DNA of 64,000 nucleotides, from NCBI RefSeq assembly GCF_026210795.1, contig NC_089441.1:2852001-2916000 (forward strand), written 5' to 3'. The translations under genes were made by a program, and so were the position numbers. Source of the stretch: Rhizophagus irregularis. Lineage: Eukaryota; Glomeromycota; Glomeromycetes; Glomerales; Glomeraceae. Below the pieces are notes generated by a model. The model was not told where the DNA came from, did not search any database, and worked only from the letters and a program-made list of their open reading frames with translations. Shown in pieces: positions 1-64,000 of this stretch (positions within the stretch are counted from its first letter, which is position 1; each line of letters opens with the position of its first letter).

Positions 1-33
1 TAAAATTTATAAATTGTATATGAAAAAGGGTTT

Positions 34-327
34 AAAATTTGTGCGCACCTGCGCATGTGCGCACCCCCATGGATATATTATATATAAAAGTCAAAAATGA
101 CATTCTAAACCCTTCATGGCTCATTAAGTAAAGTTGTAGAATGGGCAAAAATACGCATAATAAATAAATTTTAAGGCTCTATAATATGTACGTGAGAGTT
201 GCGGTATGAATATTTAAAAAAATCGAGATTTTACTAAAGTCACGTGATAATTGATGATTGACAAATTTACTATATAAAAATTACCAAAAATGGAGGGGTG
301 CGCATATGCGCGGGCGCGCACAAATTT
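34..327. repeat. GC-rich TIR element (MITE-like), about 294 bp
   Basis: Imperfect terminal inverted repeats of about 38 bp face each other at 34-72 and 290-328; both contain AAATTTGTGCGC followed by alternating GC/GT steps and a run of C. The interior is AT-rich without an ORF. The arms are far more GC-rich than the surroundings and are mostly alternating purine-pyrimidine. The target-site duplication cannot be fixed because both flanks are T/A runs. A non-autonomous DNA transposon is the likeliest reading. Confidence 0.6.
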
Positions 328-1640
328 TATTTCCTATGAAAAATACCTCTTTTAATAATGAATTTTCTTTTATAACAAATTTTTTTTTAATATAACAAAA
401 TATTTTATGTAATTTGTGGTTTTATATTACAAAATACAATTATTATACAACAATATATTCTAATATACCAAAATTTTTCAGGTTATACCAGATTTTCCCA
501 TTATATTAATGAATATTCCTATAACGAAAGCCTGATTAACTCAGACATCCACTTCATTATATTAAGAGTTGACTGTATAGATTTTTTTTACTTTTTCAGT
601 TAAATAGATTTTAAATAAAGTTATGATACTATTAGTGATAAGACAGAATTTCACTTACTTTAATAAAGATTTTTAAAAATATAAGATAAATTTATATTAA
701 AAAAAAAAATTAAATCTCTTAATAGTTTAAAGTAAAATTATATATACAATAAATAAAGATCTTCAAATTTATAAGATAAAGTCAAAGTAATTCTTTAGTA
801 TTATAAAGTATATATTAAATATAGTAATGAATACAACATATTATTATATTACCATCAGATCTAATTTTTATAATATAAGTTATTTATTTAAATTGAAAAT
901 TTTATTTTTATTTTATTTTTTTTTTGGTTTATTTAAATCAAAATTTTTGTTTTTTTTTGATTTGTTTAAACTAATAATTATTTAAATAAACAAAATTTCC
1001 ATTTTTGCACATTAAATTAAAAGCTAAAAAAACTAAATAAACTTAATTAAATAAAATTTTTCTATTTTTTTTTTATTTATTTCAGTTTATTATTTATTTT
1101 TATTTTTTTTTTAATTTATTTAAATCAAAATTTTATTTATTTAAAAAACTCTTTTTTATTAAAGTTTTAAATAAATACTATTTTTATTATTTCTTTTTTT
1201 TAAAAGAATATTTCTAGTATTTTTTTTCTATTTTATCCCTTAAACTGTTTTGCAGCCAAATTTGCCTGCAATTTTGTTTTTTAATTAAAGACACTTTTAA
1301 TATCTTAAAATATTTTATTATATAAACCAATATTTTTTTAATAAATTTTATAGTATTTTCTAAGTAAAAATAAAAAAAAAGTTCAATTTGATTAATGATT
1401 TGTTAAAAGTAAATGATTGACAAATTATAATAAATAGTAGTTAAATTTTTCAAATTGAAATATCTTTTTATCCATTAACCCTAGAAATATAAAATTACCA
1501 CCATTTGATGCATTTTAATGAGAAGAATCTGATAGAAATAAAATTGTCCTTCTACAAATATTATGTAACAGTATAACTTATAAAATCTAAAAATTTATAA
1601 ATTAATATAACTTTTTATCTATCAATTTTAGAGTTATATG
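328..1640. other. Gene-free AT-rich filler
   Basis: No ORF, RNA gene or clear element end is visible. The stretch is dominated by T and A homopolymer runs and degenerate repeats of TTATTTAAATCAAAATTTT (near 928 and 1111). It probably consists of decayed repeats. Confidence 0.6.
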
Positions 1641-3018
1641 AGGACCCCGCTTACTTCTAATAAAGGTCTCCGGGCAAAATTTCAGATTTACTAGTAATTT
1701 TACCAACCTTTCTTATCTCATAATTTTACCATATATATATAGTGACCTTTTAAAATTATATTAAATTTTACCTTAGATTTTCAGAGACCTAAATTTTTTT
1801 AAATATTAAATAAACAAAATATTTTATAATCATTACAATAAATTTTAAAAATTTTTTATTTTTACTAAGTTTAATTCTTATTCTTTAAAGATAAATAACT
1901 TTTATTAGTAAAAAAAGTACTTTGAATTACAAAAATACTATAAAAAAAATCTTAAAGACACACATCTTTAACTTTACTTCGAAACTATTATTCACTTACT
2001 TTCTTTAAAAAAATCTAATTAATTTTTTTTTAAAAAAAATAAATTCGTAATTGGTATTATTATGAAAAAATGCTCGTACCCCATAAGTATTAATCCAACT
2101 GCTATGAAAATATTTATCTAAATATTTTCGACCTTGCCGAACAACTTTACTTAAGCATGAAAAAGTGATTTCATTTGACCAAAGTGCCCAAATTACGCCC
2201 TATAATCACTGATCGGGAAAATAAAAAAAAATTAAAAGTGCGAAAATTGCTCGTATTCCGTAAATATTAAACTGATTCTTATGAAAATTAATATTCAGGT
2301 AGTTTCGATCTCGCCGAACAATATTACTTAAGCTTAAAAAGGTGATTTCATTTGACTAAAATGCCCAAATTACGCTCCGAATTTAATAAACAAAAAACGT
2401 AAATTTTAAGTTAATATTAAAATAAAAAAATGCTCGTATGCAATAAATATTACTCCAACTGCTATAAAAATTCAAATATAAGTAGTTCGACCTTACTAAA
2501 CAACTTTCTTAGATAGTAAAATATGATTTGATTTAACCAAAGTACTGAAATTAAATTCTGAAGTTGCTAATTGCTGTACGAATTTTTATATTTTAAAAGC
2601 TAATTTTTGTAATAATTTTCAAAAAGATAGTGCTAATGCAAATAAAATTAAAAATATAAAATGGTTTTTACAAGTATAAAGAAGAGAATAAATTTTTTAT
2701 TTTGAGAAAAAATTATAAAACGTATATTACCAAATATTGTAATAATTGTTGTACAATATTTCAAATTAGTATATATAAGGTAAATATTAAATTTTATATA
2801 CAATTTTACCTTATTATTTACCGAAACATTTGTAAACTTATATTTGATTTTACCTTATAAAACCGGAAACCTATTTTAACTTTACCTTACATATCCGGAG
2901 ACCTTTATTTGTCATATATATAATTTTACCTTTATCTATTAAGAGACCTAAAATTTTTTTTTAATATAAATTTTACCTTATATTTTTGGAGACCTCTATT
3001 AGAAGTAAGCGGGGTCCT
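1641..3018. mobile_element. Non-autonomous DNA transposon, 31-bp TIRs, 8-bp TSD
   Basis: The ends are inverted copies: the left starts AGGACCCCGCTTACTTCTAA and the right, reverse complemented, matches over 31 bp with one mismatch. Direct repeats GTTATATG flank both sides (1633-1640 and 3019-3026), an 8-bp TSD of hAT-like size. Inside each end, copies of a motif resembling TTTACCTTATA...CCGGAGACCT recur as subterminal repeats. The centre holds a three-copy tandem array (2065-2575). No transposase ORF remains, so it would depend on an enzyme supplied elsewhere. Confidence 0.8.
2065..2575. repeat. Tandem array, 3 diverged copies of a ~180-bp unit
   Basis: Three copies start at TGCTCGTA or TGCTCGTATT near 2071, 2248 and 2431, so the period is 177-183 bp. 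Each contains a shared core resembling TTCGACCTTGCCGAACAA, then GTGATTTCATTTGAC and GCCCAAATTACGC. The third copy is the most diverged. The array lies wholly inside the TIR element at 1641-3018. Confidence 0.75.
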
Positions 3019-3026
3019 GTTATATG

Positions 3027-5038
3027 ATTTTATTACTATTAAATGCGTCTTAATAAGAGGAATTTAACAAATATAATTTCATCTTTCTATGATCACTAGA
3101 TCTTAAGATATTTTAAAAATTCAAAAATTTTTAAAATTAATTTTAACCCCTACAGTTTAAGAGATAGGTTTTTGTATTTCAAGTTTCCAATTATAAAAAG
3201 GTAAATTTTACAGTATTTTTACTGTAAAACTTTTTTTTTGTTTTTTTTATTATTAAAAAAGTTATTTAACTATTTTAAAGTTTTATTTTTTTTTTATTTT
3301 ATAGAAATAGACTTTAACCTTAATTTTAACATAGCAATAAATATTAAATTCATTAACTAGACTTTAATCTTGAGGTTGAATTTAATGAATTATTATTTAT
3401 ATTTATTATATTATTATAATGTAAAATATAAATGATATGTATATGCAATACATATATTTAAAAAAAATATCTAAGTTAATTAAAAAATCTATCTTTAGAA
3501 AATACTATCATAATAAAGATTAAATTAGCATTTTTTGTAATATTAAAATAGGATTTAGTTTATTTGAGTTTTTAGAATTTGCAAAAATAACAGATATATC
3601 TGTACAGTAAATCTATAAAAAAAGGATTTCATATATGCCGATTTTCAGAATTAGTCTAAATTAAGATTTTTATAAAAATTTAATATTTTAGTAAGATTAA
3701 CATTACACAAATCTAAATTAAATATGTGTTGCATATTTACATAACTCAGATTTAATAAAAAATAAAAAAATTTTTTTAATCAATATTTAAAAATAACGGT
3801 AATAACTACTTCTTTTATCCCATCACTGCCCGTCACTTTTCCATCATTTTTCTATTCACTTTTATTAAATGTGACAAAAAAGTTTATAAGCATATATAGC
3901 AGTTATTTTTAAGTGGTAAGTAAACGAAAAAACTTAATATTTTATATATATAGATAAGACATATTTTTTCATAATTCTTAGCTTTAATTTATTGTTTTTT
4001 CTTTGTAAAAAATACATGCAAATAAAAAATAATTATGATGTAAAATAGTTGTAAAATGAATAATAAGATATTTTTTTTTTAAAATAACTAATTATATATT
4101 TGTTTTTTCATATCCGCTGATTTGCAGAATTTGCCAATCATCAGTTATGTAGTGCAGTACTGATTAAAATCGATCAAAACCTGTTCCTACGTAAGAAAAA
4201 ATGTCAAAAAATATATAAAAAAAACTTTTAAGACCTCTCCCAAAATATTTATCTCTTTAACCTGAAGCCAGTAGAAGGAGTTTCTAAAAAAAAAAAGGAA
4301 AAAAATATTATAAAGTTAGTTTATTAAAAAAAAATAAAAGAAAAACTTTACAAAATTCAGAATATTTAATGATTTAACGAAAAAAAATTAACTGAAAAAT
4401 AATATAAATTTTAATTAAACAACTAATCAATACATAATCTAAATTCGCTAAAATATCGTTATTAATATTTAGAGTTATTTATTTATTGAAAAGATTTTTT
4501 TGAATGATTTTGCTTTCTAAATAAATTTTTTTTATAAACTATAAAAAAAAAATAAAAAAACAGCTCCAAGTTGTATCTAATATAAAATAATTACAAATAT
4601 ACTTGCAAAAATTCTCAACTTACTTGATGTAAAAACTGTTTGAAAAGTTGATGGGAAGTTGATGGGAAGTTTAATAGGGAATTTACAAAAGAAAAAAATT
4701 TTTTTAATGCTACTTTTTGTTGAAGTAATTTCTTAATATCTGTCATATAATCATATAGCACAAGTGTGATCATTTTTGCAAAACTTAATTTACCTAATTT
4801 TTATTAAATTATTGTCAAATTCCTTAATTTAGACAAATTTTGTTAATTTCGCAGATCGGCAGATATGTATCTTTTAAAATTATTTTATTAGATTTATTTT
4901 ATTAAAATCCTTAAATGGCAAATAAAATCTTTTAAATAAAGTAAAAGAATTTGGGATTCTCTTATGAAAGTATTTTTTGGTAAGAAATAAAATTTTCAGA
5001 TCAGATTTTATGCAGGTGATAAAATTGTGTATTATTAT
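3027..5038. other. Gene-free AT-rich filler
   Basis: No convincing coding or RNA feature. Short ORFs near the right edge have no coding character and partly overlap a MITE. Homopolymer and dinucleotide tracts dominate. Confidence 0.6.
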
Positions 5039-5046
5039 TCCTGAAG

Positions 5047-5223
5047 TATACATGCTACCCAAATTATTTTGGGCTGCCGTAATTATAAGTAAAATCCCAA
5101 ATTCAATTATGATATCCTAAATTATTTTGGCATTTTATATAGTAAATTATATATAAATTGCATGAATTACGACATTCCAAATTATAATTATGGCATTCCA
5201 AAATAATTTGGGCAGCATGTATA
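5047..5223. mobile_element. MITE, 177 bp, 8-bp TSD
   Basis: The ends TATACATGCTACCCAAATTA and its near-perfect inverse at 5199-5223 form TIRs of about 25 bp. The flanks TCCTGAAG (5039-5046) and TCCTGGAG (5224-5231) are direct repeats with one mismatch, consistent with an 8-bp TSD. The interior repeats the ATTCCAAATTATAATT theme. No coding capacity. hAT-like by TSD size only. Confidence 0.7.
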
Positions 5224-5254
5224 TCCTGGAGATATGTTAACATCATCATTTTAC

Positions 5255-5880
5255 ATTCATTTGAAAGCTGAGAATTTGCTCTATCATAAGAATCAAAGAT
5301 CAGAAAAATTAGATTACTGGATAAGGTGTAATTAACGATCAAATCAAATCAAATTTAAAAATTAAAAATAAATATATTGGATGTAATTATTCACAATCCA
5401 GTGATTCAATTCATTCAATTTTAGGCTTATTAGATAGACCTCAATTTTCTTTTTCAAATGAATATAATTTCATTCATGTAGCTTACATCTACAAGTATTT
5501 AATAAATTTTTTTATATCAGATTTTATCAAATTTATAAAATTTTATATTAATAATATAATTGATGATTCCTGAACATCTACATATATTAAACGAATTATT
5601 TTAAATTTATTTTAAAGATAAAAGTTGGCATTACCTTAGGGAGCAAAGATTATTCAAATTGAATTACTACATGTGAAGTAATTAATGATCAAATATAGAT
5701 AAAATTCAATAAATATACTGAATGTGATTACTGAACAACTAGTAATTCAATTTACTTAATTTTAGATTCATTAGATAAATCTCAATTTTCTCTTTCAAAT
5801 GAATGTAAATTTATTTGTATAGCATATTTTTACAAAGAATTATCAATAATTTTGTCATAAGAGTTATATTTGATCTTTTA
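5255..5880. repeat. Diverged direct duplication, two copies of ~310 bp
   Basis: Segments around 5255-5570 and 5610-5880 share, in the same order, a GTAATTAAYGATCAAAT motif, an AATATATTGGATGTAATTA-like block, a TTCAATTTTAG block and CTCAATTTTCTYTTTCAAATG. They diverge by substitutions and small indels. No gene is present; it looks like an old local tandem duplication. Confidence 0.55.
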
Positions 5881-6293
5881 AATTTTAATAATATCTTATT
5901 AAAAAAAAATTAAAAATTATATAATTAATTAGTTTTTTTTGCATTATTTAGTATAAATTTATTATTCTTATATAAATGATAATTTATATTTGCTTTAATA
6001 AAATTATTTTTGTGTAAAAAAATTAGATTCCAAGAATCAGCCCATATGTTTTAATATTTAATTTAAAAAATGTACTAATATTTTTTCTTTATTTTATAAA
6101 AATTGTTAAAATAATATATTCTGTTTATTATAATATATTACATTTATAAATATGATTATGATTACATTTAATATAGATGTTATAATATTTGGCAATTCAA
6201 ATTTTAATTTACAAAAATATATAATATACAATAATGAGCATAAATACAATACAATAAATAAATAAAAAACTTCTATAATAATTAATAAATAAA
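5881..6293. other. Gene-free AT-rich spacer with a recurring 16-mer
   Basis: No coding feature seen. It contains AATCAGCCCATATGTT at 6035-6050, a motif that recurs at 10655, 13338 (inverted), 14378 and 15412. Confidence 0.5.
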
Positions 6294-6295
6294 TA

Positions 6296-7300
6296 CAGTC
6301 ATCCTTCCGTATAGTCTAAACATGAGGCCCAAAACCTCTGAGAGAATTTCTAAAAGTTTCAGGTTTTGAAATATATGAATCAAAACCTCACCTGAAACCT
6401 TAAACAAGTTTCGAAACCCTAAATAAATCCCAAAATTCGAAATTAATTTCGGTTATCTTGAAACTAATCCTGATATTCCAAACTCATTGATTGGATAATT
6501 ACGTAGCAATTTAAATAATTAATAGATCAATATTTAATATATCGTGTTTGATAACCATTTTTACTTTTTACATTCAAGCCTTTGGCTGTCTCACATTAAT
6601 TCACCTGATATAGTTTTTCTTTGAATTTTATTAATTTTCATTCTTCTTTTAATATAGATATCATTTCCCTAGTATAGTTTTTACTCCTTACTATGTTATG
6701 GACTAGCAGGCCATGCCTTCTCGTTTTGAGAATAACTGAAAAGGTGGGCAGCTTCTCAAGTGGAAGTTTTATGCAATTATATATTTTGATTAGTATTCAT
6801 ATTTTATTATGTAATGTCTTAAATCTCTTGTATGACAGTTTATCTATAACATAAAAATAAAAAATAAAAATAAAAATGTTTGGACTTAATTGAGAAGTCT
6901 TTTTAATAAAATGTCAGATAGTAATTCAATATTGTTATAATTTTAGTTATTTTAATAAAAATTAATTAAGTAAATTAATAGGTTTCAGTTATATTTCGGT
7001 ATATAAAAGTTTTGGGAATTTTGGGTCAGTTTTGGGTTTTGAGTTTTGGGAAAAAACACCCATCCCGAAACTAAGTTTCAGTATATACCAAAATCTAAAG
7101 GGTTTCAGAAGGTTTTGGTTTTAGGCTCCATATTTAGTATAGTCACCCCCTATATAATCACAACTTCCTTATAAGCATATTTCAAGTTACTAATAAACTT
7201 ATTAAAAAAACCTTCCCTTTAATCACATCATATATAATTTTTATAGTCACACCATTTTTTTTTTGGTCTTGAAGGGTATGACTATATGGAAGAATAACTG
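6296..7300. mobile_element. TA-flanked MITE (mariner-like ends), split by a nested insertion
   Basis: The left end CAGTCATCCTTCCGTATAGT and the right end, reverse complemented CAGTTATTCTTCCATATAGT, are TIRs directly bordered by TA on both sides (6294-6295 and 7301-7302), as in Tc1/mariner-type insertions. Removing 6316-7143 joins the left end to CACCCCC, matching the right TIR, which continues CATACCC. The original element was therefore about 177 bp. No transposase is encoded. Confidence 0.8.
6316..7137. mobile_element. 822-bp TIR element nested in a MITE
   Basis: The ends are CTAAACATGAGGCCCAAAAC and, inverted, CTAAATATGGAGCCTAAAAC. The hexamer TATAGT is duplicated on both sides (6310-6315 and 7138-7143). 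Subterminal regions are packed with short permutations of GTTTCAGGTTTTGAAA and AACCTGAAACC in both orientations. No ORF of note. The 6-bp TSD does not by itself assign a superfamily. Confidence 0.7.
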
Positions 7301-7302
7301 TA

Positions 7303-7917
7303 TTATTAAACTATTATAAAATGGTTTAAAAAAAGGTCTATTTAACTTTAGTGCAGTTATTAAGATAGTACTCCTTTATATGGTTTAAGTATAATGAAAT
7401 TATAGCATTAATTACAGAAATTAAAAGAATTTTATTATATTAATAATATGAAAATATAAAGATTAAAGTATGGTAAATAAGTACTTTTTGGAAATAACTT
7501 TTATTTTTACTTCAAAGAAGTATTATATTTCTCTGCAAAAGTATAAAAAAAAAAGTAGCTGAATTTATTTTTATCATTTATATCTAAGTACTTAAAGTTA
7601 TTTAATAGAAATTTATATTTTTTCAAAGTGATCAAAATTTACAAATTTCAGACAATTTTAAAATAATTAAAATATTAAGAACTCATTATTAATAATCCTG
7701 TAGAACTGAAAAGATACTTTAAAAAACTGCATAAAGACTTTTTCTAATATAGGTTTAATACATTTACAATATTTATATATTCTATATTTAATAGCAAAGT
7801 AGCTATTTTTCAATAGTTTTTTAATAAAATACTAAAAAATTTTTTATGAAAAAATAGTTAATGTGATTATTAAAAAAAATTCTCTGAATATTAAATATAA
7901 GAAAAAATGTATTTGTA
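7303..7917. other. Gene-free AT-rich spacer
   Basis: No ORF, RNA or element end recognised between two TA-flanked MITEs. Confidence 0.5.
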
Positions 7918-8219
7918 ACAGCCTGTTATATATCTTATTTGTAACATCCTTTTTTTATTTTTTTTTAATAATAAATTTAATGTGTTTCACAAATAAAATT
8001 TTTATATGCAAAATTTAATTTGAAAAACTTTTACTTAATGTATTTAAGACAGTTTCATAGACAAAATTTTAAGTTATAAGCAGTTTCTTGAAATTTTTTA
8101 AAAAATTCTTTTGTCTTAGTTACACAACTGATCTTTTGTTTTTGTTTACATTACGCCTGATCTTAAATTTTAATTGGATAAAATTGGGGTTATTACAAAT
8201 AAGATGCGTAACAGGCTGT
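7918..8219. mobile_element. TA-flanked MITE, ~302 bp
   Basis: The left end ACAGCCTGTTATATATCTTA and the inverted right end ACAGCCTGTTACGCATCTTA match over about 33 bp, and both borders carry TA (7916-7917, 8220-8221). The terminal AACAGCCTGTT is itself nearly palindromic. No ORF inside. Confidence 0.7.
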
Positions 8220-8420
8220 TATAATTAGATTTATCCTAAATATAATACCTATTTATATAAGATTTATAATAAAAAGTATAATTAAAATTCTTTTAGTTTT
8301 AGCCAAGATTTTAGTTTTAGATTTCAGCTAGTTTTAGTTTCAAAACTTTTTTCAAATCTAAAATTCTGGCCAAAATTCAAATTAACTGATTTAATTTAAA
8401 TTTTTTTTTACATTCTATTA

Positions 8421-8882
8421 TAAATATTTCTTTTAAATTAATATAATTCTTAGCACTTACTATATATGTTAAAAATTTATATCTTAACTTAAAACGTAAA
8501 TATCTCCAGATCCAGTGATCTAATTGGCAAGCTCTTTTTTCGTTCATATAGACCAGATCAAGGGCTTTCCAAAAAGCCTAAATTTATACAAAATAGATCA
8601 GTGGATTCCAAGATATTTGCATTTAAGCAAGTTAAAAAGTTCATACCTCAACTTTAAACGTAAATATCTCCAGATCTAATGATTCAATCGGTAAGCTCTT
8701 TTTTTGCCTATAAAGTTCAGAACAAGAGCTTTCCAACGAGCCTAAAATTATAGAAAACGAATCAGTGAATCTTGATAAATTTGTGTTTAAAGATGGTAAT
8801 ACAAACTCTGACATAAAATAATTATTTTTATTGTTTGAAAATATTTATTATGGTACTATCTTTTATATGATATTTTTATTAT
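8421..8882. repeat. Left half of duplicated segment (copy 1), with internal ~165-bp tandem repeat
   Basis: Matches 13475-13936 base by base with scattered substitutions. Within it, a unit beginning ACGTAAATATCTCCAGATC is repeated twice (near 8494 and 8659). Each unit contains AAGCTCTTTTTT and GGGCTTTCC-like cores. No stable ORF; short ORFs on the minus strand differ between the copies. Confidence 0.8.
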
Positions 8883-10371
8883 GGTTACAGTACGATTTTC
8901 TGAATGCCTTTTTCCTGAATATATCTTTTCCCAAAGTCATTTACCTGAATGCCAATTTTCTGAACTGAACATTTTCTTGAAATATACAATTTACCCAGAA
9001 TATTTATTTCGCAGAATGCCCATTTCCTGAAGTCTAATTTCCCAAACCCTAAATCCCAATATCCTGAATCCCAATATCCCGAATTCAAATATCCTTAATT
9101 CTAATATTCTGAATTCTAATATTCCGAATGGACAATTTCTTTAATTATATAATAAACTGTATATTTTCGTATGATTTATAAATAAACTATATAATAAATT
9201 TAAAAAATAAAGAACTATTAATAACTATAAGTTTTATTATTCAAATATACAGTATTCATAAGCAGATATAATCACAGGTCGAAATGCTAAAAATCGGCAA
9301 AAAAAATGGCGTGAAAAGCAGTGGCTATTCTTGGCTATTCTTGGCTATTCTTGGCTATTCTTGGATATTCTTAGCTATTTTTGGCTATTTGCGAATTAAC
9401 CTATACTATTTGTAAATAGTTTATATAAATTTGCGAATAGTTTATGCAATTCTAGCCATTTTTTTTGCCTGTTTTTGGTCATTCGACGTGTGAATGTTAA
9501 CAATTGTAAAAAATTTTTTAAGTACTGATTATTAAAGACTGTTAAAATTCGATTTTCATGATCTATTAAATGCTTGCGTTTGTATGGTAAAGGTTCTTCA
9601 CAAAGAATACTTTCTGCTAGCAAATGAATTTGATGTTGCTCTTTGCACATCTCTGCTATAATTGTATAAATGCCGACATGTTATATGTAATTTGGTGAGT
9701 GGCTTTTTCAAGCATCTCTTACCTGTACAAGTATTACAATCAATTAAAGTAAATATAAAGTAAACATACTAAAACAATATACAATCAATTAGAAAATATT
9801 ACATTTTTAGCTAATAAAATTTTTCTCCAATCTACTGAGTTTAAGTACTTGATAATATTTTCCTAAACATCAAGTAAATATAATTAATTTGCATTTTAAG
9901 AGAAAAAGATTTGGTACAGATATAAATTTCAAATAGATACTTTGATTGAATAATAAAATCTACTCGCTTTTGCATTATTTATTTTAAGTATTTGTTTTAA
10001 TACAAGTTATTACATATTATATTTATATACATTATATATAATTTATTGATTAGTATACTAAATAAAATAAAGGTTGAGTTTATGAAATTAATAATTCTAA
10101 TTTATGATGTAAAATTATACAAAATAATATTAAATTCAGTAAAATGTCTATTCAGAATATTAGAGTTTATGATATTGGAATTTTGGATAAAATAATTCAA
10201 GATAAAAGAATTCGGGAAATTGGATGTTTCCAGAAATTGAGATTCAGGAAATTGGCATTCGGTAAAATGGAGTTTCAGGAAATGATCAATTTCTAGAAAT
10301 AGGCATTCAAAAAATTGGATCGGAAAAAGGTATATTCAGAAAAATGGTATTCAGAAAATGGTTTGACAAGG
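8883..10371. mobile_element. 1489-bp DNA element with 9-bp TSD and iterated terminal repeats
   Basis: It interrupts the duplicated segment: TTTTATTAT occurs at 8874-8882 and 10372-10380 but once at 13928-13936 in the uninterrupted copy, giving a 9-bp TSD as in many Mutator-like elements. About 250 bp at each end consist of inverted arrays of motifs such as ATTTTCTGAATGCC and ATTTCCTGAAT. The interior has a 10-bp phased repeat and one 84-codon minus-strand ORF (9396-9650) without recognisable domains. The outermost bases of the two ends match poorly, so the superfamily is uncertain. Confidence 0.75.
9321..9390. repeat. 10-bp phased tandem repeat, 7 units
   Basis: Seven consecutive units of TTGGCTATTC or one- to two-base variants, exactly in 10-base register. 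The array lies inside the 1489-bp element. Confidence 0.9.
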
Positions 10372-10380
10372 TTTTATTAT

Positions 10381-10690
10381 ACTTTTATAAACATTTATAG
10401 CTATTAAGGCTATAAAATTTTTATTTTACTTTATATTTTATTAAAATATACTTACTTTTTAATAATATATGTTAAAAATTCCATATATACAACTTTTTTA
10501 CATTTAATAATTTAAGTTTCACAAATATAAATTTTTGTTCAATTTATTATTTAGTCAAGTGATTATCAATCAGATGATTTTTTGGTATTACAAAACAATT
10601 TTGAGTAACAAAAATTGTGAAAATCAATTAATAACTCTTTTTAATGCAGGGTAAACAAATCAGCACATATGTATTAACTAATATTAGTTT
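10381..10690. repeat. Right half of duplicated segment (copy 1); unfilled sites
   Basis: Continues copy 1 after the 1489-bp element and matches 13937-14026, 14186-14396 and 15430-15440 in order. It lacks both the MITE and the SINE-like insertion of copy 2, so it serves as the empty-site reference. It contains CAAATCAGCACATATG at 10657-10672. Confidence 0.75.
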
Positions 10691-11328
10691 TATAAGAAGT
10701 CTAATTCTTTACAACTTTATCAAAACCCTACATTTTCCATTTACTTATAATAAAAGTTACTGTAAAAAATTGGCCTTTTACTAATAGTTTTTACAGAACT
10801 CAGAAATATATATATAGGGGTCAGATAGTGAAAAATATTTTTACTATAAGCTGTATACAAAGACTTTTATATGAGTAATATGTATAATGATTGATACCTG
10901 ATATTGAAAATCCTGCAAAAATACACAAATAAAATTTCAGACATTAAGTTATTAATTATTTTATCATGGCTTTTATATTATTTATAAACCCAAATACTAA
11001 TATGAAAAAATAGAATTTACCATTTTTTTAATAATATTTTTTTAAAATTTCACTTTTTAACCCTTAGAAATTTTTTTAATTAATATTAAATATTACAATG
11101 TGATTAATTAAATAAGTACGTACAGTAAATATAATATATATATAAGATTAGCCAAATTTAGGCCAAAAATATGCAAACTAATTTTTTACATATAAAAATT
11201 TTGATAAAAAATATGCAATCTTGATAACCTAACTATAAATGAAAAATTCTAAAATTGTACGCAAATTAAAACTTTATTCTATCTAATTTCACCATGATGG
11301 TGACACATCTGTATATCCTACTCCTATA
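10691..11328. other. Gene-free AT-rich spacer
   Basis: No convincing feature; homopolymers and short AT repeats only. Confidence 0.5.
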
Positions 11329-11330
11329 TA

Positions 11331-12107
11331 CAGTAACACTTCCATAAGTGCATTCTCTATAAGTGCACATCTTCTCTATATTAAGGTTAGCCTAAACCTC
11401 TCCAAAATTCTACAATTAGTTTCTCCAAAATTTTACTATAGTTTTATTATAGTTTTGGTAAGGTTTCGGCAGTTTCAGCATTTATAATAAATTTCGTCAT
11501 ATTTCACTTTTTTCCAGAGTTTCGCCAACTTTTTAATAAGACTTTCATATAGTTTTGGCAAATTTTTGGCATTTCGGCATTTCGCCAACTTGCCAAAACC
11601 CCCTAGTTTCTCCAGCAACCTTACTCTATATGCACTCAATAGTTTAGTCCTAAGCTTGAAATTTAGAGCTAAGTGCATTCCCCCTATGTTCTACACGTAC
11701 AAGTGATTTTGAATCTTGGGTATATTAAAATACCCTCTATAAATGCATTCACATGACTATTAACCAATTAGTGATGGCTGTTTAGTCACTATTAATTTTT
11801 TTTAAAAAAAGATAAATTTATTTTTTTTTAAATTAGACAAATTTATATTAGAAATTAGATAGTTCATAAAATATATTGGTTTTTATTGATTTAAAATGTA
11901 TTAAAAGTACTTTGAATTTAAATAGTTAAAAAGAAAACTTTAAATTAAAAGTTTTGTAAGATTTTTAATTGTCTATTTTTCTATTGGCTGTTCTTTAAAT
12001 GTACACCCTCCTTAAGTATTCTATTGGCTGTTCTTTAAATGTATATCCTTCCTAAATGTACATGTATAATCAGCCCTAAGATGTGTGCACTTATAGAGAT
12101 ATTACTG
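11331..12107. mobile_element. TA-flanked element with CAGTAA ends, 777 bp
   Basis: The left end CAGTAACACTTCCATAAGTG and the inverted right end CAGTAATATCTCTATAAGTG are bordered by TA (11329-11330, 12108-12109), as in Tc1/mariner-type ends. Near the right end a ~40-bp unit containing TATTGGCTGTTCTTTAAATG is repeated twice. Bases about 11395-11650 (CTCCAAAATT and GTTTCGGCA-type sequence) look foreign and may be a nested insertion. The 67-codon minus-strand ORF there has no recognisable domain. Confidence 0.65.
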
Positions 12108-12109
12108 TA

Positions 12110-13474
12110 TATATTTCTGAATCTTGTTTTTACCTTACTTTTTTCTTAAATTTTATTGGTTAATTAATTAAAAAGAAAAAAAATCATAATAATATTACAT
12201 AAAATTTTCTTTTATAGTAGAATCTGCAAAGAATTTTATATATAATTTTACCTTAAGTCTGGAATAACCTATCTTATAAGTAAACAGGATTCTACTTTAC
12301 CTTAAGTAAGATTTTTTTTAATTAATAATATTTTAAAAATGTTTAATTTTGTATTATTAAGAAAGGAGAAAATGTAGAAAAGGAAAGGAAGAATAAAAGG
12401 GAAGGGAAGGGAAAGAGAAGGAAAAGGGAAGGACAAAAGGTATTATGTAAAATTTTGCTTTAAATTAAAATATTATTACTAATTTAATTATTATTTGAAA
12501 TATTATTATTATATTTGTTGTTTATTATTGAATTATTATAAAATATTATAATATAAAAAAATTCATTGTATTTTATTCATATTAATTTTGAAGCATAAGA
12601 TCAAATTATATAATTAAAGGAAAACTTTTGCATTATATTAGTAATATTTAAATTTAAATTAGGCATAGTAAATTGAATTTTATTGGTTTATAAAGAATCA
12701 ATTGATATTCAAAGGTAGTAAATATAGATGATAATAGAAATAAAATAAATGAAAAGGTATAAAATTATTCCATATCTTACTATTAATAAATGTAAAACTT
12801 AACAATAACTCTTCTAATTTAAAATATATATGACTTTTATTTTTTATATGACATTTTTACTTTATTTTAATCAAAAGTATATAAATCAATTTTTTTATCT
12901 GTCTTTATCTGAATAAGAGTAAATTCTATTAAAATTAAGCTTTTATCACCACCAGATAAATAAATTCTTTTTCCATAAATTTTTAAATTGAGAATTAAAC
13001 AGAATGTTTTAATATTTTTAAAATATTAAAATATTTAATTTAATATTTTAAAAACTGATACTTTATTAAATAAAAAAAAATAAAGAGTAAAGATAGCAAT
13101 TGGAATACTAAAAACTAATATTTATTTATAATGTGATTTGTTTTAATACGTAATTTGTAAATTCAGTTGTAATATGTTAAATAAAATAAATTTGAATTTT
13201 TATAATTAATTATACTAAAAACAATAAAACTATATGGGCTCTTTGCAATAGAAAGAGGGAAACTACCAAAAAAATTAAATTTATATTTATATACTAAAAA
13301 TGCTTTAAATATGATTATAATTTGTTCAGAATTAATTATATGGGCTGATTTGTCTACTTTTAAATAAAATATTGATTTTATTACATTTTTATTATACAAA
13401 ATACTATATAATATACAGTAAATTGGGGGTGAGTATTAAAAACTTTTATTTAATGTTATTATACTATAAGTTGG
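12110..13474. other. Gene-free stretch with a polypurine tract
   Basis: No gene recognised. Bases 12360-12443 form an almost pure purine run on the plus strand, mostly GGAAGG and GGGAAA steps. Bases 12214-12293 may be a small relic with AGTAGAATC ends. Bases 13225-13365 are partly an inverted copy of sequence near 15405-15500, including ATATGGGCTGATTTGTC at 13338-13354. Confidence 0.5.
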
Positions 13475-13936
13475 TAAATATTTCTTTTAAATTAATATAA
13501 TTCTTAGCACTTACTATATATATTAAAAATTTGTATCTCAACTTTAAACGTAAATATCTCCAGATCTAATGATCCAATCGGAAAGCTCTTTTTTCGCTCA
13601 TATAGACCAGATCAAGGGCTTTCCGAAGAGCCTAAATTTATAAAAAACGGATTAGTGAATCCCAAGATATTTGCATTTAAGCATGTTAAAAAGTTTGTAC
13701 CTCAACTTTAAACGTAAATATCTCTGGATTTAATGATTTAATCGGCAAGCTCTTTTTTCGCCTATAAAGTCCAGAACAAGGGCTTTCCAACGAGCCTAAA
13801 ATTATAGAAAACGGATCAGTGAATCTTGATATATTTGCGTCTAAAGATGGTAATACAAATTCTGACATAAAATAATTATTTTTATTGTTTGAAAATATCC
13901 ATTATAATACCATCTTTTATATGATATTTTTATTAT
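13475..13936. repeat. Left half of duplicated segment (copy 2), uninterrupted
   Basis: Paralogue of 8421-8882, including the two internal units of about 164 bp (ACGTAAATATCTC cores near 13548 and 13712). It runs straight on into the right half, so it is the empty site for the 1489-bp element. Confidence 0.8.
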
Positions 13937-14026
13937 ACTTTTATAAACATTTATAGCTACTAAGACTATATAAATTTTTATTTTACTTTATATTTTATTA
14001 AAATATACTTACTTTTTAATAATATA

Positions 14027-14185
14027 TGGGGACTGGTCTAGCAAAACAAGGGATTTGGTCTCAAAAAAAAATTTTTTTGTTTATATGATAATTATATGTC
14101 AATTTCACTAAAAATTACAATTATAATAAAATCTCAAAAAAAATTTTTTTGGTCACAACTCCTTGTTTTGCTAGACAGGTCCCCA
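14027..14185. mobile_element. 159-bp MITE with 24-bp TIRs, TA target
   Basis: The left end TGGGGACTGGTCTAGCAAAA and the inverted right end TGGGGACCTGTCTAGCAAAA continue to AACAAGG. TA precedes (14025-14026) and follows (14186-14187). The paralogous site near 10470 has the flanks joined without the insert and with a single TA. The interior is AT-rich and non-coding. Confidence 0.85.
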
Positions 14186-14396
14186 TATGTTAAAAATTCC
14201 ATATATTTGAGAAATGGGTTTTTTATTAGTGAAATGGGTTTTTTCGCAAATGTAAATTTTTGTTCAACTTATTATTTAGTCAAGTAATCATCAATAAGAT
14301 GATTTTTTGGTATTACAAAACAATTTTGAGTAACGAAAATTGTGCAAATCAATTCAATAACTCTTTTTAATGCGAGTAGACAAATCAGGCCCATAT

Positions 14397-15411
14397 ATAG
14401 GGTTGATCGCTTATCTCGATGTTGGATTACTGAGACCTCATTAAGCCTCGAGTATGGTGAGGTTGCAGGTTCGATTTCCATGATCACAGAAATAAAAAGA
14501 ATTTTACTGCGGATGCTACTACCAATAGCGTAAAGATACAGGAATTAGGTAGTTGGACTGCACTATGGTGAATTAGTGTGTACTATTAGGCCGCACATTT
14601 CAACAAAGGGTTATGATATCCTTCTAATGTTCTCTATGAGGTTATTGGGATGTTTGAAGTCCTGTCTGTGAGGTCACTGCTTGCATACCTTGGGGGTAAT
14701 TTCCTGTCCAGGTGGTCACTCAAATGATACCGCTTGGGGTCCAATATAGCTAGATGGTTATTATAGATGGTAAAATTCTGAGTGCAATGACTTTGTGGTA
14801 GTTTACCTTCTAATAGATTTAGGCCAACTAGGATATTCCAAAACAGACAGGTGTACTAGGTGAGGTATGGAGGTTAGAGCTTTCCCTTAAGGCGGGTGCG
14901 GATGGCAGGCTTGGGTGGTAGAGACTACTGGAAATAATTCCAAACAAGCAGCCTGCATTATCTCATTGTCTTCTTCGTCATGGCGTACTACTATACCATT
15001 GGGGGATTCACAACTGTACCTTGGGGCTAAGGAATCATGGGGCTGGTATTAGCGCTTAAGTGGCTTGGATTCAGCTTGAAGTGTGAATGTTAAGAAATAC
15101 GGAAGGATTTCTAGATAATTGCCATTACATCTGACACTGAAAGTCCTCCATTACTAAGACAGGCCAGGGTGGCATAATATAAATTCAAGCTTGTCTTGCC
15201 TTTAGAATGGATAAAGAGTTATAGCTAGCCAGTTAGTATTCAGTTAATGGATAGGAACTATCCTGAGGCCAAATTAAAATGGCAGTTGTAGTGATAATTG
15301 GTCAGGTTGCACATACCAGTTGGTTGGTATACATTAGTCAACTAAATATACCTATCTACCATGCTATAAATAGGTTCTTAAATGTGAACCTTTACCTTGA
15401 GTCAAATAACA
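14397..15411 (+). mobile_element. SINE-like retroposon, ~1015 bp, with tRNA-like head
   Basis: Direct repeats of about 18 bp (AGACAAATCAGGCCCATAT at 14378-14396, and the same minus one G at 15412-15429) flank a block absent from the paralogous site at 10655-10672. The block is visibly richer in G and C than its surroundings. Its 5' part resembles a decayed tRNA gene: an A-box-like stretch near 14412-14425, paired CCTCA and TGAGG arms with an enlarged loop, then a B-box-like GGTTCGATTTCC near 14468. It has no long ORF and no obvious poly(A) tail. The length is large for a SINE, so another long-TSD retroelement fragment is possible. Confidence 0.6.
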
Positions 15412-15429
15412 AGACAAATCAGCCCATAT

Positions 15430-17564
15430 GTACTAACTAAAAAAATTTTTTTTTATCAGTTTTCTCTCTTTTTATTACAAAGAGCTCATATAATAAAATG
15501 CAATCTATATATAAAATTAATTACACCAATTATGCAATAAATTGTATAAAATAGCATTAAACTTTCCAATTTTTGTAGTATATATATGAATTTTTTTTAT
15601 TTTAAAAAATATACTAATAAAATATATTTAAAAGTATATAAATAGATGCATAAATAAGTAATTATGTCATTTAAAATTGTTTAAAACTTATACTTAATTT
15701 GGATATGTATTTTTATTGGTAAATTTTATACACAAATATGTGATGATAATACTATTTTAATTTAATTGTATTCCAAAAAATTTACAATTGCAAATAATCT
15801 GTAAATCTGCAAATAATTTACAAATCTGTTAAAAATAAATCAAAATATATTAGTATCAAAAAGTTAAAAATTATAGATCATCTTTACATGATTATTTTTT
15901 TGTAAAAAATTTTTACTGAAATGAAAAAATTTTTTCGCTAAAATATAAAAGTATTATTTTCAAATCCAATTAAATAATAATAATATATAAGATTATTCAG
16001 CTATAGTTAATTATATTATACATTTTTTTAATAATTATATTATATCATTATATTAAATTATAATATATATAGTTTAGTATATTAAAACTTTACTATATAC
16101 AGGTTTATTATATCAAAAATTGACTGTAAATTCTTTTTTAACAATGAATAGATTTACCAATTTTAAAAACTAATGAATTTATGATTTTAAATAATATAAA
16201 ACAAATTGTAGATTTGTTTTTATATACAGTATATTATTTATTTATTTATTTTATGAATAGTAAGAAGAAAATCATAAAAATATTCTAATAATAAATATAA
16301 CTGGAAAACATTATAGAATTTTCCCAAAACATTAAATTAAAACTTGCTAAAGCAGGTTCTTACTAGTAAAAGAAGAGAAACTATCTAGAACCTAAATAGA
16401 AAATTTATATATATATATATATATATGTAGTAATCTTTTAAAATTATATTGAATTTTATATTTCCAGAGATATAAATTTTTTAATATTAACACATTTTAT
16501 AATAGTTTAATAGTATTTATTTAAAATAAGATTTTAAGTTTTTTATTTATTTATTTTTTTATTATATTTTTGCCTATTATTGTATATTATATATTTTTGT
16601 AAAATTAAAATTTTAAATTGCTAAATATTATGACATTTATATTGATTATATTGGATAAAATATGATACCAAGAAGCTGTTGGTTTAAACTAGTAAAAGGT
16701 TAACCTTTTGGTCTTAGTTTCTTAGATATAGTTTTAATCTTTATTTGTATTAGCAGATGGAAATTTTAGTTTCTTTTGGAATTTTTTCTTTTTTTAGTTA
16801 GTATTCTTTTTCTTACAAAGCGTTTTTTTGTTTTGGTTTGAATGCTCATAAAGTATATTTTATTTAACAATAGATCTTATAAGGTAGAACGCAAATTTTA
16901 TTTTTCATTACACCATTTGGGATTTCTAATAAAAGAAGTGTTACTCTTTTTTCAAAAAAGTTAAAAATGTTAAATTTGGCATTTTTAAATGAAAAAACTT
17001 TTTGTACTTAAAAATGTCAAGTTTGATAGAAATTTCTGAATGAAGAATTTGGTTAAAGTTCATTAGTTCTTAAATTTGTGATGCTTTAATTTCATTAATT
17101 TGATTTATTTTTCATTTATTTGGATATTTTAATTGATTTCTTTTTAAAAATGTATCAAAAGGTCTTAGAATAAATTTAATTACTTATTAATTTAAGGATT
17201 AATTTTATATTCACCAGTGGTTAATTTAAAATATTTGATTATTTATTAAAGTTTAATAGTATTGAGACTTGTTTTTATGAATGGTAAATTTTTTTAAAAT
17301 ACTGTTTATCGAACAATAGTATAGCAGATAATGATTTGAGTCAAAATTACAGGTCAAAAATTAAATCAAAGGTTAGCTTAGAAGCCGAATATTCTATTAA
17401 GACTGGGCTCAAAGCTCAGTTCTAGAGTCAAACTAAATCTAAGATTTTTTCAACTATTATTTTATTTTCAAATTCAAAAAAATTTTTTTTACACCACCTA
17501 TACTGTATATTAAATATATATTAAAAAATTTATTAATACAGTATTACGTTACTTATTAGTAGGA
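15430..17564. other. Gene-free AT-rich region up to the first gene
   Basis: No gene recognised. Contains a TA dinucleotide run at 16406-16426 and generally low-complexity sequence. The last several hundred bases are the 3' flank of the NUP192 gene, which lies on the minus strand. Confidence 0.5.
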
Positions 17565-20500
17565 TCAAGCAATAAGTGCTTTTATCTTGCGAAGTATCAT
17601 TTGAATATATTCATTCCGCGTTTTATATTTTATGGCCTATATATATAAGAAATACAATTATTTAAAAATATTATAATTAAAATATTATTAATATAAAATT
17701 GAACTTACAGTATTCTTCTCAAAAGATTCTAGTTTCTCTAATATGTCTGTCAAGACTAATTTTGCGTCTTTTTGTAAAGCCGTTTTATCAGTATTCCCAA
17801 GCGATGTTGTAGAGATTCCTCGAGTAAACTTTGTCATCATATAATGGTCAAGATGCCGCCATATTAAAAGTAAAGAGATCTCTACGTCATCTTAATATTA
17901 GGAAAATAGAAATCAGATTGCTTTAGAAAAATTATAAAAAGTATAGTAAATAACAAAGTTCTTACATGAATGTTGTGTAATACACTTCGACGTTTTACTA
18001 AGCTGTTCCTGTAAAGTACGCAATGCTAAACTCTTTCGTTGTGAATCATTTAAATCATCAACATCTTCATTACGAAGCCCAGATAGAATCTGAAACAATA
18101 ATATAAAATTAAAATAAGGAAATTTTGTGGTGCAATTTTGAAATTACCTCTTCAATGTTATCGCCTTTTTCAAGTTTGATAGATATTCTCCCGAAATTTT
18201 GCATATGGTGATTTAAAATATCTATAGAAGTGCGAACGTAATTTATGCATATTGAAAGTTCAGGTTCCTCTATATTAAGGATAATAATAAGATTAAACTG
18301 AGTGTATCAATAAATTTTAATCTTAAAAAAAAAAACTTACTAAGATCGCCACGATAATCATTATCAGGCCTTTTGGCGTATTCAAGGATCGCTGTAAAAA
18401 TCGGTCTAAAGTCTATTATTTAGATAAATAAAATAAAAATTGATATAATTACAAAACTAAAATAAATTTAAACAATTAGATTAAACTTTTACCTTGAACA
18501 CCTTTTGTGCTCGCAGTCACTATTTGGCACCACCCCAAAAAATTCCTATTAATATTTTCAATTTGTTCTTGCGCATCTTTAAATAAAATTAATTAATACT
18601 AGTTAATAATGTTGTGAATTATCATTTTAACAAGATCCTTATATGTAATTACATTTTATGTCGGCTTCATTTCCTGTTGTCATTGTCACCAAACTTTTTC
18701 GCACCGGAAAAAATCGTATCATTAATTCTTTTAAAATTTCTTGAAATGTCCGTTGATGTGTCTCTCGACGCTATAACAATAAAAATTTCAATGTGATTAA
18801 TAGTAAAATAAAAGAAATTTATACTATAAATGTACTTACTACTTTATCGATAGCTTCTAGCTTAACACCCAAAAAGTAAAATATACGAGACATTTCGTGA
18901 ACAACTCCAATACTTAATATAGCATTATCTTTGACTTCTACATTTGGTGAAACTAATAAATCGACTGGAGAAATATCTGTCAATATTTCTAACATCAATC
19001 CTTGATGTCTACTTACGAATCTTGATGCCTAAACACGAAAATAAGATCAAATCATTGAGATATATATAAAATCTGAAATTCAGCATAAGAAAAAAATCAT
19101 ACTTTTATTAAAGCAGGTCCGCTTTCATGTCCTATGCTCGTAAGGATACAAGCAATAAGACGTAGGATAATGATTAAAAGCTCATGATACCGTTTGAACT
19201 CAGGGTTATCATCGGAATCTAAAAAAAAAAAAATACCGGATATTTATTATTATTATTTTTAAAATATATTTGTTCAATCTTAAAATTTACCATTTGCTGT
19301 TTTATTAAATTTTGGTCTTTCATCTAGAAATGTTAGTTCATCCAAGTACTCAAAAACTCCCGATTCCATCAATTTAAGAGCGCAATCACGACGTTGTGCT
19401 ATACGAATTAACAATACCACTCTGGATTCAAATACATGTTTTGCTTGCAAAGCAGATTGCTCTAAAGAAACAATTTTACTAAGTATGATTTATCGTAATT
19501 TTTAAAATGAATAATATTAATGCTTACCAGGCCTTGGTCTTATTGCCTTTAACAATAAATCATTATGATTCTTTAAACTCTTTACCACAGTACTTAGGAA
19601 ATGTGTCCGTACAATATAATCAATGATGAAATTACTCTTTTCGCGTTTTCCCAGACTGCATAAAGCGGTAAGGATATTTAAGGAACAAAGTTTCCCTTCC
19701 ACAGGTCCTTCGGATGCATCTAAGCGTATAATTTCGAGTAAACGATCACCACAACTATGAAGTACTGCAAGGTTACCACCATCAAGCGCAGATCTAGCAC
19801 CACCTAGCGTTAATGCAAATTCGTGCTGAGGTCTCGATCCCATCGTAAAATTCGGATCAGAGTCGATATAATGCAAATAATTGAACATTGTACAATATAT
19901 ATGGTTGCGTACTTCAGGTGGAAATCCTGGCCCAATGAGACAATCAAGAATCAATTTGAATATAGAATAAAGTCGTTCAGAAGGAACCCTCAATTGTGCA
20001 ATATTCGAAAGGCTTGTCAGATGTAAAACTGATTGACGCTTGCGATCCAAACGCAGTGCGGTTATTATGGTAAGAACAACTTTACTAAGAACTCCCGCAA
20101 TAACATCATTCTCATTTTTCATTATCGTTAATAATCCCATCAGAATATCATGAAATGTAGATTCTCGAACCTCAAATCGCAATAAATTATAATGTTTAAT
20201 AACTGTCATTTCAATAATTTCTCTCCAAGCTTTAAAACATTCGTTCCTTGCATGAACAAATTCACGATTACGATTATGAAAAAAACAAAATTTCATAATT
20301 TGTTTTATTTCGTTTCGTAAATTTTTATCATCGAATGTAACTCCTCGCTTATGGAAATGTTTATATAGTTGATATAGCTCAGAGAAGACATCTTGCAAGC
20401 GATATACTTCAATTCCTCTCTCATTACGATATAACCATGTCTCGATATTAACTTTCTCAAAATAATGTTGCTGGGGTGGTTGCATTTGCCATGAATCATC

Positions 20501-23500
20501 CCAGAAAAATTCCAACATATTTAATATATCGAGGATTTTCATAGTTGAGGGACTATTAACATCTAAATCCATAGAATTTCTGTCTTTCGATTTAACTACT
20601 TCAAATCCATAAATTAAAGCCAACAAATTTTGGATACCACTACGAGTTTGAACCTTACGTAACTCTAATGAGACCATTTTCATCAACCAAGTCCGTTCAT
20701 CAAGATTGGCACAAAGACTGACCCAATCGATTTCAATTTCCTGTTTATCCAATCTTGTCATAATCCCTTGATCCCATTTTGGTTCTAAATCCGGCTGAAC
20801 AATATACAGAGGCATTGTTCTAAATTGATTTGAAATAAACTTTTGACTTCGCAAAAATAACATCGTAGCATCTGAAGTGGTGTTATCAACACAAAGTCTA
20901 TAAAGAATTTGATAACAACGTGCTACAAGTGAAGGATAATTCAAAAGTTGTTTATTGATCTTATTACTTTTCTCAGTAAACTTATTGATGGGATGACCAA
21001 GAATTTCCATTACTTTGTGTAAACAAGACTCTCTATAATCATCAGCAACATATTTAATTACTGGGACTTGTAGTGATCCACGGATATCATAACCCAGAAG
21101 AAAATGTGAAATGGTAGGTTGAATTCTACCGGGTCTAAGATTTTCCAATATTAGGTCTAATATAGCACAACTGACTGTGGAAAGTGAAATATTATCTTCT
21201 TTTGACAATGATTCTGCGCTAAATTCTTCCTCATCGGGTTTTGACAAAGATTTAAGGCACAGTTGAACAAGCTCAAAATTTCTTTGATCAATACTAAAAT
21301 CCCAGTAATCGTCACCCCTTAATTCTAATCGTTTGACAAAATTATTTAGAATTTCATTCGCAAATTGACTAGTCTCCAAAATACTAGACAATCTATTAAC
21401 TCTACTGGCTCCAAGATTATCCTTGGAATTAAATATCGTTGACTTGGAAAGACAAGTTAATATTTTGACTGCATAAAAACAGATATCGGCATTCTCACTA
21501 TCAAGTAATAATGCAATCGATACAATGATTTCTTTCTTTGAAAGAAAAGCATGTTCAAGATATCCTGGAGTATTGCCATTAACAAGTGGAACTAAAGTTT
21601 TCAAAAATCTATCTTGTTTTTCCAGTGCAATCCACAGAATCTTTAAACAACGTATAAGAGGTTCGATAATGTCAGAAGATGCTTCGTATTTATCAACCAA
21701 TATATTCTTTCCAGTGGCTATAATTTCTAAAATAACTTCCATAAGTCGAGAATTAGTCAGAAGCCTTTTCATAATGTTATATCCAGGATGATTTCTTAAA
21801 TATTCTATTTCGTCATTATTGAAGACTAGATCTTCTTCTTTATTCATTCTTTTTTGTATTTGTATTTGTTTTGTAGATTTTGCAAAATAATGGTTTTTTT
21901 CAAATAATGGCCCGGTTAAATCAAAAGAAATCAGGCATTTTTCAATAATTTCTAAAGAATTTGCTATAATCTCCCATTTTTGGGAATTAAAAATATATTC
22001 TCTCGTAGGTGCTTTTACAAAAATATCGTCTACTATAAAACTGACATAAGGTGTGATTCCAGGTGTTCGATAATCAAATCCTAATTGTTCATGTATGGTA
22101 GGTGAACGAACTGGAAATCCACACCGTAAAGTAATATGCTGTTCAGGAACGTAAATCAAAGTGCTAATAAGCTTAATAAATGCCAATGTTTGAAAGAAAA
22201 TTTTTTTAGAAGATTCTATCTCCTCTATCTCCTTCCTGATGGCTGACATATCATGCGTTTGAAAGTTCGAAGGCTCCACCGTTGAAGTTGTCCCTATTTT
22301 AAGATTTTTTGGTACAGTTGGAACGATTTGTTCCTCTTCAAGTATTGTCCAAACTTTTAAAATTAATTCAAGATATAAATCATCGTTCGGAACACAGAAA
22401 GCAGCAACAGCATAATAAAGTTCAGCCTTTAATTCAGTTGGTATATGCTGTGATACCAAACTAAAAAGAAGCTTTAAAATATTACGTTTAATAAAATCGA
22501 CTCTTGCTTGAACACAGTATTTAACGACTTGTCTGAAAACACGTAAGAAAGAGATCAAAAGTTGCACTTCTTCTTTAGGAATTTCCACCATTTCATCAAC
22601 CATATCAATATTATAACTCTCCATAGCATTGAACAAAGTTTGCCAAGAACACCATCCTCCGCTTGTTGAAGCACGTGAAAGAAATTCATAAGCATATGTA
22701 CTACATTCATTACCGGTTGCAAGTGAACTTAACATTTCCAAATAAGCACACATCATTCCAGTTTCTTGAAAACTTGCTCCCCAATTAATCAATGATTTCG
22801 TTTCTACCCAACATTTTAGACCTTCGTCAGGAAGATTACGGAATAAAGTCGCAATTAAAATAAAAAAGGCTTCTATATCATGACGTAATACTGAAGTCTT
22901 CTTTGGTTTCGAGCTAGGAGTGGAAGGAAATTTACTCGTGCTGGGAGTAGCAGGTTCTGTTGTAGCTGATTGAATTGCATCTTCCTCTTGTCGTCTAATC
23001 TTTTGTAGATAACTCATGTTCTTACTAACTAGTTTAAATACAAAATGCTCAAGCTGTTTACGAAGATTATTTTGAAAGTCCTTTTCAAGCCCACGAATAG
23101 TTTTTGGTGTTTTTCCCGGAGGTATAAGTATAAGGCCACAGAAAGATATTTCACCGTTGTTTGTTTTATGCCAAACATTTTCAACGTTTGGGAGATTCTC
23201 CATAAAAATAGATTCCGTTTCAGTCTTTTGAAATGAAAGAAGATAATGTGTTATAAATTGAAAAGCATCGTTAACTACAGCTCGATGAAACATTTCTGAT
23301 AAATGTTCTGACTTAATATTCAAATTTATTTCTAAACCGGGATTTTTTTTTATCGAATCCCCTATAAATATACTCCATTCTATCAAAACAGCTGCTTTAG
23401 CGGCATTAACCATCCATGTATCTTGATTTATAATATTTGTAAAATTATTGATAAAATCCGTGTCTTTCATTAACTCTTCAAATTTCTCTTTTGCGGTTAA

Positions 23501-24549
23501 ATCATTAAGAAAATGATCCGATGAAGTGTTGATAATTGCCAATAGTGCAGCGATTAAATAAGGGTAGACATTATCTTTAAGATCAAGATTTTCAAGCATT
23601 TTGCATAAATACAAAATTTCTTGAGTTGAAAAAAGATAAGTAAAAGCCATCTTCCATATAATATATGCAAGATATTTTCGATGTGTGGTAATTGAGGCCA
23701 TTCTTTGCAAAATGACTTTCTCGTCAACTGAGGGTAGAATAGCACCTTCATTTAAATATAAAAATTGCTCTGAAGTTATAACAGAACTTCTATTGTTAAT
23801 GAGTTGTTGATAACGTCCTTCCAGATCTAACATACGAGATCTCAAAATCTCAATAGTTTTCATTAATTTAATACCATATAAAAGACCTTGATTTAAATTT
23901 TCATATGATTTGAACAAACCATTAATGAATGTTTTTAAAGCATCTCTTACTTTTTCTTTAATCTCAGTATCATAAGCTTTACTGAAAATAGTCAATAAAC
24001 TTAACAACATGTAAGTCTTTTCATCATAATAAAGAGCAATTGCAGTTTCAGCGACTGGTTTATTATATCTTGACTTAAGTTCCTTTGCATGTTGGTGCAT
24101 TGTAGCTGCAAAATCTTCACTGATATTGAGACTGTGAGCGATATCAATAATTTCGTAAATTTCTGTACGTGAAAACCTATATGGTTTGCCTTTTATGAAC
24201 ACCGGTTCGCCTAATATATTATTGATGTAAATGATCATATTCCTGAATTATAAATATATTTACTCTTCATGAATTTACTTGGAATAAATAACCTGCTTTC
24301 GATAATGTAAACCTGCGGTTTATAAAAGGAAATCGGTATAAAATATAAAGACTAACCTTGCTTAATTGCATATTCTTTCTCTAAATCTGGTTTTGGTTCG
24401 TCAAATAATAGAAGAAACCATGGTTTATATTCAATTAAACGAGGATTAAGTTCCATTAAGACATTATCGGTAGCAATATTTATTGCCTGTTGAATTTTAT
24501 TATATAGGATTTTGAAACTATCTGGAGACCATTCTGTGTAATCAAGCAT
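17565..24549 (-). CDS. NUP192: Nucleoporin NUP192/NUP205
   Basis: Large alpha-solenoid scaffold nucleoporin of the inner ring of the nuclear pore complex. The reading is exon 1 (24549-24357, begins MLDYTEWSPDSF), a 34-nt mini-exon (24312-24279), a 4.7 kb exon (24242-19528), then about ten small exons ending at 17565. The mini-exon is needed to keep frame into ...NILGEPVFIKGKPYRFSR. C-terminal exons read FRPIFTAILEYAKRPDNDY, LRTLQEQLSKTS, VLTDILEKLESFEKNT and, in the last exon (17636-17565), AIKYKTRNEYIQMILRKI. Estimated length is about 2,000 residues, as in human NUP205. If the last intron were not spliced, the frame would stop at 17688. The family call is firm; individual small exon borders are less so. 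Confidence 0.9.
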
Positions 24550-24779
24550 TTTTTTCGTAATATAAAAATTCTAGGTAGTGATATTTTATGTTCTTAGTTC
24601 TTATAAACCTGGTCGTTAGACTGAAGGGATCAAAATCAATTTTTAATCAGATTTTATTTACGTCACTCGCAATCTTTGTTCCCCCGCAGATAAAACGCGT
24701 ATAAAGGAACACCAGAATATTGCAAATCGTTGCCTTTTATGTAAAGTTAATTTATAATTTATCACATTTTTTTTATTAT

Positions 24780-26180
24780 TCATTTTTTTAATTTTTCCGT
24801 CAATTCAGGAACAGCAGTGAATAAGTCCGCGACGAGTCCATAATCTGAAATCTATAAATTATTGAATTCATGTTATATTAGATAATAAAAAGGGAATGTC
24901 GCAAGTTACATGAAAATGTCTAATCAAAATACCTGAAAAATAGGTGCATCAGGATCACTATTAATTGCTGCTATCACTTTACTGTCCTTCATTCCAGCTA
25001 TGTGTTGTATTGCTCCACTAATACCTACAGCCAAGTAAAATTCTATAAAACGAGATATATCATTTAGAAACATACTTTTTATTACAAAAATGTTTAGAAA
25101 TAAGAAACCGTACCTGGCGCGACAACTTTTCCTGTTTGTCCAACTTGTATAGCATTATCACAATATCCTGAATCTACAGCAGCTCTTGAACCTCCAACTA
25201 ATGGAATTTAAAAATTATGATGTTGAAAGGAATTATATATCATCAAAAAGAAAAAGCATCAACTTTACCAGCAGCTCCAATTGAATCAGCAAGACTAAAA
25301 ATTAACTTATCGAAATTCTCTCTACTTTTCAAAGCTCTACCACCCGATACAACTTTTGTTGCTGTGCCAAGTTCTGGTCGATCGCTTTTTTGAAGTTCTT
25401 CACTAACCCATTCAGTCAAAGCAAGTTTCTCGGATTCAGGCGCGGCCTCAGATGAAACTCCTGCCTGATCTCCTACAGGAACGGGAGGAAATGCTGTTCC
25501 TCTAATAGTTAAAACTTTAATAGGATCTTTTGATTTTACCTTAGCGATAGCGTTCCCTAAATTACAACTATATTTTAAGTTCATTTATTAATCTTAGCGT
25601 GATGTTGTTAGTAAAATTAACAAACCTGCATAAATTGGTCTCACAAAAATGTCTGGCGACTCGATATCAATAACATCCGAAATTTGAGCAACATCTAATA
25701 ATGCTGCGGCGCGAGGCATAATATTTTTGCCAAATGCTGAATGAGAGGCAACCAAATGTGTAAACTTTAGTTGTTTCTGTGCAGAAGCTAGCAAAGGCGC
25801 ATAAACTTCTGCAAGTCCGTGTTCATAAGCTTTATCTTTTGCTACGAGAACTTTGGAAACGCCATTAATTTTGGAAACCTCCAAAGCTACATGCCCGGGA
25901 TCTTCACCGGCAACAAGAGCAGTTATATTGTTACCGAGTTTTGAAGCAGCTGTGAACGCATTGAGTGTAGAAGAAGCAATAGATTTATCTTTGTGTTCAA
26001 CTAGAAGTAAGGTCGAAACGTCTTGAGAAGTTGCATAACCACGAAGGACAAGAAGAGGTCTAATCTATTTTTTTTAAAAAAAATGAGCACGGGTTCGATA
26101 TTGATCACATTTAAGTTAATTACCGCGAATAAGGATCCTTTGCTAGCGATTTGAGCAGAGATTCTTCGCAGGGAAATCAT
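24780..26180 (-). CDS. ETFA: Electron transfer flavoprotein alpha subunit
   Basis: Mitochondrial matrix ETF alpha takes electrons from acyl-CoA and other dehydrogenases and passes them to ETF-ubiquinone oxidoreductase. It starts [15 protein letters not shown], an Arg/Ser-rich presequence suited to mitochondrial import. It continues through [16 protein letters not shown] and [15 protein letters not shown] to the C-terminal FAD-binding region, with [11 protein letters not shown] and the family signature [19 protein letters not shown] followed by IAAINSD. It ends TEKLKK. Several short introns (for example the one after exon 1 and one near 25590) divide it. Its start codon lies 98 bp from that of the divergent phosphoesterase gene, suggesting a shared promoter. 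Confidence 0.93.
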
Positions 26181-26278
26181 TATGGTAAATTGCGTAATTT
26201 CTGTGACAGGGCTTGGTGAAAAATCCGATTTACAGCTGTCGATCATTTCGAAAAAAAAAAGTTTATCGTCTAATTCTA

Positions 26279-27374
26279 ATGTCACGAACTCGCTCAATAT
26301 CACAAGAAATTTTAGTTCATTTTGCATCAAAGATCCCAGAAAAACTTTCTTCAAAATGGACACGTTTCGTTTGTGTTAGCGATACTCATAATAAAATTGA
26401 TCGGGATAAATATCAAGTTCCTAACGGAGATGTCTTTCGTAAATATTTAACAAGTATAAGTTTACAAAAAAAATTTTTGATTTTAATGATTTTTAATACT
26501 GTAGTTCATGCGGGAGATATGACCGGTTTAGGTAAGGTGGAACAAGTAAGAGATACGGTTAACTGGATTAAAAATCTTCCACATAAGTAAGTGGGAATTC
26601 ATTTTTCAGATCAAATAATTCAATCTTCACTCATGATAATATGATGTTTTAGATATAAAGTTATCATTGCGGGAAACCACGACTTAACGTAAGTTGCATA
26701 CGTAAGTGTTTTTATCATTTGTGTTAAATTTGTAACTGATCTTAGTTTATACTTTCATATCAGGTTGGACGAAACTTTTTATGAAAAAAATTGGAATAGA
26801 TTTCACTATAATAAAGAAGATCCTAAAGAAGCAATTAACATAATAAAAAACGCTGGTAATGGAGTTGTATATTTAAATGAAGAATCATTTACAATTCCTG
26901 ACAAGGGAATTCAAATATGGGGAAGTCCATGGACACCAGAGTTTTATGAATGGGCTTTTAATGGTCAACGTGGACAATGTTTAAAAGGTAAGTGAAAGTC
27001 ATGGAAAAAAAAATATTTACTATATTTTATAATAGAATACATGTTAATTTGCTGCAGAAAAATGGGGACAAATTCCGCAGACTACACACATATTAATGAC
27101 ACATGGTCCTCCTTATAATATATTGGATAAGACACATCATAGTGGAGAAAACGTCGGTTGTGAAGATTTATTAGAAAGAATAAAGGTTATAAAACCTTAC
27201 GTTCATATATTTGGGCATATTCATGAAGCTTATGGTGTACTCGAGAAAACTTGGGAATCTACTGATCAAGATAGGAAAAAAACTATATTTATAAATGCTT
27301 CGACAACAACTATAGAATATGAACCTGAAAATGCTGCAGTTGTTTTTGACTATCCTCCTACACATCCTTTATAA
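26279..27374 (+). CDS. Calcineurin-like metallophosphoesterase (MPPED/239FB type)
   Basis: Metal-dependent phosphoesterase of the MPPED1/MPPED2 group; the natural substrate is unknown. All metal-binding motifs are present in order: CVSDTHNK, GDVFLHAGDMTG (rebuilt by removing an intron from about 26430 to 26501), AGNHDLTLDE, MTHGPPYNILD and FGHIHEAYG. The start at 26279 (MSRTRSISQEILVHF) fits the 5' border; further ORF upstream would run into the ETFA start region. Introns lie near 26590-26650, 26690-26763 and 26990-27057. It ends VVFDYPPTHPL. Probably cytosolic, as no signal peptide or membrane segment is seen. Confidence 0.88.
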
Positions 27375-27495
27375 TTCATCAATAAAATATTTTTAATTTT
27401 ATTATCAATTAATGTTATAATAAAGTCAATAAACGTTGTTATAATCATTTTGATTTATTCAAAGATTTTCTTCTTTTTATCTCTTTCTCATAAAT

Positions 27496-28326
27496 ATGGA
27501 GGATTCTATCTCACCTTCATCTACGCCACCCATTCCACCATTACCACCGCCGCCTCCTCCTCCTCTTCCCGAACCTCCATTAATTTCATCCTCATTGCCC
27601 ACTACTAGCTTAACCTCTAACTGTATAGTTCCTGACGAAGATACAAAACTTACCGAAACTCAAAAAATGTTGCAACAACTTTTTCAAGATCCTTTGCTTT
27701 CAGATCTAACTAAATACATTAGTAGCGATAAAAATAACCGTGCTTTACTCAATAGAGGCATAAATAAGAACAATTCTAGTATGACTGGCGAAAGTTCTCT
27801 AACTACTACGACAACTTCTTTAACTCTTGAACATGTTGATACACTTATTGCTTTGGAAATGGGAACTGCATTTGAGATTACTATTTTGAGATGTGGCCTT
27901 GAAACATTAAGTAATTTTCAAAGAATTTTTTTTTTATTTGTAAAGAACTCGATTTATTTCTGATATGTATAAATATATATTTTTTTTATAGAAATGGTGG
28001 TACGACAAAATGCTACCATTTCAGATATAAAAAATTTAATTGTTTTACAAGTAACAAGAGATCTTAAAGAAAAGGGCAGAAGGAATAAGAAAATAAGTTG
28101 GTATGAAATATTAGTTTCTATTTCTTAATAATATGTATACGTATATTAATTATTTTTTCATTACTTTTTTTTTAGGAAATATATATGGAAAACTTATTGT
28201 CTCATGTTTGAAGGACAAAAATTATTGGAAGATAAAGCTAGAATTCAGGAGATAGGTATTCGTAGTGGAAGTGTTTTGAGATTTTCAAGATATGTCAATA
28301 AAAATAAGACAGAACGCGGAAAATAA
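27496..28326 (+). CDS. SNRNP25: U11/U12 snRNP 25 kDa protein (minor spliceosome)
   Basis: Ubiquitin-fold subunit of the U11 snRNP, which recognises 5' splice sites of U12-type introns. Exon 1 encodes a proline-rich head ([18 protein letters not shown]), a helical segment with QKMLQQLFQDPLLSDL, and the start of the fold. After introns at about 27913-27990 and 28099-28175 the frame reads MVVRQNATISDIKNLIVLQV, KISWKYIWKTYCLMFEGQKL and EIGIRSGSVLRFSRYV, ending TERGK. The ISW(K/S)YVWRTY...EDK...YGIR pattern is diagnostic for the family. The polyproline head is unusual for it. The stop is 76 bp from the convergent HGD stop. Confidence 0.9.
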
Positions 28327-28402
28327 TTAAACATTTATTTGTATTATTTGTAAACTTCTAATTTAATAAAGTATCCTTTTTCAAAATTTTAAAATGTAGC
28401 AT

Positions 28403-30478
28403 TTATTGACCTTTAGTTGATTTATTTGCATCAAAATTATTTCTCAGTTCTTTCCAAGCTTTCCAATAATCATGTTGAATATCCACTTGATTAGACATTC
28501 CCCATTCAGTTATGCCGAGCATTAATGATGACTCAAACATGAATGCTAATTTAGTAGATATATATATTAGTTGCACATATTTAGAAAAGAGCGGAAAAAT
28601 TATTTCGTACTACAACATACACATTGTACCGTCAGCTACACGAACGGGCTTGAGATCATCGTTAGACGCTTTTTCAAAGGTAGCTGAATCAGGACCGTGC
28701 GGAGTCATATGACTATGAAGGCTATCGAAAAGATATTAATAGCAATTTCAAATTTAAGAATATACATAAAAGCAAATATACATAAATATACCTAGCACCA
28801 CCAGGTAAGAAACCTTCGGATTTAGCCTCATAAGCACCGGATATTAGTCCCATAAACTCAGACATACAATTGCGATGGAAATATGGCGGTCGGAACTTAA
28901 GAATCATTCGAACTTTTTTTTATTTATTCTCATGTAATTTAAATGTTAAATTATATGTTAAATTATTATTTACTCACGGTATGTTCTTGGACAGCCCATC
29001 TAGGTGGGAAAATTACAAAATCTGCGATTGCAGTACCAGGAAAAGCAGATTTTGATGTAAGTACTGTAAATATGGATGGATCCTTTACAAATAAAGGGGG
29101 CATCAAAATAAAATATAATTCGATTAAAAGAGATATATTCCTTCAGGAATTCGATCTTATTGAGAAAAACTTACTATATGATCAAAGGATACCGAATTTA
29201 CTGTATTAAATTTTCCAAGATCATATTTATAGGGAACATAATTTCCATGCCAAGCTACAACATCAAATGGCGAATGATCCTTAAAATATAATCATGGAAT
29301 AAATATAATTTTCCGTTTAGGACTATAAGACAAGTTAGATCTTTCTTACTTGTTTAGAAACAAATAGCTGTCCAGCATATTTATTAATTATCGTATAATC
29401 GCATTCTTTTTCCTCAAATGATGCTACTGGCGTTAGGAAATCACGTGGATTTGCTAGTCCATTTGCTCCTATTAATAAATCAAAAGACTATTTAGTAGCG
29501 AAAGATTAATAAAAATAAAATAAACAATATGAATATTAGCGCTTAAACCTATCGGTCCAAGATCAGGTAATTCAAAGTGATTACCAAAGACTTCGAGAAC
29601 ATATCCACGGCTTACGTTATTAAGTAAATATATATTTTTTTTTAGTGAAAATGAAAAGAACCATAAATTAATTTAATTTGTCTAGATACCTAGGACCGTC
29701 TGGAAAATTAATGGAATATCGAATTCCGCGTGGAATAACAACAATTTCATTAGAAGCAACCATCAAACAACCAAATTCGGTGATGATATCAAGTCTTCCA
29801 TGTTGTGGAACAATCAAAAAATCACCGTCAGAGTTATAAAAGGCCGTGTTATCCATATTTGCATTTGCGGTGTAAATATGAATTGCTAAACCATTTTTGA
29901 TGGTTGGGTCACCCGCGCCAGCCAACGTATGTAATCCATGAACAAAATCTATATCATTAGAAGTTTTTTTATTGTCTTCTAACAAAAGTTTATTAAAAGG
30001 GCTCCAGCGAATTTGATTTGGAATATGATGAATGTCGCCTATGCCGAATTTATTAGCGATATGATGGGATTTTGAATCGAGTTTTGTAAATGGCTGATGA
30101 CAAACTGAAGGACGAATTCGGTAGAGCCAGCTGCGCTCAAGACACAATTAAATAAATCATGGATCAGGCCGACCAGACCGATAAGAACGATCATTGAAAA
30201 AGATTAGTATTATTAAATCTATACCTTCGTTGATTGTTCTTACGGTCTACGGTAAACGCCGTTCCTGAGAGTTGTTCGGCGTAAAGGCCATATGGACATT
30301 TTTGTGGAGTATTCTGGCCTAATGGAAAATGTAGAATGGTTTGAAAGTTATAATACAAGAAATAATTTGTAAAATAATGTAAAATTGCACCTTTTGGTAA
30401 AGCATCTTGCAATGCTTCGGAGGAGAAATGATTTCCAAAACCTTTCATGTATTTATATGGATCAATTTTATTAGTCAT
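28403..30478 (-). CDS. HGD: Homogentisate 1,2-dioxygenase
   Basis: Fe(II) ring-cleaving enzyme of tyrosine/phenylalanine catabolism that converts homogentisate to maleylacetoacetate. It starts [20 protein letters not shown], then [102 protein letters not shown] and the active-site region [16 protein letters not shown]. It ends STKGQ. It is split into many short exons. A GTATCCTTT near 29190 is coding (NSVSFDH), not a U12-type splice site. All blocks are in family order with no break seen. Confidence 0.95.
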
Positions 30479-31675
30479 TTTATTTAAAGGGTACGTATAA
30501 AAATGATCTAAAGCCAATAAATATATATTCAACCTTGTGCAACAATGTGCAGGTTTATGAGTATTGCAACTAACTTAAAATTAGTTTGTGTGGCTGATTT
30601 TAGTTTTTTTAAAAATCTCACATTTTGACAAATATTTATTATCCCATCATATTTGTTTATATTATATTATTTATTGCCAAATTATAAATATTCTCTAATA
30701 AAATTTAATTTACTTAGAAAATTTTATTATCTGTTACTTGTAATAGGCTAATAGCATAAAGTAATTGACAATTAATATATGTTACAAATGAAAATTTATC
30801 CAATAATAGTGTAAAACTTAATAAATAATAATATAAAATGTGGCATTAGTTAATAGAAATATTATTATATGTTCATTAAAGAAATTAAAATCTAAAAATT
30901 AGAATTTTTTAGGCCATTTTTTATTTCTTACCTTAAAAGAGCAATAAAAAAACCGTTACAATTTAAAATAGAAATTAATTTCGCTATAATTAAAATTGAT
31001 TAATAGATCCAAGTCTGAATAATAAATAAAAATTTTCTTTTTGCGAGAAAAAGTAACGGAATGTATTTCCGGAATCAAAGTCTTATGTAAGATCAAGCAA
31101 GTAGTCGTAGTAGATCTTTTCTTATTTGATGTTACGAAGTACACGGGATCTATTTCGATCCAATTTGGACACAGCAGTATATCGGTTGCAATATATTATC
31201 ATGTATTATTATAAGCATTTTATTTAATCGTTATATCCACTGTATCAGCTTTTAAAAGTATAAAGCGAATTATTTTGTGAAATCTTTTTAATTAGTTATT
31301 TTTAGACAAGTTGGTTAAACTAGCAACCATTTAATACAAATTTAATTGCAACGAAGGATAAAAAGAAAACCTAATTTTTTGAAAATACTTTTTTTTTAAC
31401 AAAAGAATTATAAAGAATTTTTAAAGAATTTTTTAAAGAAAACAATCAAACGTCTCAAATAAAATAATCCAATCTCTTGTTTCGTTATCATTATAAATGA
31501 AGATAAATTAAACAAGCGATGTTAAATCTTAACAAAGGCAAAAAAAAGAAAAATTGCAAATAATTAATGTTAATACACAAATAAAAAATCTTTGAATACA
31601 CAATCAACTCAACCATTCGTATTTTTTTTAAAAAATAACGCATAAAAGAACCAAAGAGGTCATTTTAGCACCAAT
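30479..31675. other. Intergenic region
   Basis: Holds the upstream flank of HGD and the 3' flank of the Q/S/T-rich gene. No convincing ORF, RNA gene or repeat seen; short ORFs such as the one at 30956-31144 lack coding character. Confidence 0.5.
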
Positions 31676-32329
31676 TCATAATTTGACAAACTCCTCTCTT
31701 AAATGATCATGAACTCCATCATCTTGCAACGACGAAGCATCATTCTACTTAATAAACAAAAAAAAATGATTTGAGAAATTTCAGTAAAAGAGAAAAATTT
31801 AAATATAAAATTAATTATTTTTAATAAATACCGTTGCTTTTGAAGAAGAATTAGCTTCATCAGGTAGAAGTAAATTAGATAAAGACATAGCACTAGAACG
31901 ATTAGCAGCAGTAACATCTACGACATTTGAATTTGCGTCGACTAAATATCCATGATTTCTAGCTTGATTTGCTAAAACAAATAACTGAGCAGCTGCTCTA
32001 ACTACTTCCGGATCAACTTTTGCTTGAGCTAATGCACTTTGTACCAATGCATTAATATCGAAATTATAATAATTTCCTGCTGTTTGTTGTTGTTGTTGTT
32101 GAGCACTTACTGTTGTTGTTGTTGCTTCTTTATCAAGTTGTTGCTGTTCTTGTCTTTTTTGTTGTTCCTGAGAAGTCATTGTTGTTGTACGCGAACTTGA
32201 GGTATTAGTGGAAAACGTTGTTGTACTTCGAGGGGTTGATAAATTTTTTTGTTGTTCTCCAGAATCCATATTATCATAAGTTTCTTTTGTTGCTTCGTTA
32301 CGAGTAGTTTGTTGTCGCGAAGGTGACAT
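31676..32329 (-). CDS. Uncharacterised Q/S/T-rich protein
   Basis: Not recognised. Two exons: 32329-31832, and 31744-31676 after an 87-bp intron with GT-AG borders; the join reads SSSKAT|NDASSLQDDGVHDHLR and ends EEFVKL. The product has about 188 residues. The N-terminal half is low-complexity (Q, S, T with QQQQQQ and TTTTT runs). Residues about 95-140 look folded and helical (NALVQSALAQAKVDPEVVRA and LFVLANQARNHGYLVDAN). The tail is acidic. No signal peptide or membrane segment. Upstream lies a pyrimidine-rich then GA-rich tract (32410-32450). A regulatory or RNA-binding role would be a guess. Confidence 0.7.
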
Positions 32330-33136
32330 TTTACAAATGAATATTTCAAATAAAAAAACTACTAAACAAAGACAATATAATTTCTTTCTTTATTAAATAA
32401 ACAATAATAACTTTTTTTTTCTTTTAACTTAAGAGAAAGAGAGAGAGAGCAAGAAATAAATTTGCTGAAAGGTTTTTTCTGAAAAAAGAACCGATCATTT
32501 TATATCAATTCTACTGTGATCAAATAGAACTAGTAGAATTTCATTCAACTGTCGATGACGGGATCGTCAATAAACATGTGTTACGTAATACACTTGTGTT
32601 ACTTAAGTAAATAAGTCTGAAATGAGAATTAGAGAATATCGAACAATTTTAATTGTCTATCTGTAAGAACATATTCTTAGTATAATGCTTTGTCGATTCT
32701 TTTTTCATTATCTACGCTATCATCTGATCGAAAACGTAATGGTTCTCTCCATTATCAACTAAATCAACTCGCATTAAAAAAGACTAAATGGCTACAAAAA
32801 GAGAATTTGCTATTGTTCTATTCTTTACACGTGGTCGTTGTGCTAATAAAAGTACCACTGCATAGAGTATTGTAATGTTGGTGAATTTATTAGGTTTTGT
32901 GGAGAGGACAAATTTACTTAAACAATGAACACCCAATCATTTATCGAAATATGTTTTCTAGATCCTAACTAATCGGGGATAGTTAATAATGTAATTTATT
33001 GGTGCATTACTAATACACTAGATGACGAAATCATTTAACGTTTCAAAAAAATCACGTTTGATCGGATACTCCTCGATTTAAAAAATCTGGAAATCAATTT
33101 AAAATTTCTCGTTCTTCACTGCAGTACAAATAAATC
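32330..33136. other. Intergenic region between divergent genes
   Basis: Shared upstream region of the Q/S/T-rich gene (minus) and the eS27 gene (plus). Contains (GA)n at about 32441-32450 and homopolymer T/A runs. The 61-codon ORF at 32690 overlaps ORFs in other frames and shows no domain. Confidence 0.45.
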
Positions 33137-33717
33137 ATGGTGGTGTGTATTAATGATTAATTTTTGATTTCATTGAAAGAATTTTTTGATGGTTGGCATT
33201 AAAAATTGGATGATACCAATTTTTAGATCCTCCATTTAATGTTAAATTCCGGCTTAGATATTACTACGAATTTTTATTCTATTTATAAATTTAAATCAAG
33301 CTTAACAACTTTTTTTATTATGTAAAATAGTTAACTGTAGATCTTCTCAATCCAACTCCTGAATGCGAAAAGCGCCAGCACAAACTTAAGAGACTTGTGC
33401 AAAGTCCAAACTCTTATTTCATGGACGTAAAATGTCCAGGTATACTACAAAATAAGATTTAATTTTTTCGATCATTTTCTTACTAATTTCTCATAATGAT
33501 TATAGGTTGTTTTAGTATCACAACCGTATTTAGTCATGCTCAGACTGTCGTGCTGTGTGGTTCTTGTGCCAATGTATTATGCCAACCAACTGGTGGTCGT
33601 GCTCGTCTAACTGAGGGTATAGTTTGATGAGAATTAATTAAATGAAGTTATATAAATTTCTAACTCGATTCTCATGGTTATTATATAGGTTGTTCTTTTC
33701 GAAGAAAAATAGGTTAA
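33137..33717 (+). CDS. RPS27: 40S ribosomal protein eS27
   Basis: Zinc-binding protein of the small cytosolic ribosomal subunit. Four exons: 33137-33142 (only ATGGTG), 33331-33439, 33506-33616 and 33689-33717; 255 nt, 84 residues. The joined start [13 protein letters not shown] matches fungal MVLVQDLLHPT. It continues [60 protein letters not shown]. The four zinc-ligand cysteines (CPGC, CGSC) are intact. All joins use GT-AG and keep frame. The start depends on accepting a 6-nt first coding exon; protein similarity supports this strongly. Confidence 0.95.
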
Positions 33718-35155
33718 AAATCATCGGTTTCCATTAATAATAGTAAAAAATGTATAAAAACCAAAAATTATTATCTTGATATTTTTTTTATTATATTTCT
33801 AATAAAAAATTTATGGTTTCTTTGTAACGAAATAAACCATTAACTTGCGACATTAATTGGCTAATTTTCCTTATTTGACAAATTTTAACATTATTGACTA
33901 ATTAGTAAATTTGATTATTAAGATGTTAGGATGGGTTGAATTGATCGTTAATAACATAATAAAATAGTAATTACTGTAAATGCACTATATACAAACAGTC
34001 CCATCAAACAAAGCTAAAGAAAAATCTTCGAGCGCCATTAGAATCCCTATCCATCATTGCTTACATTTATCACATCTTTTTCGCTTTATTATACCACCGT
34101 ATATTTCGGTCTTCATTTATAGATAACATCCAGTACAAGGATCTCAGATATGACTCTCATTCACGCAGATACAAAGTCACCAAGAAATATCATCAAGCAC
34201 AGACGGACAAAAATATCAAGCACAGATGGATAAAACCATTAAGCACGTACAGATAAAAACATCAAGCCTTTTTTTTCTTTTTTTTTTATATAATCCGATT
34301 TAGCTCCGGAAACCACGTGATCTACCTAGGATTTTATCTACCCTGTGAGGTACAGATAATTGCCAATACCTTGCTGCGTCAACTTTTGGATCTATCGAAG
34401 CAAATGTGTTCTTTTGACGATGCTCATGATGCAATAGAAAGAGAAGGGGATTATCCTCTTTATGATGAATTGATTTGATAATCTTTTTTTATAGAGGAGA
34501 CAAACGCCAGTTCAGAAAAAGAATATTAATAATAATTATAATGTCTTTAGAAAGTTTAAATATGAAAAACAATTTTTGTGAACAGTTATTGTAACATATA
34601 CCTTTCCTTTAGAAATGATGACGTTTGTTGCTATTGAGTTCATTAATTCGACAGATAATTTCATCTCGGGCTTGAATAGAAATATGTAATAGCATGCTCA
34701 AGTACTTAAGTACTTCATAAGTAAATGAAATCTTGAGGCTAAAGAGAAATCAAACCCAAAATTTGGGAATGCAACCATCCTTTATTTAGTTTTTTTTATG
34801 ATGAATTCGAGTACATTATGATCTTTAAAGAGCGCTTTATTTTAGAATTTTGAGCGGCAAGTTGATTTCAATGGTTTCCTGTCCATGCCATGCTCTTATC
34901 AAGAATGAACAAGATGTCAGACGTTAGAAGAAGCGCGCAATTATTAGGCTTCAATGTCTACAGTGAATATCAATATTATAGGATAAATAAAGGCTGAATA
35001 GACAATGCCCGTCTGCTTTTCTTGAAAAACATAATTGCGCGATTTAAAATATTTACGGTGCCAAGAAATATACATGCTGATCAAGCTAATCATGATTGGT
35101 CAGAAAATTTATTAAGTATTGGTTGCTTTTTTTTTAAATAAAATTTAAAACAAAA
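33718..35155. other. Intergenic region with a possible orphan exon
   Basis: Mostly AT-rich spacer between eS27 and RPB10. Bases about 34150-34270 carry roughly four diverged copies of a ~27-bp unit with ATCAAGCACAGA. A coding-like exon at 34304-34479 is listed separately. A 31-codon ORF near 34905 (MNKMSDVRRSAQLLGFNVYS) is too short to call. Confidence 0.5.
34304..34479 (+). CDS. Possible terminal exon of an unrecognised gene
   Basis: An open frame preceded by an acceptor-like TTTAG reads SGNHVIYLGFYLPCEVQIIA, then NTLLRQLLDLSKQMCSFDDA and HDAIEREGDYPLYDELI before a TGA. The acidic, helical composition and codon use look like a true C-terminal exon. No matching upstream exon or start codon was found, so it could be a relic or a chance ORF. 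Function unknown. Confidence 0.3.
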
Positions 35156-35597
35156 ATGATAATTCCGGTACGCTGTTTTTCTTGCGGGAAAGTCATAGGA
35201 AATAAATGGGAGTTATATCAAACGATGTTGGAAAATGACTATACTGAAGGGTAATTTTTCCTTTGTTTAAACAATTTTCTTCCAAAAACGTGTTATATTT
35301 GCCAGTAAATTAATATTTGAAAAGCTCTGCAATGGACGCGATCGGACTTCAAAGATATTGTTGTCGGCGTATGATCTTAACTCACACCGATTTGATCTCT
35401 AAACTCCTTCAATATAATCGTGAGTATTAACTAAGTTGACGCACTTATTTTTATATAAATTGGCTAAATTTTCTCAACTAATAACAGCTCAGGAAAGAAG
35501 TCGTGAACAATTCAGAGCACAATTCCGACAACAACCAAGTCAAATAATAGCTATTAGACCTGCTGCAGGTTCAGCTACCCCTGCAAGGCCAACATAA
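35156..35597 (+). CDS. RPB10: RNA polymerase I/II/III subunit RPB10 (RPABC5)
   Basis: Small zinc-binding subunit common to all three nuclear RNA polymerases. Three exons: 35156-35250, 35325-35419 and 35488-35597; 300 nt, 99 residues. The sequence [20 protein letters not shown]...[20 protein letters not shown]...[16 protein letters not shown] contains the CxxC and CC zinc ligands and the invariant YCCRRM. The family is normally about 65-75 residues; here about 30 extra C-terminal residues follow ([20 protein letters not shown], ending PARPT). The third exon is joined by a good GT-AG pair and keeps frame, so the tail is probably real. Confidence 0.95.
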
Positions 35598-35849
35598 ACT
35601 TAATTTTTATTTAGGGTTCCTTTTTTTGTTTCTTTTTCTTTCTTTTTTTTTAAAAAAAAAAAACAATGGAAAACAATTGATTTCAATAATTTGATTAAAA
35701 GGTTATGATTATGTTTAGTCAGTGTTAACAAAATATTGAAAATTATATCAGTAAATAAATAGTAATTAATAATATGCTATTTCTATAGTGAAATCTATAC
35801 GTTCCAATACAAAATGTGTTTTTTATAAAGTTCTTTTGAAGTTAAATAA

Positions 35850-38800
35850 TTAACGCGACTTGGGCGTTTCCCGTACCTTCCCTTTTTCTCTTGTCTTTTC
35901 CAATAATAATTCTTGTTCTTCTTCCTCCTCCCCCTCCTCCTCTTCCTCTGATGTTTCTTCTTCATTTGTTTCTTCATCTACAGAACTTTCTTCTTCCCCT
36001 TCGGAGGACTCACTCTCATCCTCACTCTCATCCTCACTCTCATCCTCATCATCATTACTTGTCTCCTCATCATCGTCTTCCTCATTTTCTGAAGTTTCGT
36101 CTCCGATAGAATCATAACGAAGACCTAATTTTGATAAATTTATAAAGTTAGAATATGATAAATTTGAATAGGTGTGCTGAATTTCAAATCATACAAACCT
36201 GAAGCTTTTGCACGTAAATTATCATCGTCTGAAGAATTTTCTGAATCATAAAAGCGGTCAAGGTCATATACCTCTTTTCGGTTATTAGTGTTTAAAGGCT
36301 TATCGTAAACAGATGGTGTATAACCACCAAACGAATCGCTTCCGAACCCTTTCACAGCCTGTGATCGGCTGTATGTTTCATCCTAAATATAACGATTGTC
36401 CTTAAATGAAAATTATATATAAATATATAAATATATAATGTTTTATTAAATTACCAAATTGTTCCGCGCCGAGCCATCAGGTTTTTCAGTCGGCCAATCA
36501 GGTAATGGCTCATAGCCAGGTATAGAATGATTTAGGACGAGAGCCATTGATCCAATGGTGAAACGATCTCGCCCTTTAAAGAAAAAAAATCATATTATAA
36601 ATCAGGTAAATTCTCTTCGTGAATACTTTGCACGTTCTGAAAAATGAAATATAAACCTGCAGATGGACTCTCTTCGGACGGAGCTTCTTTTTCACATAGA
36701 AGAATTTGTTTTAAATTCTCTTTCAAAATATTACTTTTAATTGAATCAGAAGACTGTACTTCCCCAATTTCTCCATTATCAGATGTTACATCCTTCTGTT
36801 CATTTTTCAAAATTAAACCTCGCAGAAGTCTTGCGCGATCCCTGATATCGTAGTTCAGATCATATCGTGCAAGATTGAGAACATATTGGAAAAGCAAGTT
36901 AAGAACCTGATCTGATGGATTAAGTGAATATAATTTTGCGCCTAAATTGATAATCTGTAGTTTAACTATATCATCCTCATTTATGAAAGATTTAGCAGAA
37001 TTCCTAAGTACGTCTGGAGCAACTTTTTCAAGGTTTTGAGCATATTGACCGACTAGCCAAAATATGCTAGCTCGAGCCATTGGCACAGTAATTTGATCAA
37101 GTGCTTTAGTCAGTTGTATGATTAAATCTGCATTATCCTGAGGCCTTAATTGTAAAAGTCTTTTGATAACTACAACAGATTCTGCAACAACAGCATCTTA
37201 AATTAAGGAAATACAGAGATGAATAATTAATCATTTTAATATAATGATATTCTTGTAAATAAATATTTACCATTCTTACTCCACAGCAATTTCATCAACC
37301 CACTAAGGCAACTTTCCGCCATATCTGGCATCCCGATTGCACATCGGCCAATAGCTTGAATAGCCGCAGTCGCAAATTCCTTGTTAGGACTTTTGACATA
37401 TTCCTGCAATTCTCTAAGAAGAACCGTGATATTGTTTTCAGTTGCAATTAATGTCATAATTTCCAATTTAAGATTTCGAATAAAAGCTGAATCTGTTGAG
37501 CGAACAAAAAATTGCTGAAGGTGAGGTTCAAACAGGTGCTATTCGAGTTACCATGAAAAATTAGTATAATGAATATGAGAAAAATGAAAATAAATTATTC
37601 TCTACATACTGGTCTTTGGGTTGCCATAGTAGCGATATTTGCCAGTACAACGTATTGAATTTCTCGATGACTACGTAGTAACCTCACGAGGGGCCTACTC
37701 AATTTATATGTTTCTTCAACTGGAGCCAAATGATAGAAAATTTTCGCAACTGAAAGAACCACCTGCAGATATTAAAAAACGATTGAATAAAAAAAATAAT
37801 GCTTTTAGGTAAAAGAACTTGCAATTTTATAATTCAAATAGTTATCACAGTACAGCACTATTTCGGCTTTGCAAAAGTGGAAGACAAGATCGCAACAGTA
37901 ACTCATGATCTGGATCAAGGATAAACGAATTTTCAAGGGAATCATCTGACTTTTCTGAATCCTCATCCGAATAAAAAGCTCTTGATCTTTTCTTTTTAGA
38001 TGCACGTGGTTCCTTCAAGACAAAATATCGTTAATACAGGAAAAGCTTATATCAAATTATATTAAATTGTAAATATTTGACTTACATTAGGATTTGGATT
38101 CAAGAATTGAGTCCTATGTACCATAAAAGCAATTCCATATTTTAATATCTCACGTGACAAATATAAAATGCATATAGTGCCCATACCTAGCGTATCTTAA
38201 TAATAATCCAATAATAGCAACTTGCCCCCATTCATCAGCATCAATTAACATCCGGCATAATTTTCGAAAATGTGGATGAATTAAATCAAATCTATGAGGA
38301 CAAACTTCATTAAAAGCCATTATTACACTTCCAATTGTAAATGAAGAATTATCTTTTAGTAGGGTAGTGATTATATCAACCAAAGCATCTTTCTGAGAAG
38401 GATCCAAACTATTGAAAAATGAGTAAATGAATGGAGCAATAGAATATAAATTCTTAAACAACAATAATAAAATGATAAAGTTACAATACCTATAACACTT
38501 TGGAATTGCGTGGGCTGCAGTCTTTCTTACATATGCTGATAAATCAGTCACACATTTCTTAATTGCCAATAATACTATAGGACTTATAACGGGCACTCGG
38601 ATACCAGACATAACTCGTAAGGCCATCGCTCTGATCAACTGGTTTTGATCAGTCAAATCTTTCTGAAAGGTATTGATTGATAAAAGTGCAAGATCAGGTT
38701 CTTGCTCAGCATATCGAAGGAGATATATATACACTAGTTTTCGAATTTCGAGGTTTTGAGATGCCACATTCTTTACAACATCAGGAAAGAATTCGGATAC

Positions 38801-39181
38801 ATCACGTCCTTTAGAGATCATCTAAAATTTAGTTTAATTTCGGGAATTTTTTTTATTATATTGTTTTAATAGGTATAAATACGCGTTAATTAAACTTGAC
38901 AGATTATTCCGGAAATTTTTTCGTTTCCATGAATAATATTTCTTATTAATACATACCGCGATCAGTCTTTTCAGCCCATCCATTTTCTCTCTGTCATGCC
39001 TTGAATCTAACTGTCGCTTAATATCTCTCATTTTTTCCTCGGAAGTATCAAAATAATGACCTGAGGAAGTAGCTTCCAGCCCAAATTCACGCGCATTTTC
39101 CACAATACCTTCCGAAACTTTTTTAGATAATTTGGCTGCATTTTGCGCAAAAGCAGCCGCTTTTGATAAGTATTCTGACAT
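35850..39181 (-). CDS. APL6: AP-3 adaptor complex beta subunit
   Basis: Large beta-adaptin of AP-3, which sorts cargo from Golgi/endosomes to the vacuole. It starts [20 protein letters not shown]. The next exon (from 38821) reads [60 protein letters not shown] and [13 protein letters not shown], the standard beta-adaptin HEAT/Armadillo trunk. Later exons include [39 protein letters not shown] and [20 protein letters not shown]. The C terminus (36117-35850) is a very acidic Glu/Asp/Ser hinge ending KVRETPKSR, and no appendage (ear) domain follows. The serine-rich ORFs on the opposite strand there are its shadow. Confidence 0.93.
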
Positions 39182-39549
39182 GCTCGTTAAAAATTAATAT
39201 TAATAAGCTAAACAGACGTTAAAATTTATCAATTTATCAATAATTTATACTATCAATTTGATCAAGTGCATAGATCATCAGTAAATATCTAAATTGCCAC
39301 GCCCACCTTCGGAATAATAATGGTGTCGGATTAAAGATTTTTTTCGTGTATTCTGTAGAGAAATTTTTTTTCTGTTGGTAAACACTTCCAGAACTGTACA
39401 TTAAGAGTCGCCTTTTGTGTTTCCGTTTCAACCTTAAAATTTACAGATAAAGATAAAATTATTGAAATTTATCTCATGGTTCGAAGGAGGTGGAAAGCTC
39501 AAGTGGCAGTATCATAGAACTTAAAAAAAGAAAAGAAAAAAAACTTTTA

Positions 39550-42500
39550 ATGGGTTTTCTTGAAACGGAAGAGCGAGAATCACTCGAAATAAAGTCACCT
39601 CGTTATGAAGTCGACACCTCACAAAACGAACAACATCAAGGAGATAGAACTCCTTCTCCAGCATCATCGGAGAATTCAGCACTTTTAAATAATAATTTTC
39701 CAAGTAATATTCAAACTTTGACAAACTCTTTTATAAGATATTCTTCTACCCCGCGGAAACTTAGTGCTTCATTATCAATGCGAAATGCTTCAGCTTCACT
39801 TTCATTTTCTTACTCCATGATAATTATAGGAGTATTAACAATTATTTTGGTTGGGATGATTATGGATTCATTTTTTAACCGTCAAAAAGACTCCAAAGGG
39901 TGTCATGTTTCGAGAATGTACCCTTGGTTCATCAAACATGATAACTTTGATAGTGAACAATCAAAATTTGCCGGAAAGTATGGCTTGTATCTATACAGAG
40001 ATAGAGTATACGATTCTAATGATCAGGTACGAAATCGTTGTTAAAAAATTAGACAATTTAAAATGAATAAAAATTTATCTAAATCTTTTTCAACAAAAAG
40101 CCAACCGGCATTCCAGCCCTTTTTATTCCAGGCAATGCTGGTAGCTATAAACAAGTTCGTTCAATAGCTTCAGAGACATCAAAAATTTTCTCCGAAATTG
40201 TTTCGAGAGATCAGAGATCATTAGAGATGGGAGTTAGAGCACTTGATTTTTTTACAGGTAAAGAATCTGATTTTATCGCATTGATTTATACTTTTATTTA
40301 TTCAAGATAGTTTTTTATTCTTTGACATCACATCCATAGTTGATTTTAATGAAGAATTTTCTGCACTTCATGGACATTCTCTGAATGAGCAGGCGGAATA
40401 TCTTAATGACGCTATTCGATATATTTTATCATTGTATCCGTCAACACGAAAAATTCTGAATACTAATTCACCGCATCCGGATCCGACTTCTGTTATTATA
40501 GTCGGACATTCAATGGGTGGTGTAGTTGCTAGAACTTTATTTACGATGCCAAATTATCAACCTGGATCCATAAACACCATTTTGACATTTGCAACACCAC
40601 ATGTTTTACCTCCTGCCCCATTTGATTGGCAAATAAGTAAGATTTACACCGATATTAATGAGTTCTGGAGAAATGGATATTCTCAGAGTGCAACTTCCGA
40701 AAATTCTTTGGCGGAAGTTACTTTGATATCTATCGCCGGTGGGAATTTGGATACTGTCGTATGTTCAGATTCTGCAAATATAAACTCAATCGTTCCTGCA
40801 TCTCATGGCTTCACTGTTTTTACTACATCTATTCCTAATGTATGGACTTCTATGGATCACCAAGCCATTCTATGGTGCGAGCAATTAGTCAAGGTTGTAG
40901 CGACCTCTTTATTGAGTATTGTTGATATTAGGCGCTCCGGGCAAACGAAACCAAGCGCAGAAAGGATGGCGGCATTTCGAAAATTTTATTTAACTGGACT
41001 TGAAGATCCAATTGATTTAGGATTGAATAAGTCAAAAAGAGGTAATTAAATTAAAAGTTTCTTTTTAGAAAGTAATATTTTTTCTTAATATACATGAATT
41101 TAAATTTGTTTATCAATTAGAATTTTTTGGAATAGTAAATTTGGAGAAGGTGCCCCACAAATTTTTAAACATGGGCCAGAGAATAGTTTTAAATCATTTA
41201 AATCTAACAACACAAGTATATTTAATGCCAATACCACCACCAGAACCACTTTCAACATTTTCTTTATTGACGGATCAATACTTGTCAAAAAATCCTGGAA
41301 TAGAAATTCTTTTATGTGATGTTATGCCAACAGAAGTTCCCGATCAGCAAAATAAAAAAGATCTATCTTTAAACATAGATTTACCCACAGCACCAAGACT
41401 TTCTTGCCACATAGCATCTAATGAAGCATCTTTATTGCCAGCTTCAAGAAGAGATTTGAAACATCCATTTTCTGGTTTAACCTTCAATTATTTAAAATTA
41501 AATGTCAGTGATCTGGGAGATTATCAATATATTGCTATTATGTTTTATAATAAAGTTTCTATGGAAGGATTCTTAATTGGAGAATTCTTTGATGAAAGAT
41601 TAACGATTATGGAATTAAATAACTCGTCTATGAAAGGTTGTAGATCTTTTCTTTTCTTTTTTTTTGTTTTTTTTTGTTTTTTTTTTTTTTGAAAAAAAAA
41701 ATAATAATTTATGAAGTAAAAACACATTATTTTTGACCGTTCAGATCTTATAATTGATGGCATTCATATTGATGAATTTCCTGAACATCAAACCATGGTA
41801 TCTTATTTGCATATTCCAATTATTGATAGTAGTTTAATGACATATAAAATGTCAGTTCGACGTGTGGGATGTGTAGGTAAACTAACGTTTTCAATAATCT
41901 TTAGGTAATGTAGTGGTTTATTTATTAATTATGTTAATTTATATGGTTATTGTTTTTTAGAACATTTTGCAACATTTGCACGTCAATCTATTTCGTCCAT
42001 GTACGAATCTAAATTTCTGGTCAACGTCGATAATGCGGATTTGAATATTCATGGACAGTCTCCTTTTGTGACACCTGTTAGTGCGCCTAATTTTCGTAGA
42101 GGACTTGAATTACAATTTTGGATGGATCCTACGTGTTCAATTCCATTATCAATTGATATTGAATGGGATTTTTATGGAAGTCTTGGTAAAATAATTATGC
42201 GATTTCAAACTGTTCTCGTTGCTTTTCCTTTCATAATTGTGATTATGACTTTAAGGACACAATTTAGAGAGTACGATCATGGTGGCAAGTTATTTAATTA
42301 TAATTATTACTGTTATTATTTAAGATATTCTCTTTTTTGTTTACTTTATTTTTCATTTTTTGTAGAGACCTTTATAAGCTTCGGGCATGGGTTAGCACTT
42401 TTCATTCGACAAACATTCTTGAAATTTATTATTTTTGTGTCAGCATTGTCTATTTACCAATCAGTTACTCGAGCTTCAAAAACATATTCATTAGCAGATT

Positions 42501-43589
42501 TATTTCCGATGGATTATGCATCAGGAGACATGCAAAAAGCTATTAAAGCCAAATCGTCATTTAATGTGAATGATACATTACTTGGAAATCAGGATCCATT
42601 TTTCTGGTTTCTACCACCGTTATTTTTTATAATGAGTATTGGAATAACTATAGTTAGTTGGATATTATTAGCATTTATTGTAAGAGTTTTGGCTGGAGCT
42701 GCTGTATTTATGAGTCGACGGGATTTATTTGTAAAAAATATAGTTAATAAGTAAGTTATTTATGAGTTGATCTGATGTTAATTATGTAAAAATAAATTAA
42801 CGTAAAGTTTATATATATAGGCCTTCGGAATCGAAGTCAAGATTGCGAAGGCATGTAATAATAACATTAATACTTTTTATTCTTGTTGCTTCTTTTGTTC
42901 CGTACCAATTCGCGTTTATTGTCGCATTTTTGGTGCAAATTTCATCGTGTGTGAAGTCTTTAATAATTGCTCGATCAGTGGTAAGAAAGTTGTTTGTTCA
43001 CTTTTCTTATTTTTAATTTGTACTGATATTTTTTTATTATTTTTAATAAATTTTTTAGTATAAATCGACATGTGTACAAGAAAGTTGGGATAATTATCAT
43101 TATTTACAATCAATATTAATCTTATTTTTTATGTTATTGCCATTTAATGTACCTGTGTTAATGGTATGGATAAGAAATATGTCAGTTAATTGGTTTGCGC
43201 CATTTTCATGGGATCATAGTATATTGGCCATAGCGCCAATCATATTTTATGTTGAAATTATAACCAATGGAAAAATGCTGCCTAGATCAACCGGAAGGTG
43301 TTAAAAAAAAAAATTTTTTTTCTTTCTTTTTTTTTTTGATTCTTTCGATTGATTCTAATTTATTTTTAAATAATTTTGTAGAAAATCAAGATTTGTAACT
43401 AATGCAATACTGTTAATAATAACTATTTATTCATTATTATATGGAGTAAGATATACGTATTTATTATATTTTTCCTCACTAGGATTTATAACATGGCTTA
43501 TTATATTACATGTTAGAGATTCATGGATTGGTAAAACAATGGACATTTATATGCAAAGTATATTCAAACGTAATATGAAAATTTCATGA
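39550..43589 (+). CDS. BST1: GPI inositol-deacylase (BST1/PGAP1)
   Basis: ER membrane lipase that removes the acyl chain from inositol of GPI anchors and is needed for export of GPI proteins. The first in-frame ATG is 39550 ([15 protein letters not shown]); the longer frame from 39490 begins with GTG. A membrane anchor ([20 protein letters not shown]) precedes the luminal lipase: [31 protein letters not shown], then the nucleophile motif [15 protein letters not shown] and [11 protein letters not shown] with a probable catalytic His. Several membrane segments follow (for example [15 protein letters not shown] and [20 protein letters not shown]), then last exons up to 43589. About ten exons. 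The ORF around 41141 is split by a T-rich intron. Confidence 0.93.
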
Positions 43590-43848
43590 CAATGTGAATT
43601 ATTTATTCTAATTTTTATTAAAGAAAATTAATCATATTAATTATATTTTAATATATTTTTTTTTTGTCTTTTAAATAATAAAAAACAATAAAAACAATTT
43701 TGGAAAAATTTAATTGACGACGTATTATTCTCTTTATTTTGATAAATGAAACGAGTTATGATGATTCAAAGCTTATCCCCAATTAAACTAGTATCTATAC
43801 GTCAATCGTACTATACCTGGTACCTTGATAATTATTCACTAGTTTTTA

Positions 43849-45364
43849 TCAAACGTAACTACAGAAAGTACTTGGAGAATTCTTATGTTTTTTTGAAGAT
43901 ATATCGTCATTATTGCTATCTACATATTTTCTTTTAGTTCGTTCAAAATGGACTTCTTCATCATCCAAAGTATCACTTCGGTAATTTTCTCTTTCCTTAT
44001 AATTTCCTTTCATTATAATAGCAATGTCTTCTTCATTAAGACTAATGGCCCCATCTGAATCATGTCGTGGTGCTAAATAAAAAATTATTTTATATTTTAT
44101 GTTAAGATAAATCGACAGAAAATTACGATAACTTACATTCAGGAGAACCAGGACTCCATTCATTTGATTCAATCTTAACTTTTGTACATCATGTGATTTA
44201 GTATATATCATAATGTAAAATATGATTAGGTGTAAGAAAAATACACAAACCACATAAATCATTGTTTCTATGGTTTCTCTGTGAAAAATTCCATCCTTAT
44301 TAAAATTAATGAATGAAACCGCGTTAAAACGCGAAAAAAATAAAATTATAACAAGATTAATATTAACATTAATCACCTGGAATATCACTCATGAGTTTAT
44401 ATTGATGCAGCGGAACAGTTCGAATATCAACCGAATTACTATAAAACGTATATCTAAAACCCTGTATGATATTTGTGTTAGAACCCTTTAAATTTCAATT
44501 TTTTTAAAAAATATTCTTTCTAAAAAAAAAAAAAAATATTCACGTTCCAACCAGGATGGTCAATATGCTTCGGTGTCTCTTTAACTTCCATTTCTTCGCA
44601 AATATATTTTATCTGTAAAGAATGTTCTTCTAAATCGGTTATATTTTTAGTGTAAGTGAAATTTTTTATTGTTAAAAAACACTCGTGTTTGTTTTTTGAA
44701 GAATCGATTTCGTGAGAAAATGTATAATCTCTTATAATGATAAGCGTCCCCACCATATAATCAATACTATGTCTATAATTATCCGACGCGTCGTAATAAT
44801 AATAAAAAAAAATCTTTTAGTATAGTGAATTTAGTGAATTTCACCGCAGTAATCAATTTCAGGTAATAAAATTTTTAAGGTTAAAATTCTCGTGTTTTTT
44901 ATTAAAGATTAAAAATTCTTTCTTAATTTAGATATAAAATATATAAAATCATGATTTTAATTATGAATTTATAATAGGATCTTAATAAGAAAATTATTTC
45001 TATAATAACTTAAATATTGGATTGTTATAAATTATAAAGTTAAACAAACCTGTTGAATTCATAAAGACTTTCGTCAGTAAAAAAACATTTTATATAATAT
45101 TGATTATCATGAATTTCTGCCGACATAAGCTCATTTGGTTCTAATTCTTCATAATTTATAAACTAGAATATGCAAAAAAAAAGTTTGAATTCAACATATT
45201 CAGTATTGTCAGATATACATGCACCTTTAGGAAAATAAAAAACTTACTCGTATAACTTGTGCTCTAATTGCTCTAACGGGTGTTTTTTGATATTTTTCCT
45301 TATCAAATAGATAACTTAATACTTCCTTCTTTATCCAAGGTCTTGCAAAGAAATCTCGAAACAT
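43849..45364 (-). CDS. Candidate shelterin subunit TPP1/Tpz1 (OB fold)
   Basis: Seven exons: 45364-45248, 45162-45050, 44772-44544, 44461-44377, 44295-44251, 44178-44137, 44072-43849; 855 nt, 284 residues, GT-AG at every intron with frame kept at all six joins. The N terminus MFRDFFARPWIKKEVLSYLF carries the RPWI motif typical of TPP1 and fission yeast Tpz1. It is followed in family order by VRAIRAQVIRF, MSAEIHDNQYYIKCFFTDES, DYMVGTLIIIRDYTFSHEI and ECFLTIKNFTYTKN, the strands expected of the telomerase-recruiting OB fold. The C-terminal half is acidic/basic and low in hydrophobics (DDEEVHFERTKRKYVDS), with a KRK/KKHK nuclear-signal-like stretch. TPP1 bridges telomeric proteins and recruits telomerase. 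Assignment rests on motif order, not a database match. Confidence 0.65.
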
Positions 45365-45576
45365 TTTAAGGATGTTAAAAAACAAGAAAGTTAACTGATA
45401 ACGAAATAGTAAAAAAAGAAGAAACGCGAAAAGTTCTTCGCAAACACGTCGTCACCATAAAAAAGAACGAAAACAAATTACTATCAAGTATCAGCAGTAA
45501 GTAAACCAGTAAACCCCTTGTTAATTTGGGGAAAAGAAATTTAACCTTTTCGTTTGTAGAAATATTACATGATAAT

Positions 45577-45591
45577 TAACCCTAACCCTAC
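45577..45591 (-). promoter_or_regulatory. Double telomere-type motif upstream of the TPP1-like gene
   Basis: The plus strand reads TAACCCTAACCCTAC, i.e. GTAGGGTTAGGGTTA on the strand of the TPP1-like gene, about 213 bp before its start codon. Two telomere-type repeats in a row can bind Myb/telobox proteins (Teb1/Tbf1/TRF-like). Function here is inference, and it could be chance or a scar of repair. Confidence 0.4.
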
Positions 45592-45721
45592 ATCATGATC
45601 CATTCGATTTTATTCTCTTAATCTAACTTTTTTTTAAATTTAACTTTTATATTCTCGTATCGAAGTTTCTTTTTCATGACTCGCACTATATTTTTTTCGG
45701 GCTATTCATTTATCATTTAAT

Positions 45722-45931
45722 TTATAGTCGTTCAACTATTATTACATTAAAACAAAACATCTTAATTAATAATCGCAGCTTACGTAAACGGTCAATCAAT
45801 TTATATAATTCTCGTGACTCCATACTTTGGTAAGTTAACACACGTCTAATTAAATTCGAAGTTTCTTGCCTGAAACATGAAGTAAAATCATGTGAATCAT
45901 ACTTGTTGAATTCTTTTCTCGTGTTCATCAC
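45722..45931 (-). CDS. Unrecognised small protein, 52-68 residues
   Basis: Not recognised. The ORF starts MMNTRKEFNKYDSHDFTSCF (a second ATG follows the first) and continues QETSNLIRRVLTYQSMESRE and LYKLIDRLRKLRLL. It is strongly helical and basic, with a spacing loosely like small mitochondrial LYR-type proteins, but there is no reliable match. A consensus donor (GTAAGC) near 45784 and an acceptor (AATAG) 48 nt later would remove an in-frame, stop-free 48-nt intron, giving ...YKLIDRLLERL with the same stop. It sits between the TPP1-like gene and DBP7, all on the minus strand. Confidence 0.45.
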   Translation of the reverse strand: MMNTRKEFNKYDSHDFTSCFRQETSNLIRRVLTYQSMESRELYKLIDRLRKLRLLIKMFCFNVIIVERL

Positions 45932-46221
45932 AAGTTAAAATTCCGGGAGACCAAGTTGTGAAATCTCGGAAATGTCATTCAACCTAATTACAATATTTTA
46001 CCACGAGGCACGAGACAGATACAAAGGCATCCTTAAAAGTCTTAATTAATAAAATCAGGAAGGAGGCAGGAAATTACGTCTCATATTCATTCCTCATAGT
46101 AATAGCATATTCACTTATTCACTAATACATTTCTTTACTGATCTGCAAAAAACCTGTATTTTTTGTATAATTATTGACCAAATTCAATTCCATATTTATA
46201 CAATTTGAAATTTAGATCTTT

Positions 46222-48556
46222 TTACATTGATAATTTTTTACTAATTCTATTACCTTTTCGCTTTCTTTTTGTAGTTGGTCCTATCATACTTCCATAATTC
46301 CCAACAGAAAATTCGTTCATTATTTCAAAGTTCCTTTTCTTTATATTCTTTTGATCATCATATGAATTCTTTTTTTCTTTATTAAAAATCTTTTCCTTTT
46401 TATGATCATTCTTGTTATCTAACTTCTTGGAGGAAACAAGATTGTTATTAACATTTGATGGCGCTTCTCGTAGACCAAAACTTTTTGCTATGTGACCCAA
46501 ATGTAATTTTTTTACATGAAAAATATGTTTTTCTGTGGATACGTGCGTTGCATATGCACGAATATGTGATGAATACGCCTTTTGGGCTAATGTGGTGCGC
46601 TTTAAATAATAAACAATCCCTTTAGTTGAAAACAACATTATAATTAAGTTTATGGAAAATTTGATTTACCTTTGAATTTGAAAGAACATATCTTTCAAAA
46701 TTTAATTGAATATCTGTCGCTACGACTTCATATTCATTTTTGTTCCTCTTATTTTGAGTTGCCAAACTTTTTAATAAAGTTTCGACTCGAACAGGCTCGG
46801 CAAAAATTTCTTGTGACTTTAAAACATTAATATACTCAATTTCACTTGGTAATATGAACAATATAGCTTCACCTTCTTTACCTAACCTTGCAGTTCTACC
46901 AACTCTGTGAACATAATCTTTTAAATCTGTTGGCGGATCATATTGAATAATCTCTGCGACGTCAGGAAGATCAAGACCTCTTGCAGCAACATCCGTACAA
47001 AATAATATTCCAGAATTTGAACGACTAAATTCATTAAATATTTCTGTACGAACATTTTGTGTAAGGTCACCATGTAATCGAAATATTTTCGCAGGGATAA
47101 TAGTAGAAATTGATTGATCATTATTCTTTAGTTTATCATCATCAGAATTTTCATCATCTAATTCGTTAATTTTTCCAGCATTCATAAATAAATCAAAATG
47201 AAAATCTACAGAATCACAACATGATACAAATACTATAATTTTACGATTCATTAAATTTCTAATTTGTTTGAAAGTTGATTTAAGGATTGCTGTTAAAGTA
47301 ACTAAACGTAATTTTGCTGGCGTTATAATATATGATTGTTTTAATTGATTTGGTGTGTTAAACTTTGCATTTTTCTCACTTTTTTCTTCTATAAAGGAAA
47401 AATCGTCATTTCCTCCAATAAAAATTGGATTAAATAAAGTATATCCGGCTAAACGTTTAACATCATCTTTTAAAGTAGCAGAACAAAGAATAATTTGTCT
47501 TCTTTTTGGCCAAAATTTAGAAGATGAGAAAATTTGATTTTTTGTTTCCGAGTTAATAGTCTTTTCATCTAAAATTTTTATAATTGATTGAAGAGTTTCT
47601 TCAAATCCTAACTCTAAAAGACGATCAGCTTCATCAAGTATGAGCCAACATAAATTTTTTACCAGAAAAGATTTAGTATTTTGTAAATGATCCAATAATC
47701 TACCAGGAGTACAAACTAAAATATTTATTCCTTTACGTAATCTAGCTTTTTCAGATTGCTTTTTTTCGCCCCCAATAACATTGCCAATAACAATCCAATG
47801 ATTTAAATGACGAGAAGTAAATTTTGAAGGTGGAATATTAATTAAATATTTCAATACTGATACAACCTGAATTGCTAATTCACGTGTTGGGGTTAATATA
47901 ATTGCTAAAGTTCCAATTGAACGTGAAAGCAATCCATTATTTTGTATATCAATTGTAATATTTATTAATCGATGCACAATTGGAAGTAAATAAGTTAATG
48001 TTTTTCCAGATCCTGTCTCAGATTGAACAATAACATCAAATTCTACGTTTTTGTTGATAGAAGACATTAATATAGGAATTGCTTTGCTTTGAATATTTGT
48101 TGGTTTCTCAACTCCTAATTTATTTTTCATGTTTTCAACTAAATCATTATCTAAGCCCATACTTTTAAATGATGAAGTATCATCAATTGGTGCATTACTT
48201 GGTTTATGATCCATTTGTTTTGAATTATTATCATATCTAACATTTGGTATTTCAGGGTTATAGCTAAAAATAGAAGAAATAATTTGTGATTTATTTATTA
48301 AATTCTTTTGAGAATTTAAATTATTTTCTTGAATTGAATTATTGTTATTTACTGCTATTGTTGTTGTTGACTTTTGAAAAAATTTATGTTTATCGGTTGA
48401 ATTATTCTGAATCTCTTTTTTTAAAAATTTTCGAAATTTTTTTTTTTCCTTCCAACCTCCTCCAATGTTCTTTAATTTTGATCTCAAACTAGCTCTTTCA
48501 TTATCAGAAGAATTTTCTGTAACTAAATTTAATATTAGATTATTTGACCCATCCAT
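46222..48556 (-). CDS. DBP7: DEAD-box ATP-dependent RNA helicase DBP7 (DDX31)
   Basis: Nucleolar helicase needed for 60S ribosomal subunit assembly. The start is taken as [12 protein letters not shown] at 48556; the upstream in-frame extension is hydrophobic/lysine-rich and unlike the family. Motifs in order: Q-motif region ([14 protein letters not shown]...[11 protein letters not shown]), [69 protein letters not shown] and [11 protein letters not shown] 70-nt intron (46669-46600) joins VLSNSK to [19 protein letters not shown], the DBP7-specific C-terminal region with [16 protein letters not shown]. The end is Lys/Arg-rich ([12 protein letters not shown]). The start is 144 bp from the divergent OHCU decarboxylase start. 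Confidence 0.95.
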
Positions 48557-48700
48557 AATTTTTAATAAACCAGAAATTTTTTTTTTTTTTAATATCAAAA
48601 ATCTGATTATGCAGTGACTTTTGAAAGATCTGCATGCAATATGCATGTATGGATATTATAACACTAAAAAAAAAAAAAAAAAAAATATTTTGACAGCGAA

Positions 48701-49246
48701 ATGTCAAATTTAATACCAATTTCTGAGTTAAATGAACTATCATACGAAGAATTTATTAATAAAATCAATATATTATTTGAAACAGCTTTACCATTAGCAA
48801 ATGCATTATATTCTTCTCGCCCATTCGCATCTTATACTTCTTTAATTTCTTCAGCGACAGAATTTATTCAAAATCCTGAATTACCATTTTCACAAAAACT
48901 TGAAATAATTAATGCACATCCACGCTTAGGTGAAAATAAAAAAAATCTTTCTTCATTATCTTTAAAGGAACAAGGTTATTCAACAAATAATGATTTAAGT
49001 CAAAATGAATCAAATACCGTAAATGAAGATGAAATTGTTAATACAATACTACAGGAATTAAATTATAAATACGAAGAAAAGTTTGGTTTTCGGTTTGTTA
49101 TTTTTGTTAATGGTAGATCAAGAAAAGAAATCATTCCTATATTACAAGATAAATTAGAGAATGGAAATCGAGATGATGAATTAAAAAGAGGTTTATTAGA
49201 TATGATGAATATTGCCAATGATAGATTAAGACGTTGCCAGAATTAG
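48701..49246 (+). CDS. OHCU decarboxylase (ureide pathway)
   Basis: 2-oxo-4-hydroxy-4-carboxy-5-ureidoimidazoline decarboxylase, the last step from urate to (S)-allantoin. Intronless, 181 residues, starts MSNLIPISELNELSYEEF. Family landmarks: FIQNPELPFSQKLEIINAHP with RLG (catalytic His region AHPRLG), LKEQGY, LNYKYEEKFGFRFVIFVNGR and SRKEIIPILQDKL, ending RLRRCQN. No C-terminal peroxisome signal of SKL type is seen. It shares a 144-bp upstream region, including a run of about 20 A, with DBP7. Confidence 0.93.
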   Translation: MSNLIPISELNELSYEEFINKINILFETALPLANALYSSRPFASYTSLISSATEFIQNPELPFSQKLEIINAHPRLGENKKNLSSLSLKEQGYSTNNDLSQNESNTVNEDEIVNTILQELNYKYEEKFGFRFVIFVNGRSRKEIIPILQDKLENGNRDDELKRGLLDMMNIANDRLRRCQN

Positions 49247-49753
49247 CAATGGAAATATACATATATATACAGTATATTTATATATATATATATCAATATA
49301 TGTATATAAATATACAATTTAATTGTAACTTTACTTTTATTTTTATTTAATTACTAATTAAAGTAACTAGTTTTTATGATATGAAAAATTTTGAAGTATT
49401 GAAAATAATCATATAAAACATATATATAGATTCAATTCAATAACTATGTAAACCATCTTATTTATATAAATAAATTAATTATCTAATATTCCGAAATATT
49501 TATATCTATATTAGTTATAATTGTTATATATATTATGTAAATAAAATTATGTTGTTCAATGGTATATTCAACTATTTACAATTCAGATTCGTTAAAACAT
49601 TTAAAAGTACAATTTATTTATTAGCTTAATGGTTTATAACTAAATCAAAAAGGTAGATAAGTATCAAAAAATTTTATATAATCGAAAGTTTAATCAACAT
49701 TATTTTATTAAAAAAAAACAGATAGGTGACATAATACATATATTATTACAATA
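49247..49753. other. 3' intergenic region, AT-rich
   Basis: Lies between convergent OHCU decarboxylase and RAD51B. Begins with a TA/TATA repeat tract (about 49257-49310). No gene seen. Confidence 0.5.
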
Positions 49754-51396
49754 TTACGCCCACAATGCTGATATAAACCATTCAGCAACATCAGACTTTC
49801 TTTTCTTTTTATCCAACGATTGACTTGGAACCGCGTCACTTTTATCAGTTTCTTCCATAGGACCAATTTCTTCCTCTTGTTGTCGTTTATCCTCTTTCTC
49901 TATGTTTTCCGAATAAACAAATTCCACAATTCCTTCATTTTCAATAGTATAATAAATTGTAATATTTGCAGCAATAGGTGATTTTACAATTGTTAATTCT
50001 TGTAAATTTGGCGGAAATAAATCATTTAATATTGTAAACTTCAAATTCGATAAATTTCTAATGTGAAATTTATTCATCATTATACGTGTAGTAACAGAAT
50101 GTGCCCATGTATTTCCTAATGCTGCTGTGACTTCTGGCCCTATTCGCAATTTTTTTTTAAAAAAAATAATCAATTATTTTTTTTTATTTTTCATTTTTTT
50201 TAACAAAAAAAAGAAAAAATACCTTCCTCGCGTGATTTTTTTATTGGACGGAAACATTCTCTTGGTAATACCGTTTCACTTCGATTTCTGGTGATTACTT
50301 GATTAGTTACTACTACAGGTATACGAAACGATTCAGCTAGATATCTACGAATAAAGAAATTACGTCTTAATCGCATATACACGAAAAAAAAAAAATAACT
50401 CAAATCGAAATTTTAAAATTAATAAATTCTTCAGTTTTGAAGCCTGTTGAAGTAATATATCGTTTCTTTCCATTAAAGGTCCTCCCCAACCACATTTCTT
50501 TACAGGATTCTGATATTCTTTTCTAACAAGAGATCCAATCGAATCTACTATTAATAATTTAACATCATTTTCAATTATGAATTCTTGAAGCTCATCCAAT
50601 CTAGAAAAAGAAGATAACTTTAATAAGCGTAAAATTTTTGATGTAACAGTTTCTTTTTACCTTTTTGTTAATTCCTTTGAAGACGTGATATCCATTTTAT
50701 GGATGGATGATGTCATTTTATCAAGATTGGCTTGACCTCGTTCATCTTTACCAAAGTACTGAGGAAATCGGTTCTCAGCTATGACTATTAATCTAAATTA
50801 AACAAATTTTCGCATAAATAACCAAAAAAACTGGTTTTTTTACGCGTTGTTCGCTTTTTACCTATCCGCATTAAAACTTCGCTCGGTGTCAATGTAACAC
50901 ACTCCTCCTCCAAGTCCACCCATGGTTTCTGGTAATGTCGTTAACATTGAAAGTGTCAGACAGAGTTGTGTTTTACCAGATCTAGTTGGACCAACAAGTT
51001 CAGTTATGGAAGAAAATGGTATTCCACCACTTAAAGCTTCATCTAACCCTTTTAATGAAGTTGCCAAAAATGGTGAATTATTTTCTGTCATCATATCCAA
51101 CACCTATTACAATCAAAATATTTATTTATTTATTTATTTCATATATAAAGTTATTTAAATTTAAAAACGTGATATCATACGGATACGAATTCCGGTACGA
51201 TCCATTTGGCAGCTCGTTTTTGGATATTTCTTGCAGTTTCGACTTTAAAATTACAACATTCTACTAACTCAAGTTCAGTACGACTAAACAATTCTTTTGT
51301 TGTATTAACTGGTGTACGCGGAAAACTATTGAGTTTATATATTGTTTTTTTGCCTAACTTAGGATTAAGTCGCGTCAACTTTCGAGTCGAAGACAT
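49754..51396 (-). CDS. RAD51B: RAD51 paralogue RAD51B
   Basis: RecA-fold ATPase of the homologous-recombination paralogue complex that assists RAD51 loading. The start MSSTRKLTRLNPKLGKK opens a small helical N-terminal domain (TRTELELVECCNFKVETARN-like). Then FLATSLKGLDEALSGGIPF, Walker A GPTRSGKTQLC, GGGVCYIDTERSFNADR, AENRFPQYFGKDERG, Walker B VKLLIVDSIGSLVRKEY, IPVVVTNQVITRNRSE, ALGNTWAHSVTTRIMM and IVKSPIAANITIYYTIENEG. About six exons with short introns. IDTE.SF.A.RL.EIAE.RFP and ALGNTW.HSV favour RAD51B over RAD51C/XRCC2. A C-terminal tail of about 60 residues (EEEIGPMEETDKS, KKKRKSD) is longer than in the human protein. Confidence 0.88.
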
Positions 51397-51494
51397 GTTT
51401 TAGAGATAGAAGTCATGTGATAAATTTAATTTTACTCGCGAAATCTTGATGATCATACTGTAAACTGAAATCATAGTTATCTGTTTATAAAATA

Positions 51495-51899
51495 ATGGCT
51501 TCAATAATACCAAGTATACCAAGTAAAACGCGCTTGTCACAATTAGCACAATTATCCGCTAAAATATTTAATAATGTATATAATCCAACAGGGGAAAGAA
51601 CTGGAAATAAAATACTTCGCAAAAGACTCATTGGATCTACCATAACAGGGTGGTATCCACATAGAATAATAACTTTACGTAAAATTACTGATACGTTTCC
51701 GGGTATGAAATTAGTTAATCAAGAAGAGAAATTACGACTAGAAGAAATTGCTAAAAGAAAGAAACGTGGTAAAGGAGCTCCAAAGAAAGGTATGTTAAGT
51801 TATTTTAACTTGTTATATACATTGAATTATATCAATTTATAATTTGTATTTACAGGTCAAGGAAAGCGTGCTTCTCTTGGAACAAAGAAGCAAAAATAA
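51495..51899 (+). CDS. Mitochondrial ribosomal protein mS33 (MRPS33)
   Basis: Small-subunit protein of the mitochondrial ribosome. Two exons: 51495-51789 and 51856-51899; about 112 residues. It reads MASIIPSIPSKTRLSQLAQL, SAKIFNNVYNPTGERTGNKI, LRKRLIGSTITGWYPHRI and a basic tail KKRGKGAPKKGQGKRASLGT. The F+...Y(N/D)PTGERTGNK+L+++L.G...W+P pattern is characteristic. Without splicing, the first exon would run into a hydrophobic intron translation. It is head to head with RAD51B, 98 bp between start codons. Confidence 0.9.
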
Positions 51900-51988
51900 T
51901 TTTAATTTAATTTTCTTGTAGTAAAATTAAAAAAAAAAATACATAAAGAAATTCCTAAAAAATCATTAAATAGTCGGTCTATAGACTT

Positions 51989-52887
51989 TTATTTGAGTTG
52001 ATCCTCTCTTTGTAAAATTTCTTTGTCTAATTGGATAAATATAGTTGTGCGTAAGGGGAAACCATCAATTGGCAGCGTATGAGCAGTAACTCGAGAAGGC
52101 TAAATAAATAAACAAAATTAGATATTTAAGGAAAAAAATTTAATCAAAAAATTAACTTACGAATTGAGCCCCATCCAATATTGCTTCAACAATTCCTGCT
52201 AGAAACGAATTACAATTTAATTCAGATAATTCTTTGGGTACTGAAATATACTTACTTATCAAAGGATCATTATCTGAAATCATATCTGTCCTCATAGTTA
52301 AGATATATAAAATTATTATTTAAATATTTAAGAAAACCTTATAATAATATCAAGGATACATTCGTTTTCATTTTCTGTACTCTTTTCTAAAGTATCTGCT
52401 TGTTTACCAAATAGTGTTTTCCAAACCGTGGTATGAATAAAATATAATATACCTAAAACACGTGTCTCCCTTTTACTATTTTTATCTCTCCAAACAATTA
52501 ATTCTAATAGACGAGTTCCTACCCGATATCCAAAATCATTCAATCTTTCGTTAATTAATTAGGTAATTAGTGAGATAATTGTAATTGATTGTTGACAGAT
52601 AAACTTCCTTTAAAAACTCACTTGCGTTCAAGATCTTGAATCCCATGTACTCTTTTTTGTGCATACTGTAGCATTTCTGAAAAAAGAAACGCAAAAGCTC
52701 CAAGCCCAACCTATAAATTAAAAAGAGTAAGAAGTAAGAACAATTAAATGTTGAAAACTCGAACATAAGCTTTTTTTACCTCTGCTCCTTTTGTTTTATT
52801 CAAATTCCTTTCTACAATCGAAACACGCTTAATTAAGCGAGTCTCATTTGAAGATAGTACCGACGATATTCGGGAATTTTGAGACAT
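51989..52887 (-). CDS. TRS31: TRAPP complex subunit TRAPPC5/Trs31
   Basis: Core subunit of the TRAPP tethering complex, the exchange factor for Ypt1/Rab1 in ER-Golgi traffic. The start at 52887 reads [20 protein letters not shown]. Joined exons give [100 protein letters not shown], then [20 protein letters not shown] and [20 protein letters not shown]. It ends LQREDQLK. These blocks follow human TRAPPC5 without gaps. The stop is 90 bp from the convergent mS33 stop. Confidence 0.93.
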
Positions 52888-53036
52888 CGAATAATTTATT
52901 CTCTTTAAATTGAAATTGCTGTTGTATAAAGCTACTTAATGATTTACGAAGAAATCACCTTATTTGTTATAAAAACGTGACTCAAAATCGGGTCGATAAA
53001 AATTGAGAAATTTTAAATTTTCACAATGCTTCAAAA

Positions 53037-54143
53037 ATGAATAAACGTGAACAAACTCAAAGGTTTAAAATCGATGTTAATAAGAATAATGATATAGCTA
53101 AATATTATGAAATACCAAAAATCAAGATACTATTTCATAATGAAGAATTCTTGGTTATAGATAAACCGTAAGTAATGAAAAATTAATGCTATTTTAATTA
53201 ATATAATTAATATTAACTCCAGTATATAGCTATGATGTTAGGATTGATGGTGATACGTCGAAAGGACATACAGGTAATCAAAAAAAATTTTCAATTTCGA
53301 ATTTATACATTTTTTTTAAAGGAATATACAATATTATTTATTATGTATATAGTTTTATCCCTTCTTTATAATCAAATTCCAAATTTACCAAAACCATTAA
53401 GAAATGTACATCAACTTGATCATGCAACATCAGGTTGTTATTGTTTAGCATTAACAAAAAAGTCCGCTGGTATAGCGAGTGTTGCTTTTGCTAAACGTAA
53501 AGTTGATAAGTATTATTTAGCTATCGTCAGAGGTTGGATGAAAAATGATAGGTAAATTTTAAAAGAACAAACACGAAAGGATGATCTCGTATTAATTCTT
53601 TTTTTCTTAGTTATGTGGTTGAACAACCTATTGCAGATGTACCAAATAATAGATATCGAATGTGTATTGGTACAGAAGATAATCCAGGAAAGGTAATATA
53701 TCAAAAGTTATATATTTTATTTCAATTCGAACTATTTCATTCTTACGTTTTAAAAGTCCTCAAAAACAGAAATAAAAGTCCTTCGTCGAGGATATTTTAA
53801 TTCTTCTTTACCGCCATCCTCATCAACAACACCGCCACTTTCACCTTCAGAATATATACAAGTAACATTAATTAGACTTCACCCTATAACAGGCAGGAGA
53901 CATCAATTAAGATTACATTGTCAATTTTTAAATCATCCTATTGTAGGCGATTGGCATTATGAAAGACAAATTATGGATTATACCGATACTTGGCGTATGA
54001 TGTTACATGCTCAGAAATTAGTTATACCGTTAAATAAAAATGAAGAAGTTTTGGATGTTGATGCTGGAGATCCTTTTTCCGAATTAGTAACTGAAAATTC
54101 TGGATATGATTACGTTGATGAAGTTCAGCGAGAAAATAAATAA
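53037..54143 (+). CDS. RNA pseudouridine synthase, RPUSD1-like (RluA family)
   Basis: Isomerises uridine to pseudouridine in RNA; the target is not known. Starts MNKREQTQRFKIDVNKNNDI, then KILFHNEEFLVIDKP|YDVRIDGDTSKGHT across a small second exon. The catalytic-motif exon reads RNVHQLDHATSGCYCLALTK, the HQLDxxTSG form of the RluA R-L-D motif (catalytic Asp in QLDHATSG). Later VDKYYLAIVRG, the IGTEDNPGK region, and VTLIRLHPITGRRHQLRLHC plus HPIVGDWHYE. YDVRID and HQLD (rather than HRLD) are features of the RPUSD1 branch. The end DYVDEVQRENK is short compared with RPUSD1. No clear mitochondrial presequence. Confidence 0.88.
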
Positions 54144-54444
54144 ATATCGACCTCATTTTGCTGCTTGTACTTATTCTTAATTAAAAATGTTAAAGCGAAA
54201 AATGTAGATGGGTCTATCCGGCTAATCAGCCACTTTATTCTATCCATATATGAATATTCCTTTTTGAATATTACACCGTTTTAAGGATAACTTGGAGCTA
54301 ACCGGATTAACCGGATTGATATCCGGACAACCCAGCCATCGATATCGGCTTATCCGTCATACGGGTTACGGGTATACGGATAGATCAATGTATTTTTGCA
54401 AAAACACGGAATAATCGAATTTAGTAAATTATTTTATATGCTTT
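54144..54444. repeat. 3' intergenic region with a GC-richer inverted-repeat element
   Basis: Between the convergent RPUSD1-like and SSZ1 genes. Bases about 54207-54386 are clearly GC-richer and symmetric: GATGGGTCTATCCGGCTAAT on the left faces GATCTATCCGTATACCCG (inverted) on the right, with inner copies of AACCGGATT and GATATCCGG. It could be a MITE remnant; no TSD identified. Confidence 0.45.
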
Positions 54445-56441
54445 TTATTTTGTATTACCCTCAATTACAATTTCTAATTTTTTATCAGTAGCAATTTCTT
54501 TTGCCATAATTATACACTTATTGTCTATATTCACCTCAATAGTAATATCAATTTTTAATTCGTTAGTTTTTTTCTCTGGTAAATTTTTTAAAACCATTTC
54601 AGCCAATAATTTATCCGGTACATTTATAGGACGTTGTGGTATCTTAATTTCTCCTTCTCCTTCCTCCTTTTCATCATTCTTTTCCTCTTCGGCTTTTTTT
54701 TCATCTTCCTGGTGTTTTTGTACACCTTCCCAAATAGTGATATAAATTTCTTTCTGATTTTCTAAATAATTTGAAAATGTAAAATTACGACGAACTGGTA
54801 AAGGAGTATTTTCTGGTATCAATGTTATAAATTCTTGCTTAGCATTTACGATTCCAATTGATTTTAACAAGTGTGGTGTAAAAGTTGTTGAAGAGTTAAT
54901 ACTGTCATTAATTAATGTGTCCGCATAATTCGAGATTAATGAACCTTGAAATGCACATCCATATGCTACAACTTCTTCGGGTTCAAAATCTTGACGAATT
55001 AATGTAGAAGGATTTACGAACATTTCACGTATTTTCGATTGAAGTTTTGGAATACGTGAAGCTCCTCCACAAAGAATTACCTATATAATAGTAAGAGAAA
55101 TCTGTTAAAAAGAAAGAACAAAATTGTTCTGGGGTGGTTTCGCGTACCTATTTTCAATAAAATTTTAAAAAACTTTCATTAATTAACTTACTTCGTCAAT
55201 CGATTGAGGTTCGAGACCATTTTCCTTTAAAGCCTCGGAAATAATTTCCAAATTTTTAGAAAATAATTTATTTGCCATAATTTCAAATCTTGTCCTATTT
55301 ATATTTCCATGAAAATCAATTCCTTCAGCCAAAGATTCAACAGAACAAGGGGCAGTTGAATTAGAAGATAAAGTTTTCTTTGTTATTTCTACAGCATTTC
55401 TCAATTTAACTAAAGCTCTTTTATTATCCATAATATCAATTTTAGTTTTTCTTTTAAATTCACTAGCAAAATGTTTTACTAATAATTCATCAAAAGCAGC
55501 ACCACCAAGATCAGGACCATGAGTTGTTCCTAGTACAGTGTACATTCCTGATCTAACTGACATCACTGAAACATCTAAACTATCAGATCCTAAATCTACA
55601 ATAACATCGGTCCTATCATCATATTTATTAACTGTCATTAATTTTTGTCCACTATTTGCGACATATCCTAATTCATATGCTAATGCTGCTGCACTTGGTT
55701 CATTAATTAATTGTAATACTCTCAATCCTGCTTTTTCTGTTGCTATTTTTAATGAATCTTTTTGTTCTTCAGTAAAATAAGTTGGTATTGCTAATACAGT
55801 TCCAGTAACCGATTGACCTAAAAAATTCTCGGCACTTTCTCTTAAGCTTGTTATATACTTTGTACATACTTCTTGTACTGTTACTATTGTTTCTCCTTTA
55901 AATTCCACTTTATATGCTGCTTGTCCATCTTTGTCAACTAATTGTGCTGTGCCTGCATTTGCTATTGATTTACATTCTTCATAACTTATAAAATAAATGG
56001 AATAAATAAAATTGAAACAACTTCTAAAGAAAAGACGTGGAATAAAAATACCTTTTCCCGATAAAATTACGAAACTGAGTAATTGTATTTTTTGCATTAC
56101 TTAGTAATTGTACTCTAGCCTGAGTTCCAGTAAGCTAATTAAAAATAAAGAAAAAGCTTATGATAAATTACAATTAACTATTACTTGATTCAACTTTAAA
56201 TAACTCACCTCTTCTTCACCGGAAAATGCTACCATTGTAGGTATTTGACGTTCTCCGTCCTCATTAGCAATGCAATCTGCTCTTCCATCCTTGAAAAATT
56301 TGAAAAATTTTAATTCTACCCGATTAATACTTAAAAACATAAGTGTATACGACGTACCTTATTAATGATTGCGATACTAGAATAACTTTGGCCTATTCTT
56401 AGGCCTATAATAACATGTTTAGAATCCGTTGCTGAGGGCAT
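54445..56441 (-). CDS. SSZ1: Hsp70-family RAC subunit SSZ1 (HSPA14-like)
   Basis: Atypical Hsp70 that pairs with zuotin in the ribosome-associated complex, helping nascent chains fold. Starts MPSATDSKHVIIGLRIGQSY at 56441. Exons give DGRADCIANEDGERQIPTMV, EECKSIANAGTAQLVDKDGQ, VLAIPTYFTEEQKDSLKIAT, LQLINEPSAAALAYELGYVA, VIVDLGSDSLDVSVMSVRSG and HGPDLGGAAFDELLVKHF. The first phosphate loop (LRIGQSYSSIAII) lacks the GTT of canonical Hsp70s, and the C-terminal part (54445-55023) is a shortened beta-type region with an acidic insert (KKAEEEKNDEKEEGEGE). Both point to SSZ1 rather than SSA/SSB. Confidence 0.9.
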
Positions 56442-56903
56442 TTAAAGATTTAAATTCAAAAATGTACTATCAACCTATCAACAAAATAAAAAAAAAGGAT
56501 TTTCCTGATAATTAGATCATTACTATATATGTAAAAAAATATTTATTTCTTATTGGCTAACAAATTCTGGTAGTTGTTGCATTACGTACACATAATATAA
56601 TATCGAACTAGCGCGTCATGTCTTGAGAACGATTTTAATGATTTTAATTATTTTTAAAGCGCGATTCGAAAAGTAAAAATGATACAAAAGTAAATTAAGA
56701 ATTTAATTGTATTAGCGAATAAGTTAAATTATTTTGGATAAAATAATCTTAAAGAAATTCTCATATTACATTTCGGCATATTACATTTCACTTTACGACA
56801 CGAATTCTTTCTTTTAGACACATATACATAAAAATATGAAAAAGAATTATGGGAATTTTAATTTGGAAAAAATTTACATTATTTCCACCATCCAGTATTT
56901 TTT
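56442..56903. other. Intergenic region
   Basis: Upstream of SSZ1 and downstream of the Elongin-B-like gene, both on the minus strand. AT-rich; no gene or repeat seen. Confidence 0.5.
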
Positions 56904-57558
56904 CTAAGCTTTGGCTTTTCCTTTTCCATCTTCCAAAATAGTATCTATATCATTCTTTTCATTCATCTCATCATCCTCATCCATAGGTTCATCTTCATCC
57001 TCAACAGCTTCGTCATAAGGATCTGGATATTCCACAGAAACATTTTCCCATTGGCCTTTTATATTAATCATTTAAATTTTAACTCGTTAAATAAGATCTC
57101 AGTCGAACAAGTATCTTGTTTTTATAATTAAAAAAGTTAAAAGAAGAACAAAGAAATTCTTAAAGAATTCATTAAACATACCCAAATTATCATCCCACAA
57201 GCATAAAAATAGAACCTGCTCATCTTTTAACCCTGATTGAGCAACAGTATCTTCATCTCTATCCAGAGAAGAATAAGAAAGTGGCGGTTCAGAATCATCT
57301 GTGGATATCAGTAATTTTATTTTTTTTGAATCTAATTTTTCGGAATCTAATATTTTTATAATATTTTTCTTTAATGTTAATATTTTATCAGTTGTTTTAG
57401 CCGGTAAAAATATTGTGGATTTATGACGCTTGACGCGAAAGTAAACCTGATTTGGAGGATGCTGTTAAGAGTTAAATATCAGAAAGAGAATGAGAAAGAT
57501 AGAAAGTAGGAAAGTAAAAAGAACAGAGAATAAGTTAAAGAAGATAAAATACCTCCAT
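56904..57558 (-). CDS. Elongin-B-like ubiquitin-fold protein
   Basis: Elongin B has a ubiquitin fold and binds Elongin C in transcription-elongation and cullin-ligase complexes. The first coding exon is only ATGGAG (57558-57553); the next reads HPPNQVYFRVKRHKSTIFLP, AKTTDKILTLKKNIIKIL, SKKIKLLISTDDSEPPLSYS and GLKDEQVLFLCLWDDNL. The last exon begins GQWENVSVEYPDPYDEAVED. The opening VYFRVKRHKSTIF matches Elongin B MIRRHKTTIF, and PPLSYSSL...GL corresponds to its second half. The tail is strongly acidic and ends GKGKAKA, unlike the animal protein. The head-to-head partner ALG2 starts 153 bp away. Confidence 0.8.
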
Positions 57559-57711
57559 TGTATAAATTTTTTTTTAAAAAAAAGAAATTTTTAATACATT
57601 TATATAATTTTAAAATTTATTAGATATATTTTACTAATTTAGTGTTAGTGTCACCTTGATTAAAACTTGTTATCCTAGATTCAAAAATTTGTTCTCGCCC
57701 ATACAAAAATT

Positions 57712-59350
57712 ATGTCTTCACAAATTTTAAAGTTAGCTTTCGTGCATCCGGACCTTGGAATAGGTATATATCATTCGAATTTTTTAGTTTTTAACTTATT
57801 AAACTATTTTTATAATAATAGGTGGTGCAGAGCGACTAGTAGTCGACGCAGCTGTTGGTTTACAAACTAAAGGTCATCAAGTCGTTATTTACACTTCTCA
57901 CCACGACCCAACACATTGTTTTGAGGAAACCAGAAATGATACACTTGAGGTCCGAGTTCGCGGAAATTATATTATACCACGTACATTCTTTGGGTCATTT
58001 TATATTATATGTGCTATATTAAGACAAATTCATTTGACCCTTTCGATGATATTTTGGGATAGAGCAAAATATGACGTTATATTTGTGGACCAGTTATCCG
58101 CAAGTGTGCCATTATTAAGATTGACTGGTGCAAAGGTACTGTGTATAGCAATTTATTTTTAAGATTTAAAAAAAATCATTCACATTCTTTTAATTCTCAT
58201 AAACAGGTTTTATTTTATTGCCATTTTCCTGATAAGTTATTAACACAAAGAGAATCATTAATAAAAAAAATTTACAGATATCCGGTTGATTTAATAGAAG
58301 AATTGACAACTGGTAAGACTTTTTATCCGGAATTAGGCTATATACTGTACTGCATTATTTATTCATTACCCATTTTATTAGATATGGCGAATTGTATAGT
58401 AGTTAATAGTAAATTTACTGCAAAGATATTTCATGAATCATTTCCCCATATAAAACGTACACCACGAGTGCTTTATCCGGGGATACATTTTGATTCATAC
58501 GATAAAAAAGTTGATTTAAAAGATAAATCTGTTGAGATATTAGAAACGTAAGTATTAGAACTCATTTATTTTCTTTTAAGAATATTAAACAATTCATCCC
58601 TTTTTTAGATCGAAAAAGATTATATTATCAATTAATCGATTTGAAAGAAAAAAGAATATCATACTTGCAATTCACGCCTTTGCAAAATTACGCGATGATA
58701 ATTTAATATCAGCCAATCAATTTAATAATTTACGGTTAGTTATAGCTGGTGGATACGATTATCGTGTCCAAGAAAATGTGGATCATCATAAAGAGTTATA
58801 TCAAGAGGCATCAAAACTAGAGCTAAAGCCTTCTACATTAATGCCAGGTTCAGCAGAATTACTACCAGAAAATTCAGAAAATTCTCAAGTCATTTTCTTA
58901 TGTTCTTTTAATGAACCACAACGAACTTATTTGCTTTCAAAAGCATTATGTCTTTTATATACTCCATCAAATGAACATTTTGGAATTGTACCTGTAGAAG
59001 CAATGTATGCTCGTTTGCCAGTTATAGCAATTAATAATGGTGGTCCAAAGGAAACAGTAAAAGATCGCATCACAGGACTCCTTTGTTCATCTACTCCTAT
59101 GGCATTTTCACAAGCAATCGCTTCTTTTATTAATGGTGAATATGATCGTGACAATATGGGAGATCAAGGAAGAAAACATGTTCAAAAAATATTTTCTTTG
59201 GAAGCTTTTGTTAATACTCTAGAAGAAATTCTTATGCAATTAATTAAAGATTCTTCCCCATTTTCTTTACTGAACCCTTTGTCATTATGGCTCTCATTGA
59301 CTATAGCTTTAATTTTATATTATGTTTATCAATATCCTTATATATTCTAA
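57712..59350 (+). CDS. ALG2: Alpha-1,3/1,6-mannosyltransferase ALG2
   Basis: GT-B glycosyltransferase at the cytosolic ER face that adds the second and third mannoses to the dolichol-linked N-glycan precursor. It starts MSSQILKLAFVHPDLGIGGA, then ERLVVDAAVGLQTKGHQVVI, TSHHDPTHCFEET, VIFVDQLSASVPLLRLTGAK, VLFYCHFPDKLLTQRESL, IKKIYRYPVDLIEE, VVNSKFTAKIF and RVLYPGIHFDSYD. The donor-site EX7E motif is EHFGIVPVEAMYA. A hydrophobic C-terminal anchor (LSLWLSLTIALILYYVYQY) ends the protein. Four introns are evident, the one near 58136-58206 carrying the AG before VLFYCHF. Stops are only 30 bp from the convergent LSM4 stop. Confidence 0.95.
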
Positions 59351-59380
59351 AATTACCGGCATAATATAAATATGATACTG

Positions 59381-60327
59381 TTATCGGTTCTTGGATTTTC
59401 CTCTCCCGCCACCGCCACCACTACCTCCTCCACGGCCACTAGAGCTTCCGGCTCTGCTTCCTCCTATAAAAATAGCTAATTAGTTTAATAAAAAAAAAAT
59501 TAGCGACGAAAAGGACAAACCTCTACCAGTATTTCCACCACGAGAACCACCTGTTCAATTAAATTTTTTTTTTTTTAATATAAATAATTAGATTAAGAAT
59601 AATAATGAATATTCAATCGATTAGAACTACTTACGTCCTCGATTTCCACTGCTTGGCCCTGGTCTTTGTCGTAAAGTATCCTCCTTTACCATTTCCATGA
59701 TCTGAAATATTAAATAAAATAATTAAATAATGATTAAGAGAAACCATTTTAAATCAATTAAATACAATACATACCTCATCTGGTACACGCAAATATTTAA
59801 TCTAATTTAATAAAGATCAAAACAATGAAGTCAATACGGAATATAAATTTCAATAAAAATAGTAATATTTACCGTATTCCCTCTGATATAGCATTCAGGT
59901 AATCGCCAAAACCTATCTCCTTCCTGTTTACAAATAAATGAAATGCCCAATTAAGATAAGGTTCTAATTTTTTGGATCAAAATTATATGAATTTTTCAAA
60001 CGATCTTACCGGAGAGGTTTGTATAACTTCACGTAAAGTTAAATTCATCCAATTGTCACAATTTACTAAATGACCATTAAATGTTTCCCCGTTTTTTAAT
60101 TCTACCAACTAATCAATATAAAGAAAGATTAGATCAAATTAATTTGGTAGATCATCGACTCTATTTTAAAATGTTACCATAGGGTGTCCTTGAGCTGTGT
60201 TTAACAAAGAAAGTGGCAGCTATAGATTTTTTCCAAATCAATTTTTTTTTGGAAATTTTAAATGAAAGTATTAAGTATATGGCCATTGAATGTAATAAGT
60301 ATAGATTAATTGGAAATAAAATACCAT
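59381..60327 (-). CDS. LSM4: U6 snRNA-associated Sm-like protein LSm4
   Basis: Subunit of the LSm2-8 ring on U6 snRNA and the LSm1-7 ring in mRNA decay. The first coding exon appears to be the ATG alone (60327-60325, directly followed by GTATTTT). The next exon starts [14 protein letters not shown], then [59 protein letters not shown] and [20 protein letters not shown]. Sm1 and Sm2 motifs are intact. The tail is rich in RGG and GGG repeats, as expected for LSm4 proteins that promote P-body assembly, and ends GKSKNR. At least seven exons for about 135 residues. Confidence 0.92.
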
Positions 60328-60741
60328 TTTTGAAAAATAATCTTCAAAAATATAAATAAAATGATTAGTAACGAAAAAAGAAAATTAAACTTTGTCAATG
60401 GTGATAGATTAATTTATATGATAATACTAATTATGGTAATGACTAAAAATTCACAAAAAATGAAAATGACCTTTTTCGGTAAATTTTATACTGTTGCTTT
60501 CTATAGAATTTTAATAGTAAAAAAAATTCATAAATGGTGGCTATGGGAGGCTTACACGATTTTGATGAACACGAAATATGACTCATAAATTGTCGATAAT
60601 CTAATATTGTTCTGTTATCAGGTTTATCTAAAAAAAATTTATCTTAATTAAAAAAAATCTATTTAAATGATGAAATTTTTTACATTGAAATCTAATAAAT
60701 TTTTTTTTCCTAAAATATACTTAAAAATATTAAAATAAAAT
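60328..60741. other. Intergenic region between divergent LSM4 and DAHP synthase
   Basis: Contains a 75-codon ORF (60361-60588) of basic, hydrophobic composition without a family match; it is probably spurious. Otherwise AT-rich promoter sequence. Confidence 0.4.
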
Positions 60742-62570
<1,829 letters not shown>

Positions 62571-62720
62571 AAAAATAATTTTATTTTTCTTTGTAACAAA
62601 AAAAAAATTAATAAAATTATGATCATATTTATATTTTACTTTCGCACGATGCACGTGATACAAGTATTTTAAAAAATGTATGATACACAAACAAATATAG
62701 TAAATTGGTTTTTCGAAAAA

Positions 62721-64000
62721 ATGAAATTTTCCGAAATAATAAAAGAACTTTTACATGATAAAGCACAGGAGAATTCGGATAATCTCGTATCGTGGCCATC
62801 ACTGTGTAAAGAATTGTTGCGAGAAGAAAATCAAGTATAACTTATTTTTATCAAAATCCTTGTTAGTTTATGCTTTTGTACTTAAATTACTAAATTTATT
62901 TTATCCAGAATGAACAGCAATTTGACGAAATTACAACACATTTATTTGATTGTATAAATATTCCACAACGAAATCAGAATTCAAGATTTAAAAATGGAAT
63001 CATTGAAAGACCATTTTATTTAGCATTTATAGAATTGCTTTACAAATGTTTTGAAAATGGTAAATTTCCAGTGGAATTTAAAACAAGTCAGTTATCTATG
63101 TTAGAAAATAAAAATTTATCAAGGTAAATTTTTTTTAAATTTTCTGAACTCTTTAATAAAACGTATATGTTGAACGGAAATTAATCGTATAAAAAAAAAC
63201 ATTTTCGATTAATCAAAGTCTAGATTGGAACAAATAGAAGATGAAATTAAACGTATAACAAATGAATTACCTCAAATTTCAACTTCACTATTTAATGAAT
63301 CGCATAAAGAGATACTTCAAGAATTTCTATTTACGTTTTTAGATCCTAAAGATTTAAATACATTTTTAGGATTACGTACTACAGCAGGATCATCTAATCA
63401 ATTACCTCCTTCATTGAATGATTGTATAAAATCTTTTACAAAGCGTTATAATAAAAAGAATGCCAAGCCACGAATTAAAGGTTCGGCTGCAAATAATTTT
63501 CTTACCGTAGGTGCTAAAGCTTTTTCTAAACATTTTCATAGAGATCTTTCAAATTCTTTTTGGGGAACTTGTAGTGGAAGTAAGTTATATTTGCTTTATA
63601 AGGATAAATCATATTTAAAATTGATTCAATTTTTAATTTTAATTTTAGCTGAAAAACAAAAAAATGAGCAAGCTAACCGAATTTTGGCAAAAATTATAAT
63701 GGATGCCGCATGGATAAATTTGCATTCAATGGTGGTAAGTTGAGCAAAAATTCATTTAACATTTCATAATTTCACTAAAATTACCAAGTATTCGATTATA
63801 GCATGATACACGCGTTTTTGAAATTCGTAATTCGGAAGGTTATGGTGCTCGTTGGGAAATTCAAGATTCTAATACACAACCGTCATCTCAATCTTTGCAA
63901 GGTACAATATCATCTTACGCGAGTGATGACAAACCAATAATAATTTTTCGCGGATTTCTAGAACCTCAAATGAAAGATGGCCATATTAAAGGATGGATTC
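62721..64000 (+). CDS. Uncharacterised protein, 3' end beyond the window
   Basis: Not assigned. It starts MKFSEIIKELLHDKAQENSD. Later exons read NEQQFDEITTHLFDCINIPQ, RPFYLAFIELLYKCFENGKF, QIEDEIKRITNELPQISTSL, EILQEFLFTFLDPKDLNTFL, SFTKRYNKKNAKPRIKGSAA, NNFLTVGAKAFSKHFHRDLS and NSFWGTCSG. After further introns come EQANRILAKIIMDAAWINLH, VFEIRNSEGYGARWEIQD and PIIIFRGFLEPQMKDGHIKG. It is a soluble alpha-helical then mixed protein without signal peptide or catalytic motif that I recognise. The coding character is strong and introns keep frame; the last exon is cut by the window end at 64000. Confidence 0.8.

Follow-up and report, generated by a model that had tools for sequence, protein, structure and literature searches.

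The window analysed here is a stretch of 64,000 nucleotides from the genome of Rhizophagus irregularis, a mycorrhizal plant symbiont of the early-branching Glomeromycota. On its minus strand, from 45364 to 43849, seven exons join into a reading frame of 284 residues plus a stop codon, and all six introns start with GT and end with AG. The first-pass annotation had joined seven exons without a frame break into the same number of residues, and the sequence blocks that it quoted (RPWI, YYIKC, VGTLIIIRDY and FLTIKNF) are present in our re-derived translation. The gene and its surroundings contain the following features, in window positions.

45578 to 45590, plus strand: AACCCTAACCCTA, telomere-like motif of two units, 214 bases before the ATG of the candidate TPP1 gene
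45248 to 45364, minus strand: exon 1, residues 1-39, with the ATG start and RPWI at residue 8
45050 to 45162, minus strand: exon 2, residues 40-76 plus part of residue 77, with YYIKCFFTDES (YYIKC at residue 61)
44544 to 44772, minus strand: exon 3, remainder of residue 77 to residue 153, with VGTLIIIRDY and FLTIKNF
44377 to 44461, minus strand: exon 4, with RTVPLHQ as residues 167-173
44251 to 44295, minus strand: exon 5
44137 to 44178, minus strand: exon 6, which encodes, jointly with the final base of exon 5, VKIESNEWSPGSPE; this comprises a psi-K-x-E site (K198) and, after it, W-S
43849 to 44072, minus strand: exon 7 and stop codon, encoding an acidic, lysine-rich tail
44640 to 45343, minus strand: span of the predicted TPP1 OB domain with introns included, residues 8-121 in exons 1 to 3, delimited by PF10341 and the alignment with the human OB domain
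40285 to 41046, plus strand: PGAP1-like piece (244.5 bits)
46622 to 48655, minus strand: DEAD-box helicase (135.6 bits)
48668 to 49243, plus strand: OHCU decarboxylase (129.2 bits)

The neighbours of the gene are ordinary housekeeping genes. The telomere-like motif AACCCTAACCCTA occurs once in the window and in none of 100 dinucleotide-preserving shuffles. Among the 15 genome loci examined, it was present only in the three that overlap 45578-45590. It is possibly a promoter element, a TRF-type site.

An alternative model of 292 residues, in which exon 4 starts at an acceptor at 44485 (24 bases upstream of 44461, adding 8 residues), was replaced by the 284-residue model. About 16 bases upstream of the acceptor at 44461 lies TTCTAAC, which we take to be branch-point-like, and a duplicate of this region on contig C9 (see below) has TTCTAAT and TTCTAAC at the corresponding places of its two exon-4 acceptors. 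For this reason, the acceptor at 44461 was preferred. The choice does not affect the OB domain.

A Pfam scan of the 284-residue protein matched residues 8-121 to positions 2-130 of the 158 positions of PF10341 (TPP1/ACD) with 45.0 bits (E 1.3e-11), compared with a cut-off of 26.5 bits. TPP1 was the only family reported at E values up to 10. The proposal of the first-pass annotation that this is a TPP1/Tpz1 candidate is therefore backed by a curated model that gives the spliced protein this name, and no competing OB-fold family was reported. Its expectation that simple similarity searches would miss such a gene proved too pessimistic, since an ordinary Pfam scan with the spliced sequence detects it. 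None of nine control sequences derived from residues 1-125, eight of them shuffled and one reversed, matched TPP1, and two of the nine produced sub-cut-off matches to other families, the best with E 0.076.

As the exons had been picked by eye, the PF10341 scoring was repeated exon by exon. Exon 2 alone scored 14.8 bits (model positions 55-83), compared with 17.3 bits for exon 3 by itself (positions 92-130); exon 1 alone was not reported against TPP1. Joining exon 1 to exon 2 raised the score of the latter from 14.8 to 29.0 bits, the pairs 2+3 and 1+3 reached 33.6 and 22.5 bits, and the three exons together gave 48.0 bits, the best of the combinations, with the pieces collinear with the model.

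The protein was also compared directly with the OB domain of human TPP1, using a sequence that is letter-for-letter identical to part of PDB 2i46. In Smith-Waterman alignments with residues 1-125, the score was 61 with BLOSUM45 (shuffle mean 30.7, sd 4.8) and 45 with BLOSUM62 (shuffle mean 23.2, sd 3.5), corresponding to Z values of 6.3 and 6.2, and none of 2000 shuffles scored as high with either matrix. The alignment covers most of the domain. Like human TPP1 (ACD), the window protein starts its domain with RPWI and matches the same Pfam family at the same model positions (2-130); unlike it, it reaches only about half the bit score (45-48 versus 84.8 bits for the human OB domain). A phmmer search of the PDB with the OB part (E up to 10) gave three matches, the best with E 0.12 and none to a TPP1 chain.

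In this alignment with the human domain, the two proteins appear to differ further in the TEL-patch: a four-residue gap falls in the acidic loop of human TPP1, and the window protein keeps few of the acidic residues of this loop. Tpz1 itself uses other residues at the TEL-patch, T73 to R81, according to an excerpt of PMC4936895.

A search of the whole raw genome with PF10341 missed the gene in the window, which we attribute to the weakness of its single exons. The sole match of that search (C11:2996617-2996853, 29.3 bits) exceeds the cut-off, but has 4 stops inside and was taken as a chance match; by eye, its flanks encode a transposase-like protein in another frame.

This chance match also bears on the possibility that the window protein belongs to a different OB-fold group (STN1-, TEN1- or RPA2-like) or lacks an OB fold altogether, in which case its TPP1 match would be fortuitous and helped by the choice of exons by eye. 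OB folds are short and mutually alike, PF10341 demonstrably exceeds its cut-off at a site with stops, and exon 1 weakly resembles Rv2175c_C below the cut-off (E 0.03 to 0.22). Against such a coincidence stand the 45-48 bits that accumulate collinearly across three exons, the lack of matches between the complete protein and any other Pfam family (E up to 10), the nine controls free of TPP1 matches, and the human alignment that outscored all 2000 shuffles, so that we regard it as very improbable. Sequence evidence shows that the N-terminal domain, roughly residues 8-121, belongs to the TPP1/ACD OB-fold family, and the gene very probably encodes the TPP1/Tpz1 orthologue of R. irregularis.

Roughly 160 residues follow the OB domain, and a scan of the C-terminal 157 residues gave no Pfam match. 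In fission yeast, residues 185-212 of Tpz1 bind Pot1; this binding is lost when L193, C198, I200 or P201 is changed to arginine and becomes weaker with Q204R (PMC9333443, excerpt). The exon-4 element RTVPLHQ fits the I/V-P-x-x-Q pattern of the Pot1-interacting motif described there, with Arg167 at the place of the important Cys198. The human POT1-binding segment contains YTVP. The pattern [VI]P..Q, selected post hoc, occurred in 1.6% of 20000 shuffled versions of residues 126-284. Aligned with its human counterpart, the putative POT1-binding segment scored at chance: with BLOSUM45, its score was reached by 1126 of 2000 shuffles, and with BLOSUM62 by 1040 of 2000. A PDB search with the segment gave four matches and no TPP1 or Tpz1 chain; the best, tachylectin-2 (E 0.0027), shows a GWN-F-FF repeat likeness, which we read as resemblance to a short lectin repeat and set aside.

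Further downstream, exon 6 contains VKIESNEWSPGS, which we liken to the psi-K-x-D/E site around K242 of Tpz1 and the SWSSS motif beside it, both of which act through Stn1-Ten1 (excerpts of PMC4197044 and PMC6686008). The window protein has a second psi-K-x-E site, IKKE at residue 11. Some psi-K-x-D/E was found in 42% of 20000 sequences obtained by shuffling residues 126-284; with the added condition of W-S/T no more than six residues after the site, again a pattern selected post hoc, the share fell to 1.1%. Both C-terminal patterns were selected after inspection of the sequence and hence serve as leads only.

The order of OB domain, putative I/V-P-x-x-Q element and putative psi-K-x-E site with neighbouring W-S corresponds to the order of features described for fission-yeast Tpz1. 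Unlike Tpz1, the window protein is shorter, has Arg for Cys198 of the Pot1 motif, and has no Ccq1- or Poz1-binding C-terminus recognisable by eye. It is also shorter than human TPP1 (284 residues versus 458 in PDB 7qxa chain O), whose POT1-binding segment cannot be aligned with it above chance. Est3 of budding yeasts is little more than an OB domain, unlike the window protein with its long extension. TEBP-beta of ciliates, the partner of a POT1-like subunit, is considered to correspond to TPP1 (PMC9333443, excerpt), but forms a separate Pfam family, PF07404, which the human OB domain reaches only at E 0.27. With the window protein, no match to PF07404 was reported at E values up to 10, in searches where HMMER filters remove the majority of matches with E greater than about 0.1.

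Since a similarity between Est3 and TPP1 has been described (PMC8305976, excerpt), the window protein might instead be Est3-like. It would then belong to the same broad OB family but serve as a subunit associated with telomerase that does not bind POT1, and its C-terminal extension would be unrelated to Tpz1. The failure of the POT1-binding likeness to reach significance in pairwise alignment is in keeping with this idea. However, a POT1 gene is present in the genome (see below), the Pfam family matched is named TPP1/ACD, and the protein continues for about 160 residues beyond the OB domain, whereas Est3 has little else. We consider the Est3-like interpretation unlikely, and continue to treat the gene as a TPP1/Tpz1 orthologue.

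Partners of TPP1 were sought in the whole genome (147 Mb, 32 contigs), and the first-pass suggestion to look for POT1 and TERT was productive for both. The POT1PC domain (PF16686) was found on contig C8 (C8:2082806, 67.8 bits), together with POT1 (PF02765; C8:2082256, 26.3 bits, or 32.2 with neighbours). The C-terminal piece of this locus that was scanned had no Pfam match and so does not confirm a TPP1-binding domain in POT1. RAP1 is represented by a single ORF on C27 (Myb_Rap1 51.6 bits, Rap1_C 24.8 bits). The TRF family is represented by a 324-residue ORF on C3 (C3:5688956; 1240-2214 of locus L010, minus strand; 31.8 bits), within which no Myb domain was reported; a further exon may hold one.

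The RNA-binding domain of TERT gave 7 matches on five contigs, with loci at C27:2747597, C5:3223505, C17:1738979, C15:2175533 and C9:4939358. Most have internal stops, which may be introns or decay. The loci on C27 and C5 are 98.7% identical over 2678 bases, and those on C15 and C9 are about 83% and about 70-73% identical to the C27 locus, respectively. In the C27 copy, a reverse-transcriptase piece remained below the Pfam cut-off. Genome searches for Stn1 (PF10451) and TIN2 (PF14973) had no matches, but neither had their controls, so that nothing follows about the absence of these proteins.

Telomeric repeats were abundant: a five-unit TTAGGG pattern had 1558 forward and 973 reverse matches, compared with 0 for the reversed control. 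Among the matches listed, one array starts at base 4 of contig C2. This agrees with an excerpt of PMC10234402, in which the R. irregularis DAOM197198 assembly is described as having 32 scaffolds at chromosome level that end in TTAGGG repeats.

In animals and fission yeast, TPP1 contributes to the protection and extension of chromosome ends, where it connects the single-stranded terminus with telomerase. By analogy with fission yeast and mammals, the R. irregularis protein most likely bridges POT1 on the overhang to telomerase via its OB fold. The segment after the OB domain (about residues 148-180) would dock on POT1 and thereby keep TPP1 on the single-stranded overhang of TTAGGG repeats. Its OB fold would contact TERT, such that telomerase is recruited and stimulated. 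More speculatively, K198 could be sumoylated and, together with the adjacent W-S element, attract Stn1-Ten1, which would terminate extension as it does in fission yeast; a switch to Stn1-Ten1 through the exon-6 element is possible on this analogy.

The first-pass annotation had held that a member of the family at this locus would show TPP1 to be old in fungi. The family match was indeed found, but it carries less weight than claimed: fission-yeast Tpz1 is already described as a homologue of human TPP1 (PMC9333443, excerpt), and the antiquity of TPP1 in fungi was therefore already likely. With the sequence match reported here, TPP1 seems to have belonged to fungal telomeres from early on. Together with POT1, RAP1, a TRF-like gene and TTAGGG ends, it would place an animal-like set before the split of Glomeromycota and Dikarya, and fission yeast would have kept rather than invented this set. 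The finding leaves the view of TPP1 action unchanged and provides a testable POT1 partner in an early-branching fungus. In the excerpted part of a 2021 survey of Glomeromycota for duplex telomere binders, TPP1 is named only in reference titles (PMC7952879). Among the matches listed from the open-access literature (titles and starts of abstracts), none describes a TPP1 of Glomeromycota or Mucoromycota; one may be published elsewhere, and Pfam or UniProt may already carry the window protein.

Part of the gene is duplicated. On the plus strand of C9 (C9:3622776-3623385) lie two copies in tandem, each with the last part of exon 3 and with exon 4, introns included. A wider C-terminal query of the genome found no copies besides those in the window and on C9. 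In the 3.5 kb around the duplicate there was no significant match to the OB part, the best separate match having E 0.024 (residues 101-133).

The existence of this partial duplicate, and the fact that the gene was read from DNA alone, could be taken to mean that the window holds a decayed or unexpressed TPP1 copy and that the working gene lies elsewhere. We consider this extremely improbable, given that the frame stays open through seven exons with GT...AG introns and that a genome search with the spliced 292-residue model found no second copy of the OB exons, though a gap could hide one.

Read with the same splice sites, the C9 duplicate encodes 126 residues, open to the stop, with no Pfam match above the cut-off. 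For the exon-4 copies dN/dS was 0.35 to 0.43, over only 21 to 28 codons, too short to judge selection on the C9 copy. With gap columns dropped, the window gene and copy 1 differed at 16 of 85 positions in exon 4 and 8 of 75 in intron 4 (p 0.19), and the gene and copy 2 at 13 of 69 and 4 of 81 positions, respectively (p 0.009). Pooled, with the window gene counted twice, the differences amounted to 29/154 in exon 4 versus 12/156 in intron 4 (p 0.004). Since exon 4 has diverged more than intron 4, we lean towards a decaying fragment. There is a slim chance that the duplicate is instead a working, OB-less gene of 126 residues with the putative POT1-binding segment present twice, in other words a TPP1-derived decoy competing for POT1. 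If so, in a genome that also has several TERT-like copies, this would be a remodelled telomere-control module peculiar to R. irregularis.
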